Shown piece after piece: positions 1 through 64,000 of a DNA stretch of 64,000 nucleotides. The stretch is from positions 1-64,000 of the forward strand of contig JADHTB010000007.1 of assembly GCA_016776605.1 (NCBI GenBank), given 5' to 3'. How positions within the stretch are numbered: the first letter of the stretch is position 1; the number at the start of each line of letters is the position of its first letter. A program made the translations under genes and the position numbers. Origin of the DNA: Alphaproteobacteria bacterium. GTDB lineage: Bacteria; Pseudomonadota; Alphaproteobacteria; GCA-2731375. Under the pieces are notes generated by a model. That model made no database searches and was not told where the DNA came from. It saw nothing but the letters and a program-made list of their open reading frames with translations.

Positions 1-139
1 CGGCCTTCGGTGGCGCCCCTAAGCCATTCTGGTGCGTTGCGCCGCTTGCCCGATGCACCACATCGCGCTGCGCAACGCGCCTACCCGAATGCCTTAGGGG
101 CACCATCAAATGGACCAGAATATCCCGGAAATGCTCTAG
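1..139. repeat. Long imperfect palindromic intergenic element
   Basis: There is no gene here. Bases 9-42 pair imperfectly with 70-104, for example GCGTTGCGC with GCGCAACGC, and CCCCTAAGCCATTC with the complement of GAATGCCTTAGGGG. A smaller inner hairpin (CGATG/CATCG, 51-65) sits in the loop. Bases 113-139 read, on the minus strand, as CTAGAGCATTTCCGGG, the same end motif as the other dispersed palindromes in the window. The TAG stop of the DUF1330 gene lies inside that end. This is probably a dispersed repeat that may also work as a transcription terminator. Confidence 0.55.
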
Positions 140-423
140 GCCGACTCCGCCAACGTAAACAGCATATCGGCTGCCTCGTCCCGATTGGGGATCAAGGCTT
201 GATAGGCCGCGCTTTGGTACCAATTGCGCGCGCTATCGGCATCTGGAAATTCGATCAGTACGAACACATCATAATCGGCGTCGCCGGTCAGGGTTTCCAG
301 GATGGGGGCACGGGCCGCGAATTTTCCCCCATGCGCGGCAAGAGTTGGCCCGGCTGCCTTGGCATAGACCCCAAGTTTTTCCGGATCCTTGATTTTCGCA
401 TGCACGACGACATAAGCGGTCAT
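136..423 (-). CDS. DUF1330 family protein
   Basis: A 95-residue protein that begins MTAYVVVHAKIKDPEKLGVY and contains the FPDADSARNWYQSAAYQALIPNR segment typical of DUF1330, a small ferredoxin-like alpha/beta barrel family related to Dabb and EthD. Members are dimeric, and their substrates are mostly unknown. The start is backed by a GAGGAA ribosome site about 8 bases upstream. The TAG stop is contributed by a dispersed palindromic repeat. The next genes upstream on the same strand are a VOC protein and an SMP-30 lactonase, so the three may form a small degradative group. The family call is firm and the function is unknown. Confidence 0.85.
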   Translation of the reverse strand: MTAYVVVHAKIKDPEKLGVYAKAAGPTLAAHGGKFAARAPILETLTGDADYDVFVLIEFPDADSARNWYQSAAYQALIPNRDEAADMLFTLAESA

Positions 424-497
424 TCGTCATTCCTCAAAATAGTCGGTTGATATTGATCGATTATTCTTAACATGGGGCCGCAACCCATACATAGCCA

Positions 498-902
498 TCA
501 TTGGCCTGACAGATAGGCGACCAGTTCCGGCGGCGTCAGGTCGGCATCGGCTTGAAACAGCTCTAACAGCACGTTGTCGGGGGCGGCGCACATGATGTAA
601 CGCCAATTGCCGAACTCGCGAATATCGCCGCGAAAGGCCACGCCCTTCGCCCGCATTGCCGCCACCAATGCCGGCAGATCATCGCAGCAGACACCAAGGT
701 GATGCACCGCGCCCCGGCCCTGATCCCTGGGTGCTTGGTCATAGATATGCAGCCGGCCCTCACCCACCCGCATGAAAACGTTGCGGGCGCCGCCGAATTC
801 GCCGTCGAACACCACTTCGCCGCCCAGCATCTCCCGCCACCAGGCCACCGTGGCGGATATATCCGAGGCGAAGATATGGCTGTGATGCAGACTCGCGGTC
901 AT
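498..902 (-). CDS. VOC (glyoxalase/bleomycin-resistance-like) protein
   Basis: A 134-residue protein with one full vicinal-oxygen-chelate module. It starts with LHHSHIFASDISATVAWWREML, and the second half carries VHHLGVCCDDLPALVAAM and ends with a metal-site-like LLELFQ. Candidate metal ligands are the His near residue 8, the His pair near residue 72 and the Glu of LLELF. VOC enzymes include glyoxalases, dioxygenases and epimerases, and the sequence alone does not choose between them. It lies 18 bases downstream of the SMP-30 gene on the same strand and is probably co-transcribed with it. A catabolic role is inferred from that context. Confidence 0.8.
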   Translation of the reverse strand: MTASLHHSHIFASDISATVAWWREMLGGEVVFDGEFGGARNVFMRVGEGRLHIYDQAPRDQGRGAVHHLGVCCDDLPALVAAMRAKGVAFRGDIREFGNWRYIMCAAPDNVLLELFQADADLTPPELVAYLSGQ

Positions 903-920
903 CGGCCCGGAACGAACCTG

Positions 921-1787
921 CTATTTACCAGCGGCGGGGGCGACGGCGACGGCTGCAGGCGCCAGGGGCAGGCCGGCCACATCGGCGCGCATGCGATAGA
1001 CCGTGCCGGCATCATCGCGGTCGGTGCCCCGCGAACCGGTGACGACATAGAAATCCATCAGATCATCGCCGCCAAAGCAGACGGAAGTGACCATGGGCAA
1101 CGGACAGGAAATGCTCCGGCGCAGGCTGCCATCGGGTTCGAACACCTCGACCCGGCTGCCGTTCGCGATGGCGACCCAGACGCTGCCATCGACGGCCACC
1201 GCCAAGCCATCGGGTATGCCGTCGGCGACCGTGGCGAAGGTACGGTGGGGGCTAAGATCGCCGTTCGTGGCAACATCATAGACCCGCACCAGATTGCGCA
1301 GTGATTCCGAATGATACAATTTGCCGCCATCGGGCGAGAAACCCAGGCCGTTGGTCAATATTATATCCCGGCCCACCACGCGGGCACTGCCATCCAGATC
1401 GATGCAATACAGATCGCCCGGCTTCGGCTCCTCATCGTGACCGACGGGGCTGAAAGCCAGCGCACCGGCATAGACCCGGCCCTTGGCATCGGTGGTGATA
1501 TCGTTGAAACCGATCCGCCCGGCCTCTGGGTCATCGGACAACAGCACCTGGGTCGGTCCGCCGTCCGCCGGCTTAAACGCGATACTGCGTCCGGAGACCA
1601 CCAGGCCGCCGTTTTCATGCAGGGTCAGGCCGCCCATGCCCCGGCGATGCTCGATCACCTGGCTGATACCGCCATCCGGGGCCAGACAAAAGGCGCCGCC
1701 ATTAATGACGTCGGCATAGATCAAACCACGGCTGGCATCCCACACCGGCCCTTCGATCAGGCCATATCCCGTTGCCAAGGCTTCCAT
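921..1787 (-). CDS. SMP-30/gluconolactonase-like six-bladed propeller protein
   Basis: A 288-residue protein of the SMP-30/gluconolactonase/LRE family, Ca- or Zn-dependent lactonases with a six-bladed beta-propeller. The family metal-site segments are visible: the Glu in GLIEGPVWD near residue 12, the Asn in TNGLGFSPDGGKLYHSES, and the Asp in PDGLAVAVDGSVWVA. There is no signal peptide, so it should be cytoplasmic. The start has a strong GGGAGCGGGA site. It lies 26 bases after lysK on the same strand. Hydrolysis of a sugar lactone or related lactone is likely, but the substrate is unknown. Confidence 0.85.
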   Translation of the reverse strand: MEALATGYGLIEGPVWDASRGLIYADVINGGAFCLAPDGGISQVIEHRRGMGGLTLHENGGLVVSGRSIAFKPADGGPTQVLLSDDPEAGRIGFNDITTDAKGRVYAGALAFSPVGHDEEPKPGDLYCIDLDGSARVVGRDIILTNGLGFSPDGGKLYHSESLRNLVRVYDVATNGDLSPHRTFATVADGIPDGLAVAVDGSVWVAIANGSRVEVFEPDGSLRRSISCPLPMVTSVCFGGDDLMDFYVVTGSRGTDRDDAGTVYRMRADVAGLPLAPAAVAVAPAAGK

Positions 1788-1813
1788 TTCCCGCTCCCTT
1801 TATGGTTGTTTGG

Positions 1814-3400
1814 CTACTCCGCGGCTAAATCATCGCCTGCCAGGGCCCGGCGCACAAGCGTTGCCGTTTCCCCAACGCCATACAGCGCCGCGAAGGAGCC
1901 GAAACGGGGCCCCTGGCTTTGCCCAAACAGCACCTCATACAGGGCCTTGAACCAATCGCGCAGGTTCTCGAAATTGTGCGTCTTGCCGATTTCATAAATC
2001 TGGTTCTGGATATCCGTTCCCGAAAGGTCCGGATCCATTGCCTCCAGCGCCGCCAATAAATCCACCATTGCCGCCCGTTCCTGATCGTTGGGCTGGCGGT
2101 AGCTTTTGTGCGGCTTCACGAAATCCCGGTAATAGTTGATGGCATAGCCCACCAGGGCATCCAGCATGGGATGATTTTCCGCCGTGGCGCCCGGCGCATA
2201 GCGCGAGATAAAGCCCCAAAGCACCGCGGGGTCTTCGGAATTGCAGGCCCCGGCCAGGTTCATCAACAGGCCAAAGGTCAATGGCACGTCCTGCTGGGGC
2301 GGCTGGCCGGCGTGGATATGCCAGGCCGGATTGGCCAGTTTTTCCCCTGCGTCCTGTTCGGGGTAGCTCGCCAAAAAGCGCAGATAATCATCGGCCGCCC
2401 TGGGGATGACGTCAAAAAACAGGCGCTTGGCCCGGCGCGGTTGTTGAAACATATACAGCGACAGGCTTTCAGGGGCCGCGTAACGCAGCCATTCCTCGAT
2501 GCTCAAACCGTTGCCACGGGATTTGGAAATTTTCTCGCCGTTTTCATCCAGAAATAATTCATAGGTGAAGCTTTCAGGCGGACGGGCGCCCAAAATACGG
2601 CAAATCTTGGAAGACAAGCGTACGGATTCGATCAAATCCTTGCCGGACATCTCGTAATCCACATCCAGAGCGAACCAGCGCATGGCCCAATCCGCCTTCC
2701 ATTGCAGCTTGCATTTTCCGCCTGTCACCGGCACCTCGACCTTGCGGCCTGCCTGGTTTTCATAGGTGACAGTGCCCGCATCCAGATCCCGTGCAATGAT
2801 CGGCACCTGCAACACCCGTCCGGTATCCGGACAGAGGGGCAGGAACGGGCTGTAGGTGGCCCGGCGTTCGGCCCCCAGGGTCGGCAGGATCACGCCCATG
2901 ACCTTGTCATATTCCCGCAGCACCGCCAGCAGGGCCGCATCAAACTGGCCCGATTGATAGCAGTCCGTGGACGAGACAAATTCATAGTCAAAGCCGAACT
3001 GATCCAGAAAAGCCTGCAGACGGGCGTTGTTATGGGCACCAAAGCTGTCGTGAGTGCCGAATGGATCGGGCACCTGGGTCAGGGGCATTTCCAAATGCTG
3101 GCTCAACATCTCCTTGTTGGGGACATTGTCGGGAACCTTGCGCAAGCCGTCCATGTCGTCGGAAAACGCCACCAGCCGGGTCGGAATATCGCACAGTTCG
3201 TGAAAAGCCCGGCGCACCATGGAAGTTCGCGCCACCTCGCCAAAGGTACCAATGTGGGGCAGGCCCGAGGGGCCATACCCGGTTTCAAACAACACATGGC
3301 CCTTTTCAGGCGTCTGCCCATTCACCCGTTTCAGCAGCGAACGCGCCTCTTCAAACGGCCAAGCCTTGCTGTCAGCAGCAATTTCGGTATTTTTTGTCAT
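1814..3400 (-). CDS. lysK: Lysyl-tRNA synthetase, class I
   Basis: A 528-residue cytoplasmic enzyme that charges tRNA-Lys. It is the archaeal-type class I LysRS, which many alphaproteobacteria use in place of class II LysS. The class I signature is [10 protein letters not shown] with HIG at residues 49-51, and the KMSKS-type loop is KISKS near residue 290. The length is normal for the family. The start chosen is the ATG giving [12 protein letters not shown], with AAGGAA upstream. The open frame continues 76 codons further but with no sensible sequence. It is transcribed divergently from the DinG-type helicase, with 95 bases between them. Confidence 0.96.
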
Positions 3401-3495
3401 GCTATTGGTTCCTTGCGGGGCTGGCACATTAGAGCACAATTCCAGCCAGTCAACAGGTGGTGGGCCGGGCGGTCCCGGCCTATAGTGCGGCCAGA

Positions 3496-6234
3496 ATGAA
3501 TACGCCCCCGCCAAAGCCCGAAACAGTTGATTTTGCCGCCCCCGCAATGGTGGCGGGCGCGCGCGTGACCACCTGGTTGAGCGTGGATGGCGAGGTTGAG
3601 GAACTAAGCGGCGCCGCGGCGATGACAAGGGCCAAGGATGAATTGCCCATCGTCTGCCATGCCCTGGCCACGGCCTCGCGATTGGGCGCGCGGTCTTTTG
3701 CCGCCTATGACATTCTCGAACTTTTTGCCTTCACCCGCCCGGCGCAATTCTGCCTGCCCACCCCGGGTGGCCTTGCCACGGCCCTGAACCTGGCACCGCC
3801 CAGGGATGCGGCGGACGGCGCCATGGCTCTGCAAGGAGCGGCGCGGGCGCTGCTGGGAGAGCTGACCGCCAGCCGCGTGGGACGGGAACGCCACAATGAA
3901 CGTCTGGGTGCCCTGGCGATGACCATGGCGCGGGCCGGCTGGCGCTGGGGGCCTGCTGTCCTGGCCGCCCTGGGAGTGCCGGCGGACGGCGATTTGGCTG
4001 GCGCCATGAACGCCTGGCAACGCCTGCCCGAGCGCGAGGACAGCGCACCACCACCACCCCCCACCGATCATGCCATCAGCCCGGAGGCCGCCCGCGAACA
4101 ACTGGCGGCATTGATTGGCGCAGGTGCTGAAAGCCGGCCGCAGCAGTTCGATTACGCCGCTGCCGCCGCCGGCGCCTTTCTGCCCCGTCAGGAGGCCGGC
4201 ATGCCGCGCCTGGTCCTGGCCGAGGCAGGCACCGGCGTCGGCAAGACCCTGGGCTATATTGCACCGGCCAGCCTGTGGGCGCGCAAGAATGGCGGCACGG
4301 TCTGGCTGTCCACCTATACCCGTAACCTGCAACGGCAGATCGACGGCGAGTTGGACCGCCTGTACCCGGACCCAAAACAAAAGCGCCGCAACGTGGTGGT
4401 GCGCAAAGGCCGGGAGAATTACCTGTGCCTGCTGAATTTCGAGGACGCCACCAAGGCCTTGGCCACCTCGCCGGGCGGCACCATCGCCCTGGGCCTGATC
4501 GCGCGCTGGGTTGAACACAGCCGGGATGGGGACATGGTGGGTGGCGATTTCCCCGCCTGGCTGGCCACCCTGTTCGGCGGCGGCACGATTTCCAGCCTGA
4601 CCGACCGGCGCGGCGAATGCATCTATTCCGCCTGCCGCCATTATTCGAAATGCTTCATTGAACGCAGCCGCCGAGAATCCGAGCGGGCCGAGATCGTCGT
4701 CGCCAACCATGCCCTGGTGATGATCCGCGCGGTGTTGGAGGCCGGCAGCGGGCAATTGCCCCTGCGCTATGTCTTTGACGAGGGGCACCATGTCTTTGAC
4801 GCCGCCGACAGCGCCTTTGCCGCCCACGTCGCGGGCAGCGAGGGGGCCGAATTGCGCCGCTGGCTGTTGGGCAACGAAGGCGGCCGCGGTGGCCGGGGGC
4901 GGGCCCGTGGCCTGGAAGCGCGGATCGGCGATCTGATCGGCGACGATGACGACATGGCCGTGCTGCAAAACAGCCTCCGCGCCGCCTCTGCCCTGGCCGC
5001 GCCCGGCTGGCTGCAACGGTTGGCCGAAAATGCGCCCAGCGGACCCATGGAAAGCTTTCTGGCGGCAGTCCGCCATGTGGTCCTGGCCCGTGTGGACAAC
5101 GACCGCTCTCCCTATGGCCTGGAGGTTTCGGTGGCGGAGCCGGAGGCGGATCTGTTGCAGGCGGCCAGCGAGGCCGCCGCCGGTTTCGAGGCCCTGCGCC
5201 GGCCCCTGTTGGAGCTGGGCCGGCGGCTGCTGGCCCGCCTGGATGACGAGGCCGACGAATTGGATACCCCGACCCGGCTGCGCATCGAGGCAGGCGCGCG
5301 CAGCCTTAAACGCCGGGCCGATATGGTTCAGGCCTGGCGCGCCATGCTGCTGGATCTGGGTCAGGACACGCCGGGCCTGTTTGTGGATTGGTTCGCTATC
5401 GAGCGTCAGGCCGGGCGCGACCGGGATGTGGGCATGCACCGCCATTGGGTTGATCCCAGCCAGCCCTTTGCCGAGGCGGTGCTGCGCCAGGCCCACGGGG
5501 TGCTGATCACCTCGGCCACCCTGCGCGACAACCCGCCCGATGCGCCGGATGACTGGACCGCGGCCGAGGTCCGCACCGGTGCCCTGCATCTGGCCCAACC
5601 GGCGATGCGGGCCAGCCTGGCCTCGCCCTTCGACTACCCCGGCGCCACCCGTATCCTGGTGGTCGGCGACGTCAACCGAAACCAGCCCGATCAGGTGGCC
5701 GCCGCCTATCGGGAATTGTTCCTGGCGGCCAACGGCGGCGCCCTGGGCCTGTTCACGGCGATCCAGCGCCTGCGCGCGATCCACCAGCGCATTGCCAAGC
5801 CGCTTGATGAGAGAGGCATTCCGCTGTTGGCCCAGCATGTGGACGCCATGGATACGGGCACCCTGGTGGATATTTTCCGGGCCGAGGAAAACACCTGTCT
5901 GTTGGGCACCGATGCGGTGCGTGACGGCGTCGATGTGCCGGGCCGTTCCCTGCGGCTGATCGTGTTCGATAGGGTGCCCTGGCCGCGCCCGGATATCCTG
6001 CACCGGGCCCGCAAGAAAAGCTTTGGCCGCGGCTATGACGACATGATCGCGCGCCTGCGCCTGAAGCAGGCCTATGGCCGCCTGCTGCGCCGGGCCGATG
6101 ACAAGGGCGTGTTCGTCATGCTGGACGCCATGCTGCCCAGCCGCCTGACCACCGCCTTCCCCCCCGGCGTGGAGGTTCAGCGCATGGGTCTGGCCGAGGC
6201 GATCAAGGAAACCCGAGATTTCCTCAAGGATTAA
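3496..6234 (+). CDS. DinG/Rad3-type ATP-dependent DNA helicase
   Basis: A 912-residue superfamily 2 helicase of the DinG/XPD type. Walker A is [16 protein letters not shown] near residue 243. The Walker B/DEAH-type box is [12 protein letters not shown] near residue 427. Between them, spaced cysteines ([20 protein letters not shown]) fit an Fe-S cluster domain. The C-terminal part has [30 protein letters not shown] and [15 protein letters not shown], matching motifs V and VI. A role in unwinding DNA during repair or recombination is the family expectation. The start at [13 protein letters not shown] is preferred to an upstream ATG because the conserved sequence begins there. Confidence 0.9.
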
Positions 6235-6328
6235 GCCGGCGGGTTGACGATTATTCATCGCCGCGCATTTCCATCACGGCGCGGCCCGGTTAAGATCGGG
6301 GTCAACAGATGAAAAATTGGGGTAGCAC

Positions 6329-8002
6329 ATGACCGAGTCCTTCAACGTTGGCGATCTGGTCGCCGAATTTCTGCAGCAATGCGGCGTCACGACGGCCTAT
6401 GGCGTGGTCTCGGTCCATAACATTCCCATGTTGGACGGCATCGGGCGGCGTAATGCCATCCGCTTCGTGCCCAGCCGGGGCGAGGCGGGGGGCGGCCATA
6501 TGGCGGACGCCCATGCCCGCGTCTCGGGTGGTCTTGGGGTGTTGTTTTCCTCCACCGGGCCAGGTGCGGCCAATACGCCCGGCGCTTTGGTCGAAGCACG
6601 CTTTGCCGCCACCCCCCTGCTGCATCTTACCGGGCAAAGTGCGCGGCAGAATTTGGGCACGGGCCAGGGCGCGGTGCACGATGTACCCGATCAATTGGGC
6701 ATGCTGGCAGCCGTGTCCAAGAAAGCCTACCGCATCGAGTCGGCGCAGACCGCCTTCGCCACTCTGTGCGAGGCGGCGGCACAGGCGCTGACCCCGCCCA
6801 TGGGGCCGGTCAGCGTGGAAATACCCATCGATGTGCAACGCACCAACATTGCCCGGCCCGAGGCCCTGGATAATCTGGTGCTGCCCATTCCCAGCCCCCG
6901 CGCGCCAAGTGCGGGCGAGTTGGACCGGGCGGCGGATGCCCTGGCCAACGCCAAACGGCCGCTGCTGTGGTGCGGCGGCGGCGCCCGCGAGGCCGGCGCG
7001 GCCGTGGCCCGGTTGGTGGCGTTGGGCGTACCCCTGGTCACCTCCTGGCAGGGCCGGGGCGTCATGGCCGAGGATCAGCCGATGACCCTGGGCGGCCTGA
7101 ACGGCAACGGCAGTCCCCTGGTGGAGGCTTTTTACGAGACCGTCGATCTGATGATCGTCGCCGGGAGCCGCCTGCGCGGCCACGAAACCCGGGACATGAC
7201 CATGACCCTGCCGGCCCGGCGGATTCAGATCGACGTGGACCCGTTGGCCAATGGCCGCACCTATGATTGCGAACAATTTATCTGTGCCGACGTGGCCCTG
7301 ACCCTGGATGCCCTGGCCGACCGTCTGGAAGGCAGAATGTCCGTGCAGGCCGGCTATGAGGTGGAAATCGGAAAATTGAAGGCCGACGCCACCACCGCTT
7401 ATCTGGGTATTCTGGAACAATACGCGGGCTTTCCCGCGGCCCTGCGCCAGGCCATGCCGCGTGATGCCCTGTTCGTGCGCGACGTTACCCTGAACAATTC
7501 CACCTGGGGCAACCGTATCTTTCCCCTGTATGGCCCCCGCGACAGCGTCTATCCGGTTGGCGCCGGCATCGGCCCCGGCTCCGCCCTGGGCATCGGGGCG
7601 GCGATTGCGGCCGCCGGCGATGGCCGCAAGACCGTGGCCATGTGCGGCGACGGCGGCTTTAACCTGGGGCTGGCGGAACTGCCCACGGCGGTGCAGGAAG
7701 GCGCCGATGTGACCTTTCTGGTGATGAACGACGGCGGCTATGGCGTGATCGGCCATATCCAGGACGCCATGTATGGGGAACGGCGCTATTTCGGCGACGT
7801 GCGCGGCGCCAATCTAAAAATCATGGCCGAGGCCACGGGCATGCCCTATTGGAAAGTCGGCAATGTGGAGGAATTCGGCGCCGTTGTGGCGGAAGCCATC
7901 GCCCACGCCGGTCCGGCCCTGGTGGAAGTGGACATGGTCGCCATCGGCCCCTACCCCCGCTATTTCGCCCCACCGCCCTTTGCGGAAGCGTCAAAGGATT
8001 GA
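6329..8002 (+). CDS. Thiamine diphosphate-dependent enzyme (acetolactate synthase-like)
   Basis: A 557-residue ThDP enzyme with the three-domain order of acetolactate synthase, benzoylformate decarboxylase and their relatives. The N-terminal Pyr domain carries the catalytic Glu in VPSRGEAGGGHMADAHAR near residue 51. A central domain follows. The C-terminal PP domain has the cofactor motif CGDGGFNLGLAELPTA, followed by NDGGYGVI. No regulatory subunit or other ilv gene is adjacent, so housekeeping branched-chain synthesis is not indicated; a decarboxylase or carboligase on a 2-oxo acid is equally possible. It is convergent with a class IV aminotransferase. A purine-rich GGGG precedes the start. 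Confidence 0.85.
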   Translation: MTESFNVGDLVAEFLQQCGVTTAYGVVSVHNIPMLDGIGRRNAIRFVPSRGEAGGGHMADAHARVSGGLGVLFSSTGPGAANTPGALVEARFAATPLLHLTGQSARQNLGTGQGAVHDVPDQLGMLAAVSKKAYRIESAQTAFATLCEAAAQALTPPMGPVSVEIPIDVQRTNIARPEALDNLVLPIPSPRAPSAGELDRAADALANAKRPLLWCGGGAREAGAAVARLVALGVPLVTSWQGRGVMAEDQPMTLGGLNGNGSPLVEAFYETVDLMIVAGSRLRGHETRDMTMTLPARRIQIDVDPLANGRTYDCEQFICADVALTLDALADRLEGRMSVQAGYEVEIGKLKADATTAYLGILEQYAGFPAALRQAMPRDALFVRDVTLNNSTWGNRIFPLYGPRDSVYPVGAGIGPGSALGIGAAIAAAGDGRKTVAMCGDGGFNLGLAELPTAVQEGADVTFLVMNDGGYGVIGHIQDAMYGERRYFGDVRGANLKIMAEATGMPYWKVGNVEEFGAVVAEAIAHAGPALVEVDMVAIGPYPRYFAPPPFAEASKD

Positions 8003-8007
8003 GGGAG

Positions 8008-8853
8008 CTAAAAAACCGAGAAGCCCTGGGCGTATTCGAAATAGAGTTCTTTGGCGCGGCGGCTGATGGGGCCGGGTTGTAGCTCGCGGTCCTCGAACTG
8101 GGTGATGGGGCGGATCTTGGCGTGGTTGCCGGAGGAGAAGATTTCGTCGGCGGCCATCAAATCATCCACGGTCAGGGTGCCTTCGATCACTTCCACGCCG
8201 TCGCCGCGCAACAGCTGAATAGTGCGCTGGCGGGTCACGCCGTTCAAAAAGGTGCCGTTGATGGCGGGGGTCATGGCCACGCCGTCCTTGACGATCCACA
8301 GGTTGGACGAGAGGAATTCGGCCACGTTGCCGTTCGGGTCCAGGATCACCGCATTGTCGAAACCGCGCTTGGCCGCATCGGTCAGGGCCAGGGCGGTATT
8401 GGGATACAGGCAGGATGCCTTGGCCGTGGTCGGCGCCATGTCCCGGGCCGGGCGGCGGCGCGATGACATACAGACCTTGAACGGCCCCTCGGGCGGCAGG
8501 GGGTTGTCATAGATCGCCAGCACGAAATCGGTGCTATCGGGGTCCGGCGTCAAAAAGCCCTCGCGGGCATAGAACATGGGCCGGATATAAAGCTCCATTT
8601 CCCTGGGCAGTTGGCGCACCCCGGCGCGGCAAAGTTCGGCAATTTCGCCGGCTTCAATCTTTGGCGCCAACAGCATGTTTTGGGCCGAGGTGCACAGCCG
8701 GGCGCAATGCTCCTCCACATCCGGCACCAGGCCGCCAATGGAGCGCGCCCCATCGAACACCACCGAGGCCATCCAGAAGGCGTGGTTCATGGGGCCGATC
8801 AGCATGGGTTGCTGTTCGTGCCATTTTCCATCGTGAAAAAATACCGCGTTCAT
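8008..8853 (-). CDS. Class IV (branched-chain type) aminotransferase
   Basis: A PLP enzyme of fold type IV, 281 residues. Recognisable segments are MNHAFWMASVVFDGARS, the Lys-bearing TTAKASCLYPNTALALTDA (the PLP Schiff-base lysine is expected here), NVAEFLSSNLWIV, and the cofactor loop GVTRQRTIQLL. Family members are branched-chain aminotransferases (IlvE), D-amino acid transaminases and aminodeoxychorismate lyases; the pattern fits a branched-chain-like transaminase best. The start MNAVFFHDG is chosen because GGAG lies 8 bases upstream. An ATG five codons earlier is the alternative. It lies convergent to the ThDP enzyme gene, 5 bases away. Confidence 0.85.
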   Translation of the reverse strand: MNAVFFHDGKWHEQQPMLIGPMNHAFWMASVVFDGARSIGGLVPDVEEHCARLCTSAQNMLLAPKIEAGEIAELCRAGVRQLPREMELYIRPMFYAREGFLTPDPDSTDFVLAIYDNPLPPEGPFKVCMSSRRRPARDMAPTTAKASCLYPNTALALTDAAKRGFDNAVILDPNGNVAEFLSSNLWIVKDGVAMTPAINGTFLNGVTRQRTIQLLRGDGVEVIEGTLTVDDLMAADEIFSSGNHAKIRPITQFEDRELQPGPISRRAKELYFEYAQGFSVF

Positions 8854-8896
8854 GGCAGTCTCCGTCATACAAAAACCGGGTCGGTGTCATCAATCT

Positions 8897-8925
8897 CATG
8901 GCCCATAGCCCCTAACGGGGCCATG
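8897..8925 (-). terminator. Possible hairpin between two minus-strand genes
   Basis: CATGGCCC at 8897-8904 pairs with GGGCCATG at 8918-8925 around a 13-base loop. It lies after the stop of the molybdenum hydroxylase gene and before the aminotransferase start. There is no T-run after it on either strand, so a rho-independent terminator is not demonstrated. Confidence 0.3.
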
Positions 8926-8949
8926 GTCACGCTATTCATGAGATCCTGG

Positions 8950-11220
8950 TTACTTTTTCGCGGCATCCATCGCGGCCAGCATCTTCGGCGGAGAGATCGG
9001 CAACGAGGTCATGCGCACCCCGGTGGCAGCCTCGACCGCATTGGCGACAGCCGCCATAACCGGAACGATGCAGGCCTCGCCCACGCCCTTCACACCATAG
9101 GGGTGGTCAGGATTGGGGACCTGGACCACCACCGCGTCAATCATCGGCAGGTCAGAGGACAACGGCATGCGATAGTCCAGGAAGCCGGTGTTCTGCAACC
9201 GGCCATCCTTGCCATAGACATATTCCTCGTTCAGGGCCCAGCCGATGCCTTGGACGACGCCGCCATGGATCTGCCCCTCCACATAGGATGGATGAATGGC
9301 CCGGCCTGCATCCTGGGCCGCCGTGAAGCGCAGGATTGTCACTGCGCCGGTTTCCGGATCGACCTCGACATCGCAGATCTGTGTCGCCACGCCCGGCCCC
9401 ACACCCGTGGGATTGACCCCGGCGCTGCCGACGATGGGCCCGCCCGTCGCCGATTTTTGCGCGGCAATTTGCGCCAGCGACAAAGGTTCGAAATCACCAA
9501 CATTGGTCGAGGCCGGCTTGGCATAGCCGTCCTCCCAGATCACGCCGTCGGGGTCGACGTCCCAAATTTTAGCAGCGCGGACGCATAGTTCGGCGATCAC
9601 TTCCTTGGCTGCGTTGATGACCGCCAGACCGGAGGCCAGGGTCACCCGGCTGCCGCCGGTGACGTGGGTGTAGCCCACATTGGCGGTATCCGCCACGGTC
9701 GCGCGGACCTGATCATAGTGGATGCCCAGGGTCTCCGCCGCCATGATCGCCATGGAGGCGCGGGAGCCGCCCACATCGGGACTGCCCGTGGCGACCACCG
9801 CCGTGCCGTCATCGTTGATGGCCAGGGTTGCGGCCGAATCGCCGCCGCCATTGAACCAAAAGCCCGATGCCACGCCGCGGCCCTGGTTCGGCCCCAATGG
9901 CACCTTGTAGTTGGGATGCGCCATCAAGGCCTCGATGGTTTCGGCATAGCCAATGGAGTTAAAGGTCTGGCCAAATATCGTGGTGGAGCCATTGCGGGCC
10001 GCGTTCTTCAGACGGATTTCGAGGGGGTCCATGCCGATCTTGCGCGCCAATACGTCCAGGGCACTTTCCACCGCGAAGGCCGCGATGGGAGAGCCCGGCG
10101 CACGGTAGGCGGCCGCCTTGGGCCGGTTCACCGTTACGTCATTGGCCACGGCCCTGGCATTGGCCAGATCGTAGCGCGAGAAGGCGCACATGGCGGCGCC
10201 GATGACCGGCGCGCCGGGAAAGGCCCCGCCGCCAAAGTACAGGGTTACCTCGGCACCAGAAATCGTGCCGTCCTTTTTAGCGCCCAATTTTACCTTCATG
10301 ACGCTGTCGGAGGTGGGACCGGAGGCCGTGAAGACCTCTATCCGGGACATCACGATCTTCACCGGCAGGCCGGCTTTGCGCGATAGGGCCAGGGCCAGGG
10401 GTTCCAGATACAGCACGGTCTTGCCGCCGAACGCGCCGCCCAGTTCCGTGGGGATCACCTTCAAATCCGCATGGTTCATGCCCAACAGCTTGGCCGCCAC
10501 ACTGCGGACAACAAAATGCCCCTGGGTACAGGTCCACAGCTCCGCCTGACCGTCCTGCTTAAAGTTCGCGAGGCAGGCGTGCGGCTCGATATAGCCCTGA
10601 TGCACGGCCTCGGTGGATAATTCCAATTCCACGATTTCATCGGCCTCGGCGAAACCGGCCGCGAGATCACCAACATTGAATTCGGCATACTTGGCAATGT
10701 TCGATGGCTTGGTTGGCGCCGGCTCTATGCCCATGGTGATCTGATCTTCATGCAGCAACGGCGCATCGGGTTTTATCGCGTCGGCCACGCCCGTGACATG
10801 GGGCAGTATTTCGTAATCGACCTCGATCAATTTCATGGCTGCATCGGCGATCGCCGTGGAGGTCGCGGCGACGGCGGCCACCGCATGGCCTTCGTACATC
10901 GCCTTTTCCCGCGCCATGATGTTGCGGGTGATGTGGTGCAGGTTCTGCTGCACCCGGGCGGGGCCGGCATAGACCGACGGCTGATCAAGAATGTCAGCGG
11001 AAGTGATAACAGCCTTCACGCCCTGCAATGCCTCGGCCTTGGAGGTGTCGATGCCGCGAATCCGAGCATGGGCATGGGGACTGCGCAAGACCTTGCCCAC
11101 CAACATACCCGGCAAGTTAAAGTCAGCGCCGTACCGGGCCGCGCCGGTTACTTTCTCGACCCCATCGGGCCGAATTGGCCGTTTACCGATCCAATTGAAC
11201 TGCTGGCTGTTGTCGTTCAT
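8950..11220 (-). CDS. Xanthine dehydrogenase family molybdopterin-binding subunit
   Basis: A 756-residue large catalytic subunit of the molybdenum hydroxylase (xanthine oxidase/CO dehydrogenase/aldehyde oxidase) family. The N-terminal a/b hammerhead domain begins near RPIRPDGVEKVTGAARYGADF. The Mo-cofactor region has ELGGAFGGKT, APGSPIAAFAVES and, near the C-terminus, the GVGEACIVPV segment with the conserved catalytic Glu. There is no twin-arginine signal. The usual FAD-binding and 2Fe-2S subunits are not next to it, so it must be an orphan subunit or use partners encoded elsewhere. AAGGA lies 9 bases before the start. It is divergent from the acyl-CoA dehydrogenase gene. Confidence 0.9.
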   Translation of the reverse strand: MNDNSQQFNWIGKRPIRPDGVEKVTGAARYGADFNLPGMLVGKVLRSPHAHARIRGIDTSKAEALQGVKAVITSADILDQPSVYAGPARVQQNLHHITRNIMAREKAMYEGHAVAAVAATSTAIADAAMKLIEVDYEILPHVTGVADAIKPDAPLLHEDQITMGIEPAPTKPSNIAKYAEFNVGDLAAGFAEADEIVELELSTEAVHQGYIEPHACLANFKQDGQAELWTCTQGHFVVRSVAAKLLGMNHADLKVIPTELGGAFGGKTVLYLEPLALALSRKAGLPVKIVMSRIEVFTASGPTSDSVMKVKLGAKKDGTISGAEVTLYFGGGAFPGAPVIGAAMCAFSRYDLANARAVANDVTVNRPKAAAYRAPGSPIAAFAVESALDVLARKIGMDPLEIRLKNAARNGSTTIFGQTFNSIGYAETIEALMAHPNYKVPLGPNQGRGVASGFWFNGGGDSAATLAINDDGTAVVATGSPDVGGSRASMAIMAAETLGIHYDQVRATVADTANVGYTHVTGGSRVTLASGLAVINAAKEVIAELCVRAAKIWDVDPDGVIWEDGYAKPASTNVGDFEPLSLAQIAAQKSATGGPIVGSAGVNPTGVGPGVATQICDVEVDPETGAVTILRFTAAQDAGRAIHPSYVEGQIHGGVVQGIGWALNEEYVYGKDGRLQNTGFLDYRMPLSSDLPMIDAVVVQVPNPDHPYGVKGVGEACIVPVMAAVANAVEAATGVRMTSLPISPPKMLAAMDAAKK

Positions 11221-11463
11221 TTCTATCTATCCTTTGGCATAGCGCAGATGATCGTATTTGGGGGCATAATACCGCCCCCATGGCCCCCGGCACAAGCAAA
11301 CCCGCCTCTTTCCCATCTCTTCCCCCTATCTTTCCTGGCACCATCTAGTCGGACATACTGCATCAGGGTGGTTTTTGAATTGCCCCGTGGCGCATTCCCC
11401 CGCGGCCCCGTATCGTGGGCAAGGGGCCGCCGCTACAATTTATAAACGATTAGGAAACCGCCA

Positions 11464-12609
11464 ATGCCATACAGCACGTTCAATTTCAGCGAAGAACAGG
11501 TCTTGATGCGCGATAGTGTGCTGGGCCTGATGAACCGCGTCCTGCCACCGGAAAAAATCGCCGAACTGGACCGGGAACGGCGATTTCCCCACGATGCCTA
11601 TCAAGCCCTGGCTGAAAACGGCTGGCTGACCCTGCCTTATGACACGGCCCATGGCGGCATGGACGCCTCCCACAAGGATCTGGCTGTCTTTATCGAGGCG
11701 TTGGGCTATCACCATCCGGGCATCCGTGTCTCGTTCATGTCGACCGCCGTCTATGGCGGGCTGTATCTGCAAAATCTGGGCGATGCGTCGCTGAAGGCCG
11801 AACTGCTGGGGGGCATGCAGGACGGCTCTATCCGTACCGCAATTGCCTTCAGCGAACCGGACAGCGGATCGGATGCCGCCGGCATCCGCACCCGCGCGGT
11901 GCGCGATCGCGACGACTGGATTATCTCCGGGCAAAAGGTCTATGTGACCAACGCACACGAGGCGGACTATCTAATCGTCTCGACCAAGACGGACCCGGAT
12001 GCCGGGCGCCGGGGCATTAGCCTGTTCATGGTCGATACGGCGCAGCCGGGCTTCGAGACCCGGCCCATGGACCCGCTGGGCAGCCGGTCGACCCTGCTGA
12101 ACGAGGTGTTCTTCGATGACGTGCGCATTCCCGGCAACCGCCTGCTGGGCGAAGTCAATGGCGGCTGGCACGGGCTGATGCGCGGGCTTAATCTGGAACG
12201 GGTGCTGATCGCGGCGGCGGCGGCGGGCGGTTGCATCAAGATCATCGAGGTGGCCAGGAACTTCGTGCAGGACCGCCAGGCTTTCGGCAAAAAGCTAGGC
12301 GAGTTTCAGGCGGTGGCGCACAAATTCGCGGATATGCGCATGTTGATGGAGACGGCGCGGCTGGTTACCTATCATACCGCCGATATGCTGGACGCCAAGG
12401 CGGACGCCGTCACGGAAACCGCGATTGCCAAGGTCGTCGCGACCGAAAACAACTTCAAGGCGGCCGATTTGGGCATGCAGGTCATGGGCGCGGCGGGTTA
12501 TGTCCAGGGCGATATGCAACGCCTGTTCCGCGAAGCCCGCATGGGCATGATCGGTGGCGGCACCAGTGAAATTCTGCGTAACGTCATCGCCAACCGCATG
12601 GGTATATAG
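11464..12609 (+). CDS. Acyl-CoA dehydrogenase
   Basis: A 381-residue FAD enzyme of the acyl-CoA dehydrogenase family, oxidising an acyl-CoA thioester at the alpha-beta bond. The FAD/substrate signature is AFSEPDSGSDAAGIRTRAV near residue 122, and the C-terminal motif is IGGGTSEILRNVIANRMG. The helical C-terminal domain with DRQAFGKKLGEFQAVAHKFADM is intact. The length is typical. AGGA precedes the ATG. The gene is divergent from the molybdenum hydroxylase subunit across 243 bases. Chain-length or branched-chain specificity cannot be read from the sequence. Confidence 0.92.
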   Translation: MPYSTFNFSEEQVLMRDSVLGLMNRVLPPEKIAELDRERRFPHDAYQALAENGWLTLPYDTAHGGMDASHKDLAVFIEALGYHHPGIRVSFMSTAVYGGLYLQNLGDASLKAELLGGMQDGSIRTAIAFSEPDSGSDAAGIRTRAVRDRDDWIISGQKVYVTNAHEADYLIVSTKTDPDAGRRGISLFMVDTAQPGFETRPMDPLGSRSTLLNEVFFDDVRIPGNRLLGEVNGGWHGLMRGLNLERVLIAAAAAGGCIKIIEVARNFVQDRQAFGKKLGEFQAVAHKFADMRMLMETARLVTYHTADMLDAKADAVTETAIAKVVATENNFKAADLGMQVMGAAGYVQGDMQRLFREARMGMIGGGTSEILRNVIANRMGI

Positions 12610-12765
12610 GAGTGGGCTATTCCTACGCGGCGATTACCTACTGTCGCGCCGCCGCCGAACGGTTTAGAATAAGGTCTCTGACGTACTTATATCCACGGCA
12701 AAGACGGAAAGGCGGTTAGGACGCGCCCCAACACTCCCAAAAGCCTGCTTCGCTTCCTTCGATTG

Positions 12766-13479
12766 ATGGCCGATTCGATCCGCGATCTGGCGCCAATCGT
12801 CGTTGTGGTTGCCTTTTTTCAATTCGCCGTCCTGCAACAACCTGTTCCCAATCTCGGCGGTATTCTGCTTGGCCTGTTCTCGGTGGTGATCGGCCTTACC
12901 CTGTTCATCCAGGGTCTGGAAATGGGCCTTTTTCCCATCGGCGAGACCATGGCCGTCGCCTTCGCCCGCAAGGGCAGCCTGTTCTGGCTGCTGGCCTTTG
13001 CCTTTGCCCTTGGCTTCGGCACGACGGCCGCGGAACCGGCCCTGATCGCGGTGGCTGCGGAAGCGGCCAAGGTTGCCGCCGAGGGCGGCGTGGTGGGCGC
13101 CTCCGAGGCAGCGCAGGCCGACTATGCATTCTACCTGCGGGGCACCGTGGCGCTTTCGGTCGGCGCGGCATTGATGCTGGGCGTTTTTCGCATCCTCAAG
13201 GGCTGGCCGATCCAGTACCTGATCATTAGCGGCTATATCACGGTGGTCATCCTGACCTTCTTTGCGCCGGCCTCCATTATTGGTATTGCCTACGATAGTG
13301 GCGGCGTGACCACCTCGACGATCACGGTGCCGCTGGTCACCGCGCTGGGCGTCGGTCTGGCCACCGTCATCAAGGGCCGCAGCCCGATGGTCGATGGTTT
13401 CGGCCTGATCGCATTCGCCTCCCTGACGCCGATGATCTTCGTCATGCTGTTTGGCATGCTGTGGGCGAGTTTGAGTTGA
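12766..13479 (+). CDS. DUF1538 membrane protein, first of a pair
   Basis: About 237 residues, very hydrophobic, with 6-7 probable membrane segments. It carries the DUF1538 family blocks [31 protein letters not shown], and [20 protein letters not shown] followed by [18 protein letters not shown]. It heads a tight operon with a second DUF1538 gene, a PII-like gene and a CBS gene. The start is uncertain. ATG 12766 (or TTG 12763) is used, but a coding-like stretch ([14 protein letters not shown]) lies just upstream without ATG, and the GGAAAGGCGG site at about 12706 sits far upstream. Function is unknown; a transporter half is inferred. Confidence 0.85.
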
Positions 13480-13489
13480 GGGCGCGGCA

Positions 13490-14281
13490 ATGGACATCCT
13501 GATTGACCTGTTCTGGACCGCTGCGGCCACCATCCGCGATGTGATCCCTATCGCCGTGGTGCTGTTCGGCTTTCAATATCTGGTGATCCGCCGCCCCCTG
13601 CCTCACCTGCGCAACATTATCGTAGGCTTCATCTACGTTGTCGCGGGCCTGACCTTCTTCCTGGTCGGATTGGAGCAGGCGCTTTTCCCTCTCGGCGAGT
13701 TGATGGCAAAGCAATTGACCGACCCATCCTTTATCCATGGCATCGGCATTGTCGTCGAAGGCGTGCGCTGGCAGGACTATTACTGGGTCTATCTGTTCGC
13801 CGCCTCGATCGGGTTTGCCTCCACCATAGCCGAGCCATCGTTGATCGCCATTGCCATCAAGGCCAACCAGGCATCGGGCGGCGTCATTGGTATTTGGGGC
13901 CTGCGCATCGCCGTGGCCGTCGGCGTCGCCATCGGCGTGGCGTTGGGCGCCTACCGTATCATTACCGGAACGCCGCTGCACTATTATATAATCGTCGGCT
14001 ATGCCATCGTGATCATCCAAACCACCCGCGCCAACCGGGCGGTCATTCCACTGGCCTATGATTCCGGCGGCGTGACGACCTCGACCGTTACCGTGCCCCT
14101 GGTCACGGCCCTGGGCCTTGGGCTGGCCACGACGATACCGGGCCGCAGCCCGTTGATCGATGGTTTTGGCCTCATTGCCTTTGCCAGCCTGTTCCCAATT
14201 ATCACCGTCATGGGCTATGCACAATTTGGCGAATGGTTGCGCAAGCGCCGCCGTTTGAAAGGAGAAGCAGATGAGATTTAA
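13490..14281 (+). CDS. DUF1538 membrane protein, second of the pair
   Basis: A 263-residue integral membrane protein that repeats the blocks of its upstream neighbour: [57 protein letters not shown] and [18 protein letters not shown]. The pair therefore arose by duplication and probably forms a pseudo-symmetric heterodimer. Fused double-length versions of this family also exist. It starts 11 bases after the first gene with GAGGG upstream, and its end overlaps the PII-like gene by 11 bases, which indicates translational coupling. The conserved acidic AEP(S/A)L and SGGVTTST blocks are candidates for a transport path. No substrate is known to me. Confidence 0.88.
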   Translation: MDILIDLFWTAAATIRDVIPIAVVLFGFQYLVIRRPLPHLRNIIVGFIYVVAGLTFFLVGLEQALFPLGELMAKQLTDPSFIHGIGIVVEGVRWQDYYWVYLFAASIGFASTIAEPSLIAIAIKANQASGGVIGIWGLRIAVAVGVAIGVALGAYRIITGTPLHYYIIVGYAIVIIQTTRANRAVIPLAYDSGGVTTSTVTVPLVTALGLGLATTIPGRSPLIDGFGLIAFASLFPIITVMGYAQFGEWLRKRRRLKGEADEI

Positions 14282-14621
14282 GCTGATAATGGCATTGGTC
14301 GATGACGATCATACCGATGTCATACTCGAGACCGCACGGGCGGCCGGCGCCACCGGCGCCACTGTCATCACGTCGGCGCGGGGCGAGGGACTGGTGCCCG
14401 AGAAGACCTTTCTTGGACTTGACCTCTCGGGCCAGCGTGACCTCATCATGTTTCTGGTCGCCGAGCAGTTATGCCGCGATATCCTCGAAAAAATAGCGGT
14501 TGTCGGACGCTTCAACGAGGAGCACGGTACCGGCATTGCCTTTCAGATCGCAATAGAGGACGCCGTTGGCCTGAAAACCCAACTTTCAACCCTATCCCAT
14601 GAAATCGAGGATCAGATATGA
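14271..14621 (+). CDS. PII-like signalling protein
   Basis: A 116-residue protein with the PII ferredoxin-like fold: MRFKLIMALVDDDHTDVILETARAAG, then GATVITSARGEG, and a last strand GIAFQIAIEDAVGL. It differs from GlnB/GlnK. The T-loop is short and has no uridylylatable Tyr in an EYRGAEY-type context, and the TGKIGDGKIF B-loop is replaced by FNEEHGTGIAF. It should therefore be a nonclassical, ligand-sensing PII relative, not a nitrogen regulator modified by GlnD. AAAGGAG lies 6 bases before the start. It overlaps the DUF1538 gene upstream and shares ATGA with the CBS gene downstream. Regulation of the membrane pair is inferred. Confidence 0.88.
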   Translation: MRFKLIMALVDDDHTDVILETARAAGATGATVITSARGEGLVPEKTFLGLDLSGQRDLIMFLVAEQLCRDILEKIAVVGRFNEEHGTGIAFQIAIEDAVGLKTQLSTLSHEIEDQI

Positions 14622-15040
14622 GTTCGGTCCCCCACATCAAAGTCAGCCAGATCATGCGCACCGAAGTGCGCATGGTCGATCCCATGACCCCCGTACGCGA
14701 AGCCATGCAGTTCATGCGTCAGCATGAAGTGAGCTCCCTGGTGATTGCGCGGCGCGACGAGCACGACGAATTAGGTCTCGTCGTCGTCTCCGACATCGCC
14801 AACAAGGTCATCGCCAAGAACCTTTCGCCCGATCGGGTCGATGTCTACGAGATCATGTCGAAACCGGTGATCACCCTGGATAGTGACATGGACATCCGCT
14901 ATGCGGTGCGCCTGTTGGGCAATTTTGGATTATCCCGGGGCCTGGTCATCGACCACGACCGCAATCTGGTCGGCATCGCAACCATGCGCGACATGGTGCT
15001 GGCCTATGTGGAACAGGAAGAGAAGACGGTCGAGGCTTAG
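14618..15040 (+). CDS. Twin CBS-domain protein
   Basis: A 140-residue stand-alone Bateman module. The first CBS repeat runs from VSQIMRTEVRMVDPMTPVRE to LGLVVVSDIANKVI, and the second from VYEIMSKPVITLDSDMDIRY to LVGIATMRDMVLAYV. CBS pairs bind adenine nucleotides or S-adenosylmethionine and usually gate a partner protein. It is the last gene of the DUF1538-PII operon, overlaps the PII-like gene by 4 bases and has GAGGA upstream. Its TAG stop falls inside a palindromic repeat that also supplies the stop of the convergent GNAT gene. Adenylate sensing for the transporter pair is inferred. Confidence 0.9.
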   Translation: MSSVPHIKVSQIMRTEVRMVDPMTPVREAMQFMRQHEVSSLVIARRDEHDELGLVVVSDIANKVIAKNLSPDRVDVYEIMSKPVITLDSDMDIRYAVRLLGNFGLSRGLVIDHDRNLVGIATMRDMVLAYVEQEEKTVEA

Positions 15041-15066
15041 AGCGCATTCAAAAAAATGCGCTCTAA
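15037..15066. repeat. Palindrome (hairpin B type) at a convergent gene end
   Basis: A 12-bp perfect stem TTAGAGCGCATT/AATGCGCTCTAA with a 6-base loop. It lies exactly between two convergent genes and contains both TAG stop codons (15038-15040 for the CBS gene, 15063-15065 for the GNAT gene). The same GAGCGCATT-type hairpin occurs at 36228 and, within larger composites, at 32219, 34900, 47382 and 63393. A bidirectional terminator role is plausible. Confidence 0.7.
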
Positions 15067-15479
15067 GTTTTGAGCATGAAATTTTCCGGTTTCGCCAGGG
15101 CCTCGAAACCAAACTGCTGATACAGGCCATGGGCGTCCGCCGTAGCCAGCAAAAAGCGTGACATGCCCGTCAGATCGGGATGCTTTACGGCGCACTCAAC
15201 CAGCCATTTTCCCAGATTACGGCCGCGCAGATCATCGATCACGAAGACATCCGACAGCCAGGCGAAACGGGCGTAATCCGTGACCACCCTGGTAAACCCT
15301 ACCTGCTGCCCGTCGTCCTGGTAGAGGCCGAAATTCAAGGCATTTTCGATGGACTGGCGGATCTTGCCTTTGGCCGTCCCCTCGCCCCAATAGGTCTGGG
15401 CCAGGTAGTCGACTGTAAAGGCCATATCCAGCCGGTCCATATCCGTCGAGATCGTGAAGCCGCCTCGTTGCCATTCCAT
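15063..15479 (-). CDS. GNAT family N-acetyltransferase
   Basis: A 138-residue GNAT-fold protein. Motif A is the acetyl-CoA binding segment VFVIDDLRGRNLGKWLVECAV, followed by FLLATADAHGLYQQFGFEAL, typical of this family. A catalytic acetyl transfer to a small amine is the family expectation; the target is unknown. It is convergent with the DUF1538-PII-CBS operon and only 23 bases from the CBS stop. It lies downstream of an SDR gene on the same strand with 16 bases between them, so the two are probably co-transcribed. Confidence 0.85.
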   Translation of the reverse strand: MEWQRGGFTISTDMDRLDMAFTVDYLAQTYWGEGTAKGKIRQSIENALNFGLYQDDGQQVGFTRVVTDYARFAWLSDVFVIDDLRGRNLGKWLVECAVKHPDLTGMSRFLLATADAHGLYQQFGFEALAKPENFMLKT

Positions 15480-15495
15480 GCCGCGGCCCTCTACC

Positions 15496-16272
15496 TCAAA
15501 TCTCTTGCTTGGTCTTGGCGGCGGCCACGTCCGCCGACATATCCCGCGGGTCGGTCGCGGCGATGGCCAGTTCCGAGACCATGGCCCGGCGCGGCAGGCT
15601 GACCGCCATCATCACGGCGGCCGAGATATCCTCGGGCAGCATCATCCGGGCCCGGGTTGCCACATCAGGCGGCAGGGCACGGTTGTCCAGGATAGGCGTA
15701 TCCACTTCGCCGGGAAAAATCGTGATGCAGCGGACACCATAGGGCCGCACCTCCTGGGCCAGAACGTTCATATAGGCCCGTGCCGCCACCTTTGCCGCAC
15801 TATAGGCCGCACCAGCCATGATGGAGGCGTTGACCGCCGCCATGGACGAGATCATCACCACATCGCCCCGCCCCTGTTCGATCATGGCGGGCAGCAGGGC
15901 CTTGGTCAGCACCACGGGGCCCATAGTGTTGACATCCATGACATCACGCCATTCCTTGGCCCCCACAAAACGCGCGCTTCTGATCTTCGAGCTGAAACCG
16001 GCGTTGTTGACCAAGATATCAATGGTGCCATGTGCCGCCAGCAATTCCCGGGCGCATTGTTCGATGGCGTCCGGGTCGGTCAGGTCACAGGTCACGGCAC
16101 TGGCCGCCCCCCCGGCTTCGGTAATGAGCTGCACCGTTTCGTCCAACGGCCCGGCCCGGCGTCCACAGATAATGACCTTGGCGCCGGCTTCGGCGAAATC
16201 AATGGCGATGGCCCGGCCAATGCCGGTGCCCGCCCCCGTCACGAACGCGGTTTGACCTTGTAATGAACTCAT
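15496..16272 (-). CDS. SDR family oxidoreductase
   Basis: A 258-residue classical short-chain dehydrogenase. The NAD(P)-binding TGAGTGIGRAIAIDFAEAG is near residue 12, NNAG occurs as VNNAGFSS, and the active-site AAYSAAKVAARAY keeps Tyr and Lys; a Ser precedes it in MISSMAAVNAS. The RR of ICGRRAG after the second strand suggests NADP preference. The substrate is unknown. It precedes a GNAT gene on the same strand and is divergent from the P450 gene across 277 bases, a space that should hold promoters for both. Confidence 0.9.
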   Translation of the reverse strand: MSSLQGQTAFVTGAGTGIGRAIAIDFAEAGAKVIICGRRAGPLDETVQLITEAGGAASAVTCDLTDPDAIEQCARELLAAHGTIDILVNNAGFSSKIRSARFVGAKEWRDVMDVNTMGPVVLTKALLPAMIEQGRGDVVMISSMAAVNASIMAGAAYSAAKVAARAYMNVLAQEVRPYGVRCITIFPGEVDTPILDNRALPPDVATRARMMLPEDISAAVMMAVSLPRRAMVSELAIAATDPRDMSADVAAAKTKQEI

Positions 16273-16549
16273 CAGCTAACTCCCCTATGTATTTTTCCAG
16301 ATGCATTCCACACTGGCCTGCCAATTTACACCAACGCGCCGGATTCCAAAGGCCGTTCGCAACAGACTTGCGGATAGGTCGGACGGATCACATGGGCAGG
16401 CAAAATATGGCTCCAAATTCATGATGATAATACGCCGTCAAATTTCTGAATTTTATGGCGGCAAATGCTAATGTCGCCGTCGGCGTCAGCATAGAGCCAG
16501 CCATTGAAGCGGGCCGGCGCCACGATACAGCCAGGGAAGGCACAACAAC

Positions 16550-17896
16550 ATGGCGTTAAGCGAAACCATCAAGGCGGGGCCGGCGGCCGGCAAACTGGAC
16601 CATATCCCCGGCCATATGGGGCTGCCCATATTCGGCAATACCTTTGAATTCATCAAGGACCCCTTCGCCTTTCACCAATGGCAACGGGAACGATACGGAC
16701 CCATTTACAAAGTCAGCATATTTGGCGGCCAGACCGTGGTCCTGCGCGGCGCCGATGCCCTGGAATACGTCTTGATGGACCGGGATAAGAATTTCGGCTC
16801 CCGCGAAGGCTGGCGGTTGCTGCAACAATTATTCCCCAACGGCCTGATGCTGCGGGATTTCGACGATCACCGCAGCCACCGCCGGATCATGCAGGTGGCC
16901 TTCAAACCAAAACCCATGCAGGATTATATGCTGCGCCTGAACGAGGGCATCGCCTCCAACCTGACGGCATGGGCCCCATCGCAAAGGTTCGAATTCTATC
17001 CCGCCATCAAGAACCTGACGCTGGAGCTGGGCGCCTCGGTCTTTCTGGGCCTGGAAATGGGCGATGAAGCGGCGCAGTTGAACCAGGCATTCGTTGACGA
17101 GGTGGCTGCCTCCATCGCGGTGATACGCAAGCCATGGCCCGGCACCAAAATGCGCCGCGGGGTGAAGGCGCGGGCCTTTCTGCTGGAATATTTCCGCGAT
17201 ATGATCCCGGCCCGCCGGGACGGCGATGGCGACGATATGTTCAGCCAGTTCTGCCAGGCGAAATCAGAGGACGGCGCCTTTTTCAGCGACGATGAAATCG
17301 TCGATCATCTTAATTTCCTGTTGATGGCGGCCCATGACACCACCACCTCGGCCCTGACCACGATGATCTGGGCCCTGGCGCGATACCCCGAATGGCAGGA
17401 TGCCGTGCGGGGGGAAGTCATGGCCCTTGGCACGGAACAATTGGACTATGACGCCATGGATCGTCTGGAGCTGACCGAGCGGGTCTTTAAGGAGGCCTTG
17501 CGCTTTCGCCCGCCCGTGCCTTTCCTGCCGCGTTTTGCCCGCCGACCGTTTGAATTCGGCGGTTACGAGATCCCCGGCGAAACCAGTATTTCCGTCAGCC
17601 CCGGCCTGGTCGCCATGTCGGAGACAATCTGGACCGACCCGACCCGGTTTGATCCCGACCGTTTCTCGGACAACCGGGCGGAGGACCGCCGCCATCGCTT
17701 TGGCTGGTCGCCATTTGGCGGCGGAGCGCATAAATGCATCGGCATGCATTTCGCCATCATGCAGGTGCGCGCCTTCGTGCATCAATTCGTGCAGCACTAC
17801 CGGGTCGCCCTGCCCGAAGGCTACCAGCCCCGTTGGCAGACCATCCCGATCCCCAAGCCAAAAGACGGTCTGCCGGTGATCCTCAGCAAGCTGTAG
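16550..17896 (+). CDS. Cytochrome P450
   Basis: A 448-residue soluble P450. The I-helix oxygen-activation motif is AAHDTTTS near residue 260, ExxR is KEALR, and the haem loop is FGGGAHKCIGMHFA with ligand Cys396. The N-terminus (GLPIFGNTFEFIKDP, ERYGPIYKV) has no membrane anchor and resembles CYP51/CYP120-like families more than the classic CYP101 type. No ferredoxin or reductase gene is nearby, so electron partners must come from elsewhere. An exported Cache-domain protein starts 8 bases after the stop, implying co-expression. The substrate is unknown. Confidence 0.93.
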   Translation: MALSETIKAGPAAGKLDHIPGHMGLPIFGNTFEFIKDPFAFHQWQRERYGPIYKVSIFGGQTVVLRGADALEYVLMDRDKNFGSREGWRLLQQLFPNGLMLRDFDDHRSHRRIMQVAFKPKPMQDYMLRLNEGIASNLTAWAPSQRFEFYPAIKNLTLELGASVFLGLEMGDEAAQLNQAFVDEVAASIAVIRKPWPGTKMRRGVKARAFLLEYFRDMIPARRDGDGDDMFSQFCQAKSEDGAFFSDDEIVDHLNFLLMAAHDTTTSALTTMIWALARYPEWQDAVRGEVMALGTEQLDYDAMDRLELTERVFKEALRFRPPVPFLPRFARRPFEFGGYEIPGETSISVSPGLVAMSETIWTDPTRFDPDRFSDNRAEDRRHRFGWSPFGGGAHKCIGMHFAIMQVRAFVHQFVQHYRVALPEGYQPRWQTIPIPKPKDGLPVILSKL

Positions 17897-17904
17897 GCAG
17901 ATCC

Positions 17905-18396
17905 ATGAAAGCCACGCCGCGCTACCTTGTCGGTATATTCCTGACACTGTTTGTCGCGGCGCTGTCGGTTCAGGCCTTGGCCGATAGCCACTGCCGCCGT
18001 CCGGGCACGCCCTTGGAAGCCAAGGCGTTGGCGGAAAAGGCCGCCGCCCATCTGGCCGACGTCGGGCTGGGCAAGGCCTTCAACGATTTCATGTCGCCAA
18101 CAGCCGGCTTCATGCCCTTCGATCTTTATGTCTTTGTCTTCGATGGCGAGGGCCGGATGTGGGTCAATGGCCGCTTCCCAGGACTAATCGGCAGCAATGC
18201 CACCGAGGCCCGCGACCAAAATGGCCATAACTTCCTATTGGAGGCCATGCGCCGGGCCAAGCGGGACGGCTCGGCCTGGGTCGAATATCAATGGTACAAT
18301 CCCTGCACCGGCCGCCCGATGGCGAAATCCAGCCATGTCATTCGGGCGGGCGGGTTTTTCATCGGGGTCGGCGCTTATGGTAGGCTAAGCGTATAA
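17905..18396 (+). CDS. Exported single-Cache-domain protein
   Basis: A 163-residue protein with a clear signal peptide (MKATPRYLVGIFLTLFVAAL, then an ALA-type cleavage site before DSHCRR). One small-molecule-binding Cache domain follows: an N-terminal helix, then FDLYVFVFDGEGRMWVNG, GHNFLLEAMRRAKRDGSAWVEYQW and GFFIGVGAYG. Domains of this kind are usually the sensor half of chemoreceptors, but here it stands alone and is periplasmic. It follows the P450 with 8 bases between them and may bind the P450 substrate or product; that is inference. The start chosen is the only ATG that gives a signal peptide. Confidence 0.82.
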   Translation: MKATPRYLVGIFLTLFVAALSVQALADSHCRRPGTPLEAKALAEKAAAHLADVGLGKAFNDFMSPTAGFMPFDLYVFVFDGEGRMWVNGRFPGLIGSNATEARDQNGHNFLLEAMRRAKRDGSAWVEYQWYNPCTGRPMAKSSHVIRAGGFFIGVGAYGRLSV

Positions 18397-18424
18397 AAAA
18401 CCAATGCATGGAGGAGATACGGCC

Positions 18425-19183
18425 TTGAACGATATCAGGCATCTGGACAGATTGGGCTGGCGGCGCAAGATCGGTGTCGTCGTGCCGTCCACCAACACCA
18501 TCGTCGAACCGGAATTTCATGCCATGGCGCCCCTTGGCGTCACCAACCACACCGCGCGGTTCCTGATCCCGAACATGGACCTGAACAGCGATGCGGATTT
18601 CGAACAACTGGTCGTGGCCATCAAGGCGACCCTGGACGACGCCATCGACGGCCTGACACCCGCCGCGCCGGACCATGTAATCATCGGTATTTCCGCCGAG
18701 TCCTTTTGGGATGGCGCTGATGGCGCGCGGCAGTTGGAGGAACGGCTGACGGCCAAGGCGGGCTGCACCTTGACCCTGGGCTCCGCCGCCGCCCGCGCCG
18801 CCCTGGAAGCAGTCGGGGCCAAGCGCCTGGGCGTGATCACCCCCTATTGGCCTGTGGCCGATGACCGGGTGCGGCATTATTTCGGCGAATGCGGCTTTGA
18901 AATCGTGGCGCTGAAAGGCCTGAAAGCCAACAGCCCCGTCAACATTGCCGAACAAAGCGAACAAACCCTGCGCGAAGCCATGATCGAGGTGAATAGGCCG
19001 GATGTGGATACCATCATCCAGGTCGGCACCAACCTGGGCATGGCGCAACTGGCGGCAGAGGCAGAGCGCTGGCTGGGCAAGCCGGTGATCGCCATCAACA
19101 CGGCGCTGTATTGGCACGCCTTGCGGCAAATCGGCATTAACGACAAAATACCCGGTTGGGGCCGGCTGTTGTCCGATTTTTAG
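18425..19183 (+). CDS. Asp/Glu racemase-fold (maleate isomerase-like) protein lacking catalytic cysteines
   Basis: About 252 residues of the arylmalonate decarboxylase/maleate cis-trans isomerase group: VVVPSTNTIVEPEF near the N-terminus, GVITPYWPVADDRVR in the middle and GKPVIAINTALYWHALRQIG at the end. Active members use two cysteines, near residues 75-85 and 190-200. Here those positions read IIGISAESFWDG and QVGTNLGM, so both cysteines appear replaced. It may use other chemistry or only bind ligand. The start is TTG 18425 with GGAGGAG 8 bases upstream; ATG 18404 overlaps that site and is less likely. Confidence 0.8.
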   Translation: MNDIRHLDRLGWRRKIGVVVPSTNTIVEPEFHAMAPLGVTNHTARFLIPNMDLNSDADFEQLVVAIKATLDDAIDGLTPAAPDHVIIGISAESFWDGADGARQLEERLTAKAGCTLTLGSAAARAALEAVGAKRLGVITPYWPVADDRVRHYFGECGFEIVALKGLKANSPVNIAEQSEQTLREAMIEVNRPDVDTIIQVGTNLGMAQLAAEAERWLGKPVIAINTALYWHALRQIGINDKIPGWGRLLSDF

Positions 19184-19227
19184 GTGACGGCGTAATCAGC
19201 GTAAGCGGCGTAAACGGAGTACACGGT

Positions 19228-20253
19228 ATGGAATTTGGCGTATTCGACCATCTGGACCGGGGCCAGGACGACCTTACGGCGCAATTCGAGGATCGCCTGC
19301 GGCTGACCGAAGCCTATGACGAGGCCGACTTTTACGCCTATCATCTGGCCGAACATCACGCCACGCCGCTGGGCATGGCGCCTTCGCCCGGCATTTTCCT
19401 GTCCGCCGTGGCCCAGCGCACCAGGCGCCTGCGCTTCGGCCCCACGGTCTATTGTCTGCCCCTGTACCACCCGATCCGCCTGCTGGAAGAAATCTGCATG
19501 CTGGATCAAATGAGCGGCGGACGGCTGGAACTGGGCGTGGGCCGGGGCATATCACCCATCGAGGTGGGCTATTTCGGCCTGAATACAGAGACGGCGCCGG
19601 CCATGTACCGGGAGGGTTTGGAGCTTATCCTCGCGGGCTTTGCGGCGGGCCGGGACGGCGGTGATTTAAACTTCATCGGCGAACATTACCAGGTCAGCGG
19701 CATGCCCGTGACCCTGGCGCCCCGGCAGCAACCTCACCCGCCCCTCTGGTATGGCCTCTCGCTCCCCGACAGCACGGTCTGGGCGGCGCAGAACGCCGTT
19801 AACATCATCACCAACCGTGACGAGGCCGGCAGCCGGCAGATCACCGACCGCTACCGCCAGGAATGGCGGAACCTGGGCCATGACGATGGCAGCCTGCCCC
19901 GCATGGGCATGACCCGGCACGTCGTCATCGCCGAGACCGAGGCCGAGGCCCTGGGCATTGCGCGGCGGGCCTATAAGATCTGGCGCACCAGCTTCTACCT
20001 GCTATGGGACCGCCATGGCATGAAGCCCATCAACGTGAATTTTCCCGACAGCGTCGACGAGTTGGCCGCACTGGGCCAGGCCATCATCGGCACCCCCGAT
20101 CGTGTCGGCGCGGAAATCGAACGCCAGGTGGAGGCCAGCGGCATCAACTATTTCCTCTGCCGCTTTGCCTTTGGCGACATCACATACGACGAGGCCAAAC
20201 AGTCGGTCGATTTATTCGCCCGCCATATCGTACCGAAGCAGGCTGGCGGATAG
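19228..20253 (+). CDS. LLM class flavin-dependent oxidoreductase
   Basis: A 341-residue luciferase-like monooxygenase of TIM-barrel type: MEFGVFDHLDRG at the start, YHLAEHHATPLGMAPSPGIF, then LRFGPTVYCLPLYHPIRLLEEICMLDQMSGGRLELGVGRG, the F420/FMN-binding region of the family. It should act with reduced FMN from a separate reductase. The start has GGAG 8 bases before ATG. It lies on the same strand after the racemase-fold gene, followed by a Dabb protein. A nitroreductase-type flavoprotein is close by and could take part in flavin chemistry (inference). Its TAG stop lies in a palindromic repeat. Confidence 0.9.
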   Translation: MEFGVFDHLDRGQDDLTAQFEDRLRLTEAYDEADFYAYHLAEHHATPLGMAPSPGIFLSAVAQRTRRLRFGPTVYCLPLYHPIRLLEEICMLDQMSGGRLELGVGRGISPIEVGYFGLNTETAPAMYREGLELILAGFAAGRDGGDLNFIGEHYQVSGMPVTLAPRQQPHPPLWYGLSLPDSTVWAAQNAVNIITNRDEAGSRQITDRYRQEWRNLGHDDGSLPRMGMTRHVVIAETEAEALGIARRAYKIWRTSFYLLWDRHGMKPINVNFPDSVDELAALGQAIIGTPDRVGAEIERQVEASGINYFLCRFAFGDITYDEAKQSVDLFARHIVPKQAGG

Positions 20254-20283
20254 AGCAATTCGGAATACCCCGGAACGGCTCTA
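20251..20283. repeat. Palindrome supplying a stop codon
   Basis: An imperfect inverted repeat, TAGAGCAATTCGG against CCGGAACGGCTCTA, around a short loop. The first three bases are the TAG stop of the upstream monooxygenase gene. It shares the CTAGAGC end with the element at 113-139 and with the larger composites. Confidence 0.55.
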
Positions 20284-20325
20284 GGACAAACGAACGCCCG
20301 AAACCAACGAAAGGACAACAAAACG

Positions 20326-20619
20326 ATGGCCGTAAAACATATGGTGCTGGTGGAACTCAAGGACGGCGTTACCGACGAACAAATTCAAGCCGCCGTGGAT
20401 GATCTCCGGGCCCTAAAAGGGCAGATTCCAGGTCTTTTAGAGGTGGATGCCGGCCGGAATTTCACTGATCGCGCCGGCAATTATAACTTCGCGGCGGTGA
20501 TGACCCTGGAAAGCAAGGAGGCCCTGGCGGGCTATGGCCCCCATCCGGCGCACCAGGCCGCCGCCGGTAAACTGGGCGCATTCGCCAACGCCCTGCTGGT
20601 GGTTGACTTCGAAGTCTGA
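20326..20619 (+). CDS. Dabb family protein
   Basis: A 97-residue stress-responsive alpha/beta-barrel (Dabb) protein. It starts MAVKHMVLVELKDGVTDEQI, has the family GLLEVDAGRNFTDRAGNYNFAAVMTLESKEAL core, and ends HQAAAGKLGAFANALLVVDFEV. Members dimerise into a small barrel; some act in degradation pathways and most have no known reaction. AAAGGA precedes the ATG by 11 bases. It follows the luciferase-like gene by 72 bases on the same strand and is convergent with a nitroreductase gene. Confidence 0.88.
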   Translation: MAVKHMVLVELKDGVTDEQIQAAVDDLRALKGQIPGLLEVDAGRNFTDRAGNYNFAAVMTLESKEALAGYGPHPAHQAAAGKLGAFANALLVVDFEV

Positions 20620-20651
20620 AGGATCGGCGCTCTGGGCCTACCGCCCAGTCT

Positions 20652-21308
20652 CTACCACTGCTCCCAATGGGTGACCGCGGAGGCGGGCGGCCGCTTGGCC
20701 ACCTTGAAATCCGTGCCGATGGTATAGGCCACGGGCAATAGCGCCACCTGCATGACGCCATCAGGTACGCCCAACAGCGCATTCGCCTCGTCTTCACAGC
20801 GCAGATGCAGGGTGGTCAGGGCAGAGCCGAGGCCGCGGGCGCGGAGGGCCAGTTGAAAGCTCCATATGGCGGGGAAGATGGAGCCCATCACCCCGGCCCA
20901 GGCCGCGCGCGGCGGATTTTCCACCATATGTTCCACATTGATGCAGGGGATCACGTGCACCGGCACGTCCTGCAAGCGCTCCGCCAGATACACGGCGGAG
21001 GAAAACACCCGGGTGTCCTGGCTATCACCGTTCTGCGCTGCTGACTCTTTCTCGGCATCCTGCAAATAGGATCCCGCGCCCTTGCGGTACAGATCCGCCA
21101 GCGCCGCTCGCTTTTTTGCATCGGTGACCACGATCCAGGACCAGCCCTGTTTGTTCGACCCGGTTGGCGCCTGCAGGGACAGTTCCAGACATTCGTTGAT
21201 AACCGCGCGTGGCACCGGGCGCTCCAGATCCAGGCGCTTGCGCACCGCGCGGGTGGTCGACAAAAGGGCATCGGTCACGGCAAGGTCAAATACGGTCATG
21301 GCATCCAT
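20652..21308 (-). CDS. Nitroreductase family protein
   Basis: About 218 residues of the FMN-dependent nitroreductase fold. The N-terminal RAVRKRLDLERPVP segment and LQAPTGSNKQGWSWIVVTD hold the FMN phosphate and substrate contacts, and the C-terminal half has FQLALRARGLGSALTTLHL and GVPDGVMQVALLPVAY. It probably reduces a nitro compound, quinone or enone with NAD(P)H, or supplies flavin chemistry to the neighbouring luciferase-like enzyme (inference). Starts at 21308 (MDAMTVFDL) and 21299 (MTVFDL) are both possible; neither has a strong ribosome site. Confidence 0.87.
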   Translation of the reverse strand: MDAMTVFDLAVTDALLSTTRAVRKRLDLERPVPRAVINECLELSLQAPTGSNKQGWSWIVVTDAKKRAALADLYRKGAGSYLQDAEKESAAQNGDSQDTRVFSSAVYLAERLQDVPVHVIPCINVEHMVENPPRAAWAGVMGSIFPAIWSFQLALRARGLGSALTTLHLRCEDEANALLGVPDGVMQVALLPVAYTIGTDFKVAKRPPASAVTHWEQW

Positions 21309-21560
21309 CGCTGCTGGGTTTGCGTTACGGCAGGGGTTCGTTCGTGCTGCGGAACCTATCACGCCGCCCGTTCCGGGAACAGGCCCGATAGCCAGCGTGA
21401 AACCAGCTCAAACCAGGTCCAAACGCGGACTGCGTCAGGAATCATTATTCTCGCAGCACCAAAAAAGAACCGATCATCTGGACTCTCGCGTATTTAGCCA
21501 TGATGATAAACTGACTATGGCCTTGGGCCACTATTTTGGGACTTAATTCGGGAGGATTAC

Positions 21561-22523
21561 ATGCGTAGAGTTTTGAAAGTGGCGGTCGCAACGATCGCCT
21601 TTCTAGGGGTAGCTGCTGGTGCACAGGCGGATCAATTCGTTCGCATCGTTTCCGGCCCCGCAGGCGGCAGTTGGTATCCGCTTGGCGCCGCGATGTCAGA
21701 GATAATCAACAAGAACGTGAAAGGTGTCACCTCCTCGAATGGCCCGGGCGGCGGCGTTGGCAACATCAAAGATGTCAGCAAGGGCAATGCCGAATTGGGT
21801 TGGAGTTATGGGCATACCGCCTACAACGGCATCAGTGGACGCGGTTCTTTCAAAAAGGCCTATCCAAACGTCCGCTATATGGCGACGTTATATCCTGCGG
21901 GCCTACAGACGGCGGTGCCGGCCAAGTCGAATATCATGTCCTATGCTGACCTGAAGGATAAAAATATCTCTCCCGGCAAGGCCCAATGGTCCGGATTTGC
22001 GGCCTTTAAAATGGTCTTTGGCTATTACGGGATTTCCGTCGACGACGTGAAAAAGAACGGCGGCGCGGTGCATCATGTCTCCTATAGCGATTCCGTCGCG
22101 CTAATGAAGGACGGCCACATCGATGCCTTTTCAGGCCTGACCAGCGTGCCGCAAGCCTCGTTCCTGGATCTGGAATTCTCCAAAGGAATTCGACTGCTGC
22201 CGATTGAGGATAAGTTGCTCGCAAAAATCATAGGCGAGAATCCCGGTTATATTAAAATGACGGTGACCAAGGATCACTACAAATCCCTGGAAAAATCAGT
22301 GCCGACCCTGGGCGCCGTGACTGTTCTGGTGGCAAGTAAGGATCTACCGGACGACGTCGCTTACAACCTTATCAAGGCCTTGTGGGACAACCACGGCAAT
22401 TTGCTGAAAGTCAAAAAAGTTTGGGCCAAGGTAAAATTGGAAGATGCCCTATTGGGTGCTGCAATTCCGATCCACCCGGGCGCCAAACGCTTTTATGATG
22501 AAAAAGGCGTCGCCGCCAAATAG
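21561..22523 (+). CDS. TAXI family TRAP transporter solute-binding protein
   Basis: A 320-residue periplasmic binding protein. A signal peptide (MRRVLKVAVATIAFLGVAAG, AQA cleavage) is followed by FVRIVSGPAGGSWYPLGAAMSEII, the TAXI signature near residue 25. Further on come GNAELGWSYGHTAYNG and DGHIDAFSGLTSVPQASF. TAXI proteins bind carboxylates and amino-acid-like solutes. GGGAGGA lies just before the ATG. A strong intrinsic terminator sits between it and the permease gene. Base composition in this gene is a little more AT-rich than in the neighbours. The ligand is not known. Confidence 0.93.
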   Translation: MRRVLKVAVATIAFLGVAAGAQADQFVRIVSGPAGGSWYPLGAAMSEIINKNVKGVTSSNGPGGGVGNIKDVSKGNAELGWSYGHTAYNGISGRGSFKKAYPNVRYMATLYPAGLQTAVPAKSNIMSYADLKDKNISPGKAQWSGFAAFKMVFGYYGISVDDVKKNGGAVHHVSYSDSVALMKDGHIDAFSGLTSVPQASFLDLEFSKGIRLLPIEDKLLAKIIGENPGYIKMTVTKDHYKSLEKSVPTLGAVTVLVASKDLPDDVAYNLIKALWDNHGNLLKVKKVWAKVKLEDALLGAAIPIHPGAKRFYDEKGVAAK

Positions 22524-22536
22524 ATGATCGAACAAT

Positions 22537-22566
22537 GGGGCGGCCAGCAGGCCGCCCCTTTTTTTT
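22537..22566 (+). terminator. Rho-independent terminator after the TAXI binding-protein gene
   Basis: A perfect 9-bp stem GGGGCGGCC/GGCCGCCCC with a 4-base loop AGCA, followed by eight T. It lies 14 bases after the binding-protein stop and 23 bases before the permease start, so it should reduce read-through into the permease. Confidence 0.92.
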
Positions 22567-22588
22567 CGCGGTGATCCGGTATTAATTC

Positions 22589-24592
22589 ATGACTGATATG
22601 ACCCAGCGTCTCCAATACGACGAAATACGCGAAATCTCCTTCCTGGAAAGATCGATGATCGACCGGGGTTTGGGGTTGGCGCAACTGATCGCCCTGGCTG
22701 CCGTCATTCTGTCGGTCTCTCTGGCGTTTTTCCATTTCTATGCTGCGGCCTTCGGCACTCCTGAGACGCGGTCGTTCCGCAGCACCCACCTTACCGTGAT
22801 GTTGGTTTTGGCCGTTCTGTTGCACCCATTGCGGCGCAAATCCTGCCGTGATCCGATCATGCTGGGGGATGGCGGCGATGCCATGCGCATCGGGGCTTTT
22901 TTATTCGACATACTGCTGGTTGTTATCGGCATCGGCATCCAGATTTATACTTTATGGGATGTCGAAGAGTTCATGATGCGGGAAGGCGAATTAACCCAGA
23001 CCGATGTGCTGGTCGGTTCGGTCATGCTGCTGTTGGTGTTGGAAGTCACACGCCGAACCGTTGGCTGGCCGATGGTGATCATCGCCGCATTTTTTGCCGT
23101 TCATGCGCTCTATGCACCCAGTTTTCCGGGCTTTTTCTATGGACCGCCGACATCATTCGAAAAGTATATTGACCTTTTGTTCATGCGGTCGGAAGGCATT
23201 TTTGGCATCCCCTTATTCGTCGCGTCCACCTACATCGTGCTGTTCATCATGTTCGGCGCGGTGTTAATCCGTTCCGGCGCGGGCCGCTTCTTCATCGACC
23301 TGGCCGTCGCATTGACCGGACACCGCACGGGCGGACCGGCGAAGGCGGCGGTGGTAGCCAGTGCCTTCCTGGGCACGGTTTCCGGTTCGGCCGTGGCAAA
23401 CGTCGTAACCACGGGCTCGTTCACCATCCCATTGATGCGCCGCCTTGGCTACCGGCCGAAATTTGCCGCCGCCGTGGAGGCTTGCGCGTCATCGGGCGGA
23501 CAAATCACCCCCCCCATCATGGGGGCGGCGGCCTTCATTATCGCGGAATTCATGCAAGTCAGTTACCTGTGGGTCGTGGTGGCGGCGATTTTGCCAACGC
23601 TTCTGTATTTCGCCACCATATACTTCATGGTGGATTTGGAAGCGGCCAAACACAATATAGAACGCATCCCCAAGGAACGGTTGCCACGCCTGGGGGAAGT
23701 GCTGGCGGGTGGCTGGCATTTGATGTTTGCCCTGGTGGTGCTGGTTGGCCTGTTGGCATACGGCTATACAGCGATGATGGCGGCGTTCTGGTCAACGCTG
23801 GCGTTGATCGCCTTGAGTTTTATCTCCAAGACGACACGGATGAGCGCGATTGATCTGTTGGCCGCGCTTGAGAATGGCGTGCGCGCCGCAATGCCGGTAT
23901 CCATTGCCTGCGCCTGCGCGGGTATAATAATCGGCTCGATCTTCGTTTCGGGGCTTGGCTTAAAGTTCACCAATTCGGTGATCTCCATTGCCGATGGTAA
24001 CTTATTCGCTCTGCTCGTGATGACCGGTCTGGCGGCCATCGTCCTTGGCATGGGCATGACCACGACCGCCGTCTATATCACGGTGGCGGCGTTGATCGTA
24101 CCGTCGTTGATCGAGATTGGCGTCAGCCCCATGGCGGCGCATCTGTTTGCGTTTTATTTCGGCGTCGTGTCATCAATCACGCCACCGGTGGCATTGGCGT
24201 CCTTCGCGGCGGCGGCGATTGCCGGCGCGCCCGCGATGGCAACGGCGGTTGAGTCCGCCCGCGTCGGCATCGCCAAATACATTGTGCCCTTTATCTTCGT
24301 CTATAATCCCGCGCTTCTGTTTGAAGGTTCGCTTTGGTTGACCGCATACGCGTTCTTGTCCGCGATGGCCGGATTGTGGGGCCTTTCGGCTGCCCTGGAA
24401 GGTTGGATGCGCGGCCCTTTGAATACGCCGTGGCGGGCGGCGGTAGGGATATTCTCCGTCTTTCTCCTGGTACCGGCTACGGTTGATTTATTCGGCCTGA
24501 TCCCCGGTCATTACCTGGTCGTGATCGGTGCGATTGCCTTGGCGGGTATCGGATTATTGCGCTATGGCGTTTTGAAGGAGCGGGTGGCATGA
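22589..24592 (+). CDS. TRAP transporter fused permease (DctQM type)
   Basis: A 667-residue polytopic inner-membrane protein. The N-terminal quarter gives about four hydrophobic segments (DctQ-like), and the rest is a DctM-type module with GTVSGSAVANVVTTGSFTIPLMRRLGY, ACASSGGQITPPIMGAAAFI and VSSITPPVALASFAAAAIAG. These are the paired hairpin motifs of the IT superfamily. It imports the solute delivered by the TAXI protein using an ion gradient. The ribosome site is weak. Its last four bases overlap a small membrane protein gene, suggesting a third component. Confidence 0.93.
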   Translation: MTDMTQRLQYDEIREISFLERSMIDRGLGLAQLIALAAVILSVSLAFFHFYAAAFGTPETRSFRSTHLTVMLVLAVLLHPLRRKSCRDPIMLGDGGDAMRIGAFLFDILLVVIGIGIQIYTLWDVEEFMMREGELTQTDVLVGSVMLLLVLEVTRRTVGWPMVIIAAFFAVHALYAPSFPGFFYGPPTSFEKYIDLLFMRSEGIFGIPLFVASTYIVLFIMFGAVLIRSGAGRFFIDLAVALTGHRTGGPAKAAVVASAFLGTVSGSAVANVVTTGSFTIPLMRRLGYRPKFAAAVEACASSGGQITPPIMGAAAFIIAEFMQVSYLWVVVAAILPTLLYFATIYFMVDLEAAKHNIERIPKERLPRLGEVLAGGWHLMFALVVLVGLLAYGYTAMMAAFWSTLALIALSFISKTTRMSAIDLLAALENGVRAAMPVSIACACAGIIIGSIFVSGLGLKFTNSVISIADGNLFALLVMTGLAAIVLGMGMTTTAVYITVAALIVPSLIEIGVSPMAAHLFAFYFGVVSSITPPVALASFAAAAIAGAPAMATAVESARVGIAKYIVPFIFVYNPALLFEGSLWLTAYAFLSAMAGLWGLSAALEGWMRGPLNTPWRAAVGIFSVFLLVPATVDLFGLIPGHYLVVIGAIALAGIGLLRYGVLKERVA

Positions 24593-24819
24593 AACTGAAC
24601 GAGTTGTTTTTAGGGCCTCTGCGTTATTGGCTAATTTGGCCAGCGGCATTCTTAATACTGCTGGCGAGCGGTAGCTACAGCCTGCATGTTCGCAATTTCG
24701 TGCCGTTTATCTTCCTGCTGTTGGCAATGGTCAGTATCGGTGTGCTCTGGATTGTCTGGAGCTATCGGGATGGCGAGCGGGTGACCCGTGAACCGATAGA
24801 GACCGACCAACCAAACTAG
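24589..24819 (+). CDS. Small two-helix membrane protein coupled to the TRAP permease
   Basis: A 76-residue protein, MKLNELFLGPLRYWLIWPAA at the start, with two hydrophobic helices at roughly residues 12-27 and 35-58 and a charged cytoplasmic tail (SYRDGERVTREPIETDQPN). It overlaps the permease stop by ATGA, so translation is coupled. I do not recognise the family. The position argues for an accessory subunit of the TRAP permease, but no function can be read from the sequence. Confidence 0.75.
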   Translation: MKLNELFLGPLRYWLIWPAAFLILLASGSYSLHVRNFVPFIFLLLAMVSIGVLWIVWSYRDGERVTREPIETDQPN

Positions 24820-25085
24820 TTTGGAGTTTCCAAACCCCTCGCGAAATTTTCGATTAATCGAGGTCGCTTTCGCGACTGGGGAACCCTGGTTTGGCGTAAC
24901 CTGCCCCTCAATGACACGGCTTCAGCCCGCTCCAGGACAGATCCAGTGACGGCTGGCATGACTACGGTTTATGATCATTTTCACCAAAAACGCCTGCTGA
25001 TCAGGCCCTTGTCGTTCCGTAGACGGTGCGTCAAACTGTCGACCAGGACAAGGCGCTATACCCTCCAGAAAAGGCCCAAGAACAG
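24820..25085 (+). other. Intergenic region with a partial palindromic repeat
   Basis: No gene is supported here. Bases 24843-24878 read GAAATTTTCGATTAATCGAGG then TCGCTTTCGCGACT, closely matching the first half and centre of hairpin A of the copy at 63316. This is therefore a truncated copy of the dispersed repeat. The remainder is leader for the deacylase gene; I could not pick a convincing promoter. Confidence 0.5.
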
Positions 25086-26795
25086 ATGTCGGAAAACCCG
25101 GACCTCGTTATTCGTAGCGGCACGATCATCGACGGCTCGGGCGGCGCGCCCTATCAGGCCGACATTGCCGTGACCGATGGGAAGATCTCGGCCATCGGCC
25201 AGGAGCTGCCAAAGGGCGCGGCGGAAATCGACGCCCACGACCGTATCGTGACGCCGGGATTCGTGGATGTGCACACCCATTACGATGCGCAGGTCACCTG
25301 GTCGAACCGCATCAATCCATCGTCGTGGAACGGGGTCACCACCGTGATGATCGGCAATTGCGGCGTCGGGTTTGCACCCTGCAGGCCGGACCAGCGCGAT
25401 AAACTGGTCGAACTCATGGAAGGCGTCGAGGACATTCCCGAGCCGGTTTTGAGCGAAGGCCTGCCGTGGAACTGGGAAACCTTCGGCGACTATCTGGATG
25501 CCCTGGACGGCAAGCCCTTTGATCTGGACGTCGTGACCCAGGTGCCCCATGCCGCGCTGCGGGTTTATGTCATGGGCGAGCGTGGCGTCGCCCGCGAGGA
25601 TGCCACCCCGGAAGATCGGGCCGAGATGGCCAGACTGGCCGCCGACGGCATTCGGGCCGGCGCGCTGGGCTTCTCAACCTCCCGCACGATCAATCACCGC
25701 ACCGTCGCTGGCGCCTACACACCGACCCTGGGGGCGGCGGAGCAGGAATTGATCGAGATCAGCAAGGCAGTCGGTGAAACGGGGAGCGGCTGGCTGCAAG
25801 TCATTTCCGACTTCGACGACCCGGTCGAGGAAATGGGCATACTGCGCCGCCTGGCCCAGGCCTCCGGCCGTCCCATGACGATCACCGTGCTGCAACGGGA
25901 CAAACGCCCGGAGCTGTGGCGTGAAACCATGGCGGATATTGCCGCGGCCAATGCCGAGGGCGCACGGATTTTCGGCCAGGTGCTCACCCGGCCGACCGGC
26001 GTGATGCTGGGCTTTGAAATCTCGCTCAATCCGTTCATGGCCTGCCCGGCCTGGCGCGAGATTGCTGACTTGCCGCAGGCTGAAAAATTCGCCCGCCTCA
26101 GCCAACCGGATTTCAAGGCGCGCATACTGGCCGAGCGCCAGGAAGACCATTTGATGCACAGCCGCGTCACCCAATGGGACCGTATCTTTCCACTGGGAGA
26201 TCCACCGGATTACGAACCGGCCGCCGACAAATCCATCGCCGCCCGCGCCGCCCGCGAAGGCCGGACGCCGGAAGACATGGGCTACGACATGCTGCTCGAG
26301 GGCGGCGGCAAAGCGATCCTCTATCGGCCCCTGTCGAACTATGCCTATGGCAATCTCGATACTGTCGCCGATATGATGCAGCATCCCAATTCCCTGATCG
26401 GCCTGGGTGACGGCGGCGCCCATGTGGGTGTGCTGACCGATGCCAGCGCCATCACCTATATGCTGACCCACTGGACCCGCGACAGGGACCGGGGCGCCAA
26501 GTTGTCCCTGCCCTGGGCGATCAAACGGCTGACCCACGACAACGCAGCGGCCATTGGCCTGAATGATCGCGGCCTGCTGGCTGTTGGGAGAAAGGCGGAC
26601 ATCAACGTGATTGACTACGACAACCTGAAAATCCGCGCACCGGAGGTCCTCTATGACCTGCCGGGCGGTGGCAAACGCATGGTGCAACGAACCGACGGCT
26701 ATGACGCCACCATCGTCGCGGGTCAGATTGTCTGTCGCCATGGCGAGGCGACGGACGCCTTGCCAGGGCGTCTGGTGCGAGGTGCGCGGGCATGA
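25086..26795 (+). CDS. N-acyl-D-amino-acid deacylase family amidohydrolase
   Basis: A 569-residue amidohydrolase-fold zinc enzyme of the D-aminoacylase group. Metal-binding HxH lies in [18 protein letters not shown] near residue 63; then [12 protein letters not shown] with its Cys/Asn motif, [16 protein letters not shown], and the C-terminal [14 protein letters not shown] with the metal Asp/His. Members remove acyl groups from N-acyl-D-amino acids. Start [12 protein letters not shown] is chosen because conservation begins there. It overlaps the following dehydrogenase by 4 bases and lies downstream of the TRAP genes, suggesting uptake then deacylation; the exact acyl-D-amino acid is not known. 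Confidence 0.88.
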
Positions 26796-27736
26796 TCGAT
26801 CTATTACAGGTTGCCCAATTGCCACCCTTTGTGGTCGAGCGGCTGAAAAAAGAATTTACCCTGCACGACTTCGTAAATCCGGCCGATCCGGACAAGCTGC
26901 TTGACGAGGTGGGACCACGCATTCGCGGCATTCTGGCCGGTGGCATGAAAGGCCCGAACGCCAATTTGATCAACCGGTTGGAGAAGCTGGAGATCATCGC
27001 GTCGATGAGCGTCGGGTTCGATGCAACGGACGTCGCCGCCGCGCAGGCCCGTGGCGTGATTGTCACCCATACGCCGGAAGTGCTGACCGGTGACGTCGCC
27101 GATCTTGCCATGACCTTTATCCTGATGGCGCCCCGGCGGATCAGCGAGTCGGAGCGTTTCCTCCGCCAGGGCAAGTGGCTGCAGGGCCGCATGGACCTTG
27201 GCACCACCGTCCGCGGCAAGCGGCTGGGCATTCTGGGCCTTGGCCGCATCGGCACAGCGGTGGCCCGCCGCGCCGAGGTGTTCGGCCTCCACATCGCCTA
27301 TCACGACATCAAGCCCATGGGCGACCTGGCATACCGCTCCTATCCAACCCTGCTGGACCTGGCAGCCGCCTCGGATATTCTGCTGGTCGCCTGCGAAGGT
27401 GGCCAGGCCACCCGTGGGCTGGTCGATGGCGCCGTGCTGGATGCACTGGGCTCAGAAGGCTTCCTGATCAACGCCGCGCGTGGCACGATCATCGATCAGG
27501 GGGCCATGGTCGCGGCCCTGCGCGACGGCCGTATCGCCGGCGCGGCGCTGGACGTTTTCGATGGCGAGCCAGAGGTCCCCGCCGAACTGTTGGCCATGGA
27601 AAACGTGATCCTGACGCCGCATATCGCCTCGTCCACCACCGAGACCCGCCGCGCCATGGGCGACCTGGTCTATGACAACCTTCGCGCCCATTTCGACGGC
27701 AAGCCGGTGCTTACCCCCGTCCCACCACAAATTTAG
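26792..27736 (+). CDS. D-isomer-specific 2-hydroxyacid dehydrogenase
   Basis: A 314-residue NAD(P)-dependent dehydrogenase. The Rossmann motif is LGILGLGRIGTAVARR. The catalytic triad is visible: Arg in NAARGTIIDQ, Glu in FDGEPEVP and His in ILTPHIASS. Length and domain order match glyoxylate/hydroxypyruvate reductases and related enzymes. It is translationally coupled by ATGA to the deacylase, so it may reduce the 2-oxo acid made from the released D-amino acid (inference). It is convergent with an SDR gene. Confidence 0.92.
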   Translation: MIDLLQVAQLPPFVVERLKKEFTLHDFVNPADPDKLLDEVGPRIRGILAGGMKGPNANLINRLEKLEIIASMSVGFDATDVAAAQARGVIVTHTPEVLTGDVADLAMTFILMAPRRISESERFLRQGKWLQGRMDLGTTVRGKRLGILGLGRIGTAVARRAEVFGLHIAYHDIKPMGDLAYRSYPTLLDLAAASDILLVACEGGQATRGLVDGAVLDALGSEGFLINAARGTIIDQGAMVAALRDGRIAGAALDVFDGEPEVPAELLAMENVILTPHIASSTTETRRAMGDLVYDNLRAHFDGKPVLTPVPPQI

Positions 27737-27767
27737 CAACGCCGCGGATCGCATGGGGCCAGCCGCG

Positions 27768-28568
27768 TCAGGTCGCTGTCACGCCGCCGTCGATCACAAG
27801 TTCAGAACCGGTGATCCAGGACGCCTCGTCCGAAGCAAGGTAGAGGCAACCCATGGCGATGTCCCGGGGCGTGCCGAAACGGCCCAGCGGTGTCGCGGCA
27901 TGGCGCATTTTTGCCACCTCCGGATTGGTGTGGCCCGGTTGGGTCATGGGGGTATCGACGAAGCCGGGGTGAATGGAGTTCACCCGAATGCCGTCCGGGG
28001 CGTATTGGATGGCCGCTGATTTGGAGAAAATGCGAACGGCGCCCTTTGATGCGTGATAGGCGGCGTTCGCGTACGAGCCGATAATGCCGCAGATCGAAGA
28101 AATATTGATGATCGAGCCGCCGCCCGACCGGCGCATCGGCGCAATGGCGCCTCTCGTGCCCAAAAATGTACCCGTCGCGTTGACGTCCATAACGTGGTTC
28201 CATTGCGCCAACGTCTGATCTTCCAGCAGGCCGCCGGCGGTCAGGCTCGTCTGAATGTTTTGTTGCGGATCGCGGCCGGAAACACCCGCTATGTTGGTAA
28301 GCGCATCGAGCCTGCCGTAGGTCGCCTCGGTCTCGGCGATCAGCGCGGCCCACTGTTCCTCATCCGTGACATCAAGCGGCCGAAAAATCGCGTCGCCGCC
28401 ACTGTTGCCGATTGCCTCGACAATTGATTGCCCCAGCGCCGCATTGACGTCGCAAACAACCACCCTCGCGCCATGCCCGGCGAATACCCTGGCGGTCTCG
28501 GCCCCGATGCCGGATGCCCCGCCGGTCACGATCGCTACCTTGCCAGCCAGCCGATTTCCCGTTTCCAT
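27768..28568 (-). CDS. SDR family oxidoreductase
   Basis: A 266-residue classical short-chain dehydrogenase with TGGASGIGAETARVFAGHG, then VVCDVNA (acidic end of strand 2, NAD preference), NIAGVSG and the intact active site ANAAYHASKGAVRIFS. A C-terminal GSELVIDGGVTAT is typical of the FabG-like group. GGAGGA lies just before the start. It is the last gene of a four-gene minus-strand operon (2OG oxygenase, atypical SDR, BVMO-type monooxygenase, this SDR), where it could oxidise an alcohol to the ketone used by the monooxygenase (inference). Confidence 0.91.
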   Translation of the reverse strand: METGNRLAGKVAIVTGGASGIGAETARVFAGHGARVVVCDVNAALGQSIVEAIGNSGGDAIFRPLDVTDEEQWAALIAETEATYGRLDALTNIAGVSGRDPQQNIQTSLTAGGLLEDQTLAQWNHVMDVNATGTFLGTRGAIAPMRRSGGGSIINISSICGIIGSYANAAYHASKGAVRIFSKSAAIQYAPDGIRVNSIHPGFVDTPMTQPGHTNPEVAKMRHAATPLGRFGTPRDIAMGCLYLASDEASWITGSELVIDGGVTAT

Positions 28569-28629
28569 CTCGTCCTCCTGTTTTTTGGTTGATTGATTTT
28601 AGAATGCCGCCAACAGATCGGCGCGGCCC

Positions 28630-30255
28630 CTATTCCGCGGCCGCCACCCGCGCCGCGTTGGGCTGAAAGCTGAAACCCTTGTAGCCGTCGGCGACGACCT
28701 CATCGCATATCTTCCGATAGGTGCCGGCGTCGCCCACATAAGGCATGAAGATGCGGGGTTTGCCCGGAATATTTGCGCCCATGTACCAGGATGCGGCCAG
28801 CGGAAAGAGCGTCCTATGGGCCACGACGTTGACGTGTTCGACCCATTCGTCCTCCGCTTCCAGGGTCGGCTCCATGGTCTCCAACCCCTGGGCCCGCATA
28901 TGCAGCAGGCTTTCGGTTATCCAATCAACATGCTGTTCGATCGAAACCATCATGTTGGTCAGGACAGAGGGGCTGCCCGGTCCCGTGATCATGAACAGGT
29001 TGGGAAAGGCCGCGGTCATCAGACCCAGGTAGGTGCGTGGCCCGGCGTCCCATTTCCCGCGCAGGGTCGCGCCCGCGCGGCCCTGAATATCGATCTTGAA
29101 CAAGGTTCCCGTCATAGCGTCGAAGCCGGTCGCAAAGACAATAGCGTCGAATTCAAAGGCATTGTCCGAGGTCCGCAGACCTTGTTCCGTAATCCGTTCA
29201 ATCGGCGTTTCGTTGATATCCACCAATTCGACGTTATCGCGGTTGAAGGTTTCGAAATATCCGCTGTCAATACAGATGCGCTTGGTGCCGATGGGATAGC
29301 CCTTGGCCGCCAGCCGCTCCGCGACCGCCCCGTCGTGTACAATGACGCGGATCTTATCGCGGACAAATTCCGCCGCCGTTTCGTTGACAGAGCCGTCCAG
29401 CAGCATATCCCTGTAGGAGCCCAGCAGAGAGGCACCGCCCCGTGCCCAGCCTTTTTCATAGGCCGCCCGGCGCTCGTCCTCGGACGCTGTCAAACCGGAT
29501 ACATCGTTGAATTCGCGAATGGCGCCTTTCGGGGTGTGGCGCTGCTCTTCGCGCAGGGCGGCGTAGTTATCCTTCCACGAACGGGCATATTCCGGGGTCA
29601 TCGGTCCGTTCCGCGCGGGCAGGGAATAATTTGGTGTCCGTTGGAAGACGGTCATATGGGCCGCTTGTTCGGCCATGACCGGAATGGCCTGAATGCCGGA
29701 CGAGCCGGTGCCGATGACCGCAATCCGTTTGCCGGTGAAATCAACGCCTGCATGGGGCCAATTGCCCGTATGGTATGTCTTCCCCTGATAATCGGACAGG
29801 CCTGGGAAATCCGGTATCTGTGTCGATGAAATACAGCCCGTCGCCATGACGCAATATTGCGCCGAGATACGCGCGCCCTTGTCGGTTTCGATATTCCATC
29901 GGCGCGCGCCCTCGTCGAAATGGGCGGCGGTCACCGTTGTTTCAAATTCGATGCTGCGGCGGAGATCAAACCGGTCGGCGACATGACCGGCGTATTCCAG
30001 GATTTCAGGCTGGGCGGAGAAGCGCTCGCTCCAGTCCCATTCCTGCTGCAATTCCTCGGAAAAGGAATAGGAATACTGCATGCTTTCCACATCGCACCGG
30101 GCGCCCGGATAACGGTTCCAATACCAGGTGCCGCCGACATCGTCCCCCGCCTCGAACATACGGATCGAGTATCCCAGACCACGCAGACGATGCAGCAGAT
30201 AAAGTCCCGCAAATCCCGCGCCAACAATGACGACATCACATTTCTGCAGGCTCAT
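28630..30255 (-). CDS. Baeyer-Villiger-type flavin monooxygenase
   Basis: A 541-residue FAD/NADPH enzyme. FAD Rossmann motif VVIVGAGFAGLYLLHRLRGLG lies at the N-terminus, then FEAGDDVGGTWYWNRYPGARCDVES, typical of cyclohexanone- and phenylacetone-monooxygenase-like proteins. The fingerprint YQGKTYHTGNWP nearly fits FxGxxxHTxxWP, and the NADPH Rossmann motif IAVIGTGSSGIQAIP follows. It should insert oxygen beside a ketone to give an ester or lactone. A strong GGAGGAT site defines the start; the open frame runs further upstream without meaning. It is flanked by two SDR genes in the same operon. The ketone is unknown. Confidence 0.93.
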   Translation of the reverse strand: MSLQKCDVVIVGAGFAGLYLLHRLRGLGYSIRMFEAGDDVGGTWYWNRYPGARCDVESMQYSYSFSEELQQEWDWSERFSAQPEILEYAGHVADRFDLRRSIEFETTVTAAHFDEGARRWNIETDKGARISAQYCVMATGCISSTQIPDFPGLSDYQGKTYHTGNWPHAGVDFTGKRIAVIGTGSSGIQAIPVMAEQAAHMTVFQRTPNYSLPARNGPMTPEYARSWKDNYAALREEQRHTPKGAIREFNDVSGLTASEDERRAAYEKGWARGGASLLGSYRDMLLDGSVNETAAEFVRDKIRVIVHDGAVAERLAAKGYPIGTKRICIDSGYFETFNRDNVELVDINETPIERITEQGLRTSDNAFEFDAIVFATGFDAMTGTLFKIDIQGRAGATLRGKWDAGPRTYLGLMTAAFPNLFMITGPGSPSVLTNMMVSIEQHVDWITESLLHMRAQGLETMEPTLEAEDEWVEHVNVVAHRTLFPLAASWYMGANIPGKPRIFMPYVGDAGTYRKICDEVVADGYKGFSFQPNAARVAAAE

Positions 30256-30283
30256 TTCAGCCGATCCTCCTGATTGAATGGCT

Positions 30284-31069
30284 CTAGAAATTGCTTTCGT
30301 ACAGACCACCGTCGAGCAGCAGGCTTTGGCCGGTGATGTAGCCGGCCTGGGCGCCGCACAGAAAGGCGCAGGCTTCGCCGAATTCCGCCGGATTGCCGAA
30401 GCGTTTAGCGGGGACCGAGTTGGCCAGATTTTCCGCCGCCTGGTTTTCCGAAATATTGTTCTGCTGCGCGTTGTAGCCCAGGCCGCCACGCAGGCGGTCC
30501 GTGTCGATATAGCCGGGCAGGATGTGATTGATGGTGACGTTGTGCTCGGCCACGGAACGGGCCACACCGGCCAAAAAGGCGGTCAGGCCGGCGCGGGCGC
30601 CGCTGGACAGGTCTAACCCGAACACCGGCCGCTTTACGGTAACGGAGGTGATATTGACGATGCGGCCAAAACTCTGCGCCACCATGGGATCAATCACCGC
30701 CTGGATCAGCTCGATCGGGGTGGCGAAATTCATCGTCACGCCTTCCAGCATATCCGCACGGGTCAGATCGCGAAAATCCCGGAACGGCGGGCCGCCGTTG
30801 TTGTTGACCAGAATGTCAGGCTGGGGACAGGCCGCCAGCAACGCCGCCTGTCCCGCCTTGGTGGAGACATCGGCGACCACCGGGGTGACCTGCACATCCG
30901 AGACGGCGCGGATTTCATCCGCCGTCGCCATGGTGACCGCTTCATCGCGGCCGTTAACGACGACGTTGACGCCGTTTTTCGCCAGCGACATGGCGCAGCC
31001 CTTGCCCAAACCACGGCTGGATGCGCAAACAATGGCGTTCCGTCCCCCAATGCCTAAATCCATAATCAA
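30284..31069 (-). CDS. Atypical SDR family protein lacking the catalytic Tyr/Lys
   Basis: A 261-residue SDR-fold protein. The cofactor motif is degenerate, CASSRGLGKGCAMSLAKNG, and VNNNGGPP takes the place of NNAG. Where other SDRs have YxxxK, this one reads DLSSGARAGLTAFLAG, so Tyr is replaced by Ser and Lys by Arg; TSVTVKRPVF carries the serine region. A known FabG-like subgroup has this SxxxR form and its reaction is poorly defined. GGGAGA precedes the ATG. It lies between the 2OG oxygenase and the monooxygenase with about 30-base gaps, so it belongs to the same operon. Confidence 0.85.
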   Translation of the reverse strand: MIMDLGIGGRNAIVCASSRGLGKGCAMSLAKNGVNVVVNGRDEAVTMATADEIRAVSDVQVTPVVADVSTKAGQAALLAACPQPDILVNNNGGPPFRDFRDLTRADMLEGVTMNFATPIELIQAVIDPMVAQSFGRIVNITSVTVKRPVFGLDLSSGARAGLTAFLAGVARSVAEHNVTINHILPGYIDTDRLRGGLGYNAQQNNISENQAAENLANSVPAKRFGNPAEFGEACAFLCGAQAGYITGQSLLLDGGLYESNF

Positions 31070-31099
31070 GTCTCCCTTTGTTTTGCTAGATGTTGCCGG

Positions 31100-32140
31100 C
31101 TAATCGTACACATCCTGAACTTCGATTTTGCCGTGCTGTTGCTGGTGAAAATAATTGGCGCGATAGAATTCCTGCATCATATCGGCGTAAAGGCGCGGTT
31201 CGTACTTCGCGGGTTGCGCGGCATCGATGCACGACGGCGCTACCCGGATCATACGGTAGGGATTGGGGCTGTGAAAATAGGCCATGGAGTAACGGTCGCG
31301 GTCGCCGTCCACGATGACGCCATGGGGGGTGGATAGAAACCGGTCGTTCGACATGCGCCGCAGCATATTGCCGATATTGACCAGAAATGTGCCCGGTATG
31401 ATGGGCGGCGGCAACCACTCGCCCGAGGGCAGGCGTATGGCCAGGCCCGGCACCTCCGCGCGCGCCAGGATGGTCATGAAGGAATTATCGGTGTGCGGCG
31501 CGGTGCCGAAATCATTATCCACCACCCGGGTCGGCGGATAATGCAACAGGCGCAGGGTGGCGTTATTTTCGTTGGCGAAATCATCGTCCAGATAATCGGA
31601 CGGCATGCCCAGGGCGACGGCAAAGGCCGGCAGCAAACGCTGCCCCAATGCATTCAGCGCGGCGAAATAGGCCATCACCCCCTGGGGAAAGCCCGGCAGA
31701 TGATCCGGCCAATGATTTTGTCCGCGCAGGGGCGTCTTGTTGACCACGTCCGGGTGATCCGGGCCGCGGTCGTGGGTAACGAAAAAGGATTCATTCTGGT
31801 TCGGCGTGGTCGCCTTGTGCACCGTGGAATGGGCCTGCATGGAGGTGTTCATGGCCATATAGCCGATGTTGTTCTGGTCCAGGGCCAGACTCTGCTTCGC
31901 TGCCAGGGGCAAGGCATGAAAGCGTTTCGATTGCGCGAAGGCGCCCGCGATCAGGTCTTCGGGCACTGCATGGTTGGTAATGTAAAAAAAGCCCACGTTC
32001 GCGCAGGCCGCCGCCACCGCTGCCGCCAGAGTTTCCAGGGCGCCGTCTTCGCCACGGAAATACGGGCCCAGATCGATGATGGGCAACTGGGCCAAGGCGG
32101 CGTCCAGGTCCCGTGCGCCTTGCTGTTGAAACAAATGCAT
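31100..32140 (-). CDS. 2-oxoglutarate/Fe(II)-dependent oxygenase, isopenicillin N synthase family
   Basis: A 346-residue double-stranded beta-helix oxygenase. The N-terminal block LPIIDLGPYFRGED and NVGFFYITNHAVPEDL are typical of the family. The iron triad is HTD in GTAPHTDNSFMTIL plus the His of STPHGVIVDG, and RYSMAYF gives the 2-oxoglutarate-binding Arg-x-Ser. It probably hydroxylates or desaturates a small molecule. It is the first gene of a four-gene minus-strand operon with two SDRs and a BVMO-type enzyme. GGGGGG precedes the start. The substrate is unknown. Confidence 0.9.
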   Translation of the reverse strand: MHLFQQQGARDLDAALAQLPIIDLGPYFRGEDGALETLAAAVAAACANVGFFYITNHAVPEDLIAGAFAQSKRFHALPLAAKQSLALDQNNIGYMAMNTSMQAHSTVHKATTPNQNESFFVTHDRGPDHPDVVNKTPLRGQNHWPDHLPGFPQGVMAYFAALNALGQRLLPAFAVALGMPSDYLDDDFANENNATLRLLHYPPTRVVDNDFGTAPHTDNSFMTILARAEVPGLAIRLPSGEWLPPPIIPGTFLVNIGNMLRRMSNDRFLSTPHGVIVDGDRDRYSMAYFHSPNPYRMIRVAPSCIDAAQPAKYEPRLYADMMQEFYRANYFHQQQHGKIEVQDVYD

Positions 32141-32215
32141 CTGGCAAATCCCCCCTTGCCGTCGCTGCCACCATTACTGTTGCCGACTATAACCCGGTCG
32201 GGACCGGTCTCAAAG

Positions 32216-32320
32216 CTAGAGCATTTTCATTCTGAAAATGCTCAAATCTTTAGAATTAGAGAAATTTTTCCAATCACTTAGAATCGCTTCGCAATTCTCA
32301 TTAATTCGGAATTGCTCTAG
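32216..32320 (-). repeat. Composite palindromic repeat, full copy (inverted orientation)
   Basis: 105 bp bounded by CTAG at both ends. Hairpin B is 32219-32243 (GAGCATTTTC/GAAAATGCTC). A linker follows, then hairpin A at 32258-32318, containing inner arms GAATCGC/GCGAATTC-like around TTC. The terminal CTA supplies the TAG stop of the Lhr-like helicase gene. It is a near-identical inverted partner of the copy at 34823 on the other side of that gene. Confidence 0.85.
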
Positions 32321-34767
32321 CGGCTGGCTTCTTCGATCAGATCTTCCGCCGCCTCACTCAATAATTCCTCCATGCTGTCGCCATGCACGGCCTCCTTTCC
32401 GATCTCCAACATCAAGGGCACGGCCAGGGGCGACACCCGGTCCAGGGGGCGGTGTTCGATGCGGCCCCGCACCCGGGCCAGCATTTGGCCCAGGCGTTGG
32501 ATATCGAGCAAACCCGTGGCGGCGTCCGCCTGGGTGGCGCGCAGCAGGATGTGGCCGGGTTCGTATTTGCGCAGCACATCGTAGATCAGATCGGAGGAAA
32601 AGGTCATTTGCCGACCGGTCTTTTCCTGCCCCGGATGGCGCCGATCAATCAGGCCTGCGATCAGGGCGACGTTGCGAAAGGTCCGCTTCACAAGATTTGA
32701 CTCGGCCAGCCATTCCTCCAGATCATCGCCCAGCATATCCTGGCCAAACAGCGGCTCCACATCATCCACCCGGTTCAGGCTCCACACCGCCAGGGCGTAT
32801 TCCGAGGCGACGAAGCCAAAGGGGCGATAGCCCGCCCGTTCCATGCGCCGGGTCAAGAGCATGCCCAGGGTCTGATGGGCCAGGCGGCCTTCAAAGGGAT
32901 AGCAGACCAGGTAATGCTTGCCGCCACGGGGGAAACCTTCCACCAACAAGCCTTCGGGGCCGGGCAGGATCGAACGGCGGCGCTGCATGGCCAGCCAGTC
33001 CCTGACCGGTGCCGGCAGGCGTTCGTGGGCCTTTGTGTCGGCCAGCAGGGCCCGTACCCGGGCCGCCAGATAGGTGGACAGGGGAAACTTGCCGCCATAG
33101 TAGGACGGCACCTTGGCCTCGACGCCCGCCGCCCGGCTGACCGTCGCCACGGTCTCGCGCATACCTTCAAACCGCAGAATTTCACCGGCAAAGGCAAAGG
33201 TATCGCCGATCACCAGTTGATCGATGAACCATTCCTCGATCTGGCCCAGGTTGCGGCCACGTTTCAGGCGCACCTGAATCATCGGTTCCTGCACGATGGT
33301 GCCAACGTTCAGGCGGTACTGCCGCGCCACCCTTGGCCCGGTGATTTCATAGCGCCCCTGGGCATCCAAAGTCAGACGGGCATAGCGCTCGTACTGACGC
33401 AGAGAATAACCGCCGGTGGCGACATAATCGACCACCCGGTCAAAGCTATCCCGGCTTAGACCGCTGTAGGGTGCGGCGCGGCGGACTTCTTCATACAGCG
33501 CTTCCGGTTGAAAGGGTGCGCTACAGGCGGTGCCCAGGATATGCTGGGCCAACACGTCCAAGCCGCCCCGGCGCAGGGGCTCGCCATCCAGCTCGCCTTG
33601 CATTACCGCCTCGGCCGCCGCCTGACATTCCAACACTTCGAAGCGGTTGGAGGGCACCAACAAGGCCCGGCTGGGTTCATCCAGGCGGTGATTGGCCCGG
33701 CCGATCCGCTGTACCAGGCGGCTTAACCCCTTGGGCGCGCCAACCTGGATGACCAGATCCACCGCCCCCCAGTCAATACCCAGATCCAGGGTCGAGGTGC
33801 AGACCACGGCGCGCAGGTCGCCACGCACCATTGCCGCCTCCACCTTGCGGCGCTGTTCCACGGCCAGGGAGCCATGATGCAGGGCGATGGCCAGGCCACC
33901 CTCGTTCAGGCGCCACAGATGATTGAACACCACCTCGGCCTGGGCCCGCGTGTTGACAAAGACCAATGTGGTCTGTTGCTGGCCTATGGCGGCATAAATG
34001 TCAGCCATGGCATGCAGGGTCATATGGCCGGCCCAGGGCACCCGGGCCGCCGCCGCCATGACGGCGATTTCAGGCCGGGGACCGGGGCCGCCATCGATCA
34101 CCGCCACCGGTCCGGCGCAATCCAGAAAGCGTGCCATTTCCCCCGGCGCCGCCACCGTCGCCGACAGACCGATCTGCCGCGCGCCCGGCGCCATGCCGGC
34201 CAGACGCGCCAGACCCAGGGCCAGCAGATCGCCCCGCTTGTTGGCGGCCAGGGCGTGTAGTTCATCGATCACCACATAGCGCAGTCCGGCGAAATAACGC
34301 GCCGCATCCCGGTAGGACAGCAACAGGGCCAACTGCTCCGGCGTGGTCAGCAGCATGTGGGGCGGGTTGCGCCGCTGTCGTAGGCGCCTGGATTGCGGGG
34401 TATCGCCGGTCCGGCTTTCCACCTGGATCGGCAGCGCCATTTCAGCGATGGGCTGTTCCAGATTGCGCCGTACATCCACCGCCAATGCCTTCAGGGGCGA
34501 TAAATACAAAGTGTGCAGGCGGCCGGCCCCAGTCACCGGCCCAGTCCCCGGTCTAGTCCCCGGTCCAGCCTCGATCAGTTCACACAGGCTGGGCAGGAAA
34601 CCCGCCAGGGTTTTGCCGCCACCGGTGGGGGCCGACAGCAACACCGATTGACCGGCGCGGGTGCGCTGCAACACGGCCAATTGATGGGGCCGGGGCCGCC
34701 AGCCGCGCGCGGCGAACCAAGTTGTCAGGGCCGCGGGCAAATCCGTTTCTTGCGGGACATCATCCAT
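32317..34767 (-). CDS. Lhr-like (ligase-associated type) DEXH-box helicase
   Basis: An 816-residue superfamily 2 helicase. Walker A is SAPTGGGKTLAGFLPSL near residue 48, DEXH reads VIDELHAL, SAT is GLSATVAAPGEM, and motif VI is RLVQRIGRANHRLDEPSRALL. The Lhr winged-helix and C-terminal domains follow. Length and pattern match the ligase-associated DNA-damage-response helicase family. The usual partner genes (ATP-dependent ligase, exonuclease, phosphoesterase) are not adjacent. The start is MDDVPQETDLP; upstream codons look non-coding and no strong ribosome site is seen. The gene is bracketed by inverted copies of the composite repeat. Confidence 0.9.
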   Translation of the reverse strand: MDDVPQETDLPAALTTWFAARGWRPRPHQLAVLQRTRAGQSVLLSAPTGGGKTLAGFLPSLCELIEAGPGTRPGTGPVTGAGRLHTLYLSPLKALAVDVRRNLEQPIAEMALPIQVESRTGDTPQSRRLRQRRNPPHMLLTTPEQLALLLSYRDAARYFAGLRYVVIDELHALAANKRGDLLALGLARLAGMAPGARQIGLSATVAAPGEMARFLDCAGPVAVIDGGPGPRPEIAVMAAAARVPWAGHMTLHAMADIYAAIGQQQTTLVFVNTRAQAEVVFNHLWRLNEGGLAIALHHGSLAVEQRRKVEAAMVRGDLRAVVCTSTLDLGIDWGAVDLVIQVGAPKGLSRLVQRIGRANHRLDEPSRALLVPSNRFEVLECQAAAEAVMQGELDGEPLRRGGLDVLAQHILGTACSAPFQPEALYEEVRRAAPYSGLSRDSFDRVVDYVATGGYSLRQYERYARLTLDAQGRYEITGPRVARQYRLNVGTIVQEPMIQVRLKRGRNLGQIEEWFIDQLVIGDTFAFAGEILRFEGMRETVATVSRAAGVEAKVPSYYGGKFPLSTYLAARVRALLADTKAHERLPAPVRDWLAMQRRRSILPGPEGLLVEGFPRGGKHYLVCYPFEGRLAHQTLGMLLTRRMERAGYRPFGFVASEYALAVWSLNRVDDVEPLFGQDMLGDDLEEWLAESNLVKRTFRNVALIAGLIDRRHPGQEKTGRQMTFSSDLIYDVLRKYEPGHILLRATQADAATGLLDIQRLGQMLARVRGRIEHRPLDRVSPLAVPLMLEIGKEAVHGDSMEELLSEAAEDLIEEASR

Positions 34768-34783
34768 AGGGCAAATATAACCC

Positions 34784-34816
34784 GCCTGTCCCACGCCTGT
34801 CCCCCGCCCGTCCCCC
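34784..34816. repeat. Three 11-bp imperfect tandem repeats
   Basis: Units GCCTGTCCCAC (34784-34794), GCCTGTCCCCC (34795-34805) and GCCCGTCCCCC (34806-34816), then a partial GCCC. They lie between the Lhr-like helicase start and the composite palindrome. Confidence 0.7.
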
Positions 34817-34822
34817 GCCCTT

Positions 34823-34926
34823 CTAGGCAATTCCAAATTAATGAGAATCGCGAAGCGATTCTAAGTGATTGGAAAAATTGCTCTAATTCTAAAGATCTGA
34901 ACATTTTCAGAATGAAAATGCTCTAA
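34823..34926 (+). repeat. Composite palindromic repeat, full copy (direct orientation)
   Basis: Starts CTAGGCAATTCC and runs through hairpin A with the inner arms GAATCGC/GCGATTC, the linker AATTCTAAAGATCT, then hairpin B (GAACATTTTC/GAAAATGCTC), ending CTCTAA. Apart from a few substitutions it equals the copy at 47303, and it is inverted relative to the copy at 32216. Confidence 0.85.
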
Positions 34927-35097
34927 TGAGCACATTGGTCAAAAATGCGCCCGTATCCCAATCCTCGCGACCCTGAATTCAAGGCTGAGCATGCATTAAC
35001 AACTTATTTACCGGACCATTGTTACCTTGCAGCCACGCCGGTTCACTACGCGGTTTCGCACAACAGCAATATTCGTTTAGAAAAAGCAGCGGGATAC

Positions 35098-35667
35098 ATG
35101 GCATATAACCTGGAGCATTTGCAGGTCCAACTGGTCGAGGACAATCGCAACATGCGGGTCCTGGTAAAGGCAATGCTTAACGCGCTTGGCATGGAAAACG
35201 TGCGCGACTATAGCAATGGCCAAGAGGCGAAAGAGGCGATCCAGGAATTTACCCCCGATTTAGTTATCACGGACTGGATGATGACGCCGGTGGACGGCCT
35301 GGAATATACCAAATTCATCCGTGGCGATATTGACAGCCCGGATATCTTCACGCCGATAATTCTGATGACCGGGCATACGGAAAAATGGCGCATCATCGCG
35401 GCGCGGGATGCCGGCGTGACCGAATTGCTAGCCAAGCCCATAACGGCGAAAACCCTGTACGACCGTATTTTGGCGGTGATCGAGAAACCGCGGCCCTATG
35501 TACGGACAAAATCATTTTTTGGCCCCTGCCGCCGGCGGCTCAACTGGCGCGAATATATAGGACCTGAACGGCGCTACCAGCCGGACGTACTGGCCCCGCT
35601 GCTGGATTTTGATGCGGAAGCCGAAAAAGATGCGCAGGACATCGACCAGCTATTGGCGTCGCTTTAA
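35098..35667 (+). CDS. Single-domain response regulator (CheY-like receiver)
   Basis: A 189-residue receiver protein: acidic pair Glu14-Asp15 in QLVEDNRNM, phosphoacceptor Asp59 in LVITDWMM, Thr91 in ILMTGHT and Lys113 in LLAKPI. There is no DNA-binding or enzymatic output domain. The C-terminal tail has RPYVRTKSFFGPCRRRLNW and GPERR, a tail type seen in alphaproteobacterial stand-alone receivers, then an acidic end. An Hpt-like gene follows 52 bases later, so the two probably form part of one phosphorelay. The start MAYNLEHLQVQ is set by domain alignment. Confidence 0.9.
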   Translation: MAYNLEHLQVQLVEDNRNMRVLVKAMLNALGMENVRDYSNGQEAKEAIQEFTPDLVITDWMMTPVDGLEYTKFIRGDIDSPDIFTPIILMTGHTEKWRIIAARDAGVTELLAKPITAKTLYDRILAVIEKPRPYVRTKSFFGPCRRRLNWREYIGPERRYQPDVLAPLLDFDAEAEKDAQDIDQLLASL

Positions 35668-35719
35668 CAACCAAATATAGAGCAAATCCTAAAACCGCAA
35701 AGTAATAGGAGAACGTGGT

Positions 35720-36229
35720 ATGCCGAGAGCGCAACCGACACCGAATACCGCACCACGGGGCGAAGCCGGCGACTATGAAGAGATTGATGTTCCCAATACG
35801 TTGCTGGAGAAAGTTGGACCCGGCGTTGGCGCCAGTGCTATCGCCCTAAAACGGGCCGAACGCGTCGTAGAACGTATGAAGGAAGCCTACGAAGAGCGCA
35901 TGGGTCTGGAAATTGACGAATTGCTGTTGTCCTATGAAGAGATGCAGGCCGCGGGCACCTATGATCTGGATTTATTGCACGACCGGGCGCACGAAATCAG
36001 GGGCGAAGCGGGAACTTTTGGCTACGATCTGGTATCTGATATCGGCAAGTTATTTTGTGAATTGCTGTCGCCGATGGGCGAGGTTGGAACGAACGAGAAT
36101 CTGGCCATTGGTGCCCATCTAAATGCCATGCAGACCGTGGTGTCGCAGAAAGTCAAAGGCGCCGGACCGGAAGTGGCCAAGCAGATCGTCGCAGGCTTGA
36201 ACGCCATCGTCGAAAAATCCCGCGCCTAG
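35720..36229 (+). CDS. Hpt-like phosphotransfer protein
   Basis: A 169-residue, largely helical protein. The segment LLHDRAHEIRGEAGTFGYDLVSDIGKLFCELL matches the Hpt four-helix-bundle pattern, with the phosphorylatable His expected at residue 91 in HEIRGEAGTFG. An N-terminal region (residues 1-40) is probably disordered. It follows the receiver gene and very likely exchanges phosphate with it. AATAGGAG lies before the start. The TAG stop is the end of a composite palindromic repeat. I assign Hpt by motif only; an upstream kinase is not in the window. Confidence 0.75.
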   Translation: MPRAQPTPNTAPRGEAGDYEEIDVPNTLLEKVGPGVGASAIALKRAERVVERMKEAYEERMGLEIDELLLSYEEMQAAGTYDLDLLHDRAHEIRGEAGTFGYDLVSDIGKLFCELLSPMGEVGTNENLAIGAHLNAMQTVVSQKVKGAGPEVAKQIVAGLNAIVEKSRA

Positions 36230-36318
36230 AGCGCATTCGAAGAAAATGCGCTCGGACTCTTAAAAATAGAGCAATTGAGCCAATCGCTTAAAACTCATTA
36301 GCGACTCTAATCAGTCGC
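36226..36318 (-). repeat. Composite palindromic repeat, truncated copy
   Basis: Begins CTAGAGCGCATT and forms hairpin B (GAGCGCATT/AATGCGCTC), then the linker, then hairpin A starting AGAGCAATTGAGCCAATCGC and decaying after TCTAATCAGTCGCG. Orientation is inverted (B before A). The TAG at 36227-36229 is the stop codon of the Hpt-like gene. Confidence 0.7.
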
Positions 36319-36325
36319 GTCCCGT

Positions 36326-36377
36326 GGCGCGGAACCCCGGCGCGGAACCCTAGCGCGGAACCCTAGCGCGGAACCCT
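36326..36377. repeat. Four 13-bp tandem repeats
   Basis: Four head-to-tail units of the form RGCGCGGAACCCY occupy exactly 52 bases: 36326-36338, 36339-36351, 36352-36364 and 36365-36377. The last two are identical. They lie between the truncated palindromic repeat and the ChaC-like gene. Confidence 0.9.
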
Positions 36378-36455
36378 TTCGTCATCGACAGGCACCGCCC
36401 AGGGTTCTATGACTGACCGCATGCGGCGCAACAGCAATCCCGGCGGCAATCTCAG

Positions 36456-37166
36456 ATGACGGACGACAATGGCAAGCGGCGTCAATTCGTCAACGACGGC
36501 CTGCGCCGCGAAGAACTGACGGAAGCGCGGGTGGCCGAGCTGACCCGTGAATATGGTGACACCGGCATCATGCGCATCCATACGGAAGCGGAACGCGACG
36601 CCGATCGCCACACCACGCTGGCGGCCCATCCGAAAAACCAGGACCTTTGGATTTTCGGCTACGGCTCGTTAATGTGGAACCCGGCCTTTCATCACAGCGA
36701 GACCCGATCAGCCCGCATTTTTGGCTATCACCGCCGCTTTTGCCTGTGGACCCCTTTGGGCCGGGGCACACCGGAGCGGCCGGGTCTGACCTTGGGGCTG
36801 CAGCGGGGCGGTTCGTGCCACGGCCTGGTTCTGCGCATCCCCTGGCAGCAGATAGATGCGGAAACCCGGATCGTCTGGCGCCGCGAAATGCTCGCCGGCG
36901 GCTATCGCCCGACTTGGGTGCGGGCCCGCTGTAACGGGCAGGTAGTGCGCGCCATTACCTTTGTGTGTAATCCAGAGCATCACCGGTTTGGCGGCAAAGT
37001 GCCCCTGGCGGACGCCGTCCACACCATCGCCACCGCCGAAGGCCGCCTGGGCCGTTGCCGGGATTACCTGCATAATTTGGTGCTGCACCTTGACGATCTG
37101 GGCCTCGCCGATGGCCAGATGCACCGCCTGTATAAGCTGGTCGAGAGCCATTCAGGTCAAGTTTAA
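36456..37166 (+). CDS. ChaC-like gamma-glutamylcyclotransferase
   Basis: A 236-residue ChaC-family enzyme. The diagnostic substrate loop is LWIFGYGSLMWNP near residue 68, followed by ARIFGYHRRFCLWTPLGRGTPERPGL and CHGLVLRIP, then a C-terminal region rich in DYLHNLVLHLDDLG. The family cleaves the gamma-glutamyl bond of glutathione to give 5-oxoproline and Cys-Gly. About 60 extra residues precede the domain. Its stop overlaps the stop of the convergent PNPOx-like gene (TTAA shared). A GGCGG lies upstream of the start but is a weak ribosome site. Confidence 0.9.
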   Translation: MTDDNGKRRQFVNDGLRREELTEARVAELTREYGDTGIMRIHTEAERDADRHTTLAAHPKNQDLWIFGYGSLMWNPAFHHSETRSARIFGYHRRFCLWTPLGRGTPERPGLTLGLQRGGSCHGLVLRIPWQQIDAETRIVWRREMLAGGYRPTWVRARCNGQVVRAITFVCNPEHHRFGGKVPLADAVHTIATAEGRLGRCRDYLHNLVLHLDDLGLADGQMHRLYKLVESHSGQV

Positions 37167-37771
37167 GCGGATCTCAGGGCCGCCAGCTCCGCCTCCAATT
37201 CGGCAATACGCGCCTGCAAGGGAGCGACCTGATCGACAATCTGATCATCCGTATAGCGCTGCGTGATATGCTTGGGACAATTTGTGTCCCAAGCCTCGAC
37301 CGTGATGACGATGGCCGCCTCCACCGTGGCCTGATATTCGGGATCGGCTAATTGTTGCAGCAAATCCCCATCATCCAGCACGACCCGCGCCCGGCCCCAG
37401 ATCTTGATCCGCCGGCGGTTCGCATAATCGATCAGGAACAAAGCCACCCGGTCATTTTCCGACAAATTGCCGACCGAGATATATTGCCGGTTACCGGTAA
37501 AATCGGCGAATGCCAGGGTATGTTCATCCTGCACCCGCAGGAACCCCTTGGGTCCGCCGCGATGCTGCATGCTAGGTTGGCCCATCGCACTGGCGGTGGC
37601 CATATAGAAGGAATCCCGTTCGGCAATGAAGGCCACCAGATCCGCGCTGATCGCCGTGCGCCAGCCGCCCTTTTCCTCCATCCGGGCATAGCCCTCGCGG
37701 GAGCCTTTTTGCGCCTGGATCGCCTTGACCGCCGGGCTGAACGCAATGTCTGAACTATAGCTGGTGGTCAT
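37163..37771 (-). CDS. Pyridoxamine 5'-phosphate oxidase-like flavoprotein
   Basis: A 202-residue FMN-binding split-barrel protein: DSFYMATASAMGQPSMQHRGGPKGFLRV, then LAFADFTGNRQYISVGNLSENDRVALFLIDYANRRRIKIWGRA, the PNPOx-like core. A short coiled tail (APLQARIAELEAELAALRS) ends it, possibly for oligomerisation. The family includes flavin/F420-dependent reductases and haem-utilisation proteins, so the reaction is open. GGGAGG defines the start. It lies downstream of an AMP-forming ligase gene on the same strand and is convergent with the ChaC gene. Confidence 0.87.
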   Translation of the reverse strand: MTTSYSSDIAFSPAVKAIQAQKGSREGYARMEEKGGWRTAISADLVAFIAERDSFYMATASAMGQPSMQHRGGPKGFLRVQDEHTLAFADFTGNRQYISVGNLSENDRVALFLIDYANRRRIKIWGRARVVLDDGDLLQQLADPEYQATVEAAIVITVEAWDTNCPKHITQRYTDDQIVDQVAPLQARIAELEAELAALRSA

Positions 37772-37797
37772 GCAAGACCTCCCAATTGAGCGTTTTG

Positions 37798-39399
37798 TTA
37801 AGCAGCCCCCGCCGCAACCCGGTCTTGGGCCATGCGGCGCAATTCGGCGCGCTGGATCTTGGTGCCATTGGCGCTTTGCGTGGTCGGGTACTCATTGACG
37901 GCAAAAATCCGCACCGGAGCCTTGAAGCGGGCCAGACCGTCCAGGCAGTGTTGACGCAGCGCCGCCTCGTCAAATTCCGCAGCGGGATTGACAATGACAA
38001 AGCCCACGGCCCGGACCTTGCCGTCCGCGGTCTTGATGCCGACCACCTGGCAATCCGCCACGCTGTCGTGGCCGATGATATGATGCTCGATCTCCGCCGG
38101 ACTGACTAGAAATCCACCCAGGCGCAGAACATCGCCCATGCGCTGGAGGTAGAGGAAACGACCGTCACCGGTCAATTGGCCCAGGTCCCCGGTGCGCAGA
38201 AAGCCATCGTCGGTCATTTCCGCCGCCGTTGCTTCCGGGTTCAGGTAATATTCCTTCATCAACGAAGGGCCCTTCATCTCCAATTCCCCCGCCTCGCCGG
38301 GGCCCAGCAATGCACCACTATCAGGATCACGCACCCGCACCTCGGAGAGGTCGGAAATGGGTCTGCCGCCGCCGACGATCCGTTCCGCCAGGGGCAGTTC
38401 AAGCGGCTGCAGAGAGTACAGGGCCTGGACCTCGCTCATACCGTACAGGCCAACCATGCATATGCCCCGCGCCTCGGCCCGTGCGGCCAGCTCGGCGTAA
38501 TTCGTGGCAAACGCGGCGCTGCCGACGAACCGCACATTCGGCAGCGGTCGGTCCAGCGGGCTGGCATCCAGGATCGACTGGATCATATCGTCCGTGGCGT
38601 TGAAATTGACCACGTTATGGCGGGCCGCCAGCGCTACGGTTTCCAGCGGATCGAAAGAGGCGGTCAGTACCGTTGGCTGGCCCGAGGCCAGACCCGCCAT
38701 GATCTGGGTAAAACCAAAGACACCGCACAGCGGCATCATCTGCAACAATGCGCCGTTTGACGTGCTGTAGCCGAAGCCATCCGCGACCAGTCGGGCATGC
38801 CGGGAAATACTACCCTGTGAATGCAGGACAAATTTCGGCGCCTTGGTGGTGCCCGAGGTGGTGAAGATGTTACAGCCCAACTCCGGGCTGGCATGATCCT
38901 CGGTGTATGGAGCGCATTGGATTAGATCGTTGTAATCCAGACGCCGACAATGGGCGACGGCGGCCGGTATAGCCGCAACCGTCTGCCCCTCGTCATACAA
39001 AATTATAGTCTTCAGCCCGGCCAGGGCTTGGCCGTCGGCCTCTGCCAGCAGGCCGAGGAAGTCGATCTCGCGGAAGCCGGGCCACATCACCATGACCTCC
39101 GCCCCGACGCGGCCGATGATGTCCGCGACCTCCGCCGAACGAAAGCGGGTATTGACCGCGACGGCGATGGCGCCCAGGCGGCAACAACCCAGGCACAGGG
39201 CTATATAGGCTGGGCAATTGGGCAGCCACAGGGCGACCCGGTCGCCCACGCCAACGCCAAGATCCGCCAACAGGGTAGCGGCCCGTCGGCCCATATCATC
39301 GACTTCGGCAAATTTTATTGGTTCGTCATGATAGATGATCGCGGTATCGGCACCATGGGCGGCAACCATGTCATCCATCAGCGCGGTGACGGTATCCAT
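37798..39399 (-). CDS. AMP-binding acyl-CoA synthetase-like enzyme
   Basis: A 533-residue adenylate-forming enzyme. The P-loop-like A3 motif is FTTSGTTKAPKFVLHS near residue 175, A5 reads YGMSEVQALY, A7 is TGDLGQLTGDGRFLY, and the C-terminal catalytic Lys is in TQSANGTKIQRAEL. It activates a carboxylic acid with ATP and probably passes it to CoA; the acid is unknown. The start is ATG 39399 with GGAG upstream (TTG 39405 is two codons earlier). A PNPOx-like gene follows 26 bases downstream on the same strand. Confidence 0.9.
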   Translation of the reverse strand: MDTVTALMDDMVAAHGADTAIIYHDEPIKFAEVDDMGRRAATLLADLGVGVGDRVALWLPNCPAYIALCLGCCRLGAIAVAVNTRFRSAEVADIIGRVGAEVMVMWPGFREIDFLGLLAEADGQALAGLKTIILYDEGQTVAAIPAAVAHCRRLDYNDLIQCAPYTEDHASPELGCNIFTTSGTTKAPKFVLHSQGSISRHARLVADGFGYSTSNGALLQMMPLCGVFGFTQIMAGLASGQPTVLTASFDPLETVALAARHNVVNFNATDDMIQSILDASPLDRPLPNVRFVGSAAFATNYAELAARAEARGICMVGLYGMSEVQALYSLQPLELPLAERIVGGGRPISDLSEVRVRDPDSGALLGPGEAGELEMKGPSLMKEYYLNPEATAAEMTDDGFLRTGDLGQLTGDGRFLYLQRMGDVLRLGGFLVSPAEIEHHIIGHDSVADCQVVGIKTADGKVRAVGFVIVNPAAEFDEAALRQHCLDGLARFKAPVRIFAVNEYPTTQSANGTKIQRAELRRMAQDRVAAGAA

Positions 39400-39460
39400 A
39401 CGCAAAGCTACTCCCGGTCAGGGTTATATATAATCTAAATGTACCCTAACTCATTAAAGA

Positions 39461-39522
39461 AGAGCAATTGAACCAATCACTTAAGTCGCGTTCGCCACGC
39501 CAATTAATTGAAAACCGCCCTA
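39461..39522. repeat. Palindromic repeat, hairpin A only
   Basis: AGAGCAATTGAACCAATCAC, then the centre GTCGCG-TTCGC, then CCAATTAATTGAAAACCGCCCTA, an imperfect palindrome equal to hairpin A of the composite repeat without hairpin B. The last three bases (CTA, 39520-39522) are the TAG stop of the DUF6166 gene on the minus strand. Confidence 0.65.
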
Positions 39523-39864
39523 AATTTCACCCTTGACCTTACGCATCAGGGTTTTCAGGTCCATCGGGACAATTGTTGTCTGTGCGATGCGTTGGTCAAT
39601 GTCCTCGCCGGTCAGCTGCCAGATATCAGTCTCGATTTCAGCGACAACAGATTGCACAAAATCCCGATAGTTGCCCAACGCCGTCTGCGGCCCCGCATGT
39701 TCGGCCAGGATCGCCAGGGCCAACTGGCTCGGGCCGCTGCCCTGATAGCCCCACTCAAAGCCAGCAGCCTTAAAATCACGCAAATCCAAACGCGGGTCCA
39801 GCGGTTGCCCGTCAACGGTAACCGTGACCCGTTCGCCCTCGCGCCTGCCGGAATAGATTTTCAT
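39520..39864 (-). CDS. DUF6166 domain protein
   Basis: About 114 residues: MKIYSGRREGERVTVTVDGQ, then LDPRLDLRDFKAAGFEWGYQGSGPSQLALAIL and VVAEIETDIWQLTGEDI, matching the DUF6166 pattern. No function is known to me. The start could also be ATG 39876, four codons earlier. No partner is obvious; the upstream gene on the same strand is PhzF-like, 61 bases away. The stop lies in a palindromic repeat, like several other genes in this window. Confidence 0.8.
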   Translation of the reverse strand: MKIYSGRREGERVTVTVDGQPLDPRLDLRDFKAAGFEWGYQGSGPSQLALAILAEHAGPQTALGNYRDFVQSVVAEIETDIWQLTGEDIDQRIAQTTIVPMDLKTLMRKVKGEI

Positions 39865-39925
39865 GGGCCCGATCATAGCGTATCCCCGCCCTGAACACAT
39901 TCATTCAAAATGCATTCAGATTGCG

Positions 39926-40720
39926 CTAGGCCGGCACTTCGATCTCGCCCGCCATATAGAAGGCGCAGCTGCCGGTCAGGATCACCCTGTCACCTTGCAG
40001 ACGGCAGCCCACATCGCCGCCACGGGCGGATATCTGCCGCGCGGCAAGTTCCGTTTTACCCAGCCGTTCGGCCCAATAGGGCGCCAGGGTGCAATGGGCG
40101 GAGCCCGTCACCGGGTCTTCATCGACCCCCGACATCGGTGCAAAAAAGCGCGAGACAAAATCGCTGGTTTGCCCCGGCGCGGTGGCGATCACATTGGCCC
40201 CCATGGCGGCGAATTTCGGCGTCAAGGCCGCGACCTGCGCCTCGGTCTCGAACACCATCAGCCAATAGGGCGCATTATGCACTTTGCGAATGGGATAACT
40301 TTCCAGCGGCGCCGTCTCCAGGGCGGCAATCAGCGCCGGGGGCGGCGGCGTGGGGGCCCCGGCGGCCAGGCTGGGGAAGTCCATTGCCAACTTATCGCCC
40401 AGGCGCCGCACCCCCAGCATGCCCGATAGGGTTTCAAACGTGACCCGCGGCAGATCGGGCGACAACCGGTTCAATATCAAATGCGCCGTGGCCAGGGTCG
40501 CGTGGCCGCACAATTCAACTTCCAGCGCCGGGGTGAACCAGCGCAGGTGATAATGATCATTTTGGCCGACGAAGAAGGCTGTTTCGGAAAGGTTGTTTTC
40601 CATGGCAATGGCTTGCAGCACGTCATCCGCCAGCCAGGCATCTAGGGGACAAATGGCGGCGGGGTTGCCACCGAACGGCGCGTCGGTGAAGGCATCAATC
40701 TGGTAAATCGGTATCTGCAT
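39926..40720 (-). CDS. PhzF family isomerase-like protein
   Basis: A 264-residue PhzF/DAPep-like protein with two related halves. The N-terminus is IPIYQIDAFTDAPFGGNPAAICPL, with catalytic-type Glu in NNLSETAFFV near residue 45 and ELCGHATLATAHLIL. The C-terminal half has GVDEDPVTGSAHCTLAPYW. The family includes phenazine and trans-2,3-dihydro-3-hydroxyanthranilate isomerases; most genomic members are of unknown substrate, and no other phenazine gene is present here. GGGAG...AGG precedes the start. Confidence 0.9.
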   Translation of the reverse strand: MQIPIYQIDAFTDAPFGGNPAAICPLDAWLADDVLQAIAMENNLSETAFFVGQNDHYHLRWFTPALEVELCGHATLATAHLILNRLSPDLPRVTFETLSGMLGVRRLGDKLAMDFPSLAAGAPTPPPPALIAALETAPLESYPIRKVHNAPYWLMVFETEAQVAALTPKFAAMGANVIATAPGQTSDFVSRFFAPMSGVDEDPVTGSAHCTLAPYWAERLGKTELAARQISARGGDVGCRLQGDRVILTGSCAFYMAGEIEVPA

Positions 40721-40835
40721 ATCACCTAATCTCCCATGAAAAATGGCGCCTGCCCGCTAAGTACCTTGCGGGACGTTCTGGAACGGGGGCCGGGCCGGCC
40801 ACGGGCGATCATTTAAGCAGCAGCCGGGATCGATA

Positions 40836-41882
40836 TTATTCCACCACGATATGGGCATTTTTGATGCCCTCGCCCAAGATCTGCGACAGGTACCTGTCGG
40901 CGGCCTTCACCGAATGAATTGGGCCCATGCGAACCCGGAACATTTCCTGGCCCTTAATAAACACGTTGGTGATGCTGGACGGGCCGATATAGGCCAGTCG
41001 GGCGCGCAACTTGGCGGCATTCTCGGCCAAGGCAAAGGCGCCGGCCTGGATGAAGATGCTGGCCGGGCCCACGGCCTCCTGTTCGACCACGGCAGCGGCT
41101 GGTTTCGCAGCCACGATGGGGCCGGCATCCGAGATCCGCGCCACCGCGCCATCGCCCGCCGCCGCCCCGTCGGTCTGCGTCACACCAGACGGCGGGGCCA
41201 GGGCCTGCGAGGTTACCTGACCACGGGGCAAAGCAGGCAGGGCCGTCTTTTGCTCTGCCGGGGTGACGGCTTTCTTCGCGATGACAACGGTTTTCGCCTG
41301 ATCGATGATGGTCACCCGCACCTTGGCCGTGCCCGCTTTATCGAACCCCAGCAACTGCGCCGCGCGGCGCGAGACGTCGATAATCCGGCCATTGACGAAG
41401 GGGCCACGATCATTGACCCGCAAGACCAGCGAGCGGCCGTTGCTCAGGTTGGTTACCCGCACCCGCACCGGCATGGGCAAGGTCTTGTGTGCCGCCGTCA
41501 GGTCGTTCATGTCGTAAATTTCGCCGTTCGCCGTGCGCCGTCCATGAAATTTTTTGCCATACCACGAGGCTATGCCCGTTTTGCTGTATTGCGGGTCCTC
41601 GCGGGGATAGTACCAGACGCCTGCTATTTGATAGGGTTTGCCAACTTTGTATTTACCGGCATCGGCGCTTGCCTGCTCCGTCGTGGCGCGGTGCAGCGTC
41701 TTGGCCACGTGCAGCGCCAATTGACTCTCGGCGCAGGCTGTCAGCGAAACGGCTGCAACCAGCCAAGACAAAGCCCGTAATGGCCGTAGTGACAGGAGTG
41801 GCCGCGAGACGATCTCCGGCAAGCCCATCACATGGCGCCGTTTCCAGATCAAAGCCACATATTTGGCATGCAGCACAGTCAT
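40836..41882 (-). CDS. rlpA: RlpA family septal ring lipoprotein with SPOR domain
   Basis: 348 residues. An N-terminal hydrophobic stretch with a lipobox-like SLTAC marks an outer-membrane lipoprotein. The double-psi barrel follows: TGIASWYGKKFHGRRTANGEIYDMNDLTAAHKTLP, then VRVTNLSNGRSLVLRVNDRGPFVNGRIIDVSRRAAQLLGF. A low-complexity Ala/Pro linker and a C-terminal SPOR domain (IFIQAGAFALAENAAKLRARL) bind denuded glycan at division sites. RlpA proteins are lytic transglycosylases in some species. GAGGGG lies before ATG 41882; ATG 41828 gives a more usual signal peptide. It follows the MltB-like gene by 21 bases. Confidence 0.9.
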   Translation of the reverse strand: MTVLHAKYVALIWKRRHVMGLPEIVSRPLLSLRPLRALSWLVAAVSLTACAESQLALHVAKTLHRATTEQASADAGKYKVGKPYQIAGVWYYPREDPQYSKTGIASWYGKKFHGRRTANGEIYDMNDLTAAHKTLPMPVRVRVTNLSNGRSLVLRVNDRGPFVNGRIIDVSRRAAQLLGFDKAGTAKVRVTIIDQAKTVVIAKKAVTPAEQKTALPALPRGQVTSQALAPPSGVTQTDGAAAGDGAVARISDAGPIVAAKPAAAVVEQEAVGPASIFIQAGAFALAENAAKLRARLAYIGPSSITNVFIKGQEMFRVRMGPIHSVKAADRYLSQILGEGIKNAHIVVE

Positions 41883-41903
41883 TGCCCCTCTGACAAGGCC
41901 GAC

Positions 41904-42872
41904 CTAACCGCCGGCGCCAATGCCATCCGACAACAGGCCCACGGCCAGGGCAAAATAGGTTGATCGGTTCCACAGCAACGTCGTGCGGTAGTTGCTGTAT
42001 ACCATGTAAGCGGGCGACATTTTGCCCTTTTCCGGCAACACGATGGACGCGGAAAGCTGCCGCGCCGGAAGATCGCCGCCATCCGCGCGCCGCACGCCCA
42101 TGGCCTGCCACTCACCCGTTTGTTTGCGCACCTTAAGGTCGGCCAGCGCAGGCGCAAAATTAGCCGGCAACTTTACTTCCCGGCCCCAGGTCTGGTCGGC
42201 CCGCCAACCGGACTTGGCCAGATAATTGGCGGCAGAGGCGAAAACATCCGCGCGCGTCGTCCAGATATCGCGCCGGCCGTCGCCGTCATAGTCCACGGCG
42301 TAAGCCAGAAACGAGGACGGCATGAACTGCGATTGCCCCATGGCACCGGCCCAGGATCCGACCATGGCCTTGGCCGTGATGTGCCCCTGATCCAGGATGA
42401 GCAGAGCGTTGTGCAATTCCTTGCGGAAATAGGCGCTGCGGCGGCCATCGAAGGCCAGGGTCACCAGAGCGGGAACAACCGAAAAGCCGCCCGTGACACG
42501 GCCAAAGTCGGTCTCGATCCCCCACAAGGCAACAATAAACCGCGGCTGAACGCCAAGCTTCGTGCCAATTTCCTGCAACAGGGCGCGGTTCTCCGCCAAC
42601 TTTTTACGGCCCTTTTTAATCCGTGAAAGCGGCACCACGCGGTCCCGGTATTGCTTATAGGTCAGGGTGAATTCCGGCTGCCGGCGGTCCAGTTCGACGA
42701 CCCGTGGGATTAACGTAATGCCGTTCAGTGCGCTATCCAGGATCGCGGCCTTGATACCGCGCTCCTGGGCCTCTGCCCGCAACGCCTGCAGCCATACCTG
42801 AAAATCTTGCGCGCCGGCCGGCAATGACCACAGAAACAGCACGGCAACGACGACCAAATAGCGAGCCAACAT
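41904..42872 (-). CDS. Lytic murein transglycosylase, MltB type
   Basis: A 322-residue periplasmic enzyme that cleaves the MurNAc-GlcNAc bond of peptidoglycan to the 1,6-anhydro product. A signal peptide (MLARYLVVVAVLFLWSLPAG, AQD) is followed by VALWGIETDFGRVTGGFSVV, where the Glu of GIETDFG is the expected catalytic acid, and by AGAMGQSQFMPSSFLAYAVDYDGDGRRDIW. This is family 3 (MltB-like). The upstream extension of the frame is not credible. It is probably co-transcribed with rlpA, also a cell-wall protein, and is divergent from the YbhB-like gene. Confidence 0.91.
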   Translation of the reverse strand: MLARYLVVVAVLFLWSLPAGAQDFQVWLQALRAEAQERGIKAAILDSALNGITLIPRVVELDRRQPEFTLTYKQYRDRVVPLSRIKKGRKKLAENRALLQEIGTKLGVQPRFIVALWGIETDFGRVTGGFSVVPALVTLAFDGRRSAYFRKELHNALLILDQGHITAKAMVGSWAGAMGQSQFMPSSFLAYAVDYDGDGRRDIWTTRADVFASAANYLAKSGWRADQTWGREVKLPANFAPALADLKVRKQTGEWQAMGVRRADGGDLPARQLSASIVLPEKGKMSPAYMVYSNYRTTLLWNRSTYFALAVGLLSDGIGAGG

Positions 42873-43174
42873 CAGAACAAAAACCCTTCCACAGGTGAAT
42901 TTATCTGTCTGCTTGTGCCATGGCGGCGCGGCCACGGCAAGCGGCACCACCACATCCATCTGATAGGCTCCCGCAATGACCGCCCCAATGGTCAATGCCG
43001 CGCCACCCATGGTATCGGCGGCAACCAACCGCGCCGCCGCCATTTCGGCCCTGTTATTGTCCAAAATCGCCGTCGCGAAGCGAATCAGCCTGTCGCCGTG
43101 GGCAACAGCGGACTTGCATTCCGACCCGCCAGGGTGAAATCTATGGCAGATCAATTTTTAGAGAGGACCAGGAA

Positions 43175-43678
43175 ATGACACTTATCCTTACCAGCAAGAG
43201 CTTCAAGGATGGCGACTATCTTGATAGCGATCATATTCTGTCCGAGGCATTCGGCTTTGGCTGCGCCGGTGGCAATCAATCGCCGCAGTTTTCCTGGTCG
43301 GGTGCGCCGGAGGGTACGAAAAGTTTTGCCCTGACCTGTTTTGACCCCGACGCCCCCACGGGCAGCGGCTTTTGGCACTGGGTGGCAGTTAATATTCCCG
43401 CCAACATCAGCGAGTTGGCCCAGAGCGCGGGCAGCAGCAATGGCGGCGGCGGCATGCCGGAGGGTTGTTTACAGACCCGCACGGATTTTGGGGCGCCGGG
43501 CTATGGCGGTCCCTGCCCGCCGGAGGGCGACCACCCGCACCGCTATATGTTTACCCTGCATGCGGTCGGCCTGGATGCCCTACCGGTGGAGGCCGACACC
43601 TCGGCCGCCGTGGTCGGCTTCATGCTGCATTTCAATACCATTGAAAAAGCCGCCCTGATGGGCCTGTATAAGCGCTAG
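43175..43678 (+). CDS. YbhB/YbcL family PEBP-like protein
   Basis: A 167-residue phosphatidylethanolamine-binding-protein fold: NQSPQFSWSGAPEGTKSFALTCFDPDAP near residue 33, FWHWVAVNIP, and a ligand pocket formed with YGGPCPPEGDHPHRYMFTLHAVGLD. Bacterial members are of poorly known role; eukaryotic relatives inhibit Raf kinase. No signal peptide is seen. GAGAGGA lies just before the ATG. It is convergent with the dgdA gene 24 bases away and divergent from the MltB-like gene. Confidence 0.93.
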   Translation: MTLILTSKSFKDGDYLDSDHILSEAFGFGCAGGNQSPQFSWSGAPEGTKSFALTCFDPDAPTGSGFWHWVAVNIPANISELAQSAGSSNGGGGMPEGCLQTRTDFGAPGYGGPCPPEGDHPHRYMFTLHAVGLDALPVEADTSAAVVGFMLHFNTIEKAALMGLYKR

Positions 43679-43702
43679 GCTGGCTCCGGTCGCATTCGCC
43701 GG

Positions 43703-45573
<1,871 letters not shown>

Positions 45574-45635
45574 CCCGACTTATACCAGGCTGCGTGCAGA
45601 CGATCTCTGTGGGTCCCTATCATCACAGCTTGGTA

Positions 45636-46043
45636 TTACAGTAAATCGCGCAGCATGGCGACCAGGGGCCGGTCAGCGGGCGGCATGGGCAAGTCCGTCA
45701 TGCGCACCGGCCGCAACCACTTGATCGCCTGGCCTTCGCGCGGGCGCAACGTACCCTTCCAGACACGGCAGACGAACAGCGGCATCACCAGCTGAAAATC
45801 CTCGTAGGCATGCGAGGCAAAGGTAAAAGGCGCCAGACAGGCCTCGGTCACGTCGATATCCAGTTCTTCCCGCAACTCCCGGATCAACGATTGTTCCAGG
45901 TTTTCACCCGCCTCTACCTTGCCGCCGGGGAACTCCCAAAGGCCGGCCATGGCCTTGCCCTCGGGCCGCTGCTGCACCAGAACACGGCCATCAATGTCCA
46001 CTAGAGCGGCGGCGGTGACCAGTAACATGGGCAAGCTGGTCAT
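45636..46043 (-). CDS. MutT-type nudix hydrolase
   Basis: A 135-residue nudix protein. The nudix box is complete: GGKVEAGENLEQSLIRELREELDIDV, following LVQQRPEGKAMAGLWEFP. The C-terminal part ends with IKWLRPVRMTDLPMPPADRPLV. This matches 8-oxo-dGTP diphosphatase (MutT), which cleanses oxidised dGTP. The ATG overlaps the argJ stop as TGATG, so it is co-translated with argJ; this gene order is common in alphaproteobacteria. The open frame upstream lies within argJ and is not coding in this phase. Confidence 0.92.
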   Translation of the reverse strand: MTSLPMLLVTAAALVDIDGRVLVQQRPEGKAMAGLWEFPGGKVEAGENLEQSLIRELREELDIDVTEACLAPFTFASHAYEDFQLVMPLFVCRVWKGTLRPREGQAIKWLRPVRMTDLPMPPADRPLVAMLRDLL

Positions 46044-47281
46044 CAGGAACGGTAATCGGCGTTGATCTCGATATAGCCGTGGGTCAGGTCGCAGGTCCAC
46101 ACGGTGGCCTTGGCCCGGCCGACGCCGACATCGACCGCAATATCTATCTCGCGGCCCTTCATATGGGGGACAACCTGGGCCTCGCGGTAATCGGGATGGG
46201 GATGGCCCGCTTCGGCGATCACCACGCCGCCGATGCGGATGGCCAGACGGTCGCGGTCCGCCTTTTCGCCGGCCCGCCCCACCGCCATGATGATGCGGCC
46301 CCAATTGGCGTCCGCGCCGGCGATGGCGGTCTTCACCAGGGGGGAATTGGCAATCGTCATGGCAATCCGCCGGGCCGCCCGGGCCGAGGCCGCACCGGTT
46401 ACCGTGATGGTGATGAACTTTGTCGCACCCTCGCCATCGCGGACAACCTGCTGCGCCAGGTCCTGCATCACGGACAGCAACGCCACCCTGAACGAGGCCA
46501 GGCGCTTATCCTTCGCATCCGTGATCTTGCCATGCTTCGGGCCCTGCCCGGTTGCCGCCAGCAATACGGTATCCGAGGTCGAGGTATCGCCATCTACCGT
46601 GATGCAGTTGAAGGATTGATCACTGCCCCACCGCAACAGCTCCTGCAATACATCCCCCGGCAGGGTCGCATCGGTGAAGAGGAAGCTCAACATAGTGGCC
46701 ATATCCGGTGCGATCATGCCGCTGCCCTTGGCGAAGCCGGCAATGCAGACGGCCTTGCCGTCAATCTCGGCCTGGGCGGAAGCCCCCTTGGGATAGGTAT
46801 CGGTGGTGCAAATGGCCTTGGCCGCGGCGCTCCAGCCTTGCGCCTTCAGCTTAGCATGCAGGCGCGGCACGGCGCGCAGCAGACGGTCCACCGATAATGT
46901 TTCGCCAATCACCCCGGTGGAGGCCACCATAACCTCGCCCCGTCTACAGCCCACCGCCGCCGCCACGGCCTGGGCGGTCGCGGCCACATCGTCCATACCC
47001 TGGCGGCCCGTAAAGACGTTGGCGTTGCCGGCATTGATCACGATCGCGCGGGCCTTGCCCCGGCCAATGTGCTTGCGGCACCACAACACCGGCGCGCCGG
47101 GCATGGTGGAGCGGGTGAAGACGCCGGCGATGGTGCTGCCCGGCGCCAGTTCCGCCAGGGTCAGATCAGCCCGCCGCCGATACCGTTCGCCCGCCGCTAT
47201 TGCCGCAAGACGCAAACCGGCAATGGCGGGCAGCTTTGGAAAGCGGGCGGGGGCAAAGGGCGAAACAACAATATTGGGCAT
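46043..47281 (-). CDS. argJ: Bifunctional ornithine acetyltransferase/N-acetylglutamate synthase
   Basis: A 412-residue ArgJ, which moves acetyl from N-acetylornithine to glutamate in the cyclic arginine pathway. The precursor cleaves itself at the Thr of MIAPDMATMLSFLFTDA, and the new N-terminal Thr is the nucleophile. Also seen are MPGAPVLWCRKHI, VINAGNANVFTG, FNCITVDGDTSTSDT and, late, GADANWGRIIMAVG. ATG 47281 is chosen; a TTG four codons upstream is less likely. A full composite palindromic repeat lies just upstream, between it and the parvulin gene. The nudix gene is coupled downstream. Confidence 0.95.
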   Translation of the reverse strand: MPNIVVSPFAPARFPKLPAIAGLRLAAIAAGERYRRRADLTLAELAPGSTIAGVFTRSTMPGAPVLWCRKHIGRGKARAIVINAGNANVFTGRQGMDDVAATAQAVAAAVGCRRGEVMVASTGVIGETLSVDRLLRAVPRLHAKLKAQGWSAAAKAICTTDTYPKGASAQAEIDGKAVCIAGFAKGSGMIAPDMATMLSFLFTDATLPGDVLQELLRWGSDQSFNCITVDGDTSTSDTVLLAATGQGPKHGKITDAKDKRLASFRVALLSVMQDLAQQVVRDGEGATKFITITVTGAASARAARRIAMTIANSPLVKTAIAGADANWGRIIMAVGRAGEKADRDRLAIRIGGVVIAEAGHPHPDYREAQVVPHMKGREIDIAVDVGVGRAKATVWTCDLTHGYIEINADYRS

Positions 47282-47302
47282 GATCCAATCCAAACAGCAA
47301 AC

Positions 47303-47407
47303 CTAGAGCAATTCCGAATTAATGAGAATCGCGAAGCGATTCTAAATGATTGGAATAATTGCTCTAATTCTAAAGATCTGAGCATTTTCAGAATGAAATT
47401 GCTCTAG
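47303..47407 (+). repeat. Composite palindromic repeat, full copy (direct orientation)
   Basis: 105 bp bounded by CTAG at both ends. Hairpin A contains AGAGCAATTCCGAATTAATG, then GAATCGC-GAA-GCGATTC, then the other arm to AATTGCTCT; the linker is AATTCTAAAGATCT and hairpin B is GAGCATTTTC/GAAATTGCTC. This is the cleanest copy in the window and nearly equals the one at 34823. Confidence 0.88.
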
Positions 47408-47464
47408 CGTATGGTAGCCAGTGCGCCCAAGGCGGACAAGGGCGTCCCGGCCAGGCTGAATGCC

Positions 47465-48346
47465 CTATTTAGCCGGCGCGCCAACGGTGGGTGATTTACT
47501 TTCACTGCCATCCAATTCAAAGGTTTTGATATCGGCGTCCCTGGTCAGCGCCGCCAGAATTTCAGCCACCACGGTTTGCGCCATGGCCTGACGCAGCGCG
47601 GGCACCCGTTCAGCGAAAGTGGGGCCCTTACCTTGCCGGCGGTCCACCGTCTTGATGACGTGCCAGCCAAATCCGGTCTTCACCGGGGCCGAAACTTCCC
47701 CGGTCTTCAGGGCGAAGGCGGCGGTGGCGAATTCGGGCACCATTTTATCCTTGGTGAAATAGCCCAGATCGCCACCCTTGGCGCCGCTGGGACCCTTTGA
47801 CTTTTCCTGGGCAATTTTCGCAAAGTCGCCACCCTTTTTCAGTTCAGCGACGATGGCGTCCGCCTCCGCCTGGGTCTCCACCAGGATATGGCTGGCGCGC
47901 ACTTCATCCGGCCCCTTCGCCATGCTCTCATCGGCCTCATAACGGGCTTTCAATGCTGCCTCGGTGGCGACGGCGGCAACTTTCTCCGAGATATAAGCCT
48001 GTTCCAGGATCCGGGACCGCGCCTGGGCAATGCGCCCGGCGACCTCGGCCTTATCGGCCAGATTTTCCGCTTCCGCCGCCTGCAGCACCAGGCGCCGTTC
48101 CACCAATTGTTGCACCAGGGGTTTATAAAGCTCGGCCAGCGTCATGCCGCGGTATTGCTCCGGCAGGCTTTCCTTGGCCAGACGCACATCGCGGAACAGG
48201 ACCTTGCTGCCTTGAACGACGGCAACGACCCGGTCGTCGGACGGGGTGCCGCCCGTGCCTTTGGTTTGTGCCTGTAGCGGCGAAATTTGCAGCCCGGCAA
48301 CAATCGTCAGGCTGGCGCCCAATAGCGCGATGGAAATTTTTCTCAT
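47465..48346 (-). CDS. Periplasmic parvulin-type peptidyl-prolyl isomerase
   Basis: A 293-residue exported PPIase. A signal peptide (MRKISIALLGASLTIVAGLQ) leads to an N-terminal chaperone-like helical region, then a single parvulin domain: EVRASHILVETQAEADAIVAELKKGGDFAKIA, GAKGGDLGYFTKDKMVPEFATAAF and FGWHVIKTVDRR. It resembles PrsA/SurA/PpiD-like foldases and should help outer-membrane or secreted proteins fold. It is divergent from secA, a suggestive pairing for export, and lies upstream of argJ on the same strand, separated by a palindromic repeat. Confidence 0.92.
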   Translation of the reverse strand: MRKISIALLGASLTIVAGLQISPLQAQTKGTGGTPSDDRVVAVVQGSKVLFRDVRLAKESLPEQYRGMTLAELYKPLVQQLVERRLVLQAAEAENLADKAEVAGRIAQARSRILEQAYISEKVAAVATEAALKARYEADESMAKGPDEVRASHILVETQAEADAIVAELKKGGDFAKIAQEKSKGPSGAKGGDLGYFTKDKMVPEFATAAFALKTGEVSAPVKTGFGWHVIKTVDRRQGKGPTFAERVPALRQAMAQTVVAEILAALTRDADIKTFELDGSESKSPTVGAPAK

Positions 48347-48655
48347 GGATAAAAGGCTTTCTTTTGCAGGTTTTCGCGGGCTGAATTAAGACGCTTCGAT
48401 GCCATTGGCACCGGCCCGTAATATCGATTATCGAGGCCGCGCGCACAAGTCGTTAAGAGGTCGTCCCACAAACTGTCGTCGGGACCGGGTGGAAACGGTC
48501 CTGGCCAGGCCAGGCGCGGGAAAAACGGGCGCCGGGCCGCGTTGACAGGGGGGCGAGCGGCCCTTATGTCTCACGGGTTGAACCGCGGCGGGCCTTTTTT
48601 GCGCGACGGCAAGCGGCGGGCGTGTGGTGTTTTTGTGATTTTTTAGGAAAAATTG
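48347..48655. other. Gene-free divergent region between the parvulin gene and secA
   Basis: The 309 bases carry no gene I can support. A sigma-70-like promoter for secA is at 48542-48570. The segment GGGCCTTTTTTGCGCG near 48590 contains a T-run but no strong stem in front of it. The rest presumably holds the promoter of the parvulin gene on the other strand. Confidence 0.6.
48542..48570 (+). promoter_or_regulatory. Sigma-70-type promoter upstream of secA
   Basis: TTGACA at 48542-48547, then 17 bases, then TATGTC at 48565-48570. The ATG of secA follows 86 bases later. The -35 box is perfect; the -10 box matches three or four consensus positions. Predicted by eye only. Confidence 0.55.
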
Positions 48656-51406
<2,751 letters not shown>

Positions 51407-51464
51407 CGGCAATTAGAGCAATGCTTAGACCGCTGTCCGAGTTTCAGCGGGCGGCCCGTAGGTA

Positions 51465-52427
51465 TCAGGCGATGCCGAGTTGGCCAATGGCGAGGAATTT
51501 ATCCCGGCGGTGCTGCCGCACGTAGGCGCCGTCGCGGCCATCGAATTCAGCCAGTGCGTCGGCAATGGCATCGCCCAGGGCGGCGATGGCGGAGGCCGGA
51601 TTGCGCTGGGCCCCGCCGACGCCTTCTTCCACTACCTGGTCAACGACCTTCAACTTAGCAAGATCCTGGGCCGTGACTTTCATGGCGTCGGCGGCGTCCT
51701 GGGCGCGTTCAGCCGAATGCCACAGGATCGAGGCACAGCCCTCGGGCGAAATTACCGCATAGACCGCATGTTCCAGCATGATCACCGCGTTGCCCACGGC
51801 CAGGGCAACGGCGCCACCCGAGCCGCCCTCACCAACCAAACAGGCAATCAGCGGCACCCGGAGGTCGAGGCAGGTTTCCGTCGACCGTGCAATGGCTTCC
51901 GCCTGACCGCGCTCTTCGGCGCCGACGCCCGGATAGGCGCCCTGGGTGTCCACCAAGGTAATAACAGGCAAGCCGAAGCGGTCCGCCAGACGCATCAGGC
52001 GCACCGCCTTGCGATAACCCTCGGGCCGGGCCATGCCAAAGTTATGGCGGACCCTGCTTTGCATATCGCTGCCCTTTTCGTGCCCGATGACCATCACGGA
52101 ACGGCCGCGAAACCGGCCGATGCCGCCCGTGATGGCCTTGTCATCCGCATAGGCGCGGTCGCCGGCCAGGGGAGTAAAGGAAGCGATCAGACCAGCCACG
52201 TAATCCTGAAATTGCGGCCTGTTCGGGTGCCGGGCCACCTGTACTTTCTGCCACGGCGTCAATTTGCCGTAGGTTTCGCGCAGCAATTCGTCTGCCTTGC
52301 TCTGTATCTGCGCGACCTCTTCCTCGATATCCGCACCGCCCTGCTGTTCGCCATCAAGTTGACGCAGGTCGTGAATTCTCGCCTCTAATTCGGCGATCGG
52401 TTTTTCGAAATCAAGAAAGCTAATCAT
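51465..52427 (-). CDS. accA: Acetyl-CoA carboxylase carboxyltransferase subunit alpha
   Basis: A 320-residue carboxyltransferase alpha subunit, which with AccD transfers carboxyl from biotin to acetyl-CoA to make malonyl-CoA for fatty acid synthesis. Diagnostic segments: the N-terminal LDFEKPIAELEARIHDLR, HPNRPQFQDYV, GRFRGRSVMVIGHEKG, FGMARPEGYRKAVRLMRLADRF, GGSGGAVALAVGN and EGCASILWHSAERAQDAADAMKVTA. It lies 35 bases downstream of xerD on the minus strand, an order seen in other alphaproteobacteria, and is convergent with secA. Confidence 0.97.
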   Translation of the reverse strand: MISFLDFEKPIAELEARIHDLRQLDGEQQGGADIEEEVAQIQSKADELLRETYGKLTPWQKVQVARHPNRPQFQDYVAGLIASFTPLAGDRAYADDKAITGGIGRFRGRSVMVIGHEKGSDMQSRVRHNFGMARPEGYRKAVRLMRLADRFGLPVITLVDTQGAYPGVGAEERGQAEAIARSTETCLDLRVPLIACLVGEGGSGGAVALAVGNAVIMLEHAVYAVISPEGCASILWHSAERAQDAADAMKVTAQDLAKLKVVDQVVEEGVGGAQRNPASAIAALGDAIADALAEFDGRDGAYVRQHRRDKFLAIGQLGIA

Positions 52428-52462
52428 TTTTCTTATTCATCGTGTCACCCCGTGCCCCTGGC

Positions 52463-53359
52463 TCAATCAGCCAACGGATGGGCGGTTTTCACCAACTCCT
52501 GCAGGCGCTCCTGCAAAATATGGGTATAGATTTGCGTGGTTGAAATATCGGCATGGCCCAACATCTGTTGCACCGCCCGCAAATCGGCGCCATTAGCCAA
52601 CAGATGTGACGCAAAGGCGTGCCGCAGGGAATGGGGCGAAACCTTGGTTGGATCAATGCCAGCCACCTGCGCCAATTCCTTGACCAATTGCGAAAACCGC
52701 TGACGTGTCAGATGCCCACCCTTGGAACGCGAGGGGAACAGCCAATTGGCATCCGTCGGCCGGCGTACAAAATAAGGCCGCACCACAGCGTATTTTTCCA
52801 AGGCTTCGATTGCCTGGGTGCTCAACGGAACCATGCGTTCGCGGCCACCCTTGCCCTTGACCATGATAAAGGCGCGCTCCGACTGCACCGCCGGGTAGGG
52901 CAGCATCAGCAACTCGGACACCCGCAAGCCGGATGCATAGAGCAATTCCATCAGGGCAACCAGACGAATGCCCTCGGCCCCTTTGTAGGTTTTCGCGGCT
53001 ACCAAAAGCTGCTCGACCTCAGCCACCGACAGGACCTTGGGCAATGGGCGAACCCGGCGCGGACTATCAATCGCCGCGGACGGATCATCGCTTCGCATCC
53101 CCTCGGCATGGAGAAAACGATAAAACTGCCGCATGGCGGAAAGGCGCCGGGCGGCGGTGGATGGCGCCATGCCCTCGCGCTTCAAATGCGCCAGATAGGC
53201 ACGAATGTCTTCGCTATCCGCCTCCACGATGGCGGCGGTGGTATAGGCCTCGAAATGACGCAGATCCCGGCTGTAGGAATCCAATGTATTCTGAGCGGCA
53301 CCCCGCTCGGCAGCCAGCATTTCAAGAAAATTTTCGACGTATTGCAAAGATTGGGACAA
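52463..53359 (-). CDS. xerD: Site-specific tyrosine recombinase XerD
   Basis: A 298-residue XerC/D-type recombinase that resolves chromosome dimers at dif during division. The N-terminal SAM-like domain has LEMLAAERGAAQNTLDSYSRDL. Catalytic residues are Arg in YASGLRVSELLML, Lys in VKGKGGRERMVPL, His-x-x-Arg in PHSLRHAFASHLL, His in MLGHADISTTQ and Tyr in IYTHI. No ATG is available near the N-terminus; TTG 53359 is the likely start and no ribosome site is evident. It lies 33 bases after the large exported protein gene and before accA. Core position argues against a mobile integrase. Confidence 0.94.
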   Translation of the reverse strand: MSQSLQYVENFLEMLAAERGAAQNTLDSYSRDLRHFEAYTTAAIVEADSEDIRAYLAHLKREGMAPSTAARRLSAMRQFYRFLHAEGMRSDDPSAAIDSPRRVRPLPKVLSVAEVEQLLVAAKTYKGAEGIRLVALMELLYASGLRVSELLMLPYPAVQSERAFIMVKGKGGRERMVPLSTQAIEALEKYAVVRPYFVRRPTDANWLFPSRSKGGHLTRQRFSQLVKELAQVAGIDPTKVSPHSLRHAFASHLLANGADLRAVQQMLGHADISTTQIYTHILQERLQELVKTAHPLAD

Positions 53360-53392
53360 ACGCTACACTCACATCAAATTAAAACAAAAAAT

Positions 53393-55495
53393 CTAGAATC
53401 CGGCGCCGAGCAATCCCTCCAGCGCCAAGGCTCCGGCATCTTCCGCCAGATCGACACGGCGCAGGGCGGAGACAATTCGGCTCAGGGTAATGGTATCACT
53501 TACGACCGGTCCTCTATCGCCAAGAAGCAACAGGGAAAATAACACGACCTCTCCCCGCCGCCCTCCAGCCGCGGCCCGATCCAAACCCATCAACAACGAA
53601 GGCGAGACTTGCGGAATATCCCTCTCCGGTGCCTCGAACAATGGCAGCCACACCTTCCCGGACACGTCCTTGCCCAGAGCCGCCAGCAAACCCAATAACC
53701 TCAAGCCGCGTTGGTACCTTTCCGCGCCGTTATTTGCAACCTCTCCCTGCCACCACCCCGCCACGATTTTTTCCTTCACCATGGCCAATGCCGGATCGTC
53801 CCGCTCCACATCCCTGATGTATAGCAGGGGTGCCAAGGCCAGCACGGCGGCGGCGGCCTCGGGCCGGCCGGCACGGGCCGGTTCCACCACCGCCATCAGC
53901 CAGGCTCTGGCGGCTTTCTTATCACCCACCGCCAACAGGGCCCGGCCAGCGGGTGCGGCGAACCAGGCTAGTTTCGCATCAGGCTCGATCAACCGGGTAA
54001 TCGGCAGGTTGACCCGTACGGCCGTCATATAGCGGCCACCGCGCCGGCCATTCCGCCAGGCCGCGGCCAGGGCCCGGGCGCGGCTTTCCACCTGGGTATC
54101 GATCTGCGCCACCTGATACAGGATGGCCGATGCCGAAGGGCCTGGCTGACTTTTCGCCAGTGACAAGGCATCGGCGCTTTGTTCGGCGGTGAAGGGCACG
54201 CTGGCATAGATCCGGCGCAACACCTCGGTCGGCAAGGCGCCCAGGGCTTCCGCCCGTTCCGCCGCTTCCAGGCGCATGTCCAGCGAGGCATTGGGCGAAG
54301 TGGCGATGGCCCGCAGCACGGCCGGCGATGCCTGATTGACAGCGCCCGCCGGGATCACCCGGCGCGCCGTGCGCAGCATGGCCAAGTGTAATGGTTCAGT
54401 ATGGGCAAGGCTCTCCAACGGCGCCGTCTCGCCGCTATTCAGGCCCGCCAGCAGGGTAAAAAACGCCTCATCCCTGACACCGTTTTCATAGAGCAGTTGT
54501 TCGTACAATTCGACCTGGGCCGCCTGCCCGTCCAGCGCCAGACAAAACGCCATGACTTTTTGCCAGATAATATCTCGGCCCCCGGCGGCAACCGCGACGC
54601 CGGCGCCGAGCCGGTTGCGCACCATACCGCAGGCCTGACGCACATTACCGGCCAGCAACGCCTCCTCGATCCGAACCTGCGTGAAGATCTTGTTGCCCGT
54701 CGATAAAGGCGCGAATTTCAACAACTGCGTCACGGCTTCCGCATTGCCGGCGGCAGCCAGGCGTTCAATACGCAGGGCGACCAGGACGCTGCCATCGTCA
54801 TCCGTATCGGCCCCATCATCATCGGGCGGCAGCGCCGTGGTCAGCAAAAGACGGTGGCGCAACGACTGCATCACGGGCGAGCTCGTCGCCACCGGCAGGC
54901 GTGGCAGCATCCCCATGACCAGGGGCAGTGGCGTACCGGACCACATATCGTTGCCAAAACCGCCATCAGCCACGTTCAACAAGCCAATCGCCGATACTTT
55001 CGAGCGGCCCAGCGCCTTAACCTGGATGCCGTCCGCGTCAGCTTCGCGGTCCGTGGTTTCGCGGGCATTGCCCTCAACCCCTGATTTGGCGATGACGGCG
55101 GCAGGCTTCGCGGGTTGCAACGAACCAGGCGCCTCTGCGCTTTGCCCGGCTTTGTTCTTCAACTGATCCGGGGTCAGGATCTGCCCGGTATTTGGGTCCA
55201 GACGCAATTGCAGGGATTTTGGGGCGGCGCCCGTACTACGCCGCCGCGCCACACCCACCCCGACCTTGGGCGCGATGGTCGTTGACATATTGGGGCTTTT
55301 GCTGACCGGGGCGGGCCCGACCGTCACGCTGGGCAGTTCGTTAGCTTCGATCTGTGACGGTGTCTGGCTCTGGATCTGAGCCAGCCGCAACTCGGCCGCC
55401 GCCGTGCCTATCACTCCCGGCAACGCCAAAAGAGACAATGCGGCCAGCAGCGGTCGCAAATAGTTCACCGGCGCGTTATCTTGGGAAGCGGTCAT
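53393..55495 (-). CDS. Large exported protein of unknown function
   Basis: A 700-residue protein I do not recognise. A hydrophobic signal-like segment (YLRPLLAALSLLALPGVIGT, with AAA before ELRL) suggests export. Residues 30-200 are low-complexity and Pro/Ser/Gln-rich with LDPNTGQILTPDQLKNK; the rest is Ala/Leu-rich and helical, resembling a solenoid (DMRLEAAERAEALGALPTEVLRRI, QAAQVELYEQLLYENGV). The start overlaps a 46-residue membrane peptide gene by 20 bases. Downstream come xerD and accA on the same strand, 33 bases away. The location beside xerD might hint at a cell-envelope or division role, but this is only inference. Confidence 0.75.
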   Translation of the reverse strand: MTASQDNAPVNYLRPLLAALSLLALPGVIGTAAAELRLAQIQSQTPSQIEANELPSVTVGPAPVSKSPNMSTTIAPKVGVGVARRRSTGAAPKSLQLRLDPNTGQILTPDQLKNKAGQSAEAPGSLQPAKPAAVIAKSGVEGNARETTDREADADGIQVKALGRSKVSAIGLLNVADGGFGNDMWSGTPLPLVMGMLPRLPVATSSPVMQSLRHRLLLTTALPPDDDGADTDDDGSVLVALRIERLAAAGNAEAVTQLLKFAPLSTGNKIFTQVRIEEALLAGNVRQACGMVRNRLGAGVAVAAGGRDIIWQKVMAFCLALDGQAAQVELYEQLLYENGVRDEAFFTLLAGLNSGETAPLESLAHTEPLHLAMLRTARRVIPAGAVNQASPAVLRAIATSPNASLDMRLEAAERAEALGALPTEVLRRIYASVPFTAEQSADALSLAKSQPGPSASAILYQVAQIDTQVESRARALAAAWRNGRRGGRYMTAVRVNLPITRLIEPDAKLAWFAAPAGRALLAVGDKKAARAWLMAVVEPARAGRPEAAAAVLALAPLLYIRDVERDDPALAMVKEKIVAGWWQGEVANNGAERYQRGLRLLGLLAALGKDVSGKVWLPLFEAPERDIPQVSPSLLMGLDRAAAGGRRGEVVLFSLLLLGDRGPVVSDTITLSRIVSALRRVDLAEDAGALALEGLLGAGF

Positions 55496-55616
55496 CGGGC
55501 AGAACCTTTTTGACGGGCGCACTGGGCGCCGGGATCTCCCACATAGCCAGAAAGGCCATGCCACCCGCCAGCAGAAGCACCATAAACGCTACAATGATCA
55601 GGGTTATGTTTCTCAT
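55476..55616 (-). CDS. 46-residue single-pass membrane peptide
   Basis: A small open frame: MRNITLIIVAFMVLLLAGG, then a second part of the hydrophobic helix, MAFLAMWEIPAPSAP, and a short basic tail VKKVLPDDRFPR. It gives one transmembrane helix at residues 4-26 and a cytoplasm-or-periplasm tail. The frame overlaps the start of the large exported protein gene by 20 bases, implying coupled translation. No strong ribosome site is visible before its ATG. I infer it is real from the clean hydrophobic profile and position; family and function are unknown. Confidence 0.65.
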   Translation of the reverse strand: MRNITLIIVAFMVLLLAGGMAFLAMWEIPAPSAPVKKVLPDDRFPR

Positions 55617-55847
55617 CGGGAATTGTTTGTTCGTTCAATGATTGGGAAAATTCCTTCACCGATACAGCGAATGAGGACAGCCTATTATTTGTTTGCTAGA
55701 CTACGAATGTGGCAGAACTTAGTCGATCCAGGCGCCAATCTATCGATTGCGCGTCCGCCTTGCAACGGGACTGGGGCATGATGTCCAACAAGAATGCGGC
55801 AGAAGCCGAATTTTCGGTTCATGGAGCCACCAGCCATTGAAAGTGTT

Positions 55848-56407
55848 ATGAGCGAAGCAAGTGTCCCTAGTTTGGACTGTGGCGTTGTCCTTATCGGCCT
55901 GATGGGGGCTGGCAAGTCATCCGTGGGGCGGCGTTTGGCAAAGCGTCTGGGTCTGCCGTTTTTCGACGCCGATCAGGAGATCGAAAAAGCCGCGGGCTGT
56001 AGCATAGACGAAATTTTCAGCCGCCATGGCGAGGCCGCCTTCCGCAACGGAGAGCGTCAGGTGATCGCCCGCCTGCTGGACGGCGGAGGGCATGTGCTGG
56101 CGACGGGTGGGGGTGCCTTCATGGACCCCGAGACCCGCGCCGCTATCCGCGAAAAAGGCATCTCCATCTGGCTGAACGCTGGATTGGAGGTGTTGTTGGA
56201 ACGCGTCCTGCGGCGTGACAACCGGCCGCTGTTGAAACAGGGCGATCCGGAACAGATCCTGCGCGGATTGATGGCGGAACGAAACCCGGTTTATGCCCTT
56301 GCGGATCTGACCGTGACCTCTGGCCAAGGTCCGCACGAGGATGTCGTGGAACAAATTGTGAAAGCATTGCAGCGCCACTTGGCGGCGGGCGCGAAAGACG
56401 GAGTTTG

Positions 56408-56408
<1 letters not shown>
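55848..56408 (+). CDS. aroK: Shikimate kinase
   Basis: A 186-residue kinase that phosphorylates shikimate at the 3-hydroxyl in aromatic amino acid synthesis. Walker A is LIGLMGAGKSSVGRRLAKRLG near residue 16. Substrate residues lie in FFDADQEIEKAAG, FRNGERQVI and LATGGGAFMD, and the adenine/lid region has RRDNRPLL. ATG 55848 is chosen by family length; ATG 55821 is an in-frame alternative with 9 more residues, and neither has a clear ribosome site. It is coupled to aroB through TGATG. Divergent from the xerD-accA operon. Confidence 0.95.
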
Positions 56409-57562
<1,154 letters not shown>

Positions 57563-57569
57563 TCGCGCC

Positions 57570-58862
57570 ATGGACAGTGAATTATTGTATTCCATATTTG
57601 GCGTTTTGGTGCTGTTGGTTCTGTCTGCCCTGTTTTCCGGCACGGAAACCGCCCTTACCGTGGTCTCGCGGGCCCGCATGCACCAGTTGGAGCGCCGCGG
57701 GATGCGGCGTGCCACCCAGGTCAACAGCCTGCTGGCCAAGCCCGAGCGTCTGATCGGCGCTATTTTGTTGGGCAATAATCTGGTCAATATTCTGGCCTCG
57801 GCGCTGGCAACCTCGGTCTTGATTACCTTGTTCGGCAAGCCGGGGGTGGCCTATGCCACGGCCATCATGACCGCCCTGGTCGTGATATTCGCCGAAGTGC
57901 TGCCGAAAACCTATGCCCTGAACCGGCCTGACCGCACCGCCCTGCTGGCGGCGCCCATCGTTGGCCCCATCGTTTTGATCCTGGGACCGGTCGTTGATCT
58001 GGTGCAAAAGATCGTCGTGATTTTCCTGGCTCTGTTCGGTGTCCGCATGCGCAAAGAGGAAGCGGTAGCCGATGCCTCGGAGGAGCTGCGCGGCGCCCTG
58101 GATCTGCATGCCCGCGAGGGCGCCATGATCAAAAGCGACCGCGATATGCTGGACGGTATCCTGGATTTATCCGATGTCGAAGTCTCGGAAATCATGGTGC
58201 ACCGCAAGAACATGGTCATGCTGGATGCCGACCAGCCGGTCCAGCAAATCGCCGAAGCCCTGCTGGCCAGCCCCTACAGCCGGGTGCCCCTGTGGCGGAA
58301 CGACGTGGACAATATCGTTGGCGTGCTGCACGCCAAGGATCTATTGCGGGCCATTAGCGCGCCGGAAAGCGGCGATTCGGACAGCCCACCCTCGCTGCAT
58401 AATCTGTGGCGGGAGCCCTGGTTCGTGCCCGATACCACCTCATTAATCGAGCAATTGAACGCCTTCCGCGCCCGGCGGGAACATTTCGCCCTGGTGGTTG
58501 ATGAATACGGCGATCTGATGGGCCTGGTTACCCTGGAAGATATTCTGGAAGAAATTGTCGGTGAAATCAGCGATGAACATGACGTCACCCGTGCCAGCGC
58601 GGTGCGGCGCGAGGCGGGCGGCAGTTATATGATCGACGGCGTGGTCACCGTGCGGGACCTAAACCGGGACTTTGATTGGGAATTACCCGAGGACGATGCG
58701 GCCACGATCGCCGGGCTGGTTATTCAACTGGCGCGCCGCATCCCCGATGTGGGGGAACGTTTCAACCTGAATGGTTTCACCTTTGAAGTGATGCGGCGGT
58801 TGCGCAATCAGGTGACGGCCGTGCGCGTCCGACCGCCACGGGCCAAGATCAGACAACATTGA
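57570..58862 (+). CDS. HlyC/CorC (CNNM) family membrane protein
   Basis: A 430-residue inner-membrane protein. An N-terminal DUF21 domain with about four helices begins LLYSIFGVLVLLVLSALFSGTETALT. A CBS pair follows (VSEIMVHRKNMVMLDADQPV and MGLVTLEDILEEIVGEI), then a C-terminal CorC/HlyC domain (GGSYMIDGVVTVRDLNRDF, EDDAATIAGLVIQLARRIP). Family members are linked to magnesium or cobalt efflux. It starts 7 bases after aroB in the same operon, and its 3' end overlaps the convergent ribbon-helix-helix gene by 14 bases. Confidence 0.92.
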   Translation: MDSELLYSIFGVLVLLVLSALFSGTETALTVVSRARMHQLERRGMRRATQVNSLLAKPERLIGAILLGNNLVNILASALATSVLITLFGKPGVAYATAIMTALVVIFAEVLPKTYALNRPDRTALLAAPIVGPIVLILGPVVDLVQKIVVIFLALFGVRMRKEEAVADASEELRGALDLHAREGAMIKSDRDMLDGILDLSDVEVSEIMVHRKNMVMLDADQPVQQIAEALLASPYSRVPLWRNDVDNIVGVLHAKDLLRAISAPESGDSDSPPSLHNLWREPWFVPDTTSLIEQLNAFRARREHFALVVDEYGDLMGLVTLEDILEEIVGEISDEHDVTRASAVRREAGGSYMIDGVVTVRDLNRDFDWELPEDDAATIAGLVIQLARRIPDVGERFNLNGFTFEVMRRLRNQVTAVRVRPPRAKIRQH

Positions 58863-59160
58863 TCAAATCTCGGCCATATTTCCCGGCAGCCGCGGCGCGA
58901 TAAAAATCCAGAATGAAAACCCGCAATTCCGAGGTGAAGTTGGCCCCGCCGGGAATGTCATCAGGGTCGTTGACGCCGCTGGCGGTATGAACTTCGGTAC
59001 AGATTTCGTTCAAATTCTTTTCGGTCCGGGCGCAGATTTCAGCCAGGGCATCCCACATTTCAGGCTCTAATTTGATGGACGTGCGGCGATTGCCAATCCG
59101 GATATTGCGGCGGGTACGGCCCTCCCGGTCGCCATACCCATCGGAGGAGGTTTGGGACAT
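58849..59160 (-). CDS. Ribbon-helix-helix domain protein
   Basis: A 103-residue protein. The region RTRRNIRIGNRRTSIKLEPEMWDALAEICARTEKNLNEICTEV is a ribbon-helix-helix fold of the RHH_4 type, with the beta-strand RRTSIKL and two helices. A short C-terminal helix ends it. It is probably a dimeric DNA-binding protein. AAGGA lies 8 bases before ATG 59160, which favours it over the ATGs upstream. An inverted repeat at 59236-59258 is a candidate self-operator. The 3' end overlaps the CorC gene end. Confidence 0.85.
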   Translation of the reverse strand: MSQTSSDGYGDREGRTRRNIRIGNRRTSIKLEPEMWDALAEICARTEKNLNEICTEVHTASGVNDPDDIPGGANFTSELRVFILDFYRAAAAGKYGRDLINVV

Positions 59161-59235
59161 GGTTGCATCCTTCAATTGATTTTCCATCGTTATTTCATAT
59201 AACCACAATGCGAATTCGATTTCAATAACGCAATG

Positions 59236-59258
59236 GTGTGGAATATTTCACCCCACAC
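59236..59258. promoter_or_regulatory. Inverted repeat, candidate operator for the ribbon-helix-helix gene
   Basis: GTGTGG at 59236-59241 and CCACAC at 59253-59258, separated by 11 bases, in an AT-rich upstream region about 75 bases before the chosen start. Dimeric ribbon-helix-helix regulators commonly bind such palindromes and autorepress. Binding is not shown here. Confidence 0.4.
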
Positions 59259-59314
59259 AACAACTTTTATATTATTAATAGTTGCAATTCTTCCAAATAA
59301 AATGACAACAATAC

Positions 59315-59599
59315 CTATTTTACAATATCACTCGCCTCAGCCGGCGTTATTGCCCGTATGGATAGGGCATGTATGGATCCCGCCAATTCCTCCCGCAGGG
59401 CTTCGTTGACAAGGCGCTGGCGGGCAAGACGGGAGGTATCCGAAAATATCTCGGCCACGATCAGTACCGCGAAATGGCTTTCCCCGCCTTCACGGGCGCC
59501 GGCATGACCGGCATGCAGGTGCGATTGATCCTCCACCTCCAGCCGAACGGGAGCCAGGGCGGCATGTAATTTTTGTTCAATTCTTTCGGCCATGGACAT
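59315..59599 (-). CDS. BolA family protein
   Basis: A 94-residue BolA-like protein: MAERIEQKLHAALAPVRLEVEDQSHLHAGHAGAREGGESHFAVLIV, with the invariant His of SHLHAGH, then FSDTSRLARQRLVNEALREEL and IHALSIRAITPAE. BolA proteins pair with monothiol glutaredoxins to handle Fe-S clusters or affect morphology. AGGAG lies 9 bases before ATG 59599; ATG 59593 is two codons later. It is divergent from the J-domain gene, the arrangement seen beside cobST in many alphaproteobacteria. Confidence 0.93.
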   Translation of the reverse strand: MSMAERIEQKLHAALAPVRLEVEDQSHLHAGHAGAREGGESHFAVLIVAEIFSDTSRLARQRLVNEALREELAGSIHALSIRAITPAEASDIVK

Positions 59600-59750
59600 T
59601 GTGCTGGCTCCTAATTCCTCGTTGATCAACATTCAAAACTGGCGGTCAAAATACAAATCGACCACAAATGAGCTAACGGCGACCCCGTTGGCGTCTTTCC
59701 GACGTGTCTGGGGTATTGAAAGCAGCACCCGATGCCAGCATACTCCAACC

Positions 59751-60329
59751 ATGGCCAGAACCAAGAATGACATACCGGTGTCACGGACCCGGGTAGACGA
59801 GCCGTCAGGAGAGGCGGGGCGCAAATGCGACTTTGCCGGCTGTCAGCAGGCAGCCGAGCACCGCGCGCCAAAATCCAAAACCAGTATGGAAGAATTCTAT
59901 TGGTTCTGCCTGGAACACGTCAGCGCCTATAACCGAAGCTGGGATTACTTCACCGGCATGAACCAGGACGAAATTGAACAATTTCGGACCGAAGCGGTGA
60001 CAGGACACCGCCCTACATGGAAATTGGGCGAGCGCGGCGACAAAGCATGGATGGAGGGCCGGGTAAGGGATTATCATGGCCTTTTTGAAGCCGAAGAGCG
60101 CCAATCCGGTACGGCAAATCCGGGGCCGAAACGAACCCGCGAACAGCGCCGGGATCTGGCCCAATTGGATTTAGATGAAACGGCGAACTTGCAAGACATC
60201 AAAATGCGTTATAAGCAACTGGTAAAACGTTTTCACCCCGATGCGAATGGCGGCGCCAAACAAGCCGAAGAACGCTTCAAATGTATCAATGAGGCGTATA
60301 GCAACCTAATGTCCTCCGACTTGGCCTAA
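59751..60329 (+). CDS. J-domain protein
   Basis: A 192-residue protein. The C-terminal J domain lies at residues about 135-190: LDETANLQDIKMRYKQLVKRFHPDANGGAKQAEERFKCINEAYSNL, with the HPD motif that stimulates Hsp70. The N-terminal part has CDFAGCQQAAEHRAPKSKTSMEEFYWFCLEHVSAYN, a Cys/His pattern (CxxxxC...C..H) that may bind zinc. No G/F region or canonical DnaJ zinc domain exists, so it is a specialised co-chaperone. It sits between bolA and cobS. Confidence 0.9.
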   Translation: MARTKNDIPVSRTRVDEPSGEAGRKCDFAGCQQAAEHRAPKSKTSMEEFYWFCLEHVSAYNRSWDYFTGMNQDEIEQFRTEAVTGHRPTWKLGERGDKAWMEGRVRDYHGLFEAEERQSGTANPGPKRTREQRRDLAQLDLDETANLQDIKMRYKQLVKRFHPDANGGAKQAEERFKCINEAYSNLMSSDLA

Positions 60330-60387
60330 AATTCGGTCTGGGGCAATGAATATGACGCGATAACGCAAGCAACAGGATTCTGTATCA

Positions 60388-61392
60388 ATGACGCTGATTG
60401 CCACTGCCGATGAAACATCGGTCCACCCTATTAATCAACCTGACATCACGCGCGACGTACGCGAGACATTCGGCCTGGAAAGTGACATGGCCGTGCCGGC
60501 ATTTTCCATGTCCTCGGATCTGGTGCCGGATCTGGACGAGTCCTACCAATTCGACCATGAAACCACCATGGCTATTCTGGCCGGGTTTGCCCACAATCGG
60601 CGGGTCATGATCCAGGGTTATCATGGCACGGGAAAATCGACCCACATCGAACAGGTGGCGGCGCGCCTGAATTGGCCCTGCATTCGGATTAACCTTGATA
60701 GCCACATCAGCCGTATCGATCTGCTGGGCAAGGACGCCATCGTCATTCGTGACGGCAAACAGATTACCGAATTCCGCGAAGGCATTTTGCCGTGGGCGCT
60801 GCAACATCCCTGTGCCCTGGTGTTTGATGAATACGATGCCGGACGGCCCGATGTAATGTTTGTGATCCAACGGATTTTAGAGGTCGAGGGCAAGATGACT
60901 CTGTTGGACCAAAACCGGGTCATCCGCCCGCATCCTTATTTCCGGCTGTTCGCCACCACGAATACGGTTGGCCTGGGCGATACCACGGGCCTCTATCACG
61001 GTACGCAGCAGATCAACCAGGGCCAGATGGATCGCTGGAGCATCGTCACGACGTTGAACTATCTGCCCCATGACGACGAAGTGCGCATTGTCACTTCCAA
61101 GGTCCCCGACTGGCAGGATGACAAGGGCCAGAAATTCATCAATTCCATGGTCTCGGTCGCCGATTTGACCCGCTCCGGCTTTATGAATGGCGACATCTCG
61201 ACTGTAATGTCACCCCGAACGGTGATCACCTGGGCCGATAATGCCCGGATCTTTAATGATGTTGCCTTCGCCTTCCGGGTCAGCTTCCTGAACCGTTGCG
61301 ACGAGATGGAGCGTCCGTTGGTCGCGGAATATTATCAGCGCTGTTTCGGCGAGGAATTGCCGGAATCCGCCGCCCATATTCAGCTATCTTGA
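60388..61392 (+). CDS. cobS: Cobaltochelatase ATPase subunit CobS
   Basis: A 334-residue AAA+ ATPase. Walker A is [17 protein letters not shown] near residue 75, Walker B is [15 protein letters not shown], and [29 protein letters not shown] follows with sensor residues. In the aerobic cobalamin pathway CobS, CobT and CobN insert cobalt into hydrogenobyrinic acid diamide. It is 4 bases before cobT and in the same operon. CobN is not in the window. In some alphaproteobacteria this pair is kept near bolA and the J-domain gene. Confidence 0.95.
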
Positions 61393-61396
61393 CGCC

Positions 61397-63274
61397 ATGG
61401 CGATGATAAAGCCGGAAAACCCGGTCGAACCATTCAAACGCGCCGTTACGGCGGCCGTCCGCGCCATTGCGCGCGACAGCGAACTGACCGTTAATTTCGG
61501 CGCTGAAGGCACCGCCACCGGTGGCGGCCGCAATCGCCTGCCCACCCCAAGCCGGGAATTGGGCGAGGAGGAAGTCGCCCACGTCAGGGGTAGTGGCGAT
61601 GCGTTGGCCCTGTGGCACCGGCATCATGACAATCGCCTGCACGCCCTAAACCAGCCTAAAGGCGCGGCCGCCCGCGCCGTATTCGAGACGGCGGAGCAGG
61701 CCCGCGTGGAATCCCTGGGCGCCAATCGCATGATGGGCGTCTCGGACAATCTGGATGCCATGTTGGAGGAACGCTGCCGGGCGCGCGGCTATGCGGCGGT
61801 CAATGATCCGGGCGAGGCCTTGTTGCCGGAAGTGATTGGCCTGCTGGTGCGCGAACGATTGACCGGCAAGGCGCCGCCCGCCTCGGCCAAACCCATGGTC
61901 GAACACATCCGCCCCTGGATCGAGGAAAAGGCCGGCGAGGATTTAGCCAACCTGACAGGCAAAATCACCGACCAGAACGCCTTTGCGCGTCTGACCCGGA
62001 AGCTGATCGCCGATCTGGACCTCGGCGAGGAAGACGGCACGGAATCCGACGATCTGGAAGATAGTCCGGAAAACGACGAAGAAGAAATGGCCGACGGCGA
62101 GGGCGAAGGCGACGGCGGTGAGGGCGCCGCCGATGACGGCGGCGATCCGGATGGTTCGGATTCCGAAGACGGCTCGGCCGATGGCGATGCCGAGGCCGAC
62201 TCCGAGATGGAAGCCGAAGACGCCGATGCCATGTCGGGCAGCGAGGAACCAGGCCGGGGGCGGCGGCAGTGGCGGCCCGGCGACATGCTGCCGGAAAACC
62301 CGAACGAACCCCCATACCGGTTCTTTACGGATGAATTCGACGAGATTGTCGATGCCGTGGATCTGTGCGATGTCGAGGAACTTGGGCGCCTACGGGCCTA
62401 CCTGGACCAACAGCTTTCCAACATGCAGGGCGTCGTGGCGCGCCTGGCCAACCGTCTGCAGCGGCGCCTGATGGCAAAGCAGACGCGTAGCTGGGAATTC
62501 GATCTGGAAGAAGGCATGCTGGATGCGGGCAAGCTGTCACGCATCCTCACCGATCCCCTGCTGCCCCTGTCGTTCAAGAAGGAACAGGACACGGATTTCC
62601 GCGATACCGTGGTTACGCTGCTGATCGACAATTCCGGTTCCATGCGTGGCCGGCCGATCACGGTGGCCGCCATGTGCGCCGATATTCTGGCCCGCACTTT
62701 GGAACGCTGCGCGGTCAAGGTAGAGATCCTGGGCTTTACCACCCGGGCCTGGAAAGGCGGCCAGAGCCGGGAAAAATGGCTGCGCGAGGGCAAACCGGCG
62801 GCGCCCGGACGGCTGAACGATCTGCGTCACATCATCTACAAAAGTGCCGATGCGCCCTGGCGCCGGGCCCGGCGTGGTCTTGGCCTGATGATGCGGGAAG
62901 GCCTGTTGAAGGAAAACATCGACGGCGAAGCGCTAATTTGGGCCCATAACCGCCTGGTTCACCGGCCCGAACAGCGGCGCATTCTGATGGTGATATCCGA
63001 TGGCGCGCCGGTCGACGATTCAACTCTATCGGTGAATGCCGGCAACTATCTGGAAAAGCATCTGCGCGCGGCGATTAATTGGATCGAAACCCAATCGCCC
63101 GTGGAGTTGATTGCCATCGGCATCGGCCATGACGTCACCCGCTATTACCAGCGCGCGGTCACCATCGTGGATGCCGAACAATTGGGCGGCGCCATGATGG
63201 ACAAACTGGCCGAATTGTTCGATGACGAGGCGAAGAGTGGCCAACGGTCATCGCCGCGCCGCAGAGTGGCCTAA
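61397..63274 (+). CDS. cobT: Cobaltochelatase subunit CobT
   Basis: A 625-residue CobT. The N-terminal domain begins [21 protein letters not shown] very acidic low-complexity segment at residues about 215-285 ([20 protein letters not shown] and onward) is typical. The C-terminal von Willebrand A domain carries the MIDAS motif [15 protein letters not shown] near residue 412 and ends with [20 protein letters not shown]. CobT forms a ring complex with CobS in cobalt insertion. It starts 4 bases after cobS; the next feature downstream is a palindromic repeat. Confidence 0.95.
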
Positions 63275-63315
63275 ACCAGGCCGCCTGAATCAGTCATCAC
63301 TCAGCGCGCCACGGC

Positions 63316-63422
63316 CTAGAGAAATTTTCAATCAATCGGAGTCGCTCTCGCGACTTAAGTGATTGGTTCAATTGCTCTATTTTTAAGAATTTGAGCGCAT
63401 TTTCTTTGAATACGCTCAAATA
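63316..63422 (+). repeat. Composite palindromic repeat, diverged full copy
   Basis: CTAGAGAAATTTTCAATCAA, the centre GTCGC-TCTC-GCGAC, the arm TTGGTTCAATTGCTCT, then a linker and a hairpin B of the form GAGCGCATTTTC/GAATACGCTC. It has the same architecture as the copies at 34823 and 47303 but with many substitutions. It lies between cobT and the phytase-like gene. Confidence 0.7.
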
Positions 63423-63435
63423 GGCGGATACCGGG

Positions 63436-64000
63436 ATGAACGCGCCGAAACATATCGCCATCATTAGCGTGCTGCTGGTTAGCGTGGTACTGGGCACGCT
63501 GTTGTCGAACTGCGCCCTGCCGCCCCTGGCTGAACCGCTGAATAGACAGCCGCGGATTAATACCCAAGCCATTTTTTTGAACCCGGAACGGCATAGTCAG
63601 AGCCGCGTCGGCAAGCTGGAATTCCGCGCCGGTTTTGTCTTGAGCAGCGATTCGGCGAATTTTGGCGGCTTTTCAGGCTTGAGCCTGTCACCGGACGGCG
63701 GTGAATTGATCGCCGTATCCGATCGCGGTGATCTACTACGCGCCCGGCTGCTGCGGGATGCCACGGGCCGGCTGCAAGGTTTAAGCGGGGCGGAGATGTA
63801 CCGCCTGCGCGGCGTTGATGGCCAGCCGTTGTCCCAGCGCCTGAACAAGCGGGACCAGGATTCCGAGGCGGTGGAAAGGCTTGACGACGGCAGCTATCTG
63901 GTCAGCTTCGAGGTCCGCCACCGGGTGCTGCGCTATGCCAACCTTTTGGGACAGCCAAGCCTGTTCGCCATCCCGCCCGGCATCGCCGAGGCGCCCCGCA
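63436..64000 (+). CDS. Phytase-like esterase domain protein, 5' part (cut by window edge)
   Basis: An open frame of 188 codons with no stop, running off the window. MNAPKHIAIISVLLVSVVLG is a signal sequence, with a Cys (LLSNC) that could be lipidated though the lipobox is not ideal. Then FGGFSGLSLSPDGGELIAVSDRGDLLRARL and DSEAVERLDDGSYLVSFEVRHRVLRY match the esterase-like activity of phytase family, a propeller-type periplasmic protein. A gene of this family next to cobT is seen elsewhere in alphaproteobacteria. The true length is unknown. Confidence 0.82.
   Translation, partial: MNAPKHIAIISVLLVSVVLGTLLSNCALPPLAEPLNRQPRINTQAIFLNPERHSQSRVGKLEFRAGFVLSSDSANFGGFSGLSLSPDGGELIAVSDRGDLLRARLLRDATGRLQGLSGAEMYRLRGVDGQPLSQRLNKRDQDSEAVERLDDGSYLVSFEVRHRVLRYANLLGQPSLFAIPPGIAEAPR

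Follow-up and report, generated by a model that had tools for sequence, protein, structure and literature searches.

A conserved operon joins a DUF1538 membrane pair to a gene for a PII-like protein

Four co-directional, tightly packed open reading frames (ORFs) lie between positions 12763 and 15040 of the window, by which we mean the whole 64,000-nucleotide stretch of alphaproteobacterial DNA analysed here. All four were confirmed, and the features of the locus are as follows.

12763..13479, + strand: UmpA-like DUF1538 protein, predicted 7 helices, N-in/C-out (Pfam, NCBIfam, charge bias)
13490..14281, + strand: UmpB-like DUF1538 protein, predicted 7 helices, N-out/C-in (Pfam, NCBIfam, charge bias)
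14271..14621, + strand: PII-like protein of a DUF1538-associated subtype (Pfam P-II, AF2 and Foldseek fold, linkage)
14618..15040, + strand: stand-alone twin-CBS (Bateman) protein, an optional member (Pfam CBS, alignment of 15)
15030..15073, no strand assigned: strong hairpin across the CBS stop codon (-28 kcal/mol, z -6.5)

The two membrane-protein genes are separated by 10 nt, umpB overlaps the PII gene by 11 nt, and the PII gene overlaps the CBS gene by 4 nt (ATGA), in agreement with the start/stop overlaps that the initial annotation of this stretch had seen among the last three genes. The UmpA start at 12763 is doubtful, as relatives share an in-frame N-terminus ~15-20 residues further upstream, and the true start probably lies in that direction. 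The hairpin may mark the end of the operon; it is absent from the + strand list of a terminator scan, whose 4 sites versus 2.7 in shuffles amount to no excess over chance. Rfam gave no riboswitch match upstream (window positions 8000-20000, E up to 1), nor any at gathering thresholds in 11 loci. Read by eye, the flanking genes (8950-12609 and 15063-17896) resemble those for a xanthine-dehydrogenase-type oxidoreductase, an acyl-CoA dehydrogenase, a GNAT-like protein, an SDR and a P450, with no evident tie to ion transport.

Both membrane proteins match DUF1538 (PF07556) over their full length, the first with 224.8 bits (9.9e-67) and the second with 215.7 bits (5.9e-64), against a Pfam cut-off of 22.6. 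The two blocks that they were initially said to have in common are indeed present, as [11 protein letters not shown] and [14 protein letters not shown]. Among the NCBIfam models, the first protein scores highest with UmpA (369.2 bits; UmpB gives 180) and the second with UmpB (342.4 bits; UmpA gives 208), and the matches extend across nearly the full length. These scores fall below the curated cut-offs of the two equivalog models (NF041627 and NF041628; 490 for UmpA, 500 for UmpB), and none of 9 proteins from other separate pairs attains them; alone among the further proteins scored, a natural UmpA-UmpB fusion (L064, two stretches summed) passes one cut-off, with 507 of 490. On this profile evidence, the window pair is a DUF1538 pair of the UmpA/UmpB kind.

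The initial annotation knew of no established substrate, and here it has to be corrected, since a homologous DUF1538 pair has been assayed. As described in the available text of the 2017 report, UmpAB of Halomonas zhaodongensis is a Na+(Li+, K+)/H+ antiporter that was cloned by its ability to rescue an E. coli strain lacking antiporters; umpA and umpB together, but neither gene singly, permit growth at 0.2 M NaCl, the two proteins co-precipitate, and vesicles exchange Na+, Li+ and K+ for H+ with an optimum at pH 9 (PMC5484666). The plasmid behind the E. coli activity carried umpA and umpB alone (available text of PMC5484666), so that PII and CBS proteins would be regulators and not essential subunits; a word search of the same text returned no PII, P-II or CBS. 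The Halomonas and window pairs are alike in being adjacent and homologous, in carrying the same conserved blocks, and in having a longer UmpB with a hydrophilic C-terminus (PMC5484666, available text). They differ in that the window pair scores below the equivalog cut-offs, and because of those scores the Na+(Li+, K+)/H+ substrate of the window clade can be carried over from the homologue only provisionally. For growth pH, the accessible part of a 2026 machine-learning paper names DUF1538 as one of the top 20 Pfam features (PMC13255231).

In a confident AF2 model of the natural fusion L064 (pLDDT 88.7, pTM 0.88), helices are broken in both halves at AEP and YDSGGVTT. When the loops are taken from this model and K+R is compared between alternate loops, the bias is positive in 86/87 UmpA-type halves and negative in 87/88 UmpB-type halves, with one tie in each set. 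With loops 2-3, loops 3-4 and the C-terminus left out, all 87 UmpA-type halves are positive and 86 of the 88 UmpB-type halves negative, the other two being ties. The window pair itself gives 6 v 1 for the UmpA-like and 4 v 11 for the UmpB-like protein. Seven helices per half had also been predicted independently in 2017 (PMC5484666, available text), and this count together with the opposite charge bias points to oppositely oriented halves, that is, to a split inverted repeat; since direct 7+7 UmpA-UmpB fusions also occur naturally, UmpAB is probably an inverted 7+7-helix transporter.

Among the columns that are at least 99% conserved in each of the two halves are the glutamate and proline of AEP, the aspartate of YDSGG and the two threonines (TT) after it. 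The acidic residues correspond in the window to UmpA E90 and D177 (counted from the ATG at 12766) and UmpB E115 and D191, and the E, D and TT positions are kept across all three transporter types described below. A known fold for UmpAB was considered and rejected: Foldseek of the model against the PDB gave a best E of 0.026, with none at 0.001 or better and TM-scores of at most 0.22 (query) and 0.23 (target) among the 50 matches listed, and the best E in a profile search of PDB sequences was 0.15. We read this to mean that UmpAB has no close solved relative, which does not in itself prove a new fold.

The third protein matches Pfam P-II (PF00543; 33.8 bits, 4.4e-8; cut-off 25), and its AF2 model has the PII fold, with GlnK1 matched by Foldseek at E 1.5e-6; confidence is low in the T-loop, around residues 37-55. 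The same genome encodes three ordinary GlnB/GlnK proteins (107-115 bits). Aligned with two of these, the window protein has a T-loop that is ~5 residues shorter and without the tyrosine, GTGI in place of GDGK in the B-loop, and no RIRTG; it is not a canonical GlnB/GlnK, and the initial description of a PII protein devoid of the GlnB-type T-loop tyrosine and B-loop stands. Neither is it an SbtB, for its neighbour is DUF1538 and not SbtA, the profile similarity of its subtype to SbtB is weak and partial (6n4a, E 0.0062), and, unlike SbtB, it has no CGPxGC loop. SbtB still binds adenosine, through different side chains, and its ligands include AMP, cAMP and c-di-AMP (PMC10117731, available text), so that the loss of the GlnB residues is compatible with nucleotide binding. 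No diadenylate cyclase domain was found in the window's genome (93% complete), on which ground c-di-AMP is rejected as the ligand for this organism only, within what the assembly covers; the class III cyclase domain (PF00211) has 28 matches there and, given these cyclase counts, cAMP, cGMP or AMP would be the favoured ligand.

The fourth gene encodes the stand-alone Bateman module that had been proposed, with two stretches matching Pfam CBS (70.6 bits, 1.3e-19; cut-off 24) as expected for tandem CBS. The second domain ends in GIATMRD, which we take to be the GxxTxxD ribose motif of CBS domains.

Within the phylum (Pseudomonadota), DUF1538 was found in 126 of 398 genomes, and a profile of the window-type PII built from 37 rows matched 156 of the 398 at E up to 1e-5 and 125 at 1e-12 or better. 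At the latter threshold 120 genomes have both, 6 DUF1538 only, 5 PII only and 267 neither (Fisher 3.7e-87, ignoring relatedness); at 1e-30 the corresponding counts are 99, 27, 5 and 267. A set of 40 DUF1538 regions was assembled so as to sample many families, a choice made once the first short loci had been inspected; in 36 of them a PII gene lies directly after DUF1538, and the remaining four are L082, L083, L088 and L094, the last of which runs off its contig. DUF1538 occurs in 34 of 385 genomes of the window's class, all inspected, and PII adjoins it in 32. Only G658 and G681 depart from this: their DUF1538 is fragmentary, and G681 shows a 21-bit PII remnant. Of the regions inspected in this class, a set of 28 yielded a PII signal in 26, the G681 remnant counted; one region (L294) is fragmentary and another (L298) stops at a contig edge. 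Fragmentary DUF1538 or PII copies (L294, L296 and L297, from G658, G681 and G404) may reflect either decay or assembly error. The distribution of DUF1538 is patchy, with carriers making up 14 of 61 near relatives.

A scan of genome contigs, recruited with a fused query, gave 387 loci, the best 80 of which all have fused UmpAB, PII and CBS; 79 could be placed in gammaproteobacterial orders, and the remaining one carries the title Gammaproteobacteria bacterium. Among these 80, the junction was measurable in 44 loci, and in 43 of them the fused UmpAB stop overlaps the PII start by 4 nt. Two plasmids, a mobilizable one from Methylocystis and a conjugative one from Chelativorans (L223, L225), carry two DUF1538 genes followed by PII, without CBS. 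The single record from outside the phylum, Vescimonas fastidiosa (Bacillota), was reached through a plasmid collection and has DUF1538 followed by a 224-aa protein (L224:6113-6784) with a P-II match in its second half only.

The conserved operon is real, with the PII-like gene as a near-obligate companion to DUF1538. The initial annotation had suggested such a comparison of neighbourhoods, with random neighbours as the outcome that would count against it; for PII the neighbours are far from random, and the general picture of two membrane halves forming a transporter, with genes for sensors linked to them, is supported. Near-constant linkage holds for PII and does not extend to CBS: the CBS gene is an optional member of the operon, present in 21 of the 40 family-spread regions and in 15 of the 28 class regions, one of these a fragment.

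The DUF1538 transporters fall into three types: separate pairs, fusions of ~500 aa (f500) and divergent fusions of ~600 aa (f600). One set of ~600-aa regions was recruited via weak PII matches, so that their adjacency is not an independent count, and a second set via DUF1538. CBS follows all 84 PII genes beside ~500-aa fusions and 21 of 43 beside separate pairs, and accompanies none of the 18 PII genes of the ~600-aa type. The T-loop pattern [TSAV]F[FLMIY][GN][LIM] occurs in 33/42 pair-linked, 81/84 f500-linked and 0/18 f600-linked PII sequences, and in 16/29 unlinked ones, a set that includes copies upstream of UmpA in double operons; the pattern marks subtypes and is not strictly bound to adjacency. 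A maximum-likelihood tree built from 120 PII rows has few columns behind it and leaves 61 of its 117 inner branches open; on this tree, 12 changes of neighbour type are needed vs 62.7 in shuffles, and loci with two transporter types keep two PII types (L066, L069, L206). By these sequence comparisons, PII subtype follows transporter subtype. Shared ancestry of the whole operon accounts for much of this tracking, which thus demonstrates joint inheritance and not contact.

The double operon at L066 is arranged as fused UmpAB, PII, CBS, second PII, UmpA and UmpB, and similar orders are seen in a few of the best 80 loci. In the ~600-aa type a second short ORF often comes after PII (L202, L205, L206, L210-L213, L217, L290, L293). 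A second PII is not established there: of 9 separate ORFs, one has a weak P-II match (0.0048) and eight have none.

Sixteen loci (L183-L198) were chosen for having no listed DUF1538 nearby, and the fetched stretches indeed contain the PII subtype and no DUF1538. Ten ORFs flanking such unlinked copies comprise 3 SH3_3, 1 Dus, 1 MutS and 5 with no match, several of which look like antisense frames, and on this showing we rejected the idea that the unlinked copies belong to another transport system. At L183-L188, L190-L195 and L198 the unlinked copies sit beside an SH3_3 gene where tested, presumably a YgiM-like one. Five genomes with a strong PII match have no DUF1538 match. In one family the transporter pair lies apart from the PII-CBS pair (L082 vs L199; also L200), and in one genus some transporter and PII copies are apart (L083 vs L198, L088 vs L197).

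At one locus (L280:2999-4159, + strand) UmpB and PII share a single open frame of 387 aa, the only in-frame UmpB-PII ORF in the sets scanned. A strong Shine-Dalgarno sequence precedes the PII ATG. We take the shared frame as a hint, having rejected it as proof of contact. In a residue-coupling analysis of UmpB against PII (159 pairs, Neff 73.5) the top pairs were scattered, with T-loop columns in 11 of the top 100 vs 19.8 expected; the analysis neither supports nor locates an interface.

Several transporters are known to answer to PII proteins. The examples listed in a 2023 review are AmtB-GlnK, Amt1-PII, SbtA-SbtB and two ABC systems; the review notes that such control appears confined to transporters able to act as trimers (PMC10710835, available text). 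The window has, as PII-regulated transporters do, a dedicated PII gene linked to a transporter. In AmtB-GlnK the linked PII blocks its own transporter with its T-loop (PMC10710835, available text); AmtB, however, is an ammonium channel and GlnK a canonical PII with the T-loop tyrosine and B-loop that the window protein lacks. The nearest analogue is SbtA-SbtB, in which a single operon likewise encodes the transporter and a PII-like partner of its own. According to the available text of PMC8352866, SbtA resembles UmpAB in being built of inverted repeats, although it is a 5+5-helix single chain, and the SbtB T-loop enters the SbtA cleft in an AMP-bound trimer. The two-component Na+/H+ antiporter PsmrAB is like UmpAB in that two homologous membrane proteins are needed together; it has 3 helices per subunit and, as stated in the available text of PMC5484666, no identity with UmpAB.

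We consider it reasonably probable that the window operon encodes a PII-gated cation/proton antiporter that works like SbtA-SbtB. UmpA and UmpB would form an inverted-topology heterodimer of seven helices each, exchanging Na+ (Li+, K+) for H+ across the inner membrane; both the antiport and the heterodimer have been demonstrated by others for the Halomonas homologue. The conserved E of AEP and D of YDSGG, at the predicted helix breaks of each half, are the likely ion/proton sites. The PII-like protein would be a dedicated cytosolic regulator, a PII-type trimer binding an adenine nucleotide, whose short TFxGL T-loop may dock on the cytosolic face and so open or close transport, and the twin-CBS protein would be a second, optional nucleotide input. 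Of all this, the analysis itself establishes the family, the operon, the near-constant linkage, the tracking of subtypes and the opposite charge bias; the substrate of this clade, the ligand, the docking, the gating and the trimeric assembly are inferred.

This reading is favoured by the UmpA/UmpB matches and the measured antiport of UmpAB, by the genome co-occurrence and the adjacency in 36/40 and 32/34, by the Bacillota and plasmid records, the overlaps in 43/44 loci and the tree, and by the charge bias, the PII fold and the PII-transporter precedents. Against it stand the sub-cut-off scores, the activity of UmpAB without PII or CBS, the unlinked PII copies and the motif that 16/29 of them retain, the five genomes with PII and no DUF1538 match, the absence of that motif from all 18 f600-linked sequences, and the lack of a T-loop coupling signal; co-inheritance of PII and DUF1538, moreover, is not equal to contact. 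If UmpAB is PII-gated, the apparent restriction of PII control to trimer-capable transporters predicts a trimer of heterodimers. The fuller proposal, in which UmpAB is a new structural class of antiporter (a split inverted 7+7 repeat without a PDB relative), forms a trimer of heterodimers under a PII trimer, and has each cytosolic cavity plugged by a TFxGL T-loop with cAMP or AMP, not c-di-AMP, as the ligand here, is tentative and, taken as a whole, rather doubtful.

It is unlikely that the DUF1538 pair of the window clade instead moves another cargo (bicarbonate, Mg2+ or an organic ion, for example) while PII and CBS report a related metabolic state. The window scores lie below the curated cut-offs, the literature searched yielded a single characterised pair for the family, and the closest PII analogue moves bicarbonate; the best matches are nevertheless UmpA and UmpB over nearly their full length, the E, D and TT positions are conserved in all three types, and the authors of the Halomonas study infer a common function across a broad cluster with UmpA identities of 30-93% (PMC5484666, available text). 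Somewhat less likely still is that PII and CBS sit in the operon for co-expression only and act on other targets, or on stability or expression, without contacting the transporter. The unlinked copies beside SH3_3, Dus or MutS genes, the separation in one family and one genus, and the activity of UmpAB alone in E. coli (PMC5484666, available text) would fit such an arrangement, whereas the near-constant adjacency in three transporter types, the co-retention of the parts across genomes, the matched subtypes and the one in-frame UmpB-PII ORF would not. That the UmpA and UmpB halves lie parallel in the membrane is improbable: the helix counts come from one predicted model and the 2017 prediction, but these agree on seven per half independently, the opposite sign of the charge bias survives the omission of three loop sets, and direct 7+7 fusions exist.

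In the open-access literature, the scope of our search, DUF1538 is mentioned in 5 papers, and among the titles and abstract starts of the papers listed none joins DUF1538 with PII. The transporter family was already known; its near-obligate PII partner and split inverted architecture appear to be undescribed in the literature searched. A PII protein acting on a Na+/H+ antiporter would, if the PII-gated antiporter reading is true, tie pH and salt homeostasis to adenine-nucleotide state. Dedicated PII-transporter pairs would then gain another kind, devoted to sodium/proton balance, and the PII subtype annotated 'P-II family nitrogen regulator' would acquire a function. The operon suggests that control of salt and pH is tied to the energy or messenger state of the cell.
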